Shown: one piece after another, positions 1 to 53,186 of the stretch
How positions within the stretch are numbered: the first letter of the stretch is position 1
How the letters are laid out: the number at the start of each line of letters is the position of its first letter
DNA from: Acidimicrobiales bacterium
GTDB taxonomy: Bacteria > Actinomycetota > Acidimicrobiia > Acidimicrobiales > SZUA-35
Assembly: GCA_020628065.1 (NCBI GenBank)
Contig: JAHDFR010000010.1
Location: forward strand, 1 to 53,186
DNA length: 53,186 nt
Direction: 5' to 3'
Notes under the pieces: generated by a model
The model's database searches: none
What the model saw: only the letters and a program-made list of their open reading frames with translations
Told to the model about the DNA's origin: nothing
Program-made: the position numbers and the translations under genes

Positions 1-1706
1 TCCCACTGGGCCGCAGGAGGATTCACCACCTGTCCGGCAATGGCCCATCGTGCCGCCACCGCTGCGGTCAGAGTGGAGGCATAGGCGTGCAAAAGCAAGT
101 GGCCGGCGGTAGCGACCACAGCCACCGGCGTGGACCGTCGGTGGGCCTTGGCCATGCCGAAGAACGCCGCAGTAGCCAGTACCGCCAAGGCCCAACCCCC
201 GAGGTTCTGCGTGGCGCCCCAGAAGACATCCAGCTGGTCGATCCAAAGAGCATCGTCGGCAAACGGCTCCAGCCGAGCCTTGCCGTCATCGGATACGAAC
301 TTGTCGGACGAGAGTCCGGCCCGAGCGGCAAGGGCGAACAGGAGGGACATGACCCCGAGCACGCCGGCCATCTCAGGATTACGCCACGGAATCAACCAAA
401 GCCCGGTCAAGCCCTGAAGGAGAGCCCGGAGCTTCGAGGGCCACACCAATGTGTTGCGATACTCCACCGTGCCGCCGTCACCAACAACCTCCGGGTCCTG
501 CCCAAAGTACCAACCAAGTTCGAGTTCCGCCGGAGATTCCCGGGTGGAAGAGAGGTACCCTCCCCCGCCGCCCGATACCGCAACCGTGGGGTAAGTCGGA
601 TCCTCAGGCTCATGAAGCGAAAGGAAGTGTTTGTCACCGGACAATACAAGCCGGATCGAGCGGCTTCCGCTGGGCCCCAGCGTCGAGTCGATGAAGTAGG
701 TCAACTGCTCCCAGCCGTCATCCGGCGGCGTCGCATCGCTCGACGTGTTCGTCAGTCGGCTGACAAATCGGCTCCATGACGACGGCTTGGGCCGCTTCAG
801 CCACGACGGTTTGGCGGTACAGAGAATAATTCGGGAGTCGGCGGGCATGATGGACGCGACCTGACGGAAGTACATCATCTGGGGGGTGTCGATATCGGCC
901 GACAAGGCAACGTCGACCCCCCAAAGCCACCACCGGTCGCTCAGCTGGGTAGCAAAGTAGCTTCGGGTTTGGTGGATCGACCAGGCGCGTTTAGGCGACA
1001 CTCCATCACCGCAGTTGTACACGGTGAATCGTTCCAGGAAGGCCGACAGCCCGTCATACCAATCGTGGTTGCCCGGTATGGAGAACCACGGAACTGGATC
1101 GTGTTCGGTACGACCGAGTGTCGTGCCGCCGCCTTCGACCGCTGTCAGGTCGATGTCCGGACCGCCCTGACCCTCGCTGAGGAGGTTGTGGCCGGGAAAG
1201 GCAGTCCGATACGGACCCACTGTGCGGTCGCGATAGTTCTCCTGACTGGCCGCCGGGTAGACACCGTCACCGCCCATTACCAGCAGGTCGGCTTTGGGAA
1301 GCCGAAGCTGCCGACCCTCCGACTCAACGGAGGTGACCGGCTCAGCCATCTGCTCGGCCACGGTGTAGGTGGCGCTGAACCCATCGCCGATGTCGGCGAA
1401 GTAGTCCATCCAGACTTCAGTGGGCTCGCCCGAACCAGCGCCGGTATGCCAGGGCAGCTGATCGTTGCACAGCATCACCTGCTGCCCGGCCAGCGGCGGG
1501 GCCAGCGATGCTTCGGTGGTTGGCTTGCAGGCGTGGTGAACAACCGGTCGACGAAGCGAGGCCTGCGTCTCACGATTGTCGGCGAACGCTCCGAACAACC
1601 GGCCAAAAAATTCGCCGTATCCGCCTCGCACCACTTCGCGCGGACTCAGCCAGCGGACCATCGGCCGATCCCGGTACCGGTAGGCGCGAGGCCAGGGCCT
1701 CATCAT
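1..1706 (-). CDS. Calcineurin-like metallophosphoesterase with C-terminal membrane helices (partial, runs off the left edge)
   Basis: The reverse strand is open from 1706 to the window edge (568 codons, no stop). The frame encodes a metallophosphoesterase: DIGDG at residues 105-109, GGDG at 145-148, GNHDWYDGL from 212, and SGDKHFLSLH at 356-365, matching the metal-binding blocks of the calcineurin-like fold although the first and last are variant. From about residue 455 the sequence turns hydrophobic, with at least three likely membrane helices, so the catalytic domain is probably membrane-tethered. The start is ATG 1706, directly followed by a second ATG. It overlaps the TGA of the last mini-ORF in the repeat array just upstream, so translation is probably coupled. 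The substrate cannot be read from the sequence. The C-terminus lies outside the window. The family call rests on motifs I can see; the membrane topology is inferred. Confidence 0.85.
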   Translation of the reverse strand, partial: MMRPWPRAYRYRDRPMVRWLSPREVVRGGYGEFFGRLFGAFADNRETQASLRRPVVHHACKPTTEASLAPPLAGQQVMLCNDQLPWHTGAGSGEPTEVWMDYFADIGDGFSATYTVAEQMAEPVTSVESEGRQLRLPKADLLVMGGDGVYPAASQENYRDRTVGPYRTAFPGHNLLSEGQGGPDIDLTAVEGGGTTLGRTEHDPVPWFSIPGNHDWYDGLSAFLERFTVYNCGDGVSPKRAWSIHQTRSYFATQLSDRWWLWGVDVALSADIDTPQMMYFRQVASIMPADSRIILCTAKPSWLKRPKPSSWSRFVSRLTNTSSDATPPDDGWEQLTYFIDSTLGPSGSRSIRLVLSGDKHFLSLHEPEDPTYPTVAVSGGGGGYLSSTRESPAELELGWYFGQDPEVVGDGGTVEYRNTLVWPSKLRALLQGLTGLWLIPWRNPEMAGVLGVMSLLFALAARAGLSSDKFVSDDGKARLEPFADDALWIDQLDVFWGATQNLGGWALAVLATAAFFGMAKAHRRSTPVAVVATAGHLLLHAYASTLTAAVAARWAIAGQVVNPPAAQW

Positions 1707-1792
1707 GAGTCGAAGTCCAGTTGGATCATGAGTCGAAGTCCAGTTGGATCATGAGTCGAAGTCCAGTTGGATCATGAGTCGAAGTCCAGTTG
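1702..1792. repeat. 23-bp tandem repeat, three full copies plus 22 bp of a fourth
   Basis: The unit begins ATCATGAGTCGAAGTCC on the plus strand. Full copies lie at 1702-1724, 1725-1747 and 1748-1770; the fourth (1771-1792) lacks the last G. The fourth copy is the original C-terminal coding end and stop codon of yceD. The other three lie between yceD and the metallophosphoesterase start. Copies look identical, suggesting recent slippage or continuing instability. Confidence 0.97.
1703..1775 (-). other. Chain of three ATGA-coupled 8-codon mini-ORFs
   Basis: Each 23-bp unit, read on the minus strand, contains an ATG and a TGA in the frame that ATG sets. The ORFs are 1775-1749, 1752-1726 and 1729-1703. 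Each encodes MIQLDFDS and overlaps the next start by ATGA. The first ATG overlaps the yceD stop (1774-1772) and the last TGA overlaps the metallophosphoesterase ATG (1706). Translation of these peptides is inferred, not shown. They may act only as a termination-reinitiation ladder. Confidence 0.5.
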
Positions 1793-2392
1793 ATCAAGGG
1801 CCGACCACCGAGGGTCACCATCTCGTTCAAGCTCTTCCTTGCGCTCGGCCCGTCTCGCCTCCTCTGACTGCTCGACTGACATCGCCGGATACCGGTCAGG
1901 GTCAGGACCGGGACAATCCGGTCGACAAAGCGGAGCCAGCGGCAGCGAGAACACTACGGCGTCACGCACCACCGGAAGAAGATCGATTTGGTCCCCGTCG
2001 AAGTCGACGATCTCAGAGTCTTCCGGGGCATTGACCTGAAAGATCTCGTCGATGTCAACCTCAAGAGACGATCCGGTGTCGTCAAGGCATCGGCGGCACT
2101 CGCCCGACCAGCTGAAGCTAATCTGACCCCGAACGGTCACTCCCCGTTCAATGGACTCGATGGTCAACTGTCCGACAACAGGCTCATCTGTGGTTCGACT
2201 GGCCACAACCTGACGCCGACCAAGACGAACCTCGATGTCCTCCACCTGGCGCTGACCGAGGCGCTTGCGAAGTTCGGTAACGCTGACCATCAACTTCGGC
2301 GGCGAGTCCACCGGCTCGACTATTGGCTCCCCGTCAACCCCTGGGGATGAGGAAGAGGGCGATGAACTGAGGTCTGCAACAGGTTCGGTCAT
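1772..2392 (-). CDS. yceD: YceD/DUF177 family protein
   Basis: A 206-residue protein of the YceD (DUF177) family, which in many bacteria is encoded next to rpmF and has been linked to 23S rRNA/ribosome maturation. Visible signs are the cysteine pairs C99/C102 (CRRCL) and C156/C160 (CRPDCPG) and the acidic region between them, all typical of the family. The N-terminal 30 residues are Ser/Pro-rich and probably disordered. Start is ATG 2392, with GAGAG a few bases upstream as a weak ribosome site. The usual partner rpmF (ribosomal protein L32) is not downstream; a metallophosphoesterase follows instead. The last codons are part of the 23-bp tandem repeat, so the C-terminal sequence QLDFDS recurs in the mini-ORFs downstream. 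Confidence 0.85.
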   Translation of the reverse strand: MTEPVADLSSSPSSSSPGVDGEPIVEPVDSPPKLMVSVTELRKRLGQRQVEDIEVRLGRRQVVASRTTDEPVVGQLTIESIERGVTVRGQISFSWSGECRRCLDDTGSSLEVDIDEIFQVNAPEDSEIVDFDGDQIDLLPVVRDAVVFSLPLAPLCRPDCPGPDPDRYPAMSVEQSEEARRAERKEELERDGDPRWSALDQLDFDS

Positions 2393-2542
2393 GATCTCTC
2401 GAAGCGGTTCGGGCGGCGAGCGTCAGCGAGTCGGTGGTAAAGCCCGGCACGAGTACGCCTCAACGACGCGTTGGTCGAGAAACGTACAGCAGCCGCCGCC
2501 TGGAGACCTGCCAACAGCATGAGTCGGCGTGGCCACCGGAAG

Positions 2543-3283
2543 TCAGCTGCGACGCGCCACCCGTTCACGATACTCGTCTTCTTCGTCGAGTTGATCGTCG
2601 TCACCCGATCGATCACGGGCACGACCTCCATTGGAAGCGGCCATGATCTCTTCGGTGGTCACCAAAGCCGTACCCATCAGCCGCTCACGGCCTTTGCGAA
2701 CGGTTCCAACCGTCCGTTCCAGGATCTGTTCGAAGCTGGCCAGGCGTTGATCGCAGTAATCTTCGACCTGGCGTTTTAGGGTGTTGGCTTCTTCCTTGGC
2801 CTCATCCACGATTTGGCGAGCACGCTGTTCAGCCGCCTTTACCACCTGCTGGCGCTCGACCATGCGCCCGACTTGAGCCCGGCCTTCATCGATCAGATCT
2901 TTGTGTTCCTGGCGAGCCTTGGCCACAAAGTCGTCCCGCTCCTTGAGCAGCCACCGGGCAGCTCGAAGTTCTTCCGGAAGGCGGGCCTGAGCCTGCTCAA
3001 GAATGTGGACGAGTTCGTCCCGATTGACTTTGACGGTGTTGGACATCGGCAACGGACGGGATTCGGCCAGAATTTCGATGGCCTGCTCGATCAGATCTTC
3101 GACTTCGGGAACGGCGTAGGGATTTGGCAGGCCGTCGGCCGACCCGTCATCGCTCCAGTCGCCGTTGTCGGACCGGTTACCGTCCCTCAGATCGATCTCA
3201 TCAAAGTCGTCGTAACGATCCTCGTCGAAGAAGTCGTCGAAGTCGTCAACTCGAGGGCGTCTGCGCTGGCGCGGTTCACTCAT
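2543..3283 (-). CDS. SepIVA/DivIVA-like coiled-coil cell-division or growth protein
   Basis: A 246-residue, highly charged protein. The N-terminal 50 residues are Asp/Arg-rich and disordered (DDFDDFFDEDRYDDFDE). Next comes a short hydrophobic/amphipathic part and then a long Glu/Ala/Arg coiled coil (about residues 85-200). The tail is acidic. This layout and its place between coaD and yceD match the actinobacterial DivIVA-like family that includes mycobacterial SepIVA, which acts in septation and envelope growth. I chose ATG 3283 over the in-frame TTG at 3289; both lie just after the coaD stop (3296), so the two genes are probably co-transcribed. No clear Shine-Dalgarno is visible. The SepIVA assignment rests on context and composition, not on a unique motif. 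Confidence 0.7.
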   Translation of the reverse strand: MSEPRQRRRPRVDDFDDFFDEDRYDDFDEIDLRDGNRSDNGDWSDDGSADGLPNPYAVPEVEDLIEQAIEILAESRPLPMSNTVKVNRDELVHILEQAQARLPEELRAARWLLKERDDFVAKARQEHKDLIDEGRAQVGRMVERQQVVKAAEQRARQIVDEAKEEANTLKRQVEDYCDQRLASFEQILERTVGTVRKGRERLMGTALVTTEEIMAASNGGRARDRSGDDDQLDEEDEYRERVARRS

Positions 3284-3295
3284 ACACAATCACGG

Positions 3296-3787
3296 CTAAT
3301 CGCGGAACTTTCGTGAGAGATGGTCAAAGACGACCTCGGGTACTACGGGCTGTACATCCCCGCCCCGAGACGCTATCTCCCGCACGTACCTTGACGAGAT
3401 TAACGCATCAGGACCTATGCCGGGTAGCAATACGGTGTGAAGACCCCCTCCGGCGGATTGCAGGTTCATGTTGGCCTGCAGGAGTTCGGTGTCGAGATCC
3501 GAGCCGTTGCGTAAACCCTTCACCAGGCAGTTGGCTCCTTCGGCTTTGGCCGCATCGGTCACCAGGCCGGTGAACAACACCACACGCACTCCGCTGAGCT
3601 TCTCGGCCTCCACCGCCGCTTCGATCATCTCCAGCCGTTCAGGCCCGGTGAACATGCCTGACTCCTTGGCCGGATTGTGACCGACGGCGACAATCAGTTG
3701 ATCGAAAAGCGATGCAGCGACTCCGATAATCGCCAAATGCCCGTTGTGCACCGGATCAAAAGAGCCTGGATACATGGCAACGGTCAT
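3296..3787 (-). CDS. coaD: Phosphopantetheine adenylyltransferase
   Basis: 163 residues, normal length for CoaD, the penultimate enzyme of coenzyme A synthesis (4-phosphopantetheine + ATP to dephospho-CoA). The nucleotidyltransferase signature GSFDPVHNGHL spans residues 8-18, with both histidines of the HxGH motif. The C-terminal ISSRYVREIA replaces the usual ISSTxxR segment with its key residues kept. KGLRNGSDLDTE corresponds to the RGLR(A/N)xxDFxYE block, somewhat divergent. The start ATG 3787 lies 7 bases behind TACCTT, pointing to a leaderless mRNA. It is followed at once by the SepIVA-like gene. In most bacteria rsmD lies directly upstream; here rsmD is about 5.2 kb away. Confidence 0.93.
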   Translation of the reverse strand: MTVAMYPGSFDPVHNGHLAIIGVAASLFDQLIVAVGHNPAKESGMFTGPERLEMIEAAVEAEKLSGVRVVLFTGLVTDAAKAEGANCLVKGLRNGSDLDTELLQANMNLQSAGGGLHTVLLPGIGPDALISSRYVREIASRGGDVQPVVPEVVFDHLSRKFRD

Positions 3788-3794
3788 ACCAGCA

Positions 3795-3800
3795 AAGGTA
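3795..3800 (-). promoter_or_regulatory. Putative -10 box of coaD
   Basis: TACCTT ends 7 bases before ATG 3787, so transcription would start at or beside the start codon. No -35 box was identified. Confidence 0.5.
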
Positions 3801-3843
3801 GTCGCTGCCGTGGAATCAAACGTTCACCCTGCGTATATACCCT

Positions 3844-3883
3844 GCTCCAGCGGGGTCAAGTCGGCTCCACCGGGGTCGAGCCG
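3844..3883. repeat. Two imperfect 20-bp direct repeats with an inverted repeat
   Basis: Copies at 3844-3863 and 3864-3883 match at 17 of 20 bases. CGGCTC (3862-3867) and GAGCCG (3878-3883) form an inverted repeat that could make a hairpin just after the cysN stop on the minus strand. There is no T-tract, so terminator activity is uncertain. Confidence 0.5.
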
Positions 3884-3908
3884 GCGAGACCGGCTGACCG
3901 GGCGTCGA

Positions 3909-5165
3909 CTAGGCGCTGGGGCCGAGAATGATTCCGGCACCGACCGTATTGTTGGAGTCCTCGTCGATGAGGATGAAGCTTCCGGTGCTGCGGTTCTGAC
4001 GGTACTCGTCGTAGAACAGCGGCTGGGTTGTTCGCAGCGACACCCTGCCAATCTCATTCAAGCCAAGTTGGGTTGCGTCCTCATCCCGGCTGAGCGAGTT
4101 GATGTCAAGCCGGTACTTGACATCGGACACCATGGCTCGGGCCGCCCGGGTGGTGTGTTTGATGGCCAGCTTTCGTCGGGGCTGAAGCGCAGACTGTTCG
4201 GTCATCCAGCACACCATGGCGTCAATGTCCTGCCCGACGGCCGGCTGGTTATTGGTTCGGCAGATCATGTCGCCCCGCGACAGATCCAAGTCGTCGGCCA
4301 AACGAACCGTCACCGACATGGGGGCGAACGCCTCACTGATTGGGCCGTCGGCGCCGTCAATGTGGGTGATCGTCGTCTCAAAGCCCGACGGCAGCAGCAG
4401 CACGGAGTCACCAACTCGCATGACGCCACCGGCCACCGTTCCGGCGTACCCCCGGTAGTCGTGGAACTCGTCCGACTGGGGCCTGATGACATACTGAACC
4501 GGGAATCGGGCGTCGCGAAGGTTGCGGTCAGAGGCGATATGCACCTCTTCCAGCATGTGCAACAATGTCGAACCGCGGTACCAGTCCATGTTGGAAGACC
4601 GCTCAACCACGTTGTCACCGTGCAACGCTGAGACGGGGATAAAGGCGATGTCGATGGCGTCCAGTTTCATGGCGAAGTCACGGAACTCGGACTTGATCTG
4701 CTCAAACACCTCGGCGTCCCAGTCGACAAGATCCATCTTGTTGACACAAACAATCAGATGTGGGATCCCCAGCAGTGTCGACAGAAAGGCATGACGGCGT
4801 GATTGCTCCACGATGCCCTTGCGGGCGTCGAGGAGAATCAAGGCCACGTTGGCGGTGGAAGCCCCGGTAACCATGTTGCGGGTGTACTGAATATGACCGG
4901 GCGTGTCGGCGATGATGAACTTGCGCTTGGGCGTGGCGAAGTAGCGATAGGCCACGTCAATGGTGATGCCCTGTTCCCGCTCGGCCCGAAGGCCGTCGGT
5001 CAGTAGAGCCAGGTTGGTGTACTCGGTGCCCATCTTTTCCGAGGTGGACTCAACCGCTTCCAGCTGGTCCTCGAAGATGGACTTGGAGTCGTACAACAGG
5101 CGCCCGATAAGGGTGGACTTGCCGTCGTCAACCGAACCGGCGGTGGCGAAACGTAGAAGCTCCAT
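3909..5165 (-). CDS. cysN: Sulfate adenylyltransferase GTPase subunit
   Basis: 418-residue translational GTPase-like subunit of ATP sulfurylase, which drives adenylation of sulfate to APS by CysD. The G motifs are clear: GSVDDGKST at 10-18, ITID near 67-70 (G2), DTPGH at 87-91 and NKMD at 142-145. The C-terminal beta-barrel domains follow, and the length matches stand-alone CysN without a fused CysC (APS kinase). The ATG directly follows the TAA of cysD with no spacer, so translation is almost certainly coupled. No cysC, cysH or sulfite reductase lies in the window, so it cannot be told whether APS feeds assimilation or PAPS formation for sulfation. Confidence 0.95.
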   Translation of the reverse strand: MELLRFATAGSVDDGKSTLIGRLLYDSKSIFEDQLEAVESTSEKMGTEYTNLALLTDGLRAEREQGITIDVAYRYFATPKRKFIIADTPGHIQYTRNMVTGASTANVALILLDARKGIVEQSRRHAFLSTLLGIPHLIVCVNKMDLVDWDAEVFEQIKSEFRDFAMKLDAIDIAFIPVSALHGDNVVERSSNMDWYRGSTLLHMLEEVHIASDRNLRDARFPVQYVIRPQSDEFHDYRGYAGTVAGGVMRVGDSVLLLPSGFETTITHIDGADGPISEAFAPMSVTVRLADDLDLSRGDMICRTNNQPAVGQDIDAMVCWMTEQSALQPRRKLAIKHTTRAARAMVSDVKYRLDINSLSRDEDATQLGLNEIGRVSLRTTQPLFYDEYRQNRSTGSFILIDEDSNNTVGAGIILGPSA

Positions 5166-6083
5166 TTAGAAATAGCCCTCCTTCTTTCGATCCTCCATGG
5201 CCGCCTCGGAGACCCGGTCGTCGCCTCGGGTGGCCCCTCGTTCGGTCATTCGGGTGGCGGCGATCTCGGCCACGATCTTCTCCAAGTTGTCGGCTGCGCT
5301 CTCAACACACCCGGTGCTGTTGGCATCACCCAAGGTCCGAAACCTCACCGTGCTTTCGAACACCTCTTCGCCTTCACCAGGCTCGATCAGCTCACTAACG
5401 GCATACAGCATGTTGTCGCGGCGGATCACCGGACGCTTGTGGGCGAAGTAGATGGGTGGCAACTCGACCTGTTCGGCGGCGATGTACTGCCACACATCAA
5501 GCTCGGTCCAGTTGGAGATGGGAAACACTCTGATCTGCTCGCCCTTGCGAATCCGACCGTTGTAAAGGTTCCACAACTCTGGGCGCTGATTCTTGGGGTC
5601 CCACTGGCCGAAGTCGTCACGGAACGAGTAGACCCGCTCCTTGGCTCTGGCCTTTTCCTCATCTCGACGACCACCACCGAAGATGGCATCAAAGCCGTTG
5701 TCTTCAATTGCGTCGAGCAATGTGGTGGTCTGCAACAGATTACGTGGTGCCTTGGGCCCACCGACTTCGGTTACCCGACCGTTATCGATTGACTCCTGCA
5801 CCGACGCCACCACCAACCGGCAGCCGTACTCGGCCACGATCCGATCACGGAACCCGATGACTTCGGGAAAGTTGTGGCCGGTGTCGACGTGCATCACCGG
5901 GAACGGCAACTTGGCCGGCCGGAAGGCCTTTTGGGCCAAGTGCAGCATGAGCAGGGAGTCTTTACCGCCCGAGAACAGCAACACCGGATTCTCAAATTCG
6001 GCCGCAACTTCTCGAATGATGTGTATCGATTCGGCTTCAAGCGCAGTCAGATGGTCGAGCTCGTAGCCCCCTGCGATGGTCAT
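5166..6083 (-). CDS. cysD: Sulfate adenylyltransferase catalytic subunit
   Basis: 305 residues. CysD is the PP-loop subunit that forms APS from ATP and sulfate. The N-terminus (ALEAESIHIIREVAAEF) is family-typical, the PP-loop SGGKDS lies at residues 38-43, and HVDTGHNFPE and GGGRRDEEKARAKER follow. The frame stays open to 6128, but ATG 6083 is preceded by GGAGGAG at a good distance and fits the usual CysD N-terminus, so I start there. The C-terminus includes RTLGDANSTGC, also typical. The gene is head-to-tail with cysN with no intergenic base. The usual YSIGKDS loop is replaced by FSGGKDS, a small variation. Confidence 0.95.
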   Translation of the reverse strand: MTIAGGYELDHLTALEAESIHIIREVAAEFENPVLLFSGGKDSLLMLHLAQKAFRPAKLPFPVMHVDTGHNFPEVIGFRDRIVAEYGCRLVVASVQESIDNGRVTEVGGPKAPRNLLQTTTLLDAIEDNGFDAIFGGGRRDEEKARAKERVYSFRDDFGQWDPKNQRPELWNLYNGRIRKGEQIRVFPISNWTELDVWQYIAAEQVELPPIYFAHKRPVIRRDNMLYAVSELIEPGEGEEVFESTVRFRTLGDANSTGCVESAADNLEKIVAEIAATRMTERGATRGDDRVSEAAMEDRKKEGYF

Positions 6084-6219
6084 TACTCCTCCATTACCGG
6101 GCTCGCTCGACACCAACCGGTTGGTCAATGGCGAGGCGGCGGTGCACGGTGATTCGCCTACATCCTATCGACCCTGGATGTAACACGACGCTGCGCATGT
6201 AAGCAGATGTGGCCGGTGG

Positions 6220-6972
6220 TCAGGCAGTCATACCGCCGTCGACAACGAATTCACTACCCGTGCAGTAGGCGCTCTCGTCCGAGGCCAGAAACAGAGCCAG
6301 ATCAGCCACCTGGTCGGCGGTGGCTTCATAACCCAACGGGATCCGCTCGGTCACCGAGGCCCGAAGTCCGGCGTCATCGAAGGTCTGCAACATCGGAGTG
6401 TCAATGATCCCCGGGTGTATCGAGTTCACTCGAATACCGTGAGGGGCCAATTCCTGAGCCGCGCTTCTGGTCATGCCCCGAACCGCCCATTTGCTGGCGG
6501 CGTAGGCGTGGGCCACAGCCACGCCTCGTAAACCGGCGATGGATGAGATGTTGATGATCGAACCCGACCGGTTTTCCACCATGAACGGCGCCACCGTGCT
6601 CATACCGAGGTAGACCCCGGTCTGATTGATGGCAATGGTGTTCTCCCACAACTGATGATCTTGGGCCAACACGCCACCGAGTCGAAAGATGCCGGCATTG
6701 TTGATTAATACGTCGATGCGGCCCTGGTCGGCCATTACTGACTTGGCCACTGCCTCCCACTGATCGGCCTGAGTGACGTCATGTTCCATAAACGTCCCAC
6801 CAATCTCAGCGGCGACCGCCGACCCCTCGGCCAAGACATCGGTGAGGTACACCGTGGCTCCCTCAGCGGCAAAGCGGCGACCTTCGGCCGCTCCCTGTCC
6901 CCGAGCGCCTCCGGTGATGAGGACTGTCTTTCCGGCCAGTCGTGTCCCTACTTCAGTCCCTGATTCAGTCAC
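6220..6972 (-). CDS. Short-chain dehydrogenase/reductase (SDR)
   Basis: A classical SDR of 250 residues: NAD(P) site TGGARGQG at 20-27, NNAG at 91-94, catalytic serine in NISS (143-144), and Y157xxxK161 in YAASK. C-terminal HPGIIDTPM and VDGGMTA are typical of 3-hydroxysteroid or 3-oxoacyl-ACP reductase-like members. The open frame runs upstream to 7224, into the ABC gene. The homologous part begins only near RLAGKTVLITGG, so I place the start at GTG 6972, which gives the standard length. ATG 7018 is an alternative. The substrate cannot be predicted. It lies about 75 bases behind the ABC exporter on the same strand. Confidence 0.85.
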   Translation of the reverse strand: MTESGTEVGTRLAGKTVLITGGARGQGAAEGRRFAAEGATVYLTDVLAEGSAVAAEIGGTFMEHDVTQADQWEAVAKSVMADQGRIDVLINNAGIFRLGGVLAQDHQLWENTIAINQTGVYLGMSTVAPFMVENRSGSIINISSIAGLRGVAVAHAYAASKWAVRGMTRSAAQELAPHGIRVNSIHPGIIDTPMLQTFDDAGLRASVTERIPLGYEATADQVADLALFLASDESAYCTGSEFVVDGGMTA

Positions 6973-7046
6973 AGCACAACGGTAGGCGGCCTGCTCGCTG
7001 CACGCACTTCGCTCCATGCACCGCCACAAGCCGGTGGCGCTCGCCC

Positions 7047-8930
7047 TTAGGCCAAGCCGGCCTGCTGGAGACCCCAAAGCTCGGCAAACAGGCCGGGGTC
7101 GCCCAGCAGCTCTTCCTTGCTTCCCCGCTCGACGATTCGTCCGTTGTCTATAACGATGATCGTGTCGACGTCGTTCAAAGTGGCCAAACGGTGAGCGATG
7201 ATGATGGCCGCTCTGTCCTGCCACAGCTCTTCCAGGGCTTGCTGAATACGCACCTCGGTCTCTGAGTCCAGCGAGGACGTTGCCTCGTCCAAGATGATGA
7301 TGTCGGACTCCTTCAAGAACGCCCGGGCAATGGCGATTCGCTGCCGCTGTCCCAGGCTCAGCTTGATGCCTCGTTCCCCCACCAACGTGTCGTACCCGTT
7401 GGGAAGCGACTGAACGAACTCGTCGATATTGGCCCGGCGGGCGGCGTCGCGTATCCGTTCGGGCTCGGTCTGGAGGACTTCCACATCCCCTGGGACACCG
7501 CCGGTCGGATCGACGGCATAGCCGATGTTGTACTCGATGGTTTCCTGAAACAGCGAGGTGTCCTGGGGCACATAGGACTGCACTCGTCGGAGCACATCAG
7601 CTGATACCGGTCGCTCATCGATGAGGATCTGCCCACTCGTCGGAGCGTAGAAACCCAACAGCAGCTTGATCAGTGTCGACTTGCCCTCACCGCTTCGCCC
7701 CACCACACCAAGTTTCTCGCCCCGGTCAACGGAGAAACTTATGTCGTCCAGGACGAGACGATCGGGATCGTCGGGGTAGGCGAAACACAGATTGCGAACC
7801 TCCAACCTGCTCATCATCCGGGCTTCCGGCTGCCCGGAATCGCCCTGCGGTGAGGAAACCGTTGGTGTCCGGTAGTGCTCGTCAACGATGTTGCGACCCG
7901 GGAACAGGTAGTTGTACGCCTCCTGGTAGGCCGCTGACTTGTCGACCCAGATCCCGAAGAAGTGGACGACGTTCCAGTACTGACCCATGAAGTCGATCAG
8001 CACCGTCACCGAGACAACCATGGCGGTGAAGGAGATCCGGCCCTGGCTGAACGAGTACCAGCTGTAGCTCATGACCAGCGCCCACAAAACACCTCGAATC
8101 AGCAGCGACGCCACCGCCCAGTACGAGACGAGCGAAAACCCGAACCGAACGTCATCGACAATCAACCCGTCGATCTGCGCATTGTTTCGGGAGATCTCGC
8201 GGCGCTGAGCCTGAAAAGAGAAGACGTTGACGAAGTTCGAATAGGAATCGAACACTCGGCCGGAATTGGTGGCCGTGCTATCGGTCAGGACCCGTTGGCG
8301 ACGATTCAGTGGGCGGGCCAGAGCGACCAGGGCCACACCGGACAGCACCAGGAATCCGCCATAGATCAAGGCGTTGGTCGAAGCGGTTCTCCACATCAAG
8401 ACGGCCCAAATCGGAACCGACGCCACCACCGGGAGGAACCCGTAGTGGGCGGCGTCCCATAACTGGTAAACGTCGTTTCGAAGATCGTTGACATAACTGG
8501 CGACCTTGCCTGATGGCCGGTCAACGAAGTGCTGATACTCCTCGTCCCACACTGCGTCGAAGGCGATTCTCTTGAACTCGTAGCTCAACCGGTTCAGTCG
8601 GTAGGCCACGTAGTAGTCGCAGGCGCTCCAAAGCAACCAGTGCCCGATTCCGGTGGCGAAAAGCAGGAGCAGGTAGAACCCGGCCCGGTCGGGATCGTCG
8701 GTAGAGGTGGCGAACTGGGCAAGAAAATACGGTTGCAGCGCCGGGAGGGCCGAGGCCACAGCCCGCAACGCCGTACTGACCGTCATCCGCCGCCAATTGT
8801 GCCTGACCATCGACGCCAGCGCGGCAAAGGCCCTGTCCGGTGGCTCCGGCGCTGTTCTGCGTCCCGCCGTCGACGCCGGGGTCGCCTCAGATGTTTGATG
8901 CGATGTGGCGGTCGGGGTTGGCGAACTCAT
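7047..8930 (-). CDS. ABC exporter half-transporter (fused membrane and ATPase domains)
   Basis: 627 residues. The N-terminal 30 residues are Pro/Thr/Ser-rich. A six-helix ABC membrane domain (about 35-340) follows, then a complete ATPase domain with Walker A GRSGEGKST, Q-loop VPQDTSLF, signature LSLGQRQ, Walker B DIIILDEATSSLD and an H-loop in IIAHRLATL. The membrane domain is rich in Trp and Tyr. Such half-transporters work as dimers and export lipids, peptides or drugs; the substrate is not readable. Start is ATG 8930, 9 bases behind TACTCT, consistent with its own short-leader or leaderless promoter. Its codon use looks like its neighbours, unlike the two exporters at 23.9-28.1 kb. Confidence 0.9.
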   Translation of the reverse strand: MSSPTPTATSHQTSEATPASTAGRRTAPEPPDRAFAALASMVRHNWRRMTVSTALRAVASALPALQPYFLAQFATSTDDPDRAGFYLLLLFATGIGHWLLWSACDYYVAYRLNRLSYEFKRIAFDAVWDEEYQHFVDRPSGKVASYVNDLRNDVYQLWDAAHYGFLPVVASVPIWAVLMWRTASTNALIYGGFLVLSGVALVALARPLNRRQRVLTDSTATNSGRVFDSYSNFVNVFSFQAQRREISRNNAQIDGLIVDDVRFGFSLVSYWAVASLLIRGVLWALVMSYSWYSFSQGRISFTAMVVSVTVLIDFMGQYWNVVHFFGIWVDKSAAYQEAYNYLFPGRNIVDEHYRTPTVSSPQGDSGQPEARMMSRLEVRNLCFAYPDDPDRLVLDDISFSVDRGEKLGVVGRSGEGKSTLIKLLLGFYAPTSGQILIDERPVSADVLRRVQSYVPQDTSLFQETIEYNIGYAVDPTGGVPGDVEVLQTEPERIRDAARRANIDEFVQSLPNGYDTLVGERGIKLSLGQRQRIAIARAFLKESDIIILDEATSSLDSETEVRIQQALEELWQDRAAIIIAHRLATLNDVDTIIVIDNGRIVERGSKEELLGDPGLFAELWGLQQAGLA

Positions 8931-8939
8931 TCGACGGCC

Positions 8940-8945
8940 AGAGTA
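8940..8945 (-). promoter_or_regulatory. Putative -10 box of the ABC exporter gene
   Basis: TACTCT, 9 bases before ATG 8930. The spacing is at the long end of the pattern seen elsewhere in the window. Confidence 0.35.
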
Positions 8946-8999
8946 CTTGCCCGCTCCGACAGCCGTCGGCGACTTTTGACCGGTACGAAACCCGGACCG

Positions 9000-9524
9000 T
9001 CAGTCGGCAGACTCCCGCTCGGCGATGACAACCTGTGACCGCCCGTAGGACCGGCGACGAAGCTCAACCCATCCATCGCCAAGTGAGATCTCGGTCTCTG
9101 CGTGCCCCACCAGCAACCTTGCCGGAATCAACTCCAGCAGTACGATCCACGGATCATCGGCGTACGGCGGATCGCAAAAGGCCAGATCGACCGGTGTTGC
9201 CGAGGTGACGGCTCGCTCAACCGGGGCCACCACGATGTCCGACCGGCTATCAAAACCCAGCCGACTGACGTTGTCGGCCAACACCGCTGCCGCCCGTCGG
9301 TCGCGTTCGACAAAGGTCACGAAGTCGGCACCCCGGCTGAGACACTCGATCCCAAAGGAACCGCTGCCGGCAAACAGATCGAGAACCGTTGCGTCCTCAA
9401 CCCCGCCCAACGAGTTAAGCATGTTGAAGATGCCCTCTTTGGCCCGATCAGTGATAGGCCGAGTGCCGCCACCCGACGGAGCATTGAGTTTTCGGCCTCG
9501 CGCCGAGCCGGAGATGACTCTCAT
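9000..9524 (-). CDS. rsmD: 16S rRNA (guanine(966)-N(2))-methyltransferase
   Basis: 174 residues. RsmD methylates G966 of 16S rRNA during 30S assembly. The N-terminal MRVISGSARGRKL and TRPITDRAKEGIFNML are family-typical. The SAM-binding motif VLDLFAGSGSFG spans 47-58, and the N-methyltransferase motif DPPY is at 118-121. The reading frame continues upstream to 9623, but the homologous protein begins at ATG 9524, whose first base is shared with the TGA of the upstream hydrolase (TGATG). The two genes are therefore translationally coupled. The usual downstream neighbour coaD is about 5.2 kb away. Confidence 0.93.
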   Translation of the reverse strand: MRVISGSARGRKLNAPSGGGTRPITDRAKEGIFNMLNSLGGVEDATVLDLFAGSGSFGIECLSRGADFVTFVERDRRAAAVLADNVSRLGFDSRSDIVVAPVERAVTSATPVDLAFCDPPYADDPWIVLLELIPARLLVGHAETEISLGDGWVELRRRSYGRSQVVIAERESAD

Positions 9525-10096
9525 CAACCCGCCTGAGGCTGCTCGGAAAGACCAAGGAACTGTCTGATCATTCCCACGATCGCCGGGATTTGCGCTTTGG
9601 GCGAGTGATTGCCGGGAACCCACCGCATATCAGTAGGACCGGCGATGGACGACAGGTGCTGCTCAAACTCAGCCGGAGAACCAAACGGGTCACGCTCCCC
9701 CGAGACCAGCAACGTTGGAACTTCGATGCCGGCGAAATGGTCGGTTCGCAGCTTTTCCGGTTTGCCCGGCGGATGCAATGGGTAGCTCAACAAGACCAGA
9801 CCGGCAGCGGCCAACCCTTCGGAAACGGCGACCGAACAGGAGCGACCCCCGAAACTTCTACCTCCGTAGACCAGGCGGTCAGGCGACACGCCCAGCTCCG
9901 ACGACATCTCGTCCACCGCGGCGTGAATCTTCTTCACTGCGTTATTGACACTGGTGGTGGCCAGCGTGAGCCGCCGGACCGGCAGTTCAGGAATCTGCTG
10001 GTCAATGGCCACCAACGTTTGATCATCGGCATCGGCGCTGGCGCCGGGGGTGAGAAGTAGCCCGGCGGGCCGCTCCGACAGCTGAAGACCAGTCAT
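9524..10096 (-). CDS. Alpha/beta hydrolase, KANL3/Tex30-like
   Basis: 190 residues, a small alpha/beta hydrolase without a lid. The catalytic triad is visible: nucleophile S81 in GGRSFGGRS, D136 in SGERDPFG and H164 in PGNHSP. The layout resembles the KANL3/Tex30 group (dienelactone-hydrolase-like). The substrate is unknown. The start ATG 10096 has GGAAG close in front and a TAGAAC box 7 bases upstream, so it may be leaderless. Its stop overlaps the rsmD start by one base. It is divergent from the APH-like gene, with about 125 bases between them. Confidence 0.8.
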   Translation of the reverse strand: MTGLQLSERPAGLLLTPGASADADDQTLVAIDQQIPELPVRRLTLATTSVNNAVKKIHAAVDEMSSELGVSPDRLVYGGRSFGGRSCSVAVSEGLAAAGLVLLSYPLHPPGKPEKLRTDHFAGIEVPTLLVSGERDPFGSPAEFEQHLSSIAGPTDMRWVPGNHSPKAQIPAIVGMIRQFLGLSEQPQAG

Positions 10097-10221
10097 ATCT
10101 TCCGTTCTAGCCGGTTGCCGAGATGAACTGACCCTTTCGAGGTGAACCCAACTTGTTCAAGGCCACACACCAAAAGCTGCCGGGCGCTACCGTCGGTGTC
10201 CGGACAACTGCCGGAGAAGAA

Positions 10222-11163
10222 ATGACCAGCGAACACGACGGCACCGAGTCGGTGCAACAGGGGGTCATGCCGGCAGCCGAGGTCGACATCACCCCCGATC
10301 TTGTACGCCGCCTGCTGCTCGACCAGCACCGCGACCTGGCCGACCTGCGGCTCGAACCGCTGGCCCATGGCTGGGACAACGTCTTGTTCCGCCTTGGCCC
10401 TCGACACGTGGTGCGGCTACCCCGCCGGGAAATAGCGGCCGGTCTGGTGGCCCACGAGCAGGCATGGCTACCGGTCCTGGCTCCACGACTGCCTCTTCCA
10501 ATCCCGGTACCCGAACGGGTGGGGCAGCCAACCGACTACTTCCCGTGGACGTGGAGCGTCCAACCCTGGCTGGACGGCGCAGCCGTCGGGAACGGAGAGT
10601 GGGCTGATGCCGGATCAGCCGCTCAGCAGTTGGGACAGTTCCTGTCGTGCCTGCACCAACCGGCGCCCCCCGAACGCCCGGTCAATCCCCACCGAGGTGG
10701 GCCTTTGGCGGAGAGGCGGGGAATGACCGAAGATCGGATCGAGCGATTTTCCGCCACGATCGGGGTCGACAAACAGCACGCCCAATCGGTATGGGAACAG
10801 TGCTTGGCGGCAGCGGTGTGGGAGGGACCACCGATGTGGATTCACGGTGACCTCCACCTGTTCAATCTCATCCAGACGAACAGACGACTGAGCGCCGTCA
10901 TTGATTTCGGCGACATCTGTGGCGGAGATCCGGCATGTGATCTGGCCATCGGCTGGTACGGCTTCGGCTCAGATCACCACCAACGATTTCGCGCCGCGGC
11001 CACCAGCGAGGCCCGACCAATCGACGCCGATATGTGGCAGCGATCGCGTGGCTGGAGTCTTTCCATCGGCTTCACCTTGACGGCGTTCTCAGCTGACAAT
11101 CCCAGCCACTTTGAGATGGCTTGTCGCATGGTGCGATCAGCGCTTGCCGATCCGAACGGCTGA
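10222..11163 (+). CDS. Aminoglycoside phosphotransferase (APH) family kinase
   Basis: 313 residues with an APH/choline-kinase fold. HGDLHLFN (208-215) is the catalytic loop and IDFGD (227-231) the metal-binding loop; the N-terminal lobe has HGWDNVLFRL. The family covers antibiotic kinases, homoserine and fructosamine kinases and similar enzymes, so a resistance role should not be assumed. The open frame extends upstream to a TTG at 10153, but ATG 10222 has GGAG in front at 5 bases and is preferred. It is followed by a large nested inverted repeat that may terminate transcription. Confidence 0.85.
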   Translation: MTSEHDGTESVQQGVMPAAEVDITPDLVRRLLLDQHRDLADLRLEPLAHGWDNVLFRLGPRHVVRLPRREIAAGLVAHEQAWLPVLAPRLPLPIPVPERVGQPTDYFPWTWSVQPWLDGAAVGNGEWADAGSAAQQLGQFLSCLHQPAPPERPVNPHRGGPLAERRGMTEDRIERFSATIGVDKQHAQSVWEQCLAAAVWEGPPMWIHGDLHLFNLIQTNRRLSAVIDFGDICGGDPACDLAIGWYGFGSDHHQRFRAAATSEARPIDADMWQRSRGWSLSIGFTLTAFSADNPSHFEMACRMVRSALADPNG

Positions 11164-11180
11164 CCCGGCTGATCGCAGAC

Positions 11181-11256
11181 AAAAAGCCAAACGCCGACGG
11201 CTCTGTCCGGGTTTCCCTCCAACTCGGACAGCGCGCATCGGCGTCTGGTGGTTTTT
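11181..11256. terminator. Nested inverted repeat, possible bidirectional terminator
   Basis: The outer arms are AAAAAGCCAAACGCCGA (11181-11197) and an imperfect complement ending in GGTTTTT (11238-11256). The inner arms CTGTCCG (11203-11209) and CGGACAG (11225-11231) pair perfectly. A-run on the left and T-run on the right suit termination in both directions, 17 bases after the APH stop. Confidence 0.6.
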
Positions 11257-11380
11257 CCTATCGGAACCAACGGCTCCGACTGGATCTCACTCACTGACGA
11301 TCCTAAACTTGCGTAACGCGTTTTGCAAGTTCATTTAGCAGCTGGGTGAAACTACTCACGGCAAAGACGCCACCGATAGC

Positions 11381-12289
11381 ATGTCCCCCATCTCGCCTCC
11401 GACAAGCGACAACCCCGACGAAGATCATCCACCCTGGTTGCCGTCGACGCGCCCGTTCTTCGGCAAGCGCCGCAAAGGTCGCCGTGAGTTGGCGATGGAT
11501 CTGATCCAGGCCGGGCTCCGCATCCTGGAGCGGGACGGCCCTCGACTATCAGGCGATCAGCTGACATTGGCCGCCGCCATCAACGAGCTCAACCTGTCCC
11601 GCGACGACGACAAAAAGGTCTCCCCTGGCTCGGTCTACGATCGGCTGTGGGCCACCCCGGACGACTATCGAGTCGATGTTCAATCGGCCGCCCTGTACGA
11701 ATGGTTCTCGTCGTCCACCACACCGCAGCAGGACCAGATTGCCGCCGAGGTTCTGGCCCTTCTGGACGAACTGGACCTGGAGACGCCCGAGGGACGTGCG
11801 ATGGGCCTGCGGGAGATAACCCGACGGGCGTCGTTCACTTCGTTGGAGGCAACCGCCGCCTACCGGCCGGCACAGGTCCGTGTGGCCATCCTGGCCGCTC
11901 TGGCCGCCTCGACCACCGACGACGAAGCCACCGAGCAACTCAAGCGCGCCGCCCGGGCCGCCCACAACGACACCATTGCGTCATACGTGGAGTTGTACGG
12001 AGGGGTGCTCGACCTGCTGAAGCTCCGACCGAAGGAGTCGATCTTCGGACCGACCGACACGCCGGAACTGCGACTGGCCGCTGTTGAGATCTTCACCCGG
12101 ATCATCATCACCTACAACGACGGCATGGACATCCGCAATCAGGTCGAGGTCGAGGGGACACACCTTGAGAATCTGCCGTCCGGCGTGGACGGGGAACTCA
12201 AAGACTGGCACCACCTGGGCCTGGGCGTCTGGGCCATAGCCTCTGCGCTCAGCGAGCCGGACACCGGCGCCGAAACCGAAGACCGCTAG
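11381..12289 (+). CDS. TetR-like DNA-binding regulator (tentative)
   Basis: 302 residues, soluble. After a Pro-rich start and a basic patch (GKRRKGRRELAMDLIQAG) comes a segment that looks like a TetR-type helix-turn-helix (LRILERDG ... VSPGSVYDRLW). The remainder is a helical, acidic region without recognisable motifs, longer than the usual TetR ligand domain. I could not match it to a named family, and the TetR-like label rests on the N-terminal pattern only. The start ATG 11381 has no clear ribosome site. The stop TAG overlaps that of the convergent histidine kinase gene by the palindrome CTAG (12286-12289). Confidence 0.55.
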   Translation: MSPISPPTSDNPDEDHPPWLPSTRPFFGKRRKGRRELAMDLIQAGLRILERDGPRLSGDQLTLAAAINELNLSRDDDKKVSPGSVYDRLWATPDDYRVDVQSAALYEWFSSSTTPQQDQIAAEVLALLDELDLETPEGRAMGLREITRRASFTSLEATAAYRPAQVRVAILAALAASTTDDEATEQLKRAARAAHNDTIASYVELYGGVLDLLKLRPKESIFGPTDTPELRLAAVEIFTRIIITYNDGMDIRNQVEVEGTHLENLPSGVDGELKDWHHLGLGVWAIASALSEPDTGAETEDR

Positions 12290-13365
12290 GTCCTCGGAAG
12301 GCTGACGGTTACCGTCGAGCCGGTGCCGAGACCATCGGAGGAGGCCACGATGGAGCCGTTGTGGGCTTCGACCAGTCGCTTGGCGATGGCCAGACCGACG
12401 CCGGTTCCCTTCGAGTCGTTGACCACCCGGTAGAAACGCTCGAAGATTCGGCGCTCATCCTCCGCCGCCAGCCCTCGCCCGGTGTCGACCACCTCGGTGA
12501 TCACCAGGCGCTCACCGCCCACAGTCTCCAGCCGGCTACGGACGGCCACGGATCCGCCATCGGTGTACTGAATGGCATTGCCGATGATGTTGGTGAACAC
12601 CTGGACCAGGCGGTCTCGGTCACCGGCCACGAGTAGGGGCGATTGGCCGAGGTCAAGCTGCAAGTCGAGGTCCTTGGCCGCCGCTTGGGGTGCCAGCTGC
12701 TGAGCGACGGACTCAAGCAACGGCCCAAGGTCGAGGGACGGGTCGGGCCTGACCACTGGTTCGGCCACAGCCGACAGCTCGGACAGGTCGCCGGCCAGGC
12801 GTCGCAGACGGGCCGCCTCTCTGGCTACCCGGGCAAACGTCTCGTCGTCCGGGGCCACTACTCCGTCCATCAGGGCTTCCATCGAAGCCTCGATGGTGGT
12901 GAGCGGGTTTCGCAATTCATGGGCCACGTCGCCGATCAACTGCAACCGTCGTTGCTCGGTTGACTCGAGAACCTCAGCCAGTCGATTGACGTCGTTCGCC
13001 AACTCGGCCAACTCGACCACATCGCCCTCTTCGACTCTCACGTCGTAACGTCCTGAGGCCAGCTGATGGGTGGCCTGACGGGTGGCCTCGATTGGTGACG
13101 CCAGGCGTCTGGCCACCCGCCAGGAAACCAGCGAAGCTCCGGCAACCGCTGCGGCCAGCGGGATCACGAACGCAACCGGAATCGGCGGCCCGTCGTCGAG
13201 GTGTTCACCCCGGCCCGGACCTCGTTGGACATCGAGACCCAGGGCGACGGCGAGAGCGACCACAACTAGACCAACGGCAACCAGGATGCCGACTGTGACC
13301 ACCATGACCAGAAGGTGGGAGCGAAAGAGCTGGCGCTGCAACGATGGCAAGCGTCGTTCGGTCAT
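12286..13365 (-). CDS. Sensor histidine kinase
   Basis: 359 residues. Two membrane helices (about 17-43 and 62-82) flank a very short periplasmic loop. HAMP follows (about 80-135), then HisKA with H149 in GDVAHELRNPLTT, and a HATPase domain with N-box NIIGNAIQYT, DTGRGL and GTGVGLAI. With so small an external loop the signal is probably sensed in the membrane or by a partner, possibly the SHOCT membrane protein encoded upstream. The frame is open to 13542, but ATG 13365 overlaps the stop of the response regulator (ATGA), giving a standard operon pair. The 3' end overlaps the TetR-like gene's stop. Confidence 0.92.
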   Translation of the reverse strand: MTERRLPSLQRQLFRSHLLVMVVTVGILVAVGLVVVALAVALGLDVQRGPGRGEHLDDGPPIPVAFVIPLAAAVAGASLVSWRVARRLASPIEATRQATHQLASGRYDVRVEEGDVVELAELANDVNRLAEVLESTEQRRLQLIGDVAHELRNPLTTIEASMEALMDGVVAPDDETFARVAREAARLRRLAGDLSELSAVAEPVVRPDPSLDLGPLLESVAQQLAPQAAAKDLDLQLDLGQSPLLVAGDRDRLVQVFTNIIGNAIQYTDGGSVAVRSRLETVGGERLVITEVVDTGRGLAAEDERRIFERFYRVVNDSKGTGVGLAIAKRLVEAHNGSIVASSDGLGTGSTVTVSLPRT

Positions 13366-14096
13366 GTCTCCTCGCCGGTGCCGACATCGCTGCCGCCCGA
13401 GGCCGTGCCGACGAAGCGATACCCCACTCCGCGGACGGTGGCAATAAACCTCGGGGCTCCGGCATCGTCGCCGAGCGCTTTTCTCAGATTGCCGATGTGT
13501 ACGTCGACAATGCGGTCTTCGCCGAAGAAATCCCGGCCCCACACCCGTTCGATGAGTTGGTGGCGGGCAAAGACCCGGCCGGGGCTCTCGGCCAGCGTTC
13601 TCAGCAGTTTGAATTGAAGGGCGGTCAGCTCAACTTCGGTGCCGTCGACCGACACCGTGTATTCGTCCACGTCGATGGCGATGCCGTTGTATAGAAGGGC
13701 CGGAGTACCCCGGTCGCCGGTGGTTCCGTCCCGAGAGCGACGTAGAACCGCTTTCACCCGGGCAACCACCTCTCTGGGGGAGAACGGTTTGGTCACGTAG
13801 TGATCGGCGCCGACGGAAAGTCCGATGAGCCGATCGGTCTCCTCAGCGGCGGCGGTCAGCATGATCACATAGGTGTCGGAGAGGCGCCGAATTTCCCGGA
13901 GTGCCTCAATGCCGTCCATTCCCGGCATGCGGATGTCGAGCAGAATCAGATCAATATCGCCCGATCGCTGGATGCGCTCGACAGCCCGTTGTCCATCTTC
14001 GACCTGTTCAACCAAAAAACCATCGTCACGAAGGTACGACGCCACCAGGTCACGGATGGGTTCTTCGTCGTCAACAACCAGAATGCGTTGGGCCAT
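13362..14096 (-). CDS. OmpR-family response regulator
   Basis: 244 residues. The receiver domain (1-120) has acidic residues at D9, D10 and E11, phosphoacceptor D54 in ILLDIRMPG, and K103 in VTKPFS. A winged-helix DNA-binding domain follows (about 135-235) with VDVHIGNLRKALG and RFIATVRGVGYRF. GGGAGG lies 8 bases before ATG 14096, so I prefer this start to the earlier one at 14126. It is coupled to the histidine kinase by a 4-base overlap. A 32-bp inverted repeat lies just upstream, before the ribosome site, and could be an operator or attenuating hairpin. Confidence 0.95.
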   Translation of the reverse strand: MAQRILVVDDEEPIRDLVASYLRDDGFLVEQVEDGQRAVERIQRSGDIDLILLDIRMPGMDGIEALREIRRLSDTYVIMLTAAAEETDRLIGLSVGADHYVTKPFSPREVVARVKAVLRRSRDGTTGDRGTPALLYNGIAIDVDEYTVSVDGTEVELTALQFKLLRTLAESPGRVFARHQLIERVWGRDFFGEDRIVDVHIGNLRKALGDDAGAPRFIATVRGVGYRFVGTASGGSDVGTGEET

Positions 14097-14111
14097 GGTC
14101 ACAACCTCCCA

Positions 14112-14143
14112 AGGCGGCCGCCCCACACTCGGGGCGACCGCCT
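14112..14143. promoter_or_regulatory. Strong hairpin in the leader of the response regulator gene
   Basis: AGGCGG (14112-14117) pairs with CCGCCT (14138-14143) and CGCCCC (14119-14124) with GGGGCG (14131-14136), separated by one mismatch, with a 6-base loop. It sits between the SHOCT gene and the ribosome site of the regulator. It could end SHOCT transcription, attenuate the regulator, or bind a protein as DNA. Confidence 0.55.
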
Positions 14144-14192
14144 GAATGTACTCGATCGCCGCGGCGAGACCGCAGCCGGATCGATGCCTGCC

Positions 14193-14609
14193 TTACTGTT
14201 CGGTCGATCCAGGATTGTCAGTCACCGGATTGTCGGCCGCAGGATTGTCGGCTGGACTTTCAGTGGGAGGTGGCGAAGCGAACGGTGGAGCCGGTGGCAC
14301 CTCATCGTCGTTGTTGAGAACCGCTCGACGGTACTCGTACTCGTCTCGTGAGATCTCTCCCTTGGCGAAACGTTCGCTCAGGACTCCTAGAGCCCTTCCC
14401 TGACCCATGGCAAAGGCGTTGTGACGGCCTCGACGCATGATGCGGAAGAACAGGAATCCGATCAGAAGGAGAAAGAGCAGGGGAAGCAGAAAGAACGGGC
14501 CTCCCCCGCCGTGCTCGGCGCCACGTCGAACGCCATCGGCAACCTGTTCGTTTGCAGCGTAAGCGCTGGTGAGATATCCAGTCAGATACCCATTGGCGGC
14601 TGGCAGCAT
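14193..14609 (-). CDS. SHOCT-domain membrane protein
   Basis: 138 residues. The N-terminal 35 residues may be extracellular. One strong helix follows (FFLLPLLFLLLIGFLFF), then a basic stop (RRGRH), and a SHOCT domain (VLSERFAKGEISRDEYEYRR) ending in a Pro/Asp tail with DNPAADNPVTDNP repeats. SHOCT domains often mediate oligomerisation or accompany membrane stress proteins. An earlier ATG at 14633 lacks a ribosome site and sits inside a palindrome, so I prefer ATG 14609 with AAAGGA upstream. It lies directly upstream of the two-component genes on the same strand and may work with them, an inference from position. Confidence 0.75.
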   Translation of the reverse strand: MLPAANGYLTGYLTSAYAANEQVADGVRRGAEHGGGGPFFLLPLLFLLLIGFLFFRIMRRGRHNAFAMGQGRALGVLSERFAKGEISRDEYEYRRAVLNNDDEVPPAPPFASPPPTESPADNPAADNPVTDNPGSTEQ

Positions 14610-14626
14610 TGTTGATGTTTCCTTTC

Positions 14627-14665
14627 CGGGCATAGCCCGAGATGTACGATCCGGGCTTAGCCCGG
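14627..14665. promoter_or_regulatory. Two similar palindromes 25 bp apart, possible operator
   Basis: CGGGCATAGCCCG (14627-14639) and CCGGGCTTAGCCCGG (14651-14665) share the core CGGGCwTAGCCCG, with centres 25 bp apart, just upstream of the SHOCT gene. Two similar palindromes at a spacing near 2.5 helical turns suit a cooperative dimeric regulator; the binder is unknown. Confidence 0.45.
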
Positions 14666-14744
14666 AGTGCAGCGAAGAAGCTGCATATTTCTTGTCTCGT
14701 ATTAAGGAAACACAGCGACCATCAACCGCCTATAAGGTCTCACA

Positions 14745-16001
14745 TCAAGCTTGTGTAAAGCCCGTTTCGGGACCGGCCTGAGGCTGGTCGTCGTCGGCTA
14801 GTCGCTCGGCTAGACCGTCCAGCACCCGGATCATGTTGCTCCGGTGTTCGGCCAGGCGTCGCTCGATGATGCGGGGCTCAAGCTCGGGCCGAGAACTGAT
14901 GACCTGGGTTATACCCGACGGACCCGGTCCGAGATTCATGGTGAAACGAACCCGGACCCCGCCTGCTATCGGCTCGAGATCAAATCTCCATCGGGCTCCA
15001 GGATTGTCGCGATCACTGGTGACCCATCCGAAGGTGCGTCGATCAACGTAGTGACTGACAAAACACTCGACCTCCCATTGGCCCCGGGCCTCATGAGTAT
15101 TGGTACCGATAAACGACGAACCGACAGCCAATTGGCCGTCATCCACCCGCCTCGCCCCCAGAAATTCGGTGCTGTAGTCGGCCGGCATCGAAATGTCGGA
15201 TATTGCCTCCCACACCTTCTCAAGCGGGGCGCGCACGTCATGCTCGACCACCGTTCCCGGTCCGTCCGCCATTGTCGGCGGGAAACTGGGCCCCCGATCG
15301 TAGATGCGCCCGAAGCCGTCGACATAGGTGATGTCCCGAGCCGGGTAGCGGGGAGCGGGCGAGAACTCTGTACCTACCGTCCAGGCCACGGGCAACATGG
15401 CGATCTGGGTCACGGTGTCGGGTATGTCGAGCAGTTCGGCGATGTCGTCTTCGTTGTTCAAGATGGCGGTGGTCCATGCCGTACCCAAGCCTCGGGCCCG
15501 AAGGGCCACGCAGAAACTCCAGGCGGCCTGGATGACCGAATCGAACAGTCCCGGCCGTCCACTGCCATCGTGCCGTCCGATGATGGTGGGAATGACGATC
15601 ACGGGAACCCGAGCCAAGTTCTCGGCGAGGTGAGCGGCCGAATTCATCACCCGTTCGTTGTGGTGACCCGTTCCGGCCAGACGATCCCGCGTCTCCACCA
15701 TCCACGCCCCGGCCGACTCCATGTACAGGTCGGCAAGTTTCTGCTTCTTCTCGTCGTCGCCGACGACAATCCAGCGTCGACTCCCCTGGTTTCCACCGGT
15801 GGGTGCTTGTTCGGCCACGTCGATGCAGTCGAGGATGATCTGATGATCAACCGGTCGATTGAGATCCAGTCGACGTCGAACCGCCCGGGTGGTCGTCAAC
15901 GCGCCGTCCACCGACGCGGTATCAATCTGGCCAGCCGACTGCCTCGGTGGCGAGCCCGATGACGAAGCCGATGACGGACTCGACGGCGGAGGTGTATCCA
16001 T
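14745..16001 (-). CDS. Nitroreductase-SRPBCC (polyketide cyclase-like) fusion protein
   Basis: 418 residues in two parts. Residues about 30-235 are a flavin nitroreductase: TTTRAVRRRLDLNRPVD, AEQAPTGGNQGSRRWIVVG, a middle AAWSFCVALRARGLGTAWTT and LPVAWTVG match the NfsA/NfsB-like fold. Residues about 245-400 are an SRPBCC (START-like) ligand-binding domain: VEHDVRAPLEKVWEAISDI, WEVECFVSHYV, RFDLEPIAGGVRVRFTMNLG. One reading frame spans both with no stop, so this is a true fusion. The SRPBCC part may hold a hydrophobic substrate for reduction. The N-terminal 25 residues are Ser/Pro-rich. ATG 16001 lies 9 bases behind TACGTT. The actual reaction cannot be told from the sequence. Confidence 0.85.
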   Translation of the reverse strand: MDTPPPSSPSSASSSGSPPRQSAGQIDTASVDGALTTTRAVRRRLDLNRPVDHQIILDCIDVAEQAPTGGNQGSRRWIVVGDDEKKQKLADLYMESAGAWMVETRDRLAGTGHHNERVMNSAAHLAENLARVPVIVIPTIIGRHDGSGRPGLFDSVIQAAWSFCVALRARGLGTAWTTAILNNEDDIAELLDIPDTVTQIAMLPVAWTVGTEFSPAPRYPARDITYVDGFGRIYDRGPSFPPTMADGPGTVVEHDVRAPLEKVWEAISDISMPADYSTEFLGARRVDDGQLAVGSSFIGTNTHEARGQWEVECFVSHYVDRRTFGWVTSDRDNPGARWRFDLEPIAGGVRVRFTMNLGPGPSGITQVISSRPELEPRIIERRLAEHRSNMIRVLDGLAERLADDDQPQAGPETGFTQA

Positions 16002-16010
16002 ATCGGCCAG

Positions 16011-16016
16011 AACGTA
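16011..16016 (-). promoter_or_regulatory. Putative -10 box of the nitroreductase-SRPBCC gene
   Basis: TACGTT, 9 bases before ATG 16001. Confidence 0.35.
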
Positions 16017-16213
16017 CTCCAGGCCTCGAGTGGGTGCGAATCGACCGGCCCGGTTGCGCTGCCGGACGGCGATCTACCCATCAGAGGGCGGATCGGCGGT
16101 GGCTACCCTTGTCGCTACCGCCGCATCCAACCAACGTGTTCGACTACTCACGAGTGGCCGGTGAGCAGCCGACGGGATCAGCGGTGTTCATACGCGGATC
16201 GGAGTCCCTAGTC

Positions 16214-16672
16214 GTGCGCTTGGCCAACAGTTCCTACGGCAGTTTCATTCTCGGCTTCCTGTGTGCCGCTCTGTTGTCAACCTCGGCCGGCTTGGCCGGG
16301 TTGGGCGACGGTGAGCAACAGTACAGCCGTGGCATCGAGCCACTGTCGGCTGGATCGACGATCGACCGCCCCGTAGAGCCAGTGCCTGTTGCTGCTATCC
16401 AGGCGGCCCGATTGTGGGCAGACCTCCTGACCGACGGCTGGCATCACATTATCGATCCGATCGGTTTCGACGAGATGACCGCCGAATACTGCGTGCTGCG
16501 CCGCACCGCAGTACAGGACAAGGCCGGCCCCTACGGCGAGTTGGCTGCGTCGGAAACAGTAAACGACTGGGCCCGACAAGCCCTCGGCTACGAACATCGG
16601 ACCGGTGACGAGCGCCGCACCGTGGCCGCCCTCGTGGTCTCAATGGGCTATGGCTGCACTAGCGCAATTTGA
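16214..16672 (+). CDS. Small exported protein of unknown function
   Basis: 152 residues. GTG 16214 opens a likely signal peptide: a short polar start (RLANSSYGS), a hydrophobic core (FILGFLCAALLSTSAGLAGL), then GDGEQQ. The mature part is soluble and mixed alpha-helical by composition, with no motif I recognise; it has two cysteines (C in EYCVLRR and GYGCTS). The reading frame is open much further upstream, but that part has no protein-like character and overlaps the divergent fusion gene. GGAG lies 11 bases before the GTG, a weak site. The start is therefore uncertain. Confidence 0.55.
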   Translation: MRLANSSYGSFILGFLCAALLSTSAGLAGLGDGEQQYSRGIEPLSAGSTIDRPVEPVPVAAIQAARLWADLLTDGWHHIIDPIGFDEMTAEYCVLRRTAVQDKAGPYGELAASETVNDWARQALGYEHRTGDERRTVAALVVSMGYGCTSAI

Positions 16673-16953
16673 CCTAGCGGGCGGGTGCCCGGTCAATAAG
16701 ACCACCTAGCCCAAAGCCCGATACCACCTGAAGGTGGGTAATAGTCCCCAGCACCATCAGGGCGACCTTACGCCGTATGAGAACTGGTACCCACAGGTCT
16801 GTTCCGAGGCAGCGGCGTTATCTAGTCTCTCCGTAGGACATCGTCTTTTTGGTCGAGATGCAGGCACATGGGTGTCGAAATCGATCGAGGCGATTGTGGC
16901 TAACTTGTAGGCAGCGGCGGCTTGCAAGTTGCTAGAGGGAAAGGGACGGGCGC
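16673..16953. other. Leader region of the glycan island with hairpins
   Basis: No gene was seen. ACCACC/GGTGGGT forms a small hairpin at 16723-16739. AACTTG (16902-16907) and CAAGTT (16925-16930) form an inverted repeat 24 bases before the start codon of the next gene. TAGTCT near 16822 could be a -10 box, giving a leader of about 120 bases. Confidence 0.35.
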
Positions 16954-19395
16954 ATGGGAACAGAGTCACGCCACCGCGTTGACGTAATCGGCAAACACCT
17001 TCAGATCGGTCCGGATCGTTTTGTCGTTCGGGGCACGACCTACGGTTCGTTTCTCCCCCGTCATGACGGTGCCCGATATCCGGAGCCTCGCCGCCTCCGT
17101 CACGACCTCGAAGCCATGTCTTCCATGGGGTTCAACACCATCCGAACCTACGACGTGCCACCGGTCGATCTACTTCAGACAGCTGACGAACTTGATCTGC
17201 GGGTCCTGGTTGGCCTGCACTACCAGGACTGGCGTTATGAGCCGACCCCGGGCCGCGCCGCCAACCAGCGAATCGTCGACCGCGGCCTACGACAGGTCGC
17301 CGCACTGTTCGATCGGATTGATGAGTCCGGATGTGACCGGGCAACCATTCTCGGGGTGTCCGTCGGCAATGAGGTACCGGGCGACCTGGTTCGAGTCCAT
17401 GGTGCGACCGCGGTCGAGGACGTACTGACGCACCTCATTGATGAGGTTCATGCCTACGACAGCGAACTCCTGGCCACCTACACCAACTATCCCACTACCG
17501 AATATCTCAACCCGGCCAATCAAGACGTGGTGACCTTCAACGTTTTCTTGGAGGAGTCGGGAGCATTCCGACGCTATCTCAAGCATCTGCAGGTCGTCTC
17601 CGGCCAACGCCCGTTGCTCGTGACCGAGCTGGGTTTGGCCTCAGGGGTCCACGGTGTCTCCCGCCAGGCCGAGGTGCTGAACCACCAGCTGGCGGCCGTC
17701 GCCGAGGTTGGCTGCGCCGGCGCCACCGTCTTCTCCTGGACCGATGAATGGGGCGTTGACGGCCAAGCGGTTCCTGGATGGGGCTTCGGTCTAACTGATG
17801 ATGACCGCCAGGCCAAGCCGGCCGCAGCCACAGCCGCATCATGGGCCAGGTCCAGCTTGAAGGACCTGAGGACCGATTGGCCTCGGGTCAGCGTGGTGGT
17901 CTGCGCCTACAACGAGGAACAGACCATCGTCGAATGCCTCGAATCACTGGAGCGCTCCGACTATCCGGATCTCGAAGTCATCGTTTGTGATGACGGATCC
18001 ACCGATGCCACCCTTGAGCTGAGCCGCCGCTTTCCGTTCACCGTGCTGCCACTCCCCCACGGAGGTCTGAGCCGAGCGCGCAACGCCGGCGCCGACCGGG
18101 CAACCGGCGAGATCGTAGCCTTCCTCGATGCCGACGCCATGTGCGATCGTCAATGGCCGTGGCACCTGGCTTTGGCCTTCGACGACCCTGAAGTGTCGGC
18201 CGTCGGTGGCCCCAACCTGCCGGTTCCGGGAGCAGGCTTGGTGGAACGGGCCGTCGCCCTCTCGCCCGGGTCGCCGACCGAAGTACTCACCGGCGATGAC
18301 CGGGCGGAGCACATCGCCGGCTGCAACATGGCTTTTAGACCGTCGGCTCTGTCCGGAATCGGTGGCTTTAATCCCCGTTACACAGCAGCGGGCGACGACG
18401 TCGACGTCTGTTGGAAACTCCTTGACCGGGGTTTGGCGATTGGGTTCTCCCCGTCGGCACAGGTGCTCCATCACCGTCGGTCCACCGTTGCCGGATATCT
18501 CAGACAGCAGCGGGGCTACGGTCGCGCCGAGGCTCTGCTGGCATCCGCTCATCCGGGCCGATTCAACCGTCTGGGTCAAGCCAGATGGTCGGGCTTTATC
18601 TACGGCGGCGTCGGCCTGCTCCCTCGCCTGCTTCGTCCGGTGGTCTATCACGGACACCAGGGTTCGGCCCCCTTCCAGCCGATCAGCGTGAATCGTTCAG
18701 CGGTAGCGCTGTCATGGGCGACAGCGCTATTACCGGCACTGTTGATGGTCGGACTGGCCACGGCAGTGGCCGCCCTTGCCGTTCCGGCTCTCGCCGTCAT
18801 ACCGGCAGTTGTTGCCGCCACCTTGTCCGTCTTCGCCGTCGCCGTCGCTTTCTCCGTTGACGTTGACCGGGACGAACCCGAGCCGCTGAAGCTAAGGGCG
18901 TTGGTGGCCGCCTTGCATGTCGCCCAACCCGTGGTTCGAACCTGGGGACGTGTCGCAACCCGAACGCCTGCGAACGAAACGACATCGACGTCCGATGGAT
19001 CGGCGGAGGTCTCATGGAGTGGGGATCGTCTCACTTGGTTGGCCGACCTTGAGATCCGTCTACGTTCGCTCCGGTTGCCGGTGGTCCACACTGGAGCAGA
19101 GTCGCGCTGGGACTTGACCGTTCCCCTCGGGCCTTTGGCAACAGCCGGGGTCGCCACCGGGGTGGCTTGGGAGTGGACACCGCACGCCCGGATTGACTAC
19201 CGGCCTCGCTCTTTGGCTGTACTGGCCGCAGGACTCGCTGTCGTCAGCATGGCCATTTGGTCTCTTGCTGCGGGAGCGGTAGCAGGACTGCTGGTTGCTG
19301 TGGCCGCAGCGTTTTCGTTTGGGCGACTTCGGCAGGTTCGATCTGCCCTGGCAGCTTCCACCGCTTCGGCCCTCGGCCACGACAACCTTGCCTGA
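16954..19395 (+). CDS. Glycoside hydrolase (clan GH-A-like)-GT2 glycosyltransferase fusion, membrane protein
   Basis: 813 residues. Residues 10-300 form a TIM-barrel glycosidase-like domain with FNTIRTYDVP, SVGNEVPGD (putative acid/base E140) and VTELGLA (putative nucleophile E225), as in GH2/GH5-type enzymes. Residues 310-530 form a family 2 glycosyltransferase with DDGS (346-349), DAD (392-394), GDDVD (480-484) and RQQRGYG (517-523), resembling the Q/R-rich acceptor-site motif of processive enzymes. Membrane helices follow at about 585-640 and 740-795, with no hydrophobic start. The pairing suggests synthesis and trimming or transglycosylation of a beta-glycan. GGGA precedes ATG 16954. It opens the glycan island. 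Activity of each half is inferred from motifs. Confidence 0.85.
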   Translation: MGTESRHRVDVIGKHLQIGPDRFVVRGTTYGSFLPRHDGARYPEPRRLRHDLEAMSSMGFNTIRTYDVPPVDLLQTADELDLRVLVGLHYQDWRYEPTPGRAANQRIVDRGLRQVAALFDRIDESGCDRATILGVSVGNEVPGDLVRVHGATAVEDVLTHLIDEVHAYDSELLATYTNYPTTEYLNPANQDVVTFNVFLEESGAFRRYLKHLQVVSGQRPLLVTELGLASGVHGVSRQAEVLNHQLAAVAEVGCAGATVFSWTDEWGVDGQAVPGWGFGLTDDDRQAKPAAATAASWARSSLKDLRTDWPRVSVVVCAYNEEQTIVECLESLERSDYPDLEVIVCDDGSTDATLELSRRFPFTVLPLPHGGLSRARNAGADRATGEIVAFLDADAMCDRQWPWHLALAFDDPEVSAVGGPNLPVPGAGLVERAVALSPGSPTEVLTGDDRAEHIAGCNMAFRPSALSGIGGFNPRYTAAGDDVDVCWKLLDRGLAIGFSPSAQVLHHRRSTVAGYLRQQRGYGRAEALLASAHPGRFNRLGQARWSGFIYGGVGLLPRLLRPVVYHGHQGSAPFQPISVNRSAVALSWATALLPALLMVGLATAVAALAVPALAVIPAVVAATLSVFAVAVAFSVDVDRDEPEPLKLRALVAALHVAQPVVRTWGRVATRTPANETTSTSDGSAEVSWSGDRLTWLADLEIRLRSLRLPVVHTGAESRWDLTVPLGPLATAGVATGVAWEWTPHARIDYRPRSLAVLAAGLAVVSMAIWSLAAGAVAGLLVAVAAAFSFGRLRQVRSALAASTASALGHDNLA

Positions 19396-19425
19396 CGGTC
19401 AGGAGACTGACCGACCCGAGGATGT

Positions 19426-20610
19426 TCAGTGATCGGCCAACCCCACGCTCAGCAGTTCGGGCAGAACAACCCGATGGCTGAAGACGTCAGATGCCCACTG
19501 CTGCGCCGCCGCTTGGTGTCGTTGATAGTCGTTCATCACGTCAAGCAGTTGGCCAAGGGCGTCATCCCCCGTCCGCCACGTCAGCAAGCCACCATCGGGG
19601 CCGGGGAAACGATCACGGTCGAACCCAGTGTCCTGCACCACGACCGGTCTGCCCGACGCCAAATAGCAGACGCTGCGATCGCTGACCCAGCCGGTTCGAA
19701 GCCCAACGTAGGCCTGTTTGGCTACGGAGAACTCTCCTACCGAGGACGTGATGTGCCGCTCGTAGCGGTCAAGAAGAAGCGAGGTCTCCTGGGCATCGAC
19801 AATCACCCAGCCGTCGGCCTTCAACCGTTCGGCCGCGGCGGCGTCCCCTCCGGCCAGCGCCAGTTCAAGGTAGGTGGACTTATTGCCTGCGGCACGAAAT
19901 CGACCGGCCAGGTCGCCAAGCCGATCAAGTTCCGGCGCTTTCTGACCGTAGGTGCGTCCGTCGACTTCGATGGTGCCGTAGGCGTCGAGATTGGCCACTG
20001 TGGTGAACCCACCATCGAGAAGTGGATTCACCCCGGTGGTCAACGGCGACCAATGGTCGACGATCACCGGCGGCACGGTCGGCGTCCACTGCAGTCCCTC
20101 CAGATGTGGGATGAGACAATCCGGATTTCCGATGTTCGTCCCGTAGGTGAACAACCGGTCGTAGGAGCGAAGGTGGGGCGCACCGAAGCGACCGGCCTGG
20201 GTAAATCCTGGATCCATGTCAACCAGCGCCGTCCGTCGGCATCGTTCGAACTCGTCGAGCTGGCAGACGCCGCCCAGATTCAACAACAGGTCGCAGCCGT
20301 CGAAAGCGCCGAGCACCTCATTTCGACCGGTACCGAACCAAGTCACCGTCTTACGATCGAAATACCAGATGGGAGTGGACGGTGCGCCGAGATGATCAAG
20401 CACCCGGCGCATAACACCCATCCCGTAGGTCGGGTCGTCGCCGTAGTCCCCGGTGGTCGGGTCGTAGCAGGCCTGCTCCCAGCCGCTCTCCTCCAAATAG
20501 AAAACCCGGTGACCGAGCCGCTCCAGCCCGGCAACGTAGTGGGCGAAAGCCAGCACCATGCCGACAAGGGGAAATCGCACGGCGTACCCGGTTACGATGA
20601 CGTCTGCCAC
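19426..20610 (-). CDS. Glycosyltransferase-like protein, paralogue 1
   Basis: 394 residues. It resembles the proteins encoded at 20706 and 22684. All share an N-terminal pattern HYVAGLERLGHRVFYLEESG and a C-terminal block GEFSVAKQ... RTGWVSDRSVCYLASGRPVV.QDTGF, the latter typical of GT-B (GT1/GT4-like) donor-binding halves. There is no membrane helix. The frame is open to 20727, overlapping the divergent neighbour. GTG 20610 lies exactly 7 bases behind TAGGGT and just before the conserved part, so I start there. It faces away from the rest of the island, sharing a roughly 95-base promoter region with paralogue 2. The sugar and acceptor are unknown. Confidence 0.7.
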   Translation of the reverse strand: MADVIVTGYAVRFPLVGMVLAFAHYVAGLERLGHRVFYLEESGWEQACYDPTTGDYGDDPTYGMGVMRRVLDHLGAPSTPIWYFDRKTVTWFGTGRNEVLGAFDGCDLLLNLGGVCQLDEFERCRRTALVDMDPGFTQAGRFGAPHLRSYDRLFTYGTNIGNPDCLIPHLEGLQWTPTVPPVIVDHWSPLTTGVNPLLDGGFTTVANLDAYGTIEVDGRTYGQKAPELDRLGDLAGRFRAAGNKSTYLELALAGGDAAAAERLKADGWVIVDAQETSLLLDRYERHITSSVGEFSVAKQAYVGLRTGWVSDRSVCYLASGRPVVVQDTGFDRDRFPGPDGGLLTWRTGDDALGQLLDVMNDYQRHQAAAQQWASDVFSHRVVLPELLSVGLADH

Positions 20611-20617
20611 CACGCCA

Positions 20618-20623
20618 ACCCTA
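20618..20623 (-). promoter_or_regulatory. Putative -10 box of glycosyltransferase paralogue 1
   Basis: TAGGGT, 7 bases before GTG 20610. It supports this start over the upstream in-frame codons. Confidence 0.45.
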
Positions 20624-20705
20624 ACCGGATGCAACCGGCGGAGAGGCCCACGGGGCGCACTACCTGTTCTGACCGCCGGCACCACTGTGAGGAGGGAGTC
20701 CGCCC

Positions 20706-21932
20706 GTGAACGACGCCGCACCGACACGCCACGGACCCGCAGCTCGTGGAACGAAAGGCCGGATCGTGGTTGCCGGCATTCTGTTTTTCAACCCCGTCGG
20801 GGGCGTCGTCTATCAAGCTTTGCACTATCTGCTCGGGCTGAGACAGCTCGGGTACGACGTGTACTACGTGGAGGACACCAGTTGGTGGTCGCTCGACCCG
20901 AAAGCCGGGGACTTCTCCCCTGATCCGACGGCCAGCATCGAGCTGGTTCGCCCGATTCTTGACAAGTACGGGTTTGGTGACCGCTGGGCCTACCGGCGGA
21001 CCAACGCCCAGGACGAGCCGCGGCGTTGTTGGGGAATGACCGATCAAGCTGTTTTGGATCTCTACCGCTCATGTGATGCCTGGCTGAACGTCACCGGGTC
21101 GCAGACGGTTTGGGACGACGTGGCCTTGTGCCGCAAGCGGATACTGGTTGAAACCGACCCGATCTCGGCTCAGATCGATGTAGCCAACGGCCGACAGCAG
21201 ACTATCGATCATCTCGACGCCCATCATCTGCACTTCACCTTCGGCGAAACGATGACTCCCGCAACGTGCCCGGTCCCTTTGGGCCCATACCGTTGGATGC
21301 CGACCAGGCAACCGGTTGCCATGGATCTGTGGTCGGACCTGGCCGGACCCACTGCTGCACCTTCTCACAACCGTTTCACCTCAATCACCAGCTGGCACGA
21401 TGACAACAAGGACCGGGTCTACGACGGCGTGTCGTACCGGTGGACCAAGGACGCCGAGTTCCTCAATGTCATCGACCTTCCGGCTCGACACCCCGGACGG
21501 TTTGAGCTGGCGGTTACCGGCCGGGTCGACGGCGACGTTCCCGCCCTGAGAGCCGCCGGGTGGAAGCTGGGTGATGCCTTGGCCCTCTCGGCCGAGTGCG
21601 CTGACTACCAACGATTCATCGGTGACAGTTACGGGGAGTTCACCGTGGCTCGGCAACAGTACACGCTGCCCCGAACCGGCTGGTTCAGCGACCGTAGCGC
21701 CACCTACCTGGCCGCAGGCCGACCGGTCATCACCCAGCAGACCGGCTTCTCCGATGTGATTCCCAGTGGATCAGGGCTGTACGCCTGGGAATCGGTTGAC
21801 GACATCTCGGCCGCTGTCGAGGCCATCGACGCCGACCCTCGGAAGGCTCGCGCTGACGCCCTGGACATCGCCCACAGCTACTTCGCCACCGATGTGGTCC
21901 TCACATCACTGATGGATCGGGCAGGCCTGTGA
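20706..21932 (+). CDS. Glycosyltransferase-like protein, paralogue 2
   Basis: 408 residues, related to paralogues 1 and 3. N-terminal NPVGGVVYQALHYLLGLRQLGYDVYYVED and C-terminal YGEFTVARQQYTLPRTGWFSDRSATYLAAGRPVITQQTGF align with them; the C-terminal block looks like the nucleotide-sugar half of a GT-B enzyme. GTG 20706 has GGAGGGAG 7 bases upstream, a strong ribosome site. The stop overlaps the start of the deacetylase gene (GTGA), so it heads a tightly coupled run of genes up to the FHA-ABC gene. No signal peptide or membrane helix is visible, placing it in the cytoplasm. Substrate unknown. Confidence 0.7.
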   Translation: MNDAAPTRHGPAARGTKGRIVVAGILFFNPVGGVVYQALHYLLGLRQLGYDVYYVEDTSWWSLDPKAGDFSPDPTASIELVRPILDKYGFGDRWAYRRTNAQDEPRRCWGMTDQAVLDLYRSCDAWLNVTGSQTVWDDVALCRKRILVETDPISAQIDVANGRQQTIDHLDAHHLHFTFGETMTPATCPVPLGPYRWMPTRQPVAMDLWSDLAGPTAAPSHNRFTSITSWHDDNKDRVYDGVSYRWTKDAEFLNVIDLPARHPGRFELAVTGRVDGDVPALRAAGWKLGDALALSAECADYQRFIGDSYGEFTVARQQYTLPRTGWFSDRSATYLAAGRPVITQQTGFSDVIPSGSGLYAWESVDDISAAVEAIDADPRKARADALDIAHSYFATDVVLTSLMDRAGL

Positions 21933-22687
21933 TCGCCGACCCACAACCCGAAACACTCACCAGTAGATACCTGATTGTCAATGCCGACGACTTCGGCGCA
22001 GGCCACGGCGTGAACGAAGGGATTATCGCCGTTCATCGGGCGGGTGTTCTCACCAGCGCCAGCTTGATGGTCACCCAGCCAGCCGCCGAAGCGGCAGCGG
22101 CGTTGGCCACCGAATACCCGGAATTGTCGGTTGGGCTGCACACCGATCTGACCGGTGAGGGCGGCCCTCCCCGCATTGACATAGACGATCCTTCCGCCGC
22201 CGAGTTCGAGCTGCGCACACAGCTCGAACGCTTCGCCGATCTCGTCGGACAGCCGCCAAGCCATCTGGACGCCCACCACAATCTGCATCGCCACCCGCCG
22301 CTCACCCCGGTGTTTGTCACGGTGTCGGCCGAGATGGGCATACCGCTTCGGGAGAACTGCCCGGTTCGTTACTTCCCCGACTTCTACGCTCAATGGGACG
22401 ACCAGACCCACCCGGAGCAGGTGACCCCGGCCAATCTTCGGTCGATGTTGCTGGCCGACGTCAAGCCTGGCATCACCGAACTGTCATGTCACCCCGGCTA
22501 CTACGACGAGGCCTTTGACTCGGTCTATCACCTCGAACGGCAGCTGGAGTTGGCAACTCTCCTCGATCCCGACCTTCCGTCTTTTCTCGCTGCCAACGAC
22601 ATCCAGTTGATCAACTACCACCAGGCCAGCGCCCTCTTGGCCGGACCCGGTTGGCCCGCCGACCTTGGGAAGACCACCGCACCGTGA
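21929..22687 (+). CDS. YdjC/ChbG-family carbohydrate deacetylase
   Basis: 252 residues. VNADDFGAGHGVNEGI (residues 18-33) carries the metal-binding Asp pair of the YdjC/ChbG fold; SVGLHTDLTGEGG and SHLDAHHNLHRHP supply the histidines, and ELSCHPGYYDE closes the active site. Family members deacetylate N-acetylated di- or oligosaccharides such as chitobiose; related hopanoid-linked enzymes act on N-acetylglucosamine lipids. Here it lies among glycosyltransferases, so deacetylation of an N-acetyl sugar in the exported glycan is likely but inferred. The start GTG 21929 overlaps the previous stop by 4 bases, and its stop overlaps the next GTG at 22684. Confidence 0.87.
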   Translation: MIADPQPETLTSRYLIVNADDFGAGHGVNEGIIAVHRAGVLTSASLMVTQPAAEAAAALATEYPELSVGLHTDLTGEGGPPRIDIDDPSAAEFELRTQLERFADLVGQPPSHLDAHHNLHRHPPLTPVFVTVSAEMGIPLRENCPVRYFPDFYAQWDDQTHPEQVTPANLRSMLLADVKPGITELSCHPGYYDEAFDSVYHLERQLELATLLDPDLPSFLAANDIQLINYHQASALLAGPGWPADLGKTTAP

Positions 22688-23919
22688 CCACTGTTGCGTT
22701 GTCGCCGACCGGCACGGCTTCGTTTCCTGATGGGGGCGGCCACTGGTGGGTGTACCTTCAGTACGCGCTGGGACTTCGTGACCTTGGTCTGAACGTGCTG
22801 TGGGTTGAACGATGCACCGAGACCTCCGAGCTCAACCGGGCGAGACAGATCCTGGCATCGTTCGGCTTTGCCCACGACGAGGTGTTGCTGTACGAAATAG
22901 GCGACGACGGTCAAGAGACCGGTGAAGGCGATCTCGTCTGGCTGACGACCGACACCAAGACCGCCGAGTCGGCTCTGGGTCGATGCGAAGCACTTCTCAA
23001 TTTCGACTATGACGCCCCTCCGTCAGTGGTCGACCTGCCCGGACAATCGGCCCTCATCGATATCGACCCCGGTTTAATGCAGACCTGGTGGGCCAAAGGA
23101 GAAATCTCACCGCCGGCCCACGACTTCTGGTTCACGACCGGCGAAACCGTCGGAACCGAGACGGCTCTGTTTCCGTCATGTGGTGTCGAGTGGATCCAAA
23201 TCAGGCCATGTGTTCACCTGCCCTCCTGGCCGGTGATTGACGGTCCTGGGAACGGCCGGTTCACCACCGTCACCAGTTGGTGGGGGCGGGAATGGCTACG
23301 TCTCGGCGACGGAACCGTACTGGACAACAACAAGCGGGCCGCTTTCCTGGCCTACCTCGATCTACCCACCAAGACCAGGGCCGAGCTTGAACTCGCCGCC
23401 TACTTCGGCCGGTCAGACGACGTCAACAACTCCTTCGGGTCGGACCCAACAAACTGGGAGATGGTCTCGCCTGAGACGGTCGGCGACGACCGAGATGACG
23501 TCGCGGCGTTGCTGGCCAACGGCTGGCAGGTGGCCCGAAGCTCCGTCGTGGCTGCGGACCCGGGGCACTACCGACGCTATATACAGGCTTCGTCCGGCGA
23601 GTTCAGTTGTGTCAAGCCGTCATGTCGACTGTTCTCCAACGCCTGGGTCAGCGACCGAACATTGTGCTACCTGGCCAGCGGACGGCCGGTCGTAACTGAA
23701 GACACCGGGCCGAGCGCCGTGCTCGACAGCGGGGCCGGTCTTATCCGTTTTGATTCGTTGGATGGGGCCGCCGCCGCTCTGGACGAGGTTCAAGCCGACT
23801 ACGGCCTCCATAGTCAGGCCGCCCGCCAATTGGCCGAGGACCACTTCTCAGCTGCGGCCAACGTCGGCCGGATCATCGACGTAATGACCGCCGCTGGGCA
23901 ATACAGCGCCGGTCAATGA
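22684..23919 (+). CDS. Glycosyltransferase-like protein, paralogue 3
   Basis: 411 residues. N-terminal GGGHWWVYLQYALGLRDLGLNVLWVE and C-terminal SSGEFSCVKPSCRLFSNAWVSDRTLCYLASGRPVV mark it as the third member of the island's GT-B-like group, the most divergent in the middle. The frame is open from 22651, but GTG 22684 overlaps the deacetylase stop (GTGA) and begins VTTVALSPTG, the natural start. Its TGA overlaps the first ABC exporter's ATG. Three related enzymes in a row suggest successive additions of similar sugars; this is inference from paralogy and coupling. Confidence 0.7.
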   Translation: MTTVALSPTGTASFPDGGGHWWVYLQYALGLRDLGLNVLWVERCTETSELNRARQILASFGFAHDEVLLYEIGDDGQETGEGDLVWLTTDTKTAESALGRCEALLNFDYDAPPSVVDLPGQSALIDIDPGLMQTWWAKGEISPPAHDFWFTTGETVGTETALFPSCGVEWIQIRPCVHLPSWPVIDGPGNGRFTTVTSWWGREWLRLGDGTVLDNNKRAAFLAYLDLPTKTRAELELAAYFGRSDDVNNSFGSDPTNWEMVSPETVGDDRDDVAALLANGWQVARSSVVAADPGHYRRYIQASSGEFSCVKPSCRLFSNAWVSDRTLCYLASGRPVVTEDTGPSAVLDSGAGLIRFDSLDGAAAALDEVQADYGLHSQAARQLAEDHFSAAANVGRIIDVMTAAGQYSAGQ

Positions 23920-25796
23920 CGACAGATACCGGCGTTCGGTCGCTCGGCCCGTACCGGGAGCTGGGCCGACGCATCATTGGGCGCTGGCCTCAACTCCTGC
24001 AGCTGGCTCTGCTGACCTTCGTCGCCGCCGGTTTGACGGCGTTACGACCGTGGCCAATGAAGCTATTGGCCGACAGCGCGCTGGGCGAAGAACCAATACC
24101 CGATTGGCTCAGATCGAGCCTGGACGTGGTCGGTCTGGCTGACGATCCCCGGTCGCTGGTACTGGTGGCGGCCCTCGGCGTGCTCTTTGTGATCCTGGCC
24201 AATGCCATCCCCGGATTGCTGCTCAGCTGGCAATGGGCGGCGACCGGCGAGTCGCTCACCCGAGATCTTTCAACCGACATGTTGGGCCGACAACTGCGGG
24301 CTCCCCTGGCCCACCAATCCGACGAGGCTGTCGGTGAGTCGATGACGAAGATCAACGGTGACTCCTACGCCATCTACACGCTCACCAATCTCACGCTGAT
24401 CGCCCCCGGACGTGAGATTCTGACCCTGGTTTCCATGGCAGCCCTGGCCTGGACGTTGTCTCCTTCGCTCACCGCTGTGGCCTTCGTGGCCATCCCTGTC
24501 CTGGTGGTTTTAGCCGAGAGCCTCGGACGACGTGTTCGAATTCGATCCGAGGCCCGGCGCGAGCTTGAGGGCCGGTTCGCCTCGATGATTCAGCAGACGT
24601 TGGCCGCCATGGCTGTTGTCCAGGCCTTCGGTCTGAGTCACCCCGGTCGGCGGTTTCGGGCACTGGCTGACGAAGGGGTGGGTCTGGCCCGCCGGGAAAC
24701 AATCACCCAGAACGCATTCGGTGCCATCAACGGGCTGGTTCTGGCCGCCAGCTCAGGCCTGGTTCTGGTGCTGGGTGGTCGGAGTGTACTCCAGGGCACG
24801 ATGACGCTCGGATCGCTCCTGGTGTTCCTCGGCTACGTGACCTCAATTCGCCAGTCGGTGATGGCGCTGCTCGGGCTTTGGCGATCGCGCCAGACGGTGG
24901 ATCCGAGTGTGCAGCGGATCGGTGAAGTGCTGTCCCTACCTTCGATCCAGTCCCATCCGATCCAGTCCCAGGTTGGTGGAGTTGGGGTTGGTGAGGTGGA
25001 GGTTGGTGGGGTTGGTGACGAGTTGCCCGGACACGTGACCGGCGGAGCCCGCATCGAATTCAACAACATCACCTTCGGCTACACCAACAACCAACCCATC
25101 CTCCAAAACCTCAACCTCACCATCGAACCCGGCGAACTCATCGGCCTCACCGGACCATCAGGCTCCGGCAAATCCACCCTCATCGGCCTCATCCCCCGCC
25201 TCTACGACCCCTGGTCCGGCACCATCACCATCAACAACCACAACATCAACACCCTCAACCCCACCACCCTCCGCAACAACATCGCCGTCGTCCTCCAAGA
25301 ACCCTTCCTCTTCCCCGTCTCCATCGCCGACAACATCGCCTTCGGCAACCCCAACGCAACCACCCAACAAATCCAACACGCCGCAGAACAAGCCGGCGTC
25401 ACCACCTTCACCAACAACCTCCCCAACAAACTCAACACCATCATCGGCGAACGCGGCACCAGCCTCTCCGGCGGAGAACGCCAACGCGTCGCCATCGCCC
25501 GAGCCCTCGTCCGAAACGCCCCAATCGTCATCCTCGACGAACCAACCAGCGCACTCGACAACAACACCGAAACCGCCGTCATGAACGCCATACAAAACCT
25601 GGCCAAAGGACGCACCACCATCCTCATCACCCACCGACCAACCACCCTCACCCACACCACCCGAACCATCAACATCACCCAACCCCACACCACACACCCA
25701 CCAACCCAACCCCCAACAACACAAACAATCGACCACCTCCTCAACACCCTCGGCACACCAAACCCACAACAACCCAACAGGACGGTGGAGCGTTGA
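23916..25796 (+). CDS. ABC exporter half-transporter A of the glycan island
   Basis: 626 residues. The membrane domain (about 20-340) is followed by a Gly/Val-rich linker built from GGTTGG-type DNA (about 350-368) and an ATPase domain: Walker A GPSGSGKST from residue 413, Q-loop LQEPFLFP, signature LSGGERQRVAIARAL, Walker B VILDEPTSALD and H-loop LITHRP. The tail is Thr/Pro/His-rich low complexity. The whole ATPase segment, DNA 25001-25774, recurs in the next gene. Its base composition (C/A-rich, almost no G) differs sharply from the membrane domain. The ATG overlaps the previous TGA. It probably forms a heterodimer with the FHA-bearing exporter next door. Confidence 0.9.
   Translation: MTTDTGVRSLGPYRELGRRIIGRWPQLLQLALLTFVAAGLTALRPWPMKLLADSALGEEPIPDWLRSSLDVVGLADDPRSLVLVAALGVLFVILANAIPGLLLSWQWAATGESLTRDLSTDMLGRQLRAPLAHQSDEAVGESMTKINGDSYAIYTLTNLTLIAPGREILTLVSMAALAWTLSPSLTAVAFVAIPVLVVLAESLGRRVRIRSEARRELEGRFASMIQQTLAAMAVVQAFGLSHPGRRFRALADEGVGLARRETITQNAFGAINGLVLAASSGLVLVLGGRSVLQGTMTLGSLLVFLGYVTSIRQSVMALLGLWRSRQTVDPSVQRIGEVLSLPSIQSHPIQSQVGGVGVGEVEVGGVGDELPGHVTGGARIEFNNITFGYTNNQPILQNLNLTIEPGELIGLTGPSGSGKSTLIGLIPRLYDPWSGTITINNHNINTLNPTTLRNNIAVVLQEPFLFPVSIADNIAFGNPNATTQQIQHAAEQAGVTTFTNNLPNKLNTIIGERGTSLSGGERQRVAIARALVRNAPIVILDEPTSALDNNTETAVMNAIQNLAKGRTTILITHRPTTLTHTTRTINITQPHTTHPPTQPPTTQTIDHLLNTLGTPNPQQPNRTVER
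25001..25774 (+). repeat. 774-bp direct repeat, copy 1 (ABC ATPase module)
   Basis: Identical, as far as I could compare by eye, to 26854-27627 (offset 1853 bp). The translations of the coding frame and of two antisense frames agree across most of it. It starts in the GGTTGG linker and ends at the AACAACC before the two genes diverge. It is in the same reading frame in both genes. Confidence 0.95.
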
Positions 25797-28069
25797 GCGA
25801 GCGGCCGACCGATGATCGTCGTTGGGTACGGACTGTTTGGCACTATGTCCGACCTGACAGCCAATCGATCTTGGCGGTCATGGCTCTACTGGTATCGACC
25901 TCACTGGTGGCGGCAGCCACCCCGTGGCCGGTCACGCTGGTTGTGGACTCGGTTCTCGGAAGCGAGCCGGTCCCGGGCATTTGGGGCTGGACGTTGTCGC
26001 TGCCGGGTGCCGAGCAACCACTCACCTACGTCGCTTGGATGGGCGTTGCCGTCGTTGTTCTGTTCATTATCCAGCAGGCACTGGCCACGGCCCGTGCCGC
26101 CATCGAGGCCACCGCCGGCAACCGGATCGTTTACCGGATCGGCGGAGCCATCTTCGACCGGATCCAGCAAGTCCCGCTGACCCATCACGTGAACTGGCCG
26201 GTCGGCGATCTGATGAATCGAATCAAGACCGATGCCACCTGTGGCCGCGACCTGGCCTTTCACATGATCACACCGGCCACCGCCGCCGTGGTCACCGTCG
26301 TGACCACCTCCGTGGTGATGGTCATCGTGGAACCGGTGTTGTGGTTGGTGGCCATCGCCTCGGCCCTTCCCAGCGCTGTCGCCGGCCCCATCGGTTCCCG
26401 TCCGTTGATGAGACTCCAGACCGAGAACGCCGAGGTGGACGCAGAGCGCCAGGCCGCAGTTGAGCAAGCCCTTACCGCCCTACCAAGCGTCCAGGTGTTG
26501 GGGGCAGAACCGATTGTCGAGCGCCGCTATCACCAGCTGGCCGACCGTCTGGTCGGGGTACGAAAAAGGCTGGCGCTCACCGAGGGGGTGTTCGGGCTGG
26601 TAGTCGACATTCTCTTCGGCGCCAGTTCGGCCACGTTCCTGCTGGTCGGCGGCTGGATGGTGCTGGACGGTCGGCTGACGCTGGGACGACTGCTGGTGTT
26701 CATTGCTTACGTCGACACCCTTCACGCCCCCCTGCAAACGCTACTTCACCTGACGACGACCTATGCCGGAGCGTCAGCCCAGGCGAGACGAGTGCTGGAT
26801 GTGCTGGATGTGGAACCCCTGTCCGCTGCCGTTCCGGAACTCGGTGGGGTTGGGGTTGGTGGGGTTGGTGACGAGTTGCCCGGACACGTGACCGGCGGAG
26901 CCCGCATCGAATTCAACAACATCACCTTCGGCTACACCAACAACCAACCCATCCTCCAAAACCTCAACCTCACCATCGAACCCGGCGAACTCATCGGCCT
27001 CACCGGACCATCAGGCTCCGGCAAATCCACCCTCATCGGCCTCATCCCCCGCCTCTACGACCCCTGGTCCGGCACCATCACCATCAACAACCACAACATC
27101 AACACCCTCAACCCCACCACCCTCCGCAACAACATCGCCGTCGTCCTCCAAGAACCCTTCCTCTTCCCCGTCTCCATCGCCGACAACATCGCCTTCGGCA
27201 ACCCCAACGCAACCACCCAACAAATCCAACACGCCGCAGAACAAGCCGGCGTCACCACCTTCACCAACAACCTCCCCAACAAACTCAACACCATCATCGG
27301 CGAACGCGGCACCAGCCTCTCCGGCGGAGAACGCCAACGCGTCGCCATCGCCCGAGCCCTCGTCCGAAACGCCCCAATCGTCATCCTCGACGAACCAACC
27401 AGCGCACTCGACAACAACACCGAAACCGCCGTCATGAACGCCATACAAAACCTGGCCAAAGGACGCACCACCATCCTCATCACCCACCGACCAACCACCC
27501 TCACCCACACCACCCGAACCATCAACATCACCCAACCCCACACCACACACCCACCAACCCAACCCCCAACAACACAAACAATCGACCACCTCCTCAACAC
27601 CCTCGGCACACCAAACCCACAACAACCACAATCAGAGTCACTGCCGGCAGCAGCGATGGGGTGGGCCAGCGCCACCAGACGCTTCGTGGTCGACAGGAGT
27701 GACATCGAGGTGCGAGTCGACCAGCAGTCGTACTATTTCACCACCGACGACTCCCCGGTTTCCATCGGCCGCATGATTGACAATGATGTCCGGATCAAAG
27801 GCGGTGACATCTCGCGACGCCACCTTGAGTTGACGTGGTCCAACCTCGGCTGGGCCACCCACGACGTGTCCCGCAACGGCTCCTACGATGGCTTGGGGAG
27901 ACCGATGGCCCGCACCACTCTCCTAACCGGTCAGCTCCGTATGCACTTGGGCTCGCTGGAGGAAAACCTGGTGACCGTTCGGCTGGTTCCACCAGGAACC
28001 AAAGACCTTCTGGCATCATCAGGTCGCAGAAGGCGGGCCAAGAACGACCAGGCGTCGAGCCGGCACTAG
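25793..28069 (+). CDS. ABC exporter half-transporter B with C-terminal FHA domain
   Basis: 758 residues. The membrane domain (about 15-335) is unlike that of exporter A. The ATPase domain (Walker A from residue 405) matches exporter A residue for residue. After the Thr/Pro linker, an FHA domain covers about 640-735: SIGRMIDNDVRIK, ISRRHLEL and DVSRNGSYDG hold the Gly-Arg, Ser-Arg-x-His and Asn-Gly signatures of phosphothreonine binding. The tail is basic. FHA on an exporter is rare and suggests recruitment or gating by a Ser/Thr kinase, as in actinobacterial envelope systems; no kinase gene lies in the window. The start is TTG 25793, overlapping the previous TGA; it is supported by the operon layout. 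Confidence 0.9.
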   Translation: MSERPTDDRRWVRTVWHYVRPDSQSILAVMALLVSTSLVAAATPWPVTLVVDSVLGSEPVPGIWGWTLSLPGAEQPLTYVAWMGVAVVVLFIIQQALATARAAIEATAGNRIVYRIGGAIFDRIQQVPLTHHVNWPVGDLMNRIKTDATCGRDLAFHMITPATAAVVTVVTTSVVMVIVEPVLWLVAIASALPSAVAGPIGSRPLMRLQTENAEVDAERQAAVEQALTALPSVQVLGAEPIVERRYHQLADRLVGVRKRLALTEGVFGLVVDILFGASSATFLLVGGWMVLDGRLTLGRLLVFIAYVDTLHAPLQTLLHLTTTYAGASAQARRVLDVLDVEPLSAAVPELGGVGVGGVGDELPGHVTGGARIEFNNITFGYTNNQPILQNLNLTIEPGELIGLTGPSGSGKSTLIGLIPRLYDPWSGTITINNHNINTLNPTTLRNNIAVVLQEPFLFPVSIADNIAFGNPNATTQQIQHAAEQAGVTTFTNNLPNKLNTIIGERGTSLSGGERQRVAIARALVRNAPIVILDEPTSALDNNTETAVMNAIQNLAKGRTTILITHRPTTLTHTTRTINITQPHTTHPPTQPPTTQTIDHLLNTLGTPNPQQPQSESLPAAAMGWASATRRFVVDRSDIEVRVDQQSYYFTTDDSPVSIGRMIDNDVRIKGGDISRRHLELTWSNLGWATHDVSRNGSYDGLGRPMARTTLLTGQLRMHLGSLEENLVTVRLVPPGTKDLLASSGRRRRAKNDQASSRH
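26854..27627 (+). repeat. 774-bp direct repeat, copy 2 (ABC ATPase module)
   Basis: Second copy of the segment at 25001-25774. The flanks differ at once on both sides: the membrane domains upstream are unrelated at DNA level and the tails downstream differ. This fits gene conversion or module duplication better than duplication of a whole gene. Confidence 0.95.
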
Positions 28070-28080
28070 GAGCACCATCG

Positions 28081-29310
28081 ATGCATCCGAAACTCACGGT
28101 TCTTGTGCCGACGCTCAACCGCCGAGAACTACTCGACCGTTGCCTAGAGTCGCTGGTTGACCAAGACGCCGAAGACGACGTGATTGTCCGGGTCTTCGAC
28201 AGCGGCTCAACCGACGGCACTCCCGCCTACCTGGCCTCGCTGCAGGAACCCACCATCGAGGTGTTCTCCGGCGGGCCTGCTCGAAACCTGTTCCACAACT
28301 GGAGTCGGGCGGTCGACACCGTGACCACCCCGTACCTGGCCATCGTTGCCGACGACGACTGCTGGCGGTCCGGCTACGCACGAAAGGCCATTCAAGCGCT
28401 TGATGCCCACCCCGACGCCGCGCTGACCTTCTGCGACGTTGAACTTCAAGACGGCTCCGGCAACCGAATTGGGGCCCGAAGGACGCCCTTTCCGGCCGGC
28501 CGCTTTCCCGGGTTGGACTATCTGGAGCGGGTCGTCAACGGTGAGAACATCATCGTTGACAGCTCGGCGGCAGTGATCCGCACCGACGTCTTTCGTTCCG
28601 TAGGCGGTCTCGACGGTCCACATATGAATCACGACATCATCTTCAACTATCAGTTCCGGCTGGCCTTTGACCACCACTTTGTACGCATCCCGGAAACCAT
28701 GGTTGGGATCGGCGTGCACGACGATCAGGGCCACCTCCAGTCGGCCGGCTCCAAGGCGGCAATTGGGATGACGGCTGAACGGATGGAGGCGGCGGCCCGC
28801 CTCCTGGCATCACCTCGAGCGGCCGACGAGCAATACCGCGGATGGCTGTCGGAGCGCCTCATCGACATCGGCCGCTTGCGTAGCCAATATTCCGCCGAAG
28901 AAATTCCGGGCCTGAAGGACCCGGCCACCGAACGTCTGTCAAGAGCCAGGGAACGGGCACTGGTTCTCACCAAGGACTACGACATCTTGGTGGTGGCCGG
29001 CGACGACCTGGTCTACGACCCGGATCTGAATGAGGCGCGAACAGTACGGCCGTTCCCCGAGATTGACGGATCATACGCCGGCGTACCCGACAGCGATGAA
29101 GCTGCCATCAGCGAGCTGGCCTCAGCGATCGACGGCGGTGCAACTCACTTCGTGGTGGCCTGGCCGTCGTTCTGGTGGCTCGACTACTACCACGGTCTGC
29201 GCCATCACCTGGCAGATCATCATCTGATGGTGAACAGCAGCGACGCCGTGATCTACCGGTTGACCAACGACCCCCGGCCGCCGTCAGCAGAAGTCGCCGG
29301 CGATGGGTGA
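28081..29310 (+). CDS. GT2-family glycosyltransferase with extra C-terminal domain (first of two)
   Basis: 409 residues. The N-terminal GT-A fold has LTVLVPTLNRRELLDRCLESL, FDSGSTDG and VADDD (DxD-like). It belongs to family 2. The C-terminal ~95 residues (from about 305) contain THFVVAWPSFWWLDYYHGL and SDAVIYRLT, shared with the next gene's product and separate from the GT fold. ATG 28081 has GGAG 9 bases upstream and lies 11 bases after the FHA-ABC stop, so it is probably in the same transcript. The frame is open further upstream, but that overlaps the previous gene. Its stop overlaps the next start by 8 bases. Confidence 0.88.
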   Translation: MHPKLTVLVPTLNRRELLDRCLESLVDQDAEDDVIVRVFDSGSTDGTPAYLASLQEPTIEVFSGGPARNLFHNWSRAVDTVTTPYLAIVADDDCWRSGYARKAIQALDAHPDAALTFCDVELQDGSGNRIGARRTPFPAGRFPGLDYLERVVNGENIIVDSSAAVIRTDVFRSVGGLDGPHMNHDIIFNYQFRLAFDHHFVRIPETMVGIGVHDDQGHLQSAGSKAAIGMTAERMEAAARLLASPRAADEQYRGWLSERLIDIGRLRSQYSAEEIPGLKDPATERLSRARERALVLTKDYDILVVAGDDLVYDPDLNEARTVRPFPEIDGSYAGVPDSDEAAISELASAIDGGATHFVVAWPSFWWLDYYHGLRHHLADHHLMVNSSDAVIYRLTNDPRPPSAEVAGDG

Positions 29311-30598
29311 CAAGCCGAAGCTGGCCATCGGTCTGCCGGTGCACAACGGCGAACGGTTTCTGGAAGTAACGGTGCGGGCGCTGCTGGACCAGACGTACCG
29401 CGACTTCGACCTGATCATCTGTGATAACGCCTCGACCGATTCCACCGCTGATATCTGTCGACACCTGGCTGAATCCGATAGCCGAATTCGGGTGATCCGA
29501 CATCAGACAAACGTCGGGGCGACGGAAAACTTCAACGCCGCCTTCCGAGCAGCGTCGGCAACCTACTTCAAGTGGGCGGCCGACGACGATCTGCACCACC
29601 CCGACCACCTGGCCGTCTGCATCGCCGCACTGGAGCAGAATCCCAACGCCGTCCTGGCTTACACCCGAGCCGAATCGATTACCGCCGACGGCACGGTACT
29701 GCGACCGGATTGGGGCGATCGACCCGACTTGGCGGATTCGTCGGCAACCGTCAGATTTGTAGCCGCCTTGGCTCCCCCCAGAGATCCGATACCCCTGCCC
29801 ATGTTCGCCGTGATACGGGCCGATGCACTTTCTGGAAGCGGCCTGCTCCGGCCAATGCCCGAGTTCGATCGAGCACTAATAGCCGAACTCAGCCTGCACG
29901 GCCCGTTTGTCGAAGTACCCGACGTTCACTTCGGGCACCGGGAGCATGACGATCGCATGGGCCCGGCCCTGTCGTCGGACAGCCGTGGAGCCGGACAGAT
30001 GCTCGGAGGAGCCAGCCATCTACCTCATTGGCGGCTACTCGGCAGACATCTGGGCTCCATCCGGCGCCGCCCTGCAACGGTTGCCGCCGGCCCCCTGGTT
30101 GCGGCGGTGATGCAGTGGGCCTGGCGGTGGCGCATCGCTCTGGCCGCCGACATCGCCTCGGCCGCAGTCAAACCACTGGCGAAAGTGCCAACGATCGACC
30201 GCCTGATCAAACGGCTGGCCGACCAACGCCAACAGGAAACTTGGAACCGACAGCAGCGATCACTGGCCGCCGTAGTCGACAACACTCTTCGTCCAGGCGA
30301 TCAGCTGATACTGGTCGACGGGGACACCTTAACCGTCGACCTCAAACGCTGGGCCACGTCCCCGCTACAACCGGCGGACTCAGCCGACGGTAGTTTTCCG
30401 GCCACCAGTGGGGCGGCGGTACAACGCCTGAACGAAGCAGTGTCAGCGGGATACACCCACCTTGCCATCGCTTGGCCGGTGTTCTGGATCCTCGACTATC
30501 ACCAGGAATTCGCCGACCATCTGAACAAGAACCACCGCCTGGTGGCCAAGACCGACGAAGTCAGTCTCTACCGGCTGACCGAACCATCGCCGACCTGA
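29303..30598 (+). CDS. GT2-family glycosyltransferase with extra C-terminal domain (second of two)
   Basis: 431 residues. KLAIGLPVHNGERFLEVTVRALL, CDNASTDST and WAADDD give the GT2 nucleotide-sugar and metal site. Unlike its upstream neighbour it has a middle helical region (about 240-310). The C-terminal part (THLAIAWPVFWILDY, DEVSLYRLT) matches the same ~95-residue module. ATG 29303 overlaps the previous gene by 8 bases. It is the last gene of the island on this strand; about 85 bases follow before the zinc-ribbon gene. The acceptor is unknown. Confidence 0.88.
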   Translation: MGDKPKLAIGLPVHNGERFLEVTVRALLDQTYRDFDLIICDNASTDSTADICRHLAESDSRIRVIRHQTNVGATENFNAAFRAASATYFKWAADDDLHHPDHLAVCIAALEQNPNAVLAYTRAESITADGTVLRPDWGDRPDLADSSATVRFVAALAPPRDPIPLPMFAVIRADALSGSGLLRPMPEFDRALIAELSLHGPFVEVPDVHFGHREHDDRMGPALSSDSRGAGQMLGGASHLPHWRLLGRHLGSIRRRPATVAAGPLVAAVMQWAWRWRIALAADIASAAVKPLAKVPTIDRLIKRLADQRQQETWNRQQRSLAAVVDNTLRPGDQLILVDGDTLTVDLKRWATSPLQPADSADGSFPATSGAAVQRLNEAVSAGYTHLAIAWPVFWILDYHQEFADHLNKNHRLVAKTDEVSLYRLTEPSPT

Positions 30599-30669
30599 CC
30601 AACCGAAACCCACAGCGAACACGTCAAACCCACCAGCAGGATCACAGTCAAGCTGGATTTCAGTCAGGC

Positions 30670-30675
30670 TAGATT
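30670..30675 (+). promoter_or_regulatory. Putative -10 box of the zinc-ribbon gene, within a 16-bp direct repeat
   Basis: TAGATT ends 8 bases before ATG 30684. Two adjacent similar 16-bp units (30645-30660 and 30661-30676, both starting CAGTCA) cover the promoter and might be regulatory. Confidence 0.4.
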
Positions 30676-30683
30676 AACTGTCA

Positions 30684-30905
30684 ATGACTGACTCGGCTTT
30701 TGGTGACGAGACGCTGCTGTTGCCTGACAGCGAGATCATCTGCGTCGACTGTGGCGGCAACTGCTACCCGCTGGGTTGGCATCGTGAAGACGGACCGGTC
30801 GAATCCGGCACCGTCATCGCCTACCGCTGCAAGGACTGCCTCGATCGATGGGATGTCGTCATCGAAGGCGACAACGACAGAACCGATCTTCATCACTTCG
30901 ACTAA
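30684..30905 (+). CDS. Small zinc-ribbon protein
   Basis: 73 residues. CVDCGGNC (C20, C23, C27) and YRCKDC (C49, C52) provide two CxxC knuckles, a typical treble-clef or zinc-ribbon site. The rest is acidic. No named family is recognised; many actinobacteria encode such short zinc-ribbon proteins of unknown role. The start ATG follows a -10-like TAGATT by 8 bases with no ribosome site, consistent with a leaderless mRNA. It converges on recG, with a small hairpin between. Confidence 0.7.
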   Translation: MTDSAFGDETLLLPDSEIICVDCGGNCYPLGWHREDGPVESGTVIAYRCKDCLDRWDVVIEGDNDRTDLHHFD

Positions 30906-30912
30906 CGAGTAA

Positions 30913-30929
30913 CACCGGCGTAACCGGTG
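30913..30929. terminator. Small hairpin between convergent genes
   Basis: CACCGG (30913-30918) and CCGGTG (30924-30929) form a 6-bp stem with a 5-base loop between the zinc-ribbon stop (30905) and the recG stop (30940). No T-tract, so termination is only suggested. Confidence 0.4.
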
Positions 30930-30939
30930 AGGGACCGGT

Positions 30940-33126
30940 TCAGCCCTTGAGTAGGAACTCGGTGTCGGCGTCGGCCAGGAACAGCCGTATCTCGTCGGCC
31001 ATCGCCGGATGAGACTCAAGCGATGGATCGGCATCGACAACGTCGATTGCCGCCTGTCGTGCTTGAAGTACCACTTTGCGATCGCGACGCAACGAGGCCA
31101 GCTTCAGGTCATTCCGACCCTTCTGACGTTCACCCAGAATCGTGCCCTCGCCTCGAAGGTCGAGATCGACCTCGGCCAACTCAAACCCGTCGGTTGAGTC
31201 CACCAACGCCTTCAGTCTGGCCTCGCCGTCCTCGGTGGTGGCCTCCCCCACCAGCCAACACGTCGACTGGTGTTGACCTCGACCCACCCGACCTCGCAAC
31301 TGGTGAAGCTGGGCGATGCCAAATCGCCCGGCGTCGAGAATGATCATCACTGTGGCGTTCGGTACATCCACGCCGACCTCGATCACGGTGGTGGCCACCA
31401 ACACGTCAAGATGTCCGGACCGGAACAACTCCATCGTCTGGTCTTTCTCAGCCGGTCCCAGTCGCCCGTGTAGTAGGCCGAGTCGGAGTTCGTCGAGCTC
31501 AACATTCATCAACCGGTCGAAGGTCGCTTCGGCCGACGCCACCTCCAGCTTCTCCGACTCGTCGATGAGCGGACAGACCACATAGGCCTGGCGGCCTTCG
31601 GCGATCTGCTGGCGGATCTCGGTCCACATGGCTTCAAGGTCACCGGCCGCTTCCACCGTCTCGGGCGCCTGAGCCAGATCTCCGGGCGCCGCCACCCACC
31701 GGGTGACGATCGGACTTCTACCCGGGGGCAGCTCGTCCAGCACCGAAACGTCAAGGTCGCCGTACACCGTCATCGCCGCCGTGCGGGGAATCGGCGTGGC
31801 GGTCATAACCAGCACGTCCGGAGTGGTGTCACCGAAGCCCCGATCCCGCAGCGCCGCCCGCTGCTCCACCCCGAATCGGTGCTGCTCGTCGACCACAACG
31901 ACCCCTAGTGACGAGAACATGACGTTGTCCTGAATGAGGGCGTGGGTACCGATGGCGATGTCGATCTCTCCCAGAATCAACTGATTGAGGATTCGTTTCC
32001 GGTCAGCGGCCGTCACCCGGTTGCTCAGCAACTCCACCTTTAGCGGACGCTCGGACAGCAACGACGATGTGTCCTCAACCGTCAGTCCATCCAACAGGGC
32101 ACGAATCCCGGCAAAGTGCTGTTCGGCCAGCACCTCGGTCGGCGCCATCAGCGCCCCCTGGTGTCCGCCGTCAACGGCGGCCAGCAGAGCGGAAACCGCC
32201 ACCAGCGTCTTACCCGCTCCCACGTCGCCCTGAAGGAGACGGTTCATGGGAATCGGCCGGGCCATGTCCCGTAGAATTTCGTCCACCGTTCTGCGCTGGG
32301 CACCGGTCAGCTCGAACGGCAGCGACTGGTTGAACTGCGACAGCAACGGCCCATCGATGACGTGTTCCACCCCGTTGGCGTTTCGCTCCATCGCCCGTTT
32401 ACGCAGCACCAGTGCCAGTTGCATGCGGAACAGTTCATCGAAAACCAGGCGCTTGCGAGCGGCCACCACTTCGGGCATCGACTCAGGCTGATGGATACCG
32501 GCGAAGGCGGCGTTGCGATCAACAAAGTCATGCTCGTCGAGGAGATACTCGGGCAGCGGATCGACCAGTCCCCGACCGGAGGGTGGAACCGTTCGTCGCA
32601 GAATCTCAGCCACCCATTCCCCGATGTCCCAGCTGTGCAACCCGGTCTTGGTTGACTGTGGGTACACGGGAATGATCCGGCCGGTTCGATCGCCCACCAA
32701 GTCCACCACCGGGTTCGTCATCTGACGCTGGCCCCGAAACACTTCAACCTTGCCGAACACAACGGCTTGACGGCCGGCGCTCAACTGACGCTCCCGCCAG
32801 GCCTGGTTGAAGAACGTAAGTTTCAAACTGCCGCTGTCGTCGGAGACGGTGACAAACACCATGACCTTGCCGCCGCGGACCCGGCGGCTGGAGGAACTGT
32901 TGACCGTGACGAGAACCGAGGCTTCCTCGCCTTCGGTCAAATCGACGATTCTGGCCTCTTTGGTTCTGTCCAGGTAACGCCGGGGGTAGTGGGTCAGGAG
33001 ATCCAGAACGGTGAACAACTCGGCTTTGGCCAGGGCCTTGGCCTTCTTGGGTCCAACGCCGTGGAGATCTTCCACCGACCGGTCGGCAAGGTTTTTAAGT
33101 TCAACGCCGTCAGGAGCTCCGCTCAC
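30940..33126 (-). CDS. recG: ATP-dependent DNA helicase RecG
   Basis: 728 residues. RecG remodels stalled replication forks and branched DNA. The N-terminal wedge/OB region (about 55-150) has HYPRRYLDRT and VTVSDDSGSLKLTFFNQ. Motor motifs follow: QLTxxQ-like ELTGAQRRTVDEI, Walker A GDVGAGKT, VVVDEQHRFG (the DEQH box of RecG), MTATPIPRT, TTVIEVGVDVPNA and QLRGRVGRG. The length is normal. The start is GTG 33126, 7 bases behind TAGGGT, so leaderless. In many actinobacteria rsmD and coaD follow recG directly; here rsmD lies 21.4 kb further on, with the glycan island in between. The upstream neighbour is a GNAT gene. Confidence 0.96.
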   Translation of the reverse strand: MSGAPDGVELKNLADRSVEDLHGVGPKKAKALAKAELFTVLDLLTHYPRRYLDRTKEARIVDLTEGEEASVLVTVNSSSSRRVRGGKVMVFVTVSDDSGSLKLTFFNQAWRERQLSAGRQAVVFGKVEVFRGQRQMTNPVVDLVGDRTGRIIPVYPQSTKTGLHSWDIGEWVAEILRRTVPPSGRGLVDPLPEYLLDEHDFVDRNAAFAGIHQPESMPEVVAARKRLVFDELFRMQLALVLRKRAMERNANGVEHVIDGPLLSQFNQSLPFELTGAQRRTVDEILRDMARPIPMNRLLQGDVGAGKTLVAVSALLAAVDGGHQGALMAPTEVLAEQHFAGIRALLDGLTVEDTSSLLSERPLKVELLSNRVTAADRKRILNQLILGEIDIAIGTHALIQDNVMFSSLGVVVVDEQHRFGVEQRAALRDRGFGDTTPDVLVMTATPIPRTAAMTVYGDLDVSVLDELPPGRSPIVTRWVAAPGDLAQAPETVEAAGDLEAMWTEIRQQIAEGRQAYVVCPLIDESEKLEVASAEATFDRLMNVELDELRLGLLHGRLGPAEKDQTMELFRSGHLDVLVATTVIEVGVDVPNATVMIILDAGRFGIAQLHQLRGRVGRGQHQSTCWLVGEATTEDGEARLKALVDSTDGFELAEVDLDLRGEGTILGERQKGRNDLKLASLRRDRKVVLQARQAAIDVVDADPSLESHPAMADEIRLFLADADTEFLLKG

Positions 33127-33133
33127 TCCTACA

Positions 33134-33139
33134 ACCCTA
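33134..33139 (-). promoter_or_regulatory. Putative -10 box of recG
   Basis: TAGGGT, 7 bases before GTG 33126. Confidence 0.5.
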
Positions 33140-33225
33140 GGTTCGGCCGCCCGACGTCAGGTGGATCAGGTTCAGTCGCTCGTCAAGCCGTTGGATCAGC
33201 CTCATCTGAGTGGCTTGCCGACCGC

Positions 33226-33765
33226 TTACGGCAGTTCGCGGTGGTACTTCACCTCGGTCACGACTACTCCCAGAACCTCTTCGGTCTGCTCTGTGCCGTC
33301 GGTCGTCCAACCGGTCCGCTGGTAGAAACGGCGGGCGCGGGCGTTTCCCGGCGCAACCCACAAGATGGCGCTACCAAAGCCGGCATCGACCAGCGAAGCC
33401 AATCCGGCTTCGATCAACTGTGGGCCGGCTCCTCTGCCCCAATGATCGGGATCCACGTTGATGACGTACAGCTGGCCGCCGACGGCCGCATCGTCGCCGC
33501 CCTCGGGTCCCACCATGCAGAAGCCAACCACATCACCGCCGGCGGATTCGGCTACCCATCGGGCAAAGCGCTGTCTCGGTGGGCTGGCCAACCACTCACG
33601 CCACATGGTGGCGCGTTCGTCCACCGACAGCGAGTCAAGGTAGGCATCGGGCATGATTCCCCGGTACGCCGCCTGCCATGCTCGCACGTGGACCGAGCCC
33701 ATGTCGGAGGCGTCTGCTTCTAATGGTTCACGGATCAGATAGGTCCCTGAATCACGCTGGCTCAT
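33226..33765 (-). CDS. GNAT-family N-acetyltransferase
   Basis: 179 residues with a single GNAT domain. Motif A is VDPDHWGRGAG (acetyl-CoA pyrophosphate loop), and motif B is NARARRFYQRTGW. The N-terminus (IREPLEADASDMGSVHVRAWQAAYRGI) resembles the RimI/PhnO-like group with an AWQAAYRG motif. The substrate is unknown. Two ATGs compete. ATG 33765 lies exactly 7 bases behind TATGGT (33778-33773), which includes the upstream ATG, so I prefer the later start with a leaderless mRNA. About 100 bases without a gene separate it from recG. Confidence 0.88.
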   Translation of the reverse strand: MSQRDSGTYLIREPLEADASDMGSVHVRAWQAAYRGIMPDAYLDSLSVDERATMWREWLASPPRQRFARWVAESAGGDVVGFCMVGPEGGDDAAVGGQLYVINVDPDHWGRGAGPQLIEAGLASLVDAGFGSAILWVAPGNARARRFYQRTGWTTDGTEQTEEVLGVVVTEVKYHRELP

Positions 33766-33772
33766 TTCCGCC

Positions 33773-33778
33773 ACCATA
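33773..33778 (-). promoter_or_regulatory. Putative -10 box of the GNAT gene
   Basis: TATGGT, 7 bases before ATG 33765. It would exclude the in-frame ATG at 33777 as the start, since that codon lies inside the box. Confidence 0.45.
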
Positions 33779-33851
33779 GTGCTGTCACCTGTGTTGTCGC
33801 CGGAGTTGTCGCTGGTTCCGTGGGTTGACGGACACCACGCTCAGAGGCCAC

Positions 33852-33857
33852 TACACT
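33852..33857 (+). promoter_or_regulatory. Putative -10 box of the CDP-alcohol phosphatidyltransferase gene
   Basis: TACACT, 7 bases before ATG 33865. Confidence 0.5.
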
Positions 33858-33864
33858 CCCGACG

Positions 33865-34554
33865 ATGAGTGGGGGAAGTGGTCAGACTTTTGCCGGGGAC
33901 CGCAAGACTGGCCAATCGCTGCTGGGGCCGATTGAGCGTCGGTTCATCGACTGGGCCGTACCCAAGGTGCCGAAGCCGATCATGAGTCATCACCTAACCA
34001 TGCTCACACTGGCGTGGTCGATCCTGATGGTGCTGTTCGGAGCGTTGGCCAACAATCAACCGGTGTGGCTTCACGCCATGTCGGTGCTGGTGTTTCTTCA
34101 ATGGTTGACCGACTCGCTGGATGGATCACTGGGCAAGTACCGCAAGCAGGGATTGGTGAAGTGGGGTTTCTTCATGGACCACTTCCTTGATCTGTTGTTC
34201 GCCGGCAGCCTGGTCATCGCCTACTCGTTCATGGTTGAGGTTTGGTGGCTGCGACTGTGCTTCTTGGTCCTGCTACTGGTCACGTGTGCCGCCATGGCGG
34301 TTTCGTTTCTGGCCTTTGCCGCCACCAACAAGTTTCAGATCGCCTACTACGGCATAGGCCCTACGGAAATCCGAATCGGCTACATCGCTCTCAACACCCT
34401 GGTTTACGTTGTTGGAACGGCCGTCTTCAGCTGGGGCGTACCGGTCGTTCTGGCCATGAACATCGCCGCCCTGGTCGTGCTGGCCGTTCAGACCAGCAAG
34501 CAGTTGTGGGCCCTCGATTTCGAAGCCAATGTCGACGGAGCACCTCGTCCCTAG
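33865..34554 (+). CDS. CDP-alcohol phosphatidyltransferase family membrane protein
   Basis: 229 residues with about six membrane helices. The family motif DxxDG...G(x)3D(x)3D is intact: D83, D86, G87, then G101, D105 and D109. The usual AR after DGxx is replaced by GK (DSLDGSLGKYRKQ). Such enzymes join a CDP-activated head or lipid to an alcohol, as in phosphatidylinositol, phosphatidylglycerol or choline lipid synthesis. The changed AR pair makes the exact acceptor uncertain. The short N-terminal cytoplasmic part and the HHLTMLTLAWS first helix fit the CDP-alcohol fold. ATG 33865 follows TACACT by 7 bases. Confidence 0.85.
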   Translation: MSGGSGQTFAGDRKTGQSLLGPIERRFIDWAVPKVPKPIMSHHLTMLTLAWSILMVLFGALANNQPVWLHAMSVLVFLQWLTDSLDGSLGKYRKQGLVKWGFFMDHFLDLLFAGSLVIAYSFMVEVWWLRLCFLVLLLVTCAAMAVSFLAFAATNKFQIAYYGIGPTEIRIGYIALNTLVYVVGTAVFSWGVPVVLAMNIAALVVLAVQTSKQLWALDFEANVDGAPRP

Positions 34555-34887
34555 TATCAGAGGTCATGTCACCAGGAGACGAATCCGTCACATATCCAGA
34601 GTAGAGATACCCAACCTACCTAGATCAACAGTAGAGATGACCAGCATGGTTGCCAGCGATACTTCACTTGCTCCGCTTGCCCGTCAACGTTGACTCTGGT
34701 CTTACTAAGAAGACGGTTTCTGAACAAACCACTCGGAAGCCCAATCCAAGTAACCTGATGAGCGCCAATCCGAAAAGCCTTGGGGAAGGCAACCTGCGGG
34801 GATCCGAAACCGGATGCCGCCAGTTGCCGGCTAGGGCCAACGGACCATGGTTCTCGCATTGTTGTCAAGAGGAAGCAGGTACCCATC
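34555..34887. other. 333-base intergenic region with palindrome and structured leader
   Basis: No convincing gene; the short frames here lack protein character. It holds two AGTAGAGAT direct repeats (34600-34608, 34630-34638), a perfect 12-bp palindrome GTCAACGTTGAC (34683-34694), and the hairpins listed separately just before the OB-fold-like gene. Confidence 0.6.
34777..34827 (+). promoter_or_regulatory. Structured 5' leader, possible RNA regulator
   Basis: GCCTT-GGGG-AAGGC (34777-34790) is a perfect 5-bp hairpin. It overlaps by two bases a longer imperfect hairpin at 34789-34827, whose arms GCAAC/GTTGC and ATCCG/CGGAT enclose a CTGCGG/CCGCCAG middle stem. The two stems are mutually exclusive at their junction, as in a switch. 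I could not match a known riboswitch family with confidence. Confidence 0.35.
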
Positions 34888-35133
34888 GTGCAGGGTGTCG
34901 TCAAGTCGTACGATCCAACCACTCGTGACGGAGTGATTGTGACCGATACATCCGACATGGCCGAGTACGAACTTGCCGAGGGAGCATTGGAAGGCACCGT
35001 CTTTCGTATGCTGCGCCCCGGTCAACGGGTGAACTTTGACCTCGACACGAATTCTCGGGCTACTGGATTACGTCTCGGCTCCGAAGCCGATATGGATACT
35101 GCCGAGTGGGCAGATGCCGAATCCGACAACTAG
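34888..35133 (+). CDS. Small cold-shock/OB-fold-like protein
   Basis: 81 residues. The first two thirds resemble a short beta-barrel of the cold-shock type: QGVVKSYDPTTRDGVIVTDT matches the CSD opening (G.VK.Y....G.G.I), and the MLRPGQRVNFDL block matches the strand-4 region. The RNP1 aromatic motif is missing, so nucleic-acid binding is less certain. The C-terminal 15 residues are acidic. GTG 34888 is chosen because homology begins there; GCAGGT upstream may serve as a ribosome site. The earlier in-frame ATG 34780 would start inside the structured leader. Cold-shock genes are often controlled by such leaders, which fits the context. Confidence 0.6.
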   Translation: MQGVVKSYDPTTRDGVIVTDTSDMAEYELAEGALEGTVFRMLRPGQRVNFDLDTNSRATGLRLGSEADMDTAEWADAESDN

Positions 35134-35138
35134 CCACT

Positions 35139-35170
35139 GACGAGGATCACCCGGAGGGGAGAGCCTCGTC
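35139..35170. terminator. Hairpin after the OB-fold-like gene
   Basis: GACGAGG (35139-35145) and CCTCGTC (35164-35170) form a perfect 7-bp stem with an 18-base loop, a few bases after the stop. No T-tract follows. Confidence 0.4.
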
Positions 35171-35292
35171 ACCGGCGAATTGGGCCAAACCCAGTCGCCG
35201 GGCGATTACACAACAAGGTCACGGCTGCTGACAGCCGTCGGTAACCGTTGCCTTGAGGCGTGATCGTACGACCGAACAATGAGGTTCCGGGA

Positions 35293-37095
35293 ATGACAAC
35301 GATTGTTGAGCCAACGACCAACACCCGCCTTCTGGCCTGGGTGAGTGAGTGGGCGGAGATCTTCCAGCCCAACGACATCTACTGGTGTGACGGAAGCGCC
35401 GAGGAGTACGACCGGCTGGCGGCTCACCTGGTCGAAACCGGAACCTTCACCAAGCTGAATGAAGCCAAACGGCCCAATAGCTACCTTGCTCTGTCCGATC
35501 CGGCCGACACCGCCCGGGTCGAAGAACGAACCTTCATCTGCTCGGCCAACGAATCCGATGCCGGCCCCAACAACAACTGGCGTGAGCCGAGCCAGATGAA
35601 GACCGAAATGATCGAGTTGTTCACCGGCTCGATGCGAGGCCGCACCATGTACGTGGTGCCGTTCTCCATGGGCCCACTCGGATCTCCCATCGCCCACATC
35701 GGTGTTCAGCTGACCGACTCGGCCTACGTGGCAGCCTCGATGCGGACCATGACCCGCATGGGTGCCGGCGCCCTCGAAGTTCTGGGCGACGGAGACTGGG
35801 TGCCCTGTTTGCACTCGGTCGGCTACCCACTGGTGGACGGACGAACCGAAGTGGCGTGGCCGTGCGACGGCGAGAACAAGTACATCGTCCACTTCCCGGA
35901 CACCAAAGAGATCTGGAGCTACGGATCGGGCTACGGCGGTAACGCCCTGCTGGGCAAGAAGTGCTTCGCCCTGCGCATTGCCTCGACCATGGCCCGGCGT
36001 GACGGCTGGCTGGCCGAGCACATGCTCATCATCGGCGTCACGCCGCCAAACGGCGAGAAGCGCTACATCGCCGCCGCCTTCCCATCGGCGTGCGGTAAGA
36101 CCAACATGGCCATGATGATTCCCTCGCTGCCGGGCTGGCAAGTGGAAACCATCGGCGACGACATCGCCTGGATGAAGTTCGGCCCCGACGGAGAACTGCG
36201 GGCCATCAACCCCGAAGCCGGCTTCTTCGGCGTGGCCCCGGGGACCTCAGACCACACGAACCCCAATGCCATGGCCACGCTGTCGGGCAATTGCGTGTTC
36301 ACCAATGTGGCCGCCACCGAAGACGGCGACGTCTGGTGGGAGGACATGACCGATGAGCCGCCGGCCCGACTCACCGACTGGCGGGGCGAAACGTGGACGC
36401 CTGAATCGGACACCCCGGCGTCACACCCCAACGCCCGCTTCACTGCTCCGGCCGGGCAGTGCCCGTCGATTGCTCCCGAGTGGGAGGACCCGGCCGGCGT
36501 GCCCATCTCGGCCATCCTGTTCGGTGGCCGCCGGGCAACCAATGTTCCCCTAATCACCGAAGCCAAGGACTGGGACCACGGTGTCTTTCTGGGCTCCATC
36601 ATGAGTTCGGAGAAGACCGCAGCGGCCGCCGGCAAGGTGGGTGATGTACGGTTCGATCCGTTCGCCATGCTGCCGTTCTGCGGCTACAACATGGCCGACT
36701 ACTTCCAGCACTGGCTGAACATTGGCGACCAGGCCCAAGCCGACAAGCTTCCCAAGCTGTTCTGGGTCAACTGGTTCCGTCGAGACGATGACGGCAGCTT
36801 CATGTGGCCAGGTTTCGGCGAGAACTCAAGGATCCTCAAGTACGTCCTCGGCCGTATTGACGGTGAAGGCGACGTGGTCGAGACCGCCATTGGCAACGTG
36901 CCGGTCAACGGATCAATCGACATCCGTGGGCTGGATCTCGACGACGAGACGATGGACAAGCTACTGGCGGTGGACAACCACTCCTGGCAGCAGGAAGTGT
37001 CGCTGATCCGGGAACACTTCGCCAAGTTCGGTGATCGACTGCCGTCCTCGCTGGCTCAACAGTTGGATCAACTCGAACAGCGCTTGGCCGCCTAG
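35293..37095 (+). CDS. pckG: Phosphoenolpyruvate carboxykinase (GTP)
   Basis: 600 residues, normal for the GTP-dependent enzyme that interconverts oxaloacetate and PEP. Visible sites are [16 protein letters not shown], the kinase-1 (P-loop) [25 protein letters not shown], and [11 protein letters not shown]. The hyper-reactive cysteine lies in SACGKT. ATG 35293 has GAGG 8 bases upstream and begins the conserved part; the GTG at 35260 is less likely. It acts in gluconeogenesis and fits the malic enzyme and malyl-CoA lyase genes further right. A strong hairpin separates it from the convergent ispD. Confidence 0.96.
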
Positions 37096-37109
37096 AGGCC
37101 GACGCCCGA

Positions 37110-37146
37110 CAGCCGTTCGGCCAGCAAGCATATTGGCCGGCGGCTG
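37110..37146. terminator. Nested GC-rich hairpin between pckG and ispD
   Basis: CAGCCG (37110-37115) pairs with CGGCTG (37141-37146), and CGGCCA (37118-37123) with TGGCCG (37134-37139), leaving a 10-base loop. It lies between convergent genes and may stop both transcripts, although no T-tract follows. Confidence 0.5.
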
Positions 37147-37175
37147 GCGGGATCTGGCGGGTTAATGTACGCCGG

Positions 37176-37868
37176 CTACCGAATCTGGTAGTCGTCGTGG
37201 GCTAGCAGCAGGTGGGCCAGGTCGAGATCACGGGGTTCCACCACGTGATGCGACCAGCGGTCACCCGGCACCCAGACAACCCTGCCACCCAACTGTTCGA
37301 TCACCACCGTCTCCTCAGTGATGCTGGATGGAGACGTGGACTCTTCGTTCATCAGATGTTCGATGGCCTGTCGCAACGTAGGCAAGCGGTAGGCCATCGG
37401 GCTCTGAGCGACCACCATTCCGTCGCGTCCTAGATGCTCGAGCGAGCCGTCTTCTCTAACGTTCTTAATGGTGTCCGGGGTCGGCCATCCCGACATCGCG
37501 GCGTCGGCATTGCCGTCGATGACGGCGGCCAAAACGGCGTGGCAAATGTCGAGGGTGGCCAGTGGTCTGGCGGGATCATGAACCAGTACGTATTCGGTTT
37601 CCGACGGGAGCGCACCTACCGCCGCGTCCAGCGACTGCAACCGGGACCCTCCCCCGTTTACCCAGGCATGGACGGCCGGACCGTCCCAGATGTGATCTGG
37701 CGGAACCGCGACCACCGGTTCACCCACCGCTTTTGTGACCAGCCGAACAGCTCGGTCGACCAAGCGCTCCCCGTCTAAGAGGGCAAATTGCTTGGCCGAG
37801 CCGAATCTCGCTCCCGATCCCGCCGCTAATACCACGCCGGCGATCGCCGGCGGCCTTTGTCTCGTCAT
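37176..37868 (-). CDS. ispD: 2-C-methyl-D-erythritol 4-phosphate cytidylyltransferase
   Basis: 230 residues. IspD makes CDP-ME in the MEP isoprenoid pathway. The N-terminal CTP loop is LAAGSGARFGSAKQFALLDG; VLVHDPARPLA and TPDTIKNV follow, and GDRWSHHVVEPRDLDLA is the C-terminal site. Several positions differ from the consensus: QSPMAY for TPQxF, and HHVVEPRDL for NxKVTxPEDL, so the protein is a divergent IspD. ATG 37868 has AGGTGGG 8 bases upstream; the GTG at 37880 is the alternative. The usual neighbours ispF and carD are absent, which is not unusual for this pathway. Confidence 0.83.
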   Translation of the reverse strand: MTRQRPPAIAGVVLAAGSGARFGSAKQFALLDGERLVDRAVRLVTKAVGEPVVAVPPDHIWDGPAVHAWVNGGGSRLQSLDAAVGALPSETEYVLVHDPARPLATLDICHAVLAAVIDGNADAAMSGWPTPDTIKNVREDGSLEHLGRDGMVVAQSPMAYRLPTLRQAIEHLMNEESTSPSSITEETVVIEQLGGRVVWVPGDRWSHHVVEPRDLDLAHLLLAHDDYQIR

Positions 37869-38023
37869 TAGTTGTCCCACCTGACCGGCAGTTGGGCACT
37901 GCCGTGCTCTCGATCGGACACGATATCGGTAAAGCTACCCAAGGAAAAGGGCACCTCTACCCACCGACGGGTCGCGACGCGGCAAAGGCGCCGTCGTCAA
38001 GCAAAGACGGGTCTTGGCGGTGA

Positions 38024-38884
38024 CTAGTCGATCGGGTCGACGGGTATGGCGTTTCGTCGGTCCTCGTCGCTGAGTCCGGCGCCGCCGTCGATCACCCCAA
38101 GAATTCCGGAGTGGCCGAATTGAGGCACCGAGGGAACGTCTCGGAAGAATCGTGCCGACTGTTTCCCAACCGCTCTAACGAACGCCCAGTTGGCCGAACC
38201 TCCGACGACCGCCCCGATACCAAAGGGCAACAGCTTCCCGGCAGCCAGCGCGCTACGACGGGTCCCGTACTTCTTCACCACTTCGGCCGCCAGGTTGGTG
38301 TTGATTCGACGCAGCGCCTCAAGAGCGGCCATATCGCCGCCGAACATCGTGGCGCCTCGGGCCGAAGCGGCGTCACCGGCCTTGTCCACGACCTGGCCGA
38401 CAGATGTGCCCGACCCGGTCTTGGGATCGAGCTGAGCCATCAGAGTGGTGAACTCACGGGCGGCCTGCTCTCCGAAAGCCATCACCGCCAACACCCATGC
38501 TCTGCGCTCCTCCACCGACGATTCGGTGTGGCCGTGCAAGGCTCCGATAGTCATGATCATGTCAGTGGCTCGCATAGCGAACCATCCGAGGTCGGCGGCC
38601 AACGCTCCCGCAGCAGTGGCCGTTCCGAATCCCGGGGCGGCGGCAACAGCCCCGGTTGCCGCACCAACCGCCGTTAGTTCACGGCGAAACGACTGCAGAA
38701 CATCGCCGACACGATCGTCGACGGTGGTGCCCTCAGCCTCGGCCGCACGCTCCAGCGCTCGCCCCCAGCGGTCTTCCACCGCCTTGTCGATCCCTTTGAG
38801 GACCGCCTTGCCGAGCATGTCAAGCGCAGGCTCGGGAACTCGACCGATGGCTTCTTTTTGTATGTACCGCTTTATTCGAGACAC
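38024..38884 (-). CDS. EcsC family protein
   Basis: 286 residues. It matches the EcsC family of unknown function by its regular, Ala/Gly-rich amphipathic region (TAVGAATGAVAAAPGFGTATAAGALAADLGWFAMRATDMIMTIG), the helical ERRAWVLAVMAFGEQAAREF, and LPFGIGAVVGGSANWAFVRAVGKQSARFF near the end. EcsC of Bacillus sits with an ABC transporter, but its biochemical role is not known. The frame is open to 38983, inside the preceding small membrane-protein gene. GTG 38884 is the first sensible start after that gene's stop (38925) and just before conserved SRIKRYIQKEA. Confidence 0.72.
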   Translation of the reverse strand: MSRIKRYIQKEAIGRVPEPALDMLGKAVLKGIDKAVEDRWGRALERAAEAEGTTVDDRVGDVLQSFRRELTAVGAATGAVAAAPGFGTATAAGALAADLGWFAMRATDMIMTIGALHGHTESSVEERRAWVLAVMAFGEQAAREFTTLMAQLDPKTGSGTSVGQVVDKAGDAASARGATMFGGDMAALEALRRINTNLAAEVVKKYGTRRSALAAGKLLPFGIGAVVGGSANWAFVRAVGKQSARFFRDVPSVPQFGHSGILGVIDGGAGLSDEDRRNAIPVDPID

Positions 38885-38924
38885 GTCGTTGACTCGCCCT
38901 TCGTCGCTGAACGGTCGATTAAGT

Positions 38925-39290
38925 TTATCCGCCAGGCAGAAAGACAGTCCGCAAGGCCAGACCCATGATGAACAAACCGCCAAACCCGTACAGCAAGTGG
39001 CGCCACTTGGGAATCTGCATCCGGTACGAGTAAAGGATCGCCACCGAGATCAAGGTCAGAAATCCGTAGAACTCATGAATCCCGGGAGCTTGGCGGCCAC
39101 TTGACTGCTGGAAGACGACTCCGAGCACCACTTGCAGGCCAACCAGAATCTGGCTTACGGCGGTAGCGCGCCACAACCAGCGGGACCGCACGGCTTCAAC
39201 CCAGTGCCCGACCAAAGCCCAGACACCGACCAGACCGCTGGTCACCACCACAACCCAACCGAGGACCGTGTGTAATCCGCCCAAACTCAC
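38925..39290 (-). CDS. Four-helix membrane protein with helix-end histidines
   Basis: 121 residues, nearly all membrane: four helices at about 8-28, 42-62, 72-92 and 97-118. Histidines lie at the helix ends (GLHTVLGW, VGHWVEA, GIHEFYGF, WRHLLYG), and VSQILVGLQVVLGVV is typical of heme-containing four-helix bundles, including half of the CtaA/Cox15 fold. Heme binding is inferred, not shown. The start GTG 39290 gives a compact protein. It is followed by the EcsC gene 40 bases later, so they may share a transcript. No family name is assigned. Confidence 0.7.
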   Translation of the reverse strand: MSLGGLHTVLGWVVVVTSGLVGVWALVGHWVEAVRSRWLWRATAVSQILVGLQVVLGVVFQQSSGRQAPGIHEFYGFLTLISVAILYSYRMQIPKWRHLLYGFGGLFIMGLALRTVFLPGG

Positions 39291-39434
39291 AGCCGCGCTC
39301 CGGCAACGCTCGGGCCACCCGACCGTTCTTCCGCCATCGTCGCCGTTGTGCGTACTGGCTCATCCACCGGACGAATCCTACCGACCCGGCCCGTCCGGCC
39401 ACGAGCCACTGGTGCCTTTGGTCGAGATAGATGA

Positions 39435-39440
39435 GATAGT
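39435..39440 (+). promoter_or_regulatory. Weak -10-like box of the gene at 39447
   Basis: GATAGT, 6 bases before GTG 39447. It keeps the conserved second A and last T but not the first T of TAnnnT. Confidence 0.25.
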
Positions 39441-39446
39441 GGAGCC

Positions 39447-39737
39447 GTGCGACACCGACGCTTTTACATCACCTCTCTGACGACGTCGGGCCGGGCCGTA
39501 CCATCTCGCGGCGGCGACCTCATCGTGGCTGCCCGGGACGAGTCGCCAGATCTCGACTGGGAGCTGATTCACCGCTCCAGCAAGCGTCACCTCATCAAGC
39601 AGGAACCGTACGACCTGGAAATGGAAGGGCCTGAAGGCACCTTCACCGGCCCGGCCATCCTGGTGCGATCCGACGGGCTGTCACATGTATTCCGTGGGGT
39701 TGGCACGTTGGAAGGATTTGATGCCAGCGGGTTGTAA
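39447..39737 (+). CDS. Small conserved-looking protein of unknown function
   Basis: 96 residues, no signal peptide or helix. The sequence is mixed charged with MRHRRFYIT at the start and RSSKRHLIKQEPYDLEMEG in the middle. No motif is recognised. It lies 35 bases before the site-2 protease gene on the same strand, and the two have their own -10-like boxes. The start codon is GTG 39447. Its codon use is normal for the window, which supports a real gene, but function cannot be guessed. Confidence 0.6.
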   Translation: MRHRRFYITSLTTSGRAVPSRGGDLIVAARDESPDLDWELIHRSSKRHLIKQEPYDLEMEGPEGTFTGPAILVRSDGLSHVFRGVGTLEGFDASGL

Positions 39738-39759
39738 ACGGCTGCAAACCGACGGCCAG

Positions 39760-39765
39760 TAGACT
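39760..39765 (+). promoter_or_regulatory. Putative -10 box of the site-2 protease gene
   Basis: TAGACT, 6 bases before GTG 39772. Confidence 0.45.
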
Positions 39766-39771
39766 GAAGAG

Positions 39772-40557
39772 GTGTATACCGAAGCGGCGGCCTCCGAACA
39801 GATCCGGCCAAGTCCTGTCTTTATCGGTCTGGTGGCGTTGACCGCCGTCGCCGCCTGGCTTACCACCACCGACATCTTGTCGCCCGGCATCACCGTGTTT
39901 CTCTTCGTCATCTTGGCCTGGATTCTCTCGGTGACGTTCCACGAGTTCGCCCACGCCGTGGTCGCCTGGCGCAGCGGCGACCGAAGCGTGGCTCAGCGTG
40001 GTTACCTGACCTTGGATCCCCGCAAATACACCCACCCGATCCTGTCGATCGTCCTACCGATCTTCTTCGTGCTGATCGGCGGGCTACCCCTGCCGGGCGG
40101 TGCCGTTCTGATCAACCGGGCGGCCCTGAGCGACGGTGAGTCGGTTCTCGTGGCGTTGGCCGGCCCGTTCACCAACCTGGCTCTCGGCGCAGTGTCGCTC
40201 TACGCCGTCGGCAGCGGCCTGGTGGACGGCGCCACCCAGCCCACGCTGGTGGCTGCACTGGGGCTTTTCGGTGTCTTTCAGATCTTCGTTTTCGTGTTGA
40301 ACATGCTTCCCATACCGGGCCTCGACGGGTACGCCGCCATCGAACCGGCCCTGCCGGAATCCACCCGCCAACTTCTTCGCCCGGTGGCCCAGTACGCGTT
40401 CATCATTTTGTTCATCGGGCTGTTCTCGTCCGAGTGGCTGGGGCGCCTGTTTTTCGATGGGGTGTTCGCCATCGTCGGGTGGTTCGGGGTTGAACGAACG
40501 TCGTTTGGCTCCTGGTACGAGCTGTTCCGATTTTGGGGCGACATCGGCATCCTCTAG
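39772..40557 (+). CDS. Site-2 protease family (M50) membrane metallopeptidase
   Basis: 261 residues. The zinc site HEFAH (57-61) lies in a membrane helix, and NMLPIPGLDG (177-186) supplies the third metal ligand D185; both are diagnostic of M50 proteases. The middle GGAVLINR and GPFTNLALG match the FtsH-free SREBP/Rv-type minimal subgroup rather than RseP, since no PDZ domain is visible. Such minimal enzymes cleave membrane anchors, but the substrate is unknown. GTG 39772 follows TAGACT by 6 bases. About six hydrophobic segments are seen. Confidence 0.9.
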   Translation: MYTEAAASEQIRPSPVFIGLVALTAVAAWLTTTDILSPGITVFLFVILAWILSVTFHEFAHAVVAWRSGDRSVAQRGYLTLDPRKYTHPILSIVLPIFFVLIGGLPLPGGAVLINRAALSDGESVLVALAGPFTNLALGAVSLYAVGSGLVDGATQPTLVAALGLFGVFQIFVFVLNMLPIPGLDGYAAIEPALPESTRQLLRPVAQYAFIILFIGLFSSEWLGRLFFDGVFAIVGWFGVERTSFGSWYELFRFWGDIGIL

Positions 40558-40591
40558 CCGGCCGCTATACCGGCCGATATGGAGTGGTCGG

Positions 40592-41734
40592 CTAGGCGAC
40601 CGCCCCGGACTGCTTCAGCTCCGAGGCCTCATCGTCTCCGAAACCAAATCGGGCCAGGACGTCATCGGTGTGTTGACCGGGATGGGCCGCCGGCCCCTGA
40701 ACACTCGCTTCGGTTCGGCTGAAACGGGGCGACGGACCGGCCTGCGTCATCCCGTCCACGTCTACAAAGGTTCCCCGATGCACATTGTGGGGATGTTCGG
40801 CCGCCTCCTCCATCGAAAGCACTGGAGCGAAACAGACATCGCTGTACTCCATGATGTCGCACCACTCAGCCCTGGTTTTGGTGGCGAACAGGGCGGCGAG
40901 TCGGTCTTTGGCCTCCGGCCAGACCGAGCGGTCGTGCTGGCGGCCTAGATCTTCTTCGCTCAATCCGGTCTTGTCCAACAGTTCGGCGTAAAACTGCGGC
41001 TCAAGGGAACCAATCGAGATGTAGGTGTCGTCGGAGCAACGGTAGACGTCGTAACAAGGCGCCCCGGTGTCGAGAAGGTTTGTGCCTCGTTCGGGCTCCC
41101 ACATACCCACCTTCTTCAGACCCCAGACAAAGTTGGCCAGCGTGGCAGCACCGTCGACCATGGCGGCGTCGACCACTTGGCCGCGCCCTGACTGTTTCGC
41201 TTCCAAGATGCCGCACACCATGCCGAAGGCCAGGAGCATCCCGCCACCGCCGAAGTCGCCCAGCATGTTCAACGGTGGCACCGGGCCCTCACCTCGACGG
41301 CCTATCGGTTCCAACGCACCGGCGAGTGAAATGTAGTTGATGTCGTGTCCGGCGGCGTTGGCATAAGGCCCTTCCTGCCCCCACCCGGTCATTCGGCCGT
41401 AAACCAGTGCCGGGTTGCGGGCCATGCAATCCTCCGGCCCGAGACCTAGCCGTTCCGTCACTCCGGGCCGGAAGCCCTCAATCAGGCCGTCGGCCTGTTC
41501 AACCAACCGCATGACGACTTCAACCCCTGCCGGGTTCTTCAGATCAACTCCGATGGACGACCGACCCCGCCCAAGGACATCAGGTGGTGACCGGTCGGGA
41601 AGCTCGTCGGCCACCGTCGACGCGCGGTCCACTCGCACAACGTCAGCGCCCATGTCGGAGAGCATCATCCCGCAGAACGGCCCCGGGCCGATACCGGCCA
41701 GCTCGATGATGGTTAGTCCTTCCAGTGGTCCCAT
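40592..41734 (-). CDS. Alpha-methylacyl-CoA racemase (CaiB/BaiF family III CoA-transferase fold)
   Basis: 380 residues, standard for AMACR. The start MGPLEGLTIIELAGIGPGPF is family-typical; GHDINYISLAGALEPIG carries the catalytic histidine and PLNMLGDFGGGGMLLAFG the catalytic aspartate of mycobacterial MCR-type racemases. It interconverts (R)- and (S)-2-methylacyl-CoA for beta-oxidation of branched lipids; related CoA-transferases share the fold, so the exact activity remains an inference. The frame is open to 41824, but ATG 41734 lies exactly 7 bases behind TACTGT (leaderless) and begins the conserved protein. It faces away from the thioredoxin gene across a region with 12-bp tandem repeats. 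Confidence 0.88.
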   Translation of the reverse strand: MGPLEGLTIIELAGIGPGPFCGMMLSDMGADVVRVDRASTVADELPDRSPPDVLGRGRSSIGVDLKNPAGVEVVMRLVEQADGLIEGFRPGVTERLGLGPEDCMARNPALVYGRMTGWGQEGPYANAAGHDINYISLAGALEPIGRRGEGPVPPLNMLGDFGGGGMLLAFGMVCGILEAKQSGRGQVVDAAMVDGAATLANFVWGLKKVGMWEPERGTNLLDTGAPCYDVYRCSDDTYISIGSLEPQFYAELLDKTGLSEEDLGRQHDRSVWPEAKDRLAALFATKTRAEWCDIMEYSDVCFAPVLSMEEAAEHPHNVHRGTFVDVDGMTQAGPSPRFSRTEASVQGPAAHPGQHTDDVLARFGFGDDEASELKQSGAVA

Positions 41735-41741
41735 GGCGCCA

Positions 41742-41747
41742 ACAGTA
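41742..41747 (-). promoter_or_regulatory. Putative -10 box of the racemase gene
   Basis: TACTGT, 7 bases before ATG 41734. Confidence 0.5.
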
Positions 41748-41852
41748 GATCGGTCGCCGGCCGGAACCCTTTTCGGGCCGAAGATCCAACCCGGTCGAGC
41801 GCTGTACGTCGCCCCCGGCTGCACTCGGAACCGGAGAACAAACCTTGACCCT

Positions 41853-41912
41853 CACTAACAGTGTCACTCACAGCGTCACTCACAGTGTCACTCACAGTGT
41901 CACTCACAGCGT
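41853..41912. repeat. Five tandem 12-bp units in a divergent promoter region
   Basis: Units CACTCACAG(T/C)GT at 41853, 41865, 41877, 41889 and 41901; the first has CACTAACAGTGT. Each contains the small palindrome CACT-n-AGTG or a near version. The array lies between the racemase and thioredoxin-like genes; a -10-like TACGCT follows at 41926-41931. It could be a multi-site operator or a slippage-prone tract. Confidence 0.8.
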
Positions 41913-41977
41913 CGGACCTGGGATCTACGCTGGTGTCATACCAGGGAGTGCGGCAACAGTCCTGAAGGTGTTCAGTC

Positions 41978-42715
41978 GTGGCAACCAAATCTTCATCGAA
42001 GTCCCGGTCGAAGTCGGGCAAGAAGAATGAGCAACGTCGGCGTCGCGAGCCGGGGCGGGTAGTGGCGATGGCGGTGCTGCTCTTTGCCGTTGCCGGACTC
42101 AGCGCCGCCGTGTTCGGAGCGTTCACCGATGGCGGCTCGGCCGGGGATGCTGGCGGCTTGGCCGGGGATGCTGGAGGCTCGGTGGCCGAAGGTGACGTAG
42201 CCGGAATCGAAGCCGACATCACCCAGGGCACTGCGGCCCAGGGCCTTACGGAACCACCGCCCAGGCTCGGCCAGTACCGGGAACTGGTGGAACTCGACGG
42301 CTGGATCAACAGCAACGCCACCAACCTCGCCTCCTTTGGCGGCCAGGTGCGCATCGTCAAGTTCTGGACCTTCGGCTGCGTCAACTGCAAGAACACGCTG
42401 CCACACCTGCGAGACATCTACAGCCGCTGGCAGCCTCAGGGCCTTGAAATCGTCGGCGTGCACTCCCCCGAGTTCGACTTCGAACGAGATCCCGCGGCTG
42501 TCGCCCAAGCAACCGTGGACCAGAACATTCCGTGGCCGGTTGCCCTCGATACCGGTAAGCAGAACTTCCGGGCGTGGCAGGGCGACCGTCGGTTTTGGCC
42601 TCGCACCTACGTGGTCGATCAAGCAGGCGAAATTCGATACGACCACATCGGCGAAGGCCGCTATGACGAGTTGGAGGCCACGGTGGCCTTCCTGATTCAG
42701 AATCCGGGCTCGTAG
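41978..42715 (+). CDS. Membrane-anchored thioredoxin-like protein (DipZ/TlpA type)
   Basis: 245 residues. A basic start (MATKSSSKSRSKSGKK) is followed by one membrane helix (about 29-48) and a Gly/Ala-rich spacer with GDAGG repeats. A thioredoxin fold with active site CVNC (C134, C137) within KFWTFGCVNCKN follows, and SPEF...RTYVVDQAGEIRYDHIGEG completes it, as in the periplasmic domain of mycobacterial DipZ. It probably transfers reducing equivalents outside the membrane. GTG 41978 has AAGGTG 7 bases upstream. The following CcdA-like gene likely supplies electrons. Confidence 0.85.
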   Translation: MATKSSSKSRSKSGKKNEQRRRREPGRVVAMAVLLFAVAGLSAAVFGAFTDGGSAGDAGGLAGDAGGSVAEGDVAGIEADITQGTAAQGLTEPPPRLGQYRELVELDGWINSNATNLASFGGQVRIVKFWTFGCVNCKNTLPHLRDIYSRWQPQGLEIVGVHSPEFDFERDPAAVAQATVDQNIPWPVALDTGKQNFRAWQGDRRFWPRTYVVDQAGEIRYDHIGEGRYDELEATVAFLIQNPGS

Positions 42716-42719
42716 CGAC

Positions 42720-42800
42720 ATGGAGCAACGACTTGGCTTCATGACGCTGCTCAAGGAAACACTGCTCGACGTGATGCTGGGGCGGGTGCCGAGATGTTGA
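42720..42800 (+). CDS. Possible 26-residue ORF bridging two genes
   Basis: ATG 42720, 4 bases after the thioredoxin stop, opens an amphipathic peptide (MEQRLGFMTLLKETLLDVML...) that ends at TGA 42798-42800, overlapping the CcdA-like start (ATG 42794). Such overlap often marks translational coupling. No homologue is recognised; it may be only a coupling leader. Confidence 0.3.
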   Translation: MEQRLGFMTLLKETLLDVMLGRVPRC

Positions 42801-43390
42801 TGTTGCTGATTGAGGGTTTTGAAGCCGCCATCCTTCCCTGCACGCTCATTCTGCTGGTGCCGGGCCTGGCGGTTGCTCTGGCAGCCAGAGAGACGGCGCT
42901 GCCCGCCCTGACCGGGTTTTCAATGGCGGTGCTGGCGTTCTCCTGGCTCCGGTTCAGTGCCAACGGCGGCGGTTGGCATGCGTTGATCTCGGCGCTGGCT
43001 CTGCTTGTGGCCGTCGCCATTCTCCTTGCTCCACCAATCGCCAATTTGGATCTGGTCGCTTTGCTTGGCGGCGCGCTGGCCGGCTTCGCCGCCGCCGAAC
43101 TTTGGTTGCCGTGTGTCGGAGCGGAATTTGGCCGGTTGCTGACAGATCTTCCTACCGTTGGCAGCTCAGGCTTGTTGTCGATGGCCGTCTACCTGCTGGG
43201 GGCGCTGAGCCCGCTGCTGGCGCTTGGCTCCATCCATCACTTGACCGCCAACTGGTTTCTCGAGATCATCGAGCCCCCGCTGTCAATTGTTGGAGCTTTG
43301 CTGTTGCTTGCGTTGGCCGTTGCTGCCGCAGTCGGCTTCCACGAAACCATGGTGGGCAGGCTGTTCGAATGGAGCGTCGGCAGGCTGTAG
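42794..43390 (+). CDS. CcdA/DsbD-like membrane protein (tentative)
   Basis: 198 residues, almost all hydrophobic, with about six helices. IEGFEAAILPCTLILLVPGLAVAL at the start and AAAELWLPCVGAEFGRLL in the middle carry one cysteine each (C in LPCTLI and LPCVGAE), both next to proline as in the CcdA/DsbD electron-transfer proteins. The pair lies directly downstream of the periplasmic thioredoxin-like gene, the usual arrangement for thiol electron shuttling. The family assignment rests on the LPC motifs and on context, since overall similarity is not strong by eye. ATG 42794 has no clear ribosome site; the short ORF just upstream may provide coupling. Confidence 0.65.
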   Translation: MLMLLIEGFEAAILPCTLILLVPGLAVALAARETALPALTGFSMAVLAFSWLRFSANGGGWHALISALALLVAVAILLAPPIANLDLVALLGGALAGFAAAELWLPCVGAEFGRLLTDLPTVGSSGLLSMAVYLLGALSPLLALGSIHHLTANWFLEIIEPPLSIVGALLLLALAVAAAVGFHETMVGRLFEWSVGRL

Positions 43391-43418
43391 CCGCCGTTGT
43401 CGACCCAGCCGCGGTCCG

Positions 43419-44201
43419 CTATGGAGCGTGCCCCAGCATTCCCCGCCAGCCACGACGCATCAGCCATGACTGGGCCCACAAGCTCCACAATGCCAGAGCT
43501 ACGCCGGCCAAGGTGGCCAACCGGATCCAGCGGACCAGTGAGTCACGCCCGGCCTCGACCGATGCTCTGAGCTGGCCGAAGCCGGCCTGAAGATCATTCA
43601 GCTGGTCGCGCACTCGGCTGACGTCGGCGGTGGGGATCCGTCCGTTGTCGGCGCCCGACCGCGCTGTTTGGGCGATCGATGTACTTGACTGTTCGATGGT
43701 GGTCAGATCGCCGGAAAGAGACTCCAGATCGATTGGCAGCCACCGGTACACCGGGTGGTCGATTATGGCGGAGAAGCTGCGCTGTGCTCCGTCGGCCAGA
43801 TCAGCCAAGCCATCCGCTCGGGCCGACAGTTGATCAAGGTCGGCCGCATCAACACCGGACCGTCCGACAAGATCGTCAGTCTGGTCAACCCTGGTTTCCA
43901 GCCGGTCAACCGAGGATGAGATCGGCTCCATCAAATCATCAGCGGCGTCGCCGACGCCCAGTGCCGTCCTCAGCAGGAACAGTACCAAGATCACCGAAAC
44001 CAGGCAGCCGATCAGCCCGAGTAGGGCGGCTATCAGCCCCATCAGACGGCGGCCGACCCGGCCACGAGATTTATTAGTCGACAGAGCGGGAGGGACTACC
44101 GTCAAGTCGTCGTCTTCAAGTATCGAGGATGAATCGTCGTCGGAATCCTGCACCACCGGATCGGCGTCGTGTGCTAACTCGTATGGCTGTTGGTCAGACA
44201 T
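43419..44201 (-). CDS. Membrane protein with acidic N-terminus and helical ectodomain
   Basis: About 260 residues. An acidic cytoplasmic start (HDADPVVQDSDDDSSSILEDDD) and a basic patch are followed by a strong helix (GLIAALLGLIGCLVSVILVLFLL). A coiled-coil-like, Asp/Arg/Leu-rich region follows (about 95-210), and a second helix near 230-250 returns the chain to the membrane. The C-terminal MRRGWRG is basic. This resembles tethering or chemosensor-like layouts but has no signalling domain. No family is recognised. Two starts are possible: TTG 44231 and ATG 44201; the latter has AGGAG directly in front, with poor spacing. I list the shorter form. Confidence 0.55.
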   Translation of the reverse strand: MSDQQPYELAHDADPVVQDSDDDSSSILEDDDLTVVPPALSTNKSRGRVGRRLMGLIAALLGLIGCLVSVILVLFLLRTALGVGDAADDLMEPISSSVDRLETRVDQTDDLVGRSGVDAADLDQLSARADGLADLADGAQRSFSAIIDHPVYRWLPIDLESLSGDLTTIEQSSTSIAQTARSGADNGRIPTADVSRVRDQLNDLQAGFGQLRASVEAGRDSLVRWIRLATLAGVALALWSLWAQSWLMRRGWRGMLGHAP

Positions 44202-44240
44202 CTCCTGGTCCCGCTTCGGCGTCGCCTGCAAGGCAGAACC

Positions 44241-44247
44241 TACAGTA
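44241..44247. promoter_or_regulatory. Overlapping divergent -10 boxes
   Basis: TACAGTA reads as TACAGT (44241-44246) on the plus strand and TACTGT (44247-44242) on the minus strand. It could serve the epoxide hydrolase on the right and the membrane protein on the left from one near-palindrome. Confidence 0.4.
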
Positions 44248-44313
44248 GTGGCGGGTCAGGCCGCACCACGGCATCGCCTCAAAGTCGACCCGGCAACCAG
44301 TAGCGAGACGATC

Positions 44314-45372
44314 ATGACAACCTCTTCCAGTTCTTCCCCCAACGCCTCATCCACCTCTGTCACGGCTGGAAGTACGTCAAACGACGGGTTCGACCACATC
44401 TTTGTCAACTCCTCCGATGTCACCATTCACTGTGTGGTTGCCGTGCCCGGCGATGAGAAGGAGCCTCGGGGGACGGTGGTGATGATTCACGGCTTTCCCG
44501 AGCTCTGGTATTCGTGGCGGCACCAGATGCCGACGTTGTCCGCCGCCGGTTACCGAAGCATCGCCATAGACGTCCGGGGCTACGGCCGTTCAGGCATCCC
44601 GCATGACATCGAGGCCTACGCCATGACGTCACTGGTAGGCGACGTCATCGCCGTGCTCGATCACTTCGGCTGCGATACCGCTGCCGTTGTCGGTCATGAT
44701 TGGGGCGCCCCGGTTGCCTGGAACACCGCTCTGCTGCGCCCGGATCGGGTGAGCGGCGTTGCCGGCCTGTCAGTCCCCTACAGTCCTCGTGGCGACACCA
44801 GGCCCCTCGACGCCTTTCGCTCCTTATCACGCACCCTGTCACCGGACGAGACGTTTTATATCGACTACTTTCAAGAGCCCGGCCTGGTGGAGGCCGAGGT
44901 TGAACCCGACCTGGGCGGCTGGCTCAGGGGCTTTTACTTCAGCGCCTCGGCCGAAGCCGACCTTACGGCGCCCTCGATGGGATTTGTCCCGCCGGGCAGA
45001 CCGATGCGTGAACGGTTCCAGCAGCCCACCGATGGACAGATGGCGTGGATGCAACCCGTCGACTTCGACTACTACGTGAACGAGTTCACCAGGACGGGTT
45101 TGACCGGCGGATTCAACCGCTACCGAAACATCACCCGGGACTGGCATGAACTAGCGCCATGGCGGTATGCGCCGATCACGGTGCCGGCGTTGTTCATCGG
45201 CGGTGATGTCGATGGCCCCACGATGCTCGGGGCCGATGCCATCGGACGGTTTGACGTCAATCTCCCGAACCTGACTCGCAGCGCAATCCTGTCAGGCTGT
45301 GGCCACTGGGTGCAGCAGGAAAAGCCGAACGAGGTAAACGAGCTACTGATCAACTTCCTCGAAGGGTTGTAG
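44314..45372 (+). CDS. Epoxide hydrolase-type alpha/beta hydrolase
   Basis: 352 residues. The oxyanion motif HGFPE begins at H59, the nucleophile is D129 in GHDWGA, and the base is H331 in SGCGHWVQQEKP. GHDWG is typical of soluble epoxide hydrolases and haloalkane dehalogenases; a cap region (about 175-270) with tyrosines fits epoxide hydrolase. The substrate is unknown. ATG 44314 begins a Ser/Thr-rich segment of about 30 residues not part of the fold. A GTG at 44248 in the same frame is possible but lies inside the promoter. A clear terminator follows the stop. Confidence 0.88.
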   Translation: MTTSSSSSPNASSTSVTAGSTSNDGFDHIFVNSSDVTIHCVVAVPGDEKEPRGTVVMIHGFPELWYSWRHQMPTLSAAGYRSIAIDVRGYGRSGIPHDIEAYAMTSLVGDVIAVLDHFGCDTAAVVGHDWGAPVAWNTALLRPDRVSGVAGLSVPYSPRGDTRPLDAFRSLSRTLSPDETFYIDYFQEPGLVEAEVEPDLGGWLRGFYFSASAEADLTAPSMGFVPPGRPMRERFQQPTDGQMAWMQPVDFDYYVNEFTRTGLTGGFNRYRNITRDWHELAPWRYAPITVPALFIGGDVDGPTMLGADAIGRFDVNLPNLTRSAILSGCGHWVQQEKPNEVNELLINFLEGL

Positions 45373-45381
45373 CTGCGTCGT

Positions 45382-45408
45382 CAGCCAAACGGCTGCGAGG
45401 ATTTTTTT
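45382..45408 (+). terminator. Rho-independent terminator
   Basis: CAGCC (45382-45386), loop AAAC, GGCTG (45391-45395), then a run of seven T at 45402-45408, right after the epoxide hydrolase stop. It is the clearest intrinsic terminator in the window. Confidence 0.75.
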
Positions 45409-45439
45409 CTCCGACTGGGAAGCCGGCCGACAGCGACAG

Positions 45440-45445
45440 TACCGT
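45440..45445 (+). promoter_or_regulatory. Putative -10 box of the malyl-CoA lyase gene
   Basis: TACCGT, 8 bases before GTG 45454. Confidence 0.45.
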
Positions 45446-45453
45446 TACCCAGC

Positions 45454-46518
45454 GTGCGATCACCGAAGGACTTCTTCCGCCCACTGGCCATGGGGGCACC
45501 AGAACCGCTGACCGAGATACCGGTTCGCCCCAGCCGAATGATTCACTTCTTTCCGCCGTCGGTGGAAAAAATGCGGGCCAAGGTCCCCGACATTGCGCCC
45601 ACTGTCGACATCCTGTTAGGCAATCTTGAAGACGGCGTACCTGCGTCGGATAAAGAGGCCGCCAGGGCAGGCATGGTCGAGGTCGGACGGACCGTCGACA
45701 TGGGTGACACTCAACTGTGGACCCGCGTCAATTCGCTGGACTCGCCGTGGTTCCTGGATGACATGACCACACTCGTCACCGAGATCGGCGACAACCTCGA
45801 CGTCGTCATGGTCCCCAAGGTCGAAGGCCCCGAAGACATCCACTTCGTCGACCGGCTACTGGCCCAACTGGAAGCGAAAGCCGAGCTGAGCCGTCCAGTA
45901 CTGGTCCACGCCATTCTGGAAACCGCCCGCGGTGTCGCCAACGTGGAGGAAATCTGCGGAGCGTCACCCCGGATGCAGGGCCTGTCGTTGGGGCCGGCCG
46001 ACCTGGCGGCAAACCGCCGGATGAAAACCACCAGGGTTGGCGGAGGCCACCCCGGGTATCTGGTTAGAGAAGACCCGGCCGAAGGGACAGAGCCGGGTGA
46101 AATCGAGGGGCGGACCACCTACCAGCAGGACCTGTGGCACTACACCATCGCTCGGATGGTTGACGCCTGTGTCATGCACGGCATCCTGCCGTTCTACGGG
46201 CCGTTCGGAGACATAGCCGACACGGTGGCATGCGAAGACCAGTTCCGCAACGCCTACCTGTTGGGTTGCGTCGGGGCCTGGTCGCTGCATCCAAAACAAA
46301 TTGGAATAGCCAAGAAGGTCTTCAGCCCCGATCCGGCTGAGGTGGCTCACGCCACCAGAGTCATCGAAGCCATGGGTGACGGCACCGGCGCCATCATGTT
46401 GGACGGCAAGATGGAGGACGACGCTTCGGTCAAACAGTGCCGGGTCGTCGTCGAACTGGCCGCCTCGCTGGCACAACGAGATCCCGATCTGGCAGCCCTC
46501 TACGACGCAGCAACATGA
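45454..46518 (+). CDS. L-malyl-CoA/beta-methylmalyl-CoA lyase-like protein (HpcH/HpaI family)
   Basis: 354 residues, the length of Mcl1-type lyases rather than of short Cit[58 protein letters not shown] and [11 protein letters not shown] hold the CoA, metal and oxyanion sites of the HpcH/CitE fold. Such enzymes cleave malyl-CoA to acetyl-CoA and glyoxylate, or condense propionyl-CoA with glyoxylate, in the ethylmalonyl-CoA or 3-hydroxypropionate routes. Which direction applies is not visible. GTG 45454 follows TACCGT by 8 bases. The next gene encodes a second family member 17 bases on, as in Mcl1/Mcl2 pairs. Confidence 0.85.
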
Positions 46519-46534
46519 CGGACAGAATCAAATC

Positions 46535-47422
46535 ATGACCACCAGCGCCATCACCCCCCGACGTAGCGTTCTCTACATGCCCTCCTCCAACGCCCGGGCG
46601 TTGGAGAAAGCCAAAACCATTGCCGCCGACGCCATCATTCTCGACCTGGAGGACGCAGTTGCCCCCGAGGCCAAAACCGAAGCTCGAGCAGCAGCGGTAG
46701 CCACTGCCAAACTGGCAGCCGAGACCGACGAGTACGGACATCGTGAGATCACGATCCGGGCAAACGGACTCGATACGCCCTGGGGCGGCGACGACCTGGC
46801 CGCTATCGCCTCCTCCGGGGCATCGGCGGTGGTGATCCCCAAAGTGGATTCAACCGACCAGCTTGAGGCGGTTTCAGAGCGCCTCAGCAGCTCCGGAGCA
46901 CCCGACGACCTGACGATCTGGGCCATGGTTGAGACGCCGCGGGCAATTCTTGACGCAGCCGACATCGCTGCCTTCGGTCGAGTGTCCGTGCTTGTGATGG
47001 GCACCAACGATCTGGTCAAAGAACTTCGAGCCGATGCCGGCAACAACCGCCAGGCGCTGGTCCCGCACCTGGCATCAGCGGTCGTAGCCGCACGGGCGGC
47101 GGGGGTTGACATCGTCGACGGGGTGTTCAACGACCTCTCCGACGGTGACGGGTTTCGTCTGGAAGCCGAACAGGGCTTCCGATTGGGATTCGACGGCAAG
47201 ACGCTGATTCACCCATCGCAGGTAGCACCGGCTAATGAGATCTGGTCGCCATCGGAAGCCGATGTGGCCGAGGCCCAACGGGTGGTTGAGGCCTTCGCTC
47301 AAGCCGAGGCCGAAGGCCTCGGTGTGGTGACCGTTGACGGCCGGATGGTGGAGAATCTCCATCGGGACAACGCTCTTCGCACCCTGGCTGTGGCAGACGC
47401 CATCGCCAGACTCGAAACCTAG
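46535..47422 (+). CDS. CitE/Mcl2-like CoA-ester lyase or (3S)-malyl-CoA thioesterase
   Basis: 295 residues, a shorter HpcH/HpaI member. RRSVLYMPSSNARALEKAKTI, DAIILDLEDAVAPEAK, ITIRANGLDTPWGGDDL and FDGKTLIHPSQV are the CitE-type motifs. In several bacteria a protein of this size next to Mcl1 is the thioesterase Mcl2, which hydrolyses (3S)-malyl-CoA to malate; other relatives are citramalyl-CoA lyases. The activity is therefore inferred from neighbourhood. ATG 46535 begins conserved sequence; the frame is open further up but overlaps the lyase gene. The nearby malic enzyme could use malate produced here. Confidence 0.83.
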   Translation: MTTSAITPRRSVLYMPSSNARALEKAKTIAADAIILDLEDAVAPEAKTEARAAAVATAKLAAETDEYGHREITIRANGLDTPWGGDDLAAIASSGASAVVIPKVDSTDQLEAVSERLSSSGAPDDLTIWAMVETPRAILDAADIAAFGRVSVLVMGTNDLVKELRADAGNNRQALVPHLASAVVAARAAGVDIVDGVFNDLSDGDGFRLEAEQGFRLGFDGKTLIHPSQVAPANEIWSPSEADVAEAQRVVEAFAQAEAEGLGVVTVDGRMVENLHRDNALRTLAVADAIARLET

Positions 47423-47466
47423 CCGAGGGTCCCGCAATAACCGGGCCCGGCGGCGAGGAGCTGCAC

Positions 47467-47472
47467 TACGCT
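47467..47472 (+). promoter_or_regulatory. Putative -10 box of the MFS gene
   Basis: TACGCT, 8 bases before GTG 47481; it fixes this start. Confidence 0.45.
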
Positions 47473-47480
47473 GCCCGACA

Positions 47481-48794
47481 GTGGCCGGACTTGACCCCAA
47501 CTCGACATCCAGCTCCAACTCCGCGTCCGAATCAACAGACAACTCCACATCGGGTTCCGATGGTGTCGGCTTCACCCCGATTGTTTCGCTCGGTGTCTAC
47601 ACCATCACCGCCTACGGAACGTGGGCATACGGATTCGGCGTGTTGCTGGAACCGATTTCAGCCGACACCGGTTGGGGCGCCGCCTTCCTCGGCGCAATCT
47701 ACGGATGGGCAATGGCTCTGTCCGGTATCGGAGCGTTCTGGGCCGGGCGGCTTTTGGATCGCTTCGGAGCCAACGTCCCCTATGTCATCCACGCAGTGGT
47801 CGCCAGCGGGCTTATGGCGTCCGCTCTCCTCGTTGAGAACCGTTGGTTGTTCGCCACCCTCTTCGCCACCGGCGCCGGTCTCGGTGGGGCCAGCGGCTTC
47901 TACACCGTTACCACCGTGATCGTCTCTCGCATCCGGTCCGATCGGCCGGAGTGGGCCATCAACGCGTTGACCATCGTTGGAGCGTTCAGTAGCCCGATCT
48001 ACCTTCCGCTCACTGCATGGCTGGCGTCAATCTGGCACTGGCGATCGGTAGCGGCGCTTCTGGTGACGGTAGGAGCGATCGGAGCCGTTCAGGCCGCCTT
48101 CCTGGCACAAGGAGGAGCATCACCGGAAACCGGAAGCGGACCTTCGGCTCATCCAATCGCCACTCTTCGCCGGGCGCTGACCAATCCGGCTGTTCGACGC
48201 ATCCTCGTCATCTACCTGCTGGCCGGTGCGGCCGGAAGCACTATCTGGGTGTATCAGGTTCCGATGATGACCGGGGTAGGACTGTCGCTGGGGTTGGCCG
48301 GCACCTTCGGCGGGCTTCGGGGGCTGTGCCAACTCCTCGGCCGGGTTGGACTGGCCGGCCAGATTGAACGGCGGGGAACCGACACCCTTCTGCGAATCGC
48401 CTACTTGTCCACCGCGGCCGCAGGCGTCACGCTGCTGTTCGGACGTCTGATTGTCGGGCCCGATCCGACGGCCACCAGCTCTGCGCTGGTTGCCGCCGCC
48501 GCAGTGTTCGCCGTTCTGGCCGGAGCCGGACTGGGGGCATCAAGCCCGCTGCAGGCCATCCACGCCCGAAGCCGATTCGACTCAGGAGATCTTGGACTCC
48601 TGATGGGTCTTCAAGGGTTGGTGCTGGGCGTAGCCGGCGGCATCGGGCCGTTCGCCGGCGGTCTAACCCGTGATCTGTCAGGCTCTTGGACAGCCACCAT
48701 TGTCGCTGTAGTTGTGGTGTTGGTTGTGGCCGCGTCGCTCCTTAGAAGCCCACCCGATCACAAGAACAACGACAACAACAACGACGGGAACTAA
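47481..48794 (+). CDS. Major facilitator superfamily transporter
   Basis: 437 residues with about twelve hydrophobic helices. The cytoplasmic loop between helices 2 and 3 carries GRLLDRFGANVPYV, a variant of the MFS signature; GGLRGLCQLLGRVGLAGQIERRG lies after the middle. The N-terminal 30 residues are Ser/Asn-rich and the C-terminal tail is Asp/Asn-rich (HKNNDNNNDGN). It resembles the monocarboxylate/oxalate-type (MCT-like) MFS members. With malyl-CoA metabolism genes beside it, a dicarboxylate or other short acid is a plausible cargo, but this is a guess. GTG 47481 is preferred because of the -10 box. It converges on malic enzyme with 14 bases between. Confidence 0.85.
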   Translation: MAGLDPNSTSSSNSASESTDNSTSGSDGVGFTPIVSLGVYTITAYGTWAYGFGVLLEPISADTGWGAAFLGAIYGWAMALSGIGAFWAGRLLDRFGANVPYVIHAVVASGLMASALLVENRWLFATLFATGAGLGGASGFYTVTTVIVSRIRSDRPEWAINALTIVGAFSSPIYLPLTAWLASIWHWRSVAALLVTVGAIGAVQAAFLAQGGASPETGSGPSAHPIATLRRALTNPAVRRILVIYLLAGAAGSTIWVYQVPMMTGVGLSLGLAGTFGGLRGLCQLLGRVGLAGQIERRGTDTLLRIAYLSTAAAGVTLLFGRLIVGPDPTATSSALVAAAAVFAVLAGAGLGASSPLQAIHARSRFDSGDLGLLMGLQGLVLGVAGGIGPFAGGLTRDLSGSWTATIVAVVVVLVVAASLLRSPPDHKNNDNNNDGN

Positions 48795-48808
48795 CCGGTT
48801 CCCGTCGG

Positions 48809-50212
48809 CTAGAGCCGACAGACTCCATCGGCACGGGCGGCTTCGGCGACGGCCGCTGCCACCCGCAGGGGCACGTCCTTGTCAAACACCGATGGCACGA
48901 TGAGATCGGCTGACAGCTCGTCATCGGCTACCGCCTCGGCGATCGCTCGGGCGGCCGCCAGCTTCATGTTCTCGGTGATGTCCGACGCCGAAGCGTCCAG
49001 AGCGCCGCGGAACACGCCGGGGAAGGCCAACACGTTGTTGATCTGGTTGGGATAGTCGGAGCGGCCGGTGGCCATCACCCCAACGATTCCTTCCACCGCC
49101 TCAGGCCGTATTTCCGGATCGGGATTGGCCATGGCAAACACGATGGGAGACTCGGCCATCGACTTGACGTCGTCCACGCTGAGCAGATCCGGGCCGCTCA
49201 AGCCCAGGAAGACATCAGCACCGGCGAGCACATCGGAGATCGAACCGGATCGACGCCCTGTGTTGGTGTGCTCGGCGAACCACTGCTTGGCCGAGTTCAG
49301 GTTGTCCCGACCGTCGTACACCGCGCCCTGACGGTCAACACCAATGATCGAGCCAACACCGGCACCCAACAAGATCTTGCCGACGGCCACTCCGGCGGCG
49401 CCCATGCCTGCCACCACAACACTGACTTCGTCCATCTTTTTGCCCACAACCTTCAAGGCATTGTTCAGGCCGGCCAGGGCAACGATGGCGGTGCCGTGCT
49501 GATCATCGTGGAAGACGGGAATGTCGAGCTTCTCTTTCAGAGCAGCCTCAATCTCAAACGCCCCCGGTGCGGCGATGTCCTCCAGGTTGACTCCACCGAA
49601 TGTCGGAGCCAATCGAACCACCGTCTCGATCAACTCCTCGGGGGTGTTGACGTCGAGGCAGACGGGGAAGGCGTCGACGTTGCCGAACTCTTTGAACAAC
49701 AGAGCCTTTCCCTCCATGACCGGCATGGCCGCTTTCGGGCCGATATTGCCCAGACCAAGTACGGCCGTCCCGTCGGACACAATGGCGACCGTATTGCGGC
49801 GTACCGTGTGACTGTCGGCCAGGGCGGGATTTTCAGCAATGGCGGTGCAGACCCTGGCCACGCCCGGTGTATAAGCCATCGACAGATCATCCTTGTCTCC
49901 CACCGGGCACAGCGGAAGCACCTCGATCTTGCCTCCCTCGTGCATGCGGAAGGTTCGGTCGTAGTGATCGAGGAGATCCACTCCCTCTACGGCGGCGGCC
50001 ACATTGATGATGACCTTCTGGTGGTCGACGTCGGTGCAGTTGACCACCAGGTCTCGTTCCAACACAGGACCTTTGGCCACGAAGCCGTCGATGGCGAAAA
50101 TGTTGCCACCGGCCTCGCCGATGGCAACGGCCAACCGACCGAGAACACCGGGTCGATTGTCCAAACGAACACGAAGATTGACCGAGTAGTGGGCTGCAGG
50201 TACTCCAGGCAT
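48809..50212 (-). CDS. NAD(P)-dependent malic enzyme with N-terminal ACT domain
   Basis: 467 residues. An ACT-type regulatory domain (about 8-85: SVNLRVRLDNRPGVLGRLAVAI) precedes the malic enzyme core: AYTPGVARVCTAI, NTVAIVSDGTAVLGLGNIG, GGVNLEDIAAPGAFEIE, FHDDQHGTAIVALAGLNNAL, and the NAD site VVVAGMGAAGVAVGKIL. It decarboxylates malate to pyruvate. The ACT domain suggests allosteric control by a small metabolite, possibly an amino acid. The frame is open to 50236, but ATG 50212 lies exactly 7 bases behind TAGCGT. No phosphotransacetylase fusion is present. Confidence 0.94.
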   Translation of the reverse strand: MPGVPAAHYSVNLRVRLDNRPGVLGRLAVAIGEAGGNIFAIDGFVAKGPVLERDLVVNCTDVDHQKVIINVAAAVEGVDLLDHYDRTFRMHEGGKIEVLPLCPVGDKDDLSMAYTPGVARVCTAIAENPALADSHTVRRNTVAIVSDGTAVLGLGNIGPKAAMPVMEGKALLFKEFGNVDAFPVCLDVNTPEELIETVVRLAPTFGGVNLEDIAAPGAFEIEAALKEKLDIPVFHDDQHGTAIVALAGLNNALKVVGKKMDEVSVVVAGMGAAGVAVGKILLGAGVGSIIGVDRQGAVYDGRDNLNSAKQWFAEHTNTGRRSGSISDVLAGADVFLGLSGPDLLSVDDVKSMAESPIVFAMANPDPEIRPEAVEGIVGVMATGRSDYPNQINNVLAFPGVFRGALDASASDITENMKLAAARAIAEAVADDELSADLIVPSVFDKDVPLRVAAAVAEAARADGVCRL

Positions 50213-50219
50213 GGCGGTT

Positions 50220-50225
50220 ACGCTA
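50220..50225 (-). promoter_or_regulatory. Putative -10 box of the malic enzyme gene
   Basis: TAGCGT, 7 bases before ATG 50212. Confidence 0.5.
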
Positions 50226-50352
50226 GCGGTGGACAAGCGGCCAACAACGCCACATGCGGCCAGACCGCCCGTGCCATGTGCGCCGCCTCCGGTTTCCCAC
50301 AGAATCCACCGGCTTGTTCGCAGCGCGAGGTGTTCGCAGCGCGGTGTGTCGG

Positions 50353-50979
50353 CTACATCCGGTCGAGCAGCTCGGTCTTCTTCTGGGTGAACTCGGATTC
50401 GGAGATGATTCCCCGCTGCCGCAGGGCGTCGAGCTGGTCGATCTGTTCGGGAATGCTGAGTCCACCGCCGGTCACGCCGCTGCCCGCCCGGTCGAACTTG
50501 CGGTTTTCGTTTTCTTCCATCTGGCTGTAGATCTCGTTCTGAACATCGAGCGGCTGACGAACGTGAGAGAACTGCTGTCGACCCATTTCACCGGCCGACT
50601 CCACCACCAGGTTTCCTGCACCGATCATCCGCTCGAACAGGTTCTGTCGGAAGAAGACGGTGTTGATCCGCTCCAGCGGTATTTCGATCCCTTCCCGACT
50701 GAACACCCCGGTCCGGTTGATGAGGCGATCGGTGGTCAACACGAAGTTGGTGGTTGTCCACACCACATACCGGCTGATAAACCAGGCCAGCACGATGACA
50801 ATGAGAGCGGCGGCCAACAGACTGACCAGTGGGCTCCCGTCGAAGAACACCAGGGCGACAATGCCTAGTAGGACCGCCCCGACCAGAGCCACCGTCTGAT
50901 TGGCGAAGAACCACCAGTGGGGTCGAAGGTCAAGGACGACCTGCTCACCGGTATTCAGCTGCTTGTCGGAGAATGCCAC
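50353..50979 (-). CDS. PH-domain (bPH2/YdbT-like) membrane protein with SHOCT tail
   Basis: 208 residues. Two membrane helices (about 27-47 and 51-70) precede a bacterial PH domain (about 72-155) with TTNFVLTTDRLINRTGVFSREGIEIPLERINTV, the typical YdbS/YdbT pattern. After a Gly-rich linker a SHOCT segment closes the protein (IDQLDALRQRGIISESEFTQKKTELL). Similar proteins are common in actinobacteria and probably act at the membrane, but the function is unknown. The start is GTG 50979, 6 bases behind TAAATT. The PH and SHOCT domains together recall the other SHOCT protein at 14.2 kb. Confidence 0.85.
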   Translation of the reverse strand: MAFSDKQLNTGEQVVLDLRPHWWFFANQTVALVGAVLLGIVALVFFDGSPLVSLLAAALIVIVLAWFISRYVVWTTTNFVLTTDRLINRTGVFSREGIEIPLERINTVFFRQNLFERMIGAGNLVVESAGEMGRQQFSHVRQPLDVQNEIYSQMEENENRKFDRAGSGVTGGGLSIPEQIDQLDALRQRGIISESEFTQKKTELLDRM

Positions 50980-50985
50980 CGCCTC

Positions 50986-50991
50986 AATTTA
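50986..50991 (-). promoter_or_regulatory. Putative -10 box of the PH-SHOCT gene
   Basis: TAAATT, 6 bases before GTG 50979. Confidence 0.45.
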
Positions 50992-51082
50992 GCCGCCCGC
51001 AACCTACTCACCGGCGCGGTGAGCTTTCGGTGGATGCCCAAGCCCCTGTCCGGATGGTGTCGTCGGTGTCCCAGCGCCGGGT

Positions 51083-51088
51083 TACGGT
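51083..51088 (+). promoter_or_regulatory. Putative -10 box of the UvrD2-like gene
   Basis: TACGGT, 6 bases before GTG 51095. Confidence 0.45.
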
Positions 51089-51094
51089 GGCCCC

Positions 51095-53185
51095 GTGGTT
51101 GAGTCTGTGGGTCACGAGCAGCTGACAGCGGAGATGGAAGGTTCGGGATCACAGAACCGGGAACGCTCCGAGCTGCTCGATGGTCTCAACGAGCGCCAAA
51201 TCGAGGCGGTCACCGCCCCGGCGGATCGTACCGTGGTGTTGGCCGGTGCCGGGTCGGGTAAAACCCGGGTGTTAACCCGCCGCGTTGCCTGGCGAATCCG
51301 ATCCGGACAAACCGACCCGGCCAGAGTTCTGGTGCTGACATTCACCCGCAAGGCGGCCAGCGAGCTTCGCCAGCGCCAGCGACGGCTCGGGCTTCGAGAC
51401 CCGGTCCCGGCCGGCACCTTCCACAGCTTCGCCCTTACTCAGCTACGAGAGCGGTGGGCTGAGCGTCGGACCGTACCCCCCTCCATACTCGACAGCAAGC
51501 TTCGGCTTCTGGCCCAGGTCGGAGCGAAGAGTTCCGACGCCGACCTGATCGAGGTGGCAGCAGAAGTCGATTGGGCCCGCGCCCGACTCATCGAACCGGC
51601 GGACTACGACCAGTCCGCCCGCTCCGCCGGTCGCAACGTTATCGGCGAACCCGGATTCGTGGCCGAGATCATGACCCGCTTCCAACAGGAGAAGCGTCGC
51701 AAACGTGTTGTCGACTTCGATGACCTGCTGTACCTGGCCATCCGTGACCTCCAAGCCGACCACGACTACGCCGAGGCCATTCGCTGGAGGCATCGGCACT
51801 TCTACGTTGACGAGTTTCAAGACGTCAACCCGTTACAACACAAACTGCTCGATCAATGGTTGGGTGGCCGCAACGACCTTTTTGTCGTCGGCGACCCTCG
51901 ACAAGCCATCTACGGGTGGAACGGTTCCGATCCTCAGCTGCTGGATCGAGCAGCTGACGCAGCGGCCAAGGTAGTCAATCTCGACACCAACTACCGATCT
52001 ACCGACGGGATTCTCGCTGCGTCGGCCGCAGCGCTGGGACCGGATGTGTCTCCTCTAGTGGCGTACCGCGGCCAGGGCCCCAACCCCACCATCTCCTCAC
52101 ATCAAACCGATGTGCAAGAGGCCGAGGCCATCGCCTCCGCCCTCACAGCCGATCGGAAGCTTGGGCGTTCGTGGACCGACATGGCGGTGCTGGTCAGAAC
52201 CAATGCTCAGCTGGCCGTCATCGAACAAGAACTGTCAGCCGCCGGTGTTCCGACTCGGCTGCGCGGCGGTCCGGGGCCCCTGGGCAGCGCCGAGGTGAAG
52301 GCCAAGGTGAAAGAGCTGAGCCGCCCGGGAATCGATCTCCGAAACCAACTTGAACAGCTCGACAATCATCTGGAGGAGCAGATGGCACCCAGCGGTGCGA
52401 TGGCCCAGGGGGCTACCGCTGAACGAATCGCCAATCTGGCCGCTCTCAGCCGCCTTGTCCACGACTACGTCGAGTCCAGACAAACAGCATCTGGCGCCGA
52501 TCCGAGTGGTGCCGGTCTGGCCGCCTGGCTCCAGACTCTCCATGGAGGCGACGTCGACTCCGACCAACCGGCCGTCGACCTGGCCACCTTCCATGGCTCC
52601 AAAGGTCTGGAGTGGCCCATCGTTCACCTTGGGGGCGTCGAACTTGGTTTCGTACCAATTGCCTACGCCAAAACAGAGGCCCAGTTGGCCGAGGAGCGCA
52701 GGCTGCTGTACGTGGCTATGACCCGGGCCGGAGACGAGCTACACCTGCATTGGAGCCACCGCCGAACGTTCGGTACCAGCGAAGTGGAGCGGCAGGCCTC
52801 GCCGTGGCTGAACGGTATCAACGCCGGGTCGGATGCCTCGGCCATGCGTCGACCGCCCCAGGCGGTGTGGCGCCGCCATGTCGAGCGGTCACGTCGCTAT
52901 CTTGGCGACTCGCCTAGTGTCGACCGAGCGGCCGAGACCGAAGATCAGTCCGAGGAAGAGTTGTATCGGCGCCTCCTGACCTGGCGGGACACCAAAGCCC
53001 GAGCATCGGGGGTACCGGGCCGGGTCATTCTTGACGATGCCACCCTGCGACTCCTGGCTCGAAAACGCCCCACCACAACCGCACAGCTGGCCGTCGTCGC
53101 CAACTTGCGTCCCACCAAGCTTTCTCGACTGGCGCCTGAGCTTCTCGACCAGCTGACAGATCGGCCGGTCCAAACCGGCGACTAG
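51095..53185 (+). CDS. uvrD2: UvrD/Rep-family DNA helicase with HRDC-type C-terminus (UvrD2-like)
   Basis: 696 residues, close to mycobacterial UvrD2. Superfamily 1A motifs are complete: Walker A AGAGSGKT (50-57), LTFTRKAASELRQR, GTFHSFA, VDEFQDVNPLQ (motif II), GDPRQAIYGWNGSDP (III), DTNYRST (IV), HGSKGLEWPIV (V) and LLYVAMTRAGDELHL (VI). The C-terminal ~75 residues (RLLTWRDTKARASGVPGRVILDDATLRLLARKRP) form an HRDC-like domain that binds branched DNA. The start GTG 51095 lies 6 bases behind TACGGT. The stop TAG is one base from the window end, so the gene is complete. Confidence 0.94.
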   Translation: MVESVGHEQLTAEMEGSGSQNRERSELLDGLNERQIEAVTAPADRTVVLAGAGSGKTRVLTRRVAWRIRSGQTDPARVLVLTFTRKAASELRQRQRRLGLRDPVPAGTFHSFALTQLRERWAERRTVPPSILDSKLRLLAQVGAKSSDADLIEVAAEVDWARARLIEPADYDQSARSAGRNVIGEPGFVAEIMTRFQQEKRRKRVVDFDDLLYLAIRDLQADHDYAEAIRWRHRHFYVDEFQDVNPLQHKLLDQWLGGRNDLFVVGDPRQAIYGWNGSDPQLLDRAADAAAKVVNLDTNYRSTDGILAASAAALGPDVSPLVAYRGQGPNPTISSHQTDVQEAEAIASALTADRKLGRSWTDMAVLVRTNAQLAVIEQELSAAGVPTRLRGGPGPLGSAEVKAKVKELSRPGIDLRNQLEQLDNHLEEQMAPSGAMAQGATAERIANLAALSRLVHDYVESRQTASGADPSGAGLAAWLQTLHGGDVDSDQPAVDLATFHGSKGLEWPIVHLGGVELGFVPIAYAKTEAQLAEERRLLYVAMTRAGDELHLHWSHRRTFGTSEVERQASPWLNGINAGSDASAMRRPPQAVWRRHVERSRRYLGDSPSVDRAAETEDQSEEELYRRLLTWRDTKARASGVPGRVILDDATLRLLARKRPTTTAQLAVVANLRPTKLSRLAPELLDQLTDRPVQTGD

Positions 53186-53186
53186 A

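Follow-up and report, generated by a model that had tools for sequence, protein, structure and literature searches.

Heterodimeric ABC exporters such as TM287/288, LmrCD and EfrCD are encoded by adjacent, overlapping half-transporter genes, in each of which the transmembrane domain (TMD) precedes the nucleotide-binding domain (NBD). As described in the parts of PMC4997860 on which we draw, the ATP sites are asymmetric in most heterodimeric exporters, one of the two being degenerate. Near-identical, sharp-edged blocks between otherwise different genes are known from the rhsA/rhsC cores of E. coli and, in the sections of PMC13061034 used here, from paralogous regions of M. tuberculosis. These sections report gene conversion with T>C enrichment in the paralogous regions, and suggest that repair asymmetry could reshape their composition and that NucS may act less during recombination. 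For actinobacterial NucS itself, the portion of PMC11551744 considered here describes recognition of G-G, G-T and T-T mismatches in vitro. In M. smegmatis, according to the same portion, oligonucleotides making C-C, A-A, A-C and G-A mismatches escaped correction. The repair found there was short-patch, unlike canonical recombination (PMC11551744).

Two overlapping exporter genes and their shared ATPase segment

We analysed a window of 53,186 nucleotides (contig JAHDFR010000010.1) from the genome of an Acidimicrobiales bacterium, here termed G000. Like the exporters above, it carries two adjacent half-size ABC exporter genes, on the forward strand, with reading frames that overlap by 4 bases. 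Gene 1 (23916..25796) encodes a membrane domain (PF00664) followed by an ATPase domain (PF00005). Gene 2 (25793..28069, counted from its first possible start, which overlaps the end of gene 1) encodes a membrane domain, an ATPase domain and a C-terminal FHA domain (PF00498), the last within a tail (27629..28066) that is absent from gene 1. The order of membrane and ATPase domains in both is that of ABC exporters of the MsbA/Sav1866/TM287-288 type, and the solved relatives among the best 60 chains by sequence included P-glycoprotein-type proteins, Sav1866 and BmrA, with MsbA or TM288 for one or other gene. All on the same strand lie a YdjC-like protein gene of the same gene run (21929..22687), a gene without Pfam match directly upstream (22651..23919) that overlaps gene 1 by 4 bases, and a family-2 glycosyltransferase downstream (28084..29310); the seven neighbouring genes scanned with Pfam comprised three family-2 glycosyltransferases, one YdjC-like gene and three without a match. 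The pair is predicted to export a cell-surface glycan or lipid, probably as a heterodimer with two equal and competent ATP sites.

Direct base comparison showed that 25001-25774 and 26854-27627 agree at 774 of 774 positions, with exact bounds and an offset of 1853 bases, just as an earlier note on this DNA had stated. Its further observation, that the membrane domains before and the tails after the repeat are different, was also borne out: 60-base bins outside the repeat matched at 9-23 of 60 positions, the chance level, at both ends, and the border between identical and unrelated sequence is sharp on either side. The repeat is by far the longest in the window, the runner-up measuring 68 exact bases. 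Two tandem repeats were noted elsewhere in the window, one with about 4 copies of a 23-base unit (1702-1792) and a short one with a 12-base unit (41858-41913).

Both copies match Pfam ABC_tran at about 125 bits and form the ATPase domains of exporters with separate membrane domains; in each, the Walker A, the signature, the Walker B with its glutamate and the H-loop are all present. Since both copies keep the catalytic motifs, the proteins, if they pair, would form two equal ATP sites. The asymmetry that characterizes most, not all, heterodimeric exporters in the parts of PMC4997860 used here is thus not seen in the window genes, whose ATPase domains are identical and canonical. We then compared the pair with 11 other tandem exporter pairs, eight from the same genus, chosen as two ATPase search matches 1.6-1.9 kb apart, and three from related public genomes; one locus with a single ATPase match (L129) was omitted, and two of the four matches were used at another (L122). 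The ATPase domains were 36-57% identical in all 11 pairs, as against 100% in the window. The earlier note had called a heterodimer with two identical ATPase sites unusual, and for the domains and their motifs the comparison agrees; the heterodimer itself is predicted from the sequence.

A composition island confined to the repeat

The earlier reading had missed a compositional skew that is confined to the repeat, which is therefore a composition island. Counted per 300 bases of the coding strand, A+C makes up 0.67-0.82 of the block, whereas the window averages 0.52 (s.d. 0.05). Expressed as A+C at third codon positions (AC3; GC3 denotes G+C there), the value is 0.98 in each copy versus 0.45-0.67 in 34 other ATPase stretches, and free-choice codons end in G or T in 1 of 238 cases between 25053 and 25772 and in 4 of 250 over the whole domain. 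The protein is affected as well, as 45% of the codons in the block begin with two A/C letters, compared with 17-22% in 17 control domains. GC3 is unchanged (0.78 in the block versus 0.73 and 0.76 in the membrane domains), and G+C is 0.57-0.62 in windows within the block and 0.59-0.66 around it. Cytosine deamination is disfavoured because GC3 is not lowered, and GC-biased gene conversion because neither G+C nor GC3 is raised. The latter process would likewise work through heteroduplex mismatch repair that favours some bases, but in the block it is A/C that prevails over G/T on a single strand, and G+C hardly changes. A diversity-generating retroelement was considered and dropped since the copies are identical.

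Maximum-likelihood change points placed the skewed islands at 25048..25779 in gene 1 (2-logL intervals 25024-25062 and 25777-25783) and at 26901..27631 in gene 2 (26878-26916 and 27627-27641), both on the forward strand. On the right, the skew ends at 25779 and 27631, no more than 5 bases past the ends of the repeat at 25774 and 27627. The left edges (25047 and 26900) fall 46 bases within the repeat and follow a short linker that is G/T-rich by composition (24972..25020 in copy 1, 26842..26872 in copy 2). This G/T-rich left edge contains GTTGGTGG in the window (24972-25020) and GCTGGTGG in the sister genome G009 (L007:120-145). The G009 motif equals the E. coli Chi octamer, and its occurrence there may be due to chance in G/T-rich DNA.

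Sister genomes and other skewed genes

A search of 61 genomes for the first membrane domain turned up orthologues in two of the other 11 genomes of the genus, G009 (85%) and G007 (82%), where the flanking DNA is syntenic with the window at 69-73% DNA identity. In a third sister, G005, the downstream part of the locus alone was found; orthologues of the downstream glycosyltransferase anchor the locus in G009 (63%) and G005 (49%). The window copies are 100% identical to each other and 83-89% identical at the DNA level to the ATPase pieces in G009 and G007. The expectation in the earlier note that the copies would resemble each other more than their sister counterparts thus holds within G000; in none of the sister genomes can the two copies both be read.

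Contig C25 of G009 stops inside the ATPase segment, and contig C1 starts near its end and continues into the FHA tail and the glycosyltransferase; C231 of G007 also stops inside the segment, and the G005 contig with the glycosyltransferase starts inside it. Four contig ends thus fall within the ATPase segment in three sister genomes. For G009 (about 60 contigs, 4.7 Mb, both rounded) 0.04 contig ends would be expected by chance in two such segments and 2 were seen; G007 and G005 are more fragmented, and their breaks weigh less. At the four ends the skew reached 141, 100, 125 and 112 bases inward (intervals 126-160, 55-125, 111-138 and 102-115) before the composition returned to normal. If the edge of the repeat agrees with the edge of the skew, a contig that ends one k-mer inside the repeat would show just such short skewed ends; 141 is the largest default k of MEGAHIT. 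We infer that the sister contig breaks are collapsed repeats.

No intact locus with both copies was found among the sister genomes, and the ATPase piece of G005, searched against G005, matched only itself. Of the 39 family genomes searched, G000 alone gave a match to the second membrane domain (1 of 39); for the sisters this is expected if binning missed a short piece enclosed by two repeats. Among 397 genomes of the order, the gene 2 tail was found in 8, all of the same family; nine other places fetched held FHA proteins without a match to the window ATPase or membrane domains at 1e-4. A search of genome contigs gave four distant loci, the distant matches including Acidimicrobiaceae and Microthrix records, and the viral contigs searched gave no match.

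The sister segments are skewed too: G/T ends 0 of the 46 free codons in G009 and 36 of the 40 in G005, where the polarity is reversed. In the C428 RHS gene of G000 (L049:7151-13981), AC3 is mostly 0.0-0.2 in the 5' part, climbs smoothly to 0.92-1.00 at the core end and drops abruptly to 0.44-0.56 in the tip. Two homologues in G006 (L180:2788-9447 and L181) have the opposite polarity, with AC3 of 0.00-0.22 at the core end, and a homologue in G003 is unskewed (0.38-0.64). The skewed 3' part of the C428 gene has no second copy in G000, and the RHS part searched in plasmids gave no match; in G006, a stretch 2.6 kb downstream repeats 336 bases (97%) from the end of the core and the beginning of the tip, and this repeat coincides with the skewed zone only in part. 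Within the RHS genes, GC3 is mostly 0.78-0.90 where A/C prevails but 0.46-0.76 where G/T does, so that the process would not be strictly G+C-neutral. The RHS genes support the flip of polarity, yet they do not bind the skew strictly to present-day repeats. In a single comparison with E. coli K-12, a MutS organism, the rhsA/rhsC cores were 89-100% alike with AC3 of 0.26-0.66, in contrast to the nearly pure A/C at free positions of the window block, which differs from the known cases of concerted evolution also in sitting in two adjacent ABC exporters.

In G000, we surveyed 75 unmasked loci totalling 967 kb, with 796 ORFs whose AC3 averages 0.53 (s.d. 0.10). Eight of the 796 ORFs reached AC3 of 0.85 or 0.15 in a 70-codon window, and two of these (L073) look non-coding; the others belong to the ATPase block and to C33, C301, C428 (the RHS gene), C280 (an RHS-like N-terminus) and C227 (a helicase-like gene). 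The C33 gene is surface-protein-like, and we take it to be DUF11-like. Its AC3 rises to 1.00 at an assembly gap (L203:5546-5645), the only gap among 48 to be flanked by skew on either side, where two 55-base overlaps reveal a collapsed 408-base unit. The C301 gene has an internal repeat (87%) and AC3 of 0.75-0.97 over most of its length; the C227 gene (L191:1013-5032; restriction type by eye) has AC3 mostly of 0.65-0.95, and no repeat was seen in it. Counting exact direct repeats of at least 30 bases, without scaffold overlaps and without L108 and L198 (about 92% alike, unskewed), which look like variants of one locus, all three with an offset of at least 150 in the 967-kb sample are skewed (ATPase block, C33, C301); short-period repeats are mostly unskewed, a few being skewed. 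A 117-base exact tandem duplication on C265 (L101:12761-12993) is unskewed (AC 0.47). In 400 kb of G011, three ORFs were flagged as skewed and judged to be wrong frames or chance stretches.

Probable gene conversion, a proposed role of NucS and the alternatives

Gene conversion is the best reading of the identical ATPase segments, and it probably recurs: breaks within this one segment in the contigs of three sister loci point to recurrent homogenisation. The "recent" gene conversion proposed in the earlier note is therefore supported in part, being too narrow as to its timing. An assembly error appears very improbable to us. Ten repeat clusters of exactly 55 bases, all across 100-N gaps, suggest that G000 was assembled from short reads by a de Bruijn method at k = 55. 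Near-identical copies may have been merged in the process, so that the 774-base copies are best called identical or nearly so. Such an assembly, with gaps left at repeats elsewhere in the genome and an unproven order of pieces, could have made two copies out of a single real segment or merged two clearly different ones; yet the window has no gap, each membrane domain runs in frame into the segment, the tails beyond it differ, and the sister contigs break at the same place. That an already skewed segment was copied once between the genes, without continuing exchange, would fit the exact identity, but the sister contigs also stop in the segment, and the sister segments are skewed too, once in the opposite direction; we regard this as improbable, though less so than an artefact.

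A more serious contender, although still unlikely, is that homogenisation is real and the skew has another cause, namely mRNA or protein selection, DNA damage (cytosine deamination, for example) or selection for readily recombining DNA (RecA prefers G/T-rich strands). The RHS genes that are skewed with no proven second copy, the RHS homologues that are not skewed, and the one moderately skewed repeat-free gene speak for it. Against it, the edges of the skew match those of the repeat, the unlowered GC3 disfavours deamination, and the reversal of polarity in G005 argues against protein or mRNA selection; we disfavour amino-acid or mRNA selection because species show opposite polarity at the same place in both the ATPase segment and RHS.

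We consider it reasonably probable that recurrent, strand-polarised and biased gene conversion both keeps the ATPase segments identical and skews them. Several findings weigh against this: the lack of a sister with both copies and the second membrane domain in 1 of 39 genomes; the RHS gene without a second copy, the unskewed G003 homologue, the partial overlap in G006 and the moderately skewed, repeat-free C227 gene; the GC3 values of the RHS parts, which are not G+C-neutral; and the mostly unskewed short-period repeats, G007 with no NucS match and the nearly strict polarity demanded by the model below. The suggestion in PMC13061034 of weaker NucS action in recombination and the short-patch repair of PMC11551744 also count against it. 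On the preferred reading, the overlapping exporter genes would keep their shared segment identical through recurrent conversion, a form of concerted evolution, and the coding strand would drift at its free positions towards near-pure A/C in G000 and towards G/T in a second species. If the same strand were always transferred, the mismatch endonuclease NucS would reject an arriving G or T that faces G or T in the resident strand and would spare an arriving A or C, so that A/C would win. Conversion would then be the cause of the skew and, with odds that we put below even, NucS the source of the bias.

NucS was above the cut-off in 34 of 39 family genomes, with a match in all of the 20 best ones, and lies on C276 in G000; no match was found in G007, which is 88% complete, although G007 has the skewed locus. 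MutS_V was matched in 0 of 39 family genomes, including G000, and in 11 of 14 controls with the same profile. A toy model with strict polarity and full NucS action gave AC3 of 1.00, GC3 of 0.80 and 99.5% identity, whereas AC3 was 0.48 without polarity and 0.47 without NucS; it works only with nearly strict polarity. More tentatively, and with doubt prevailing, one may generalize that in NucS-only bacteria repeated strand-polarised conversion acts as an amino/keto drive, in which G-T, G-G and T-T are rejected and A-C, A-A and C-C pass, so that homogenised repeats become near-pure A/C on one strand, strongly enough for the protein to be rewritten. In the titles and abstract beginnings of the matches listed from the open-licence literature, amino/keto skew was not described as a mark of gene conversion.

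For the transporter field, the locus offers a tandem pair in which both ATPase domains stay identical, as in none of the 11 other pairs examined. Its wider interest lies in an amino/keto skew that is confined to a homogenised block and reversed in a relative, for which we propose the cause set out above. Should the skew be a footprint of conversion, a single genome sequence would reveal the homogenised segments and the strand transferred, and past gene conversion could be recognised by its amino/keto skew from sequence alone. The mismatch range of NucS would then be tied to evolution in real genomes, and DNA repair would be seen to prevail over protein composition in a domain that keeps its catalytic motifs, with a clear prediction for other NucS-only actinobacteria.
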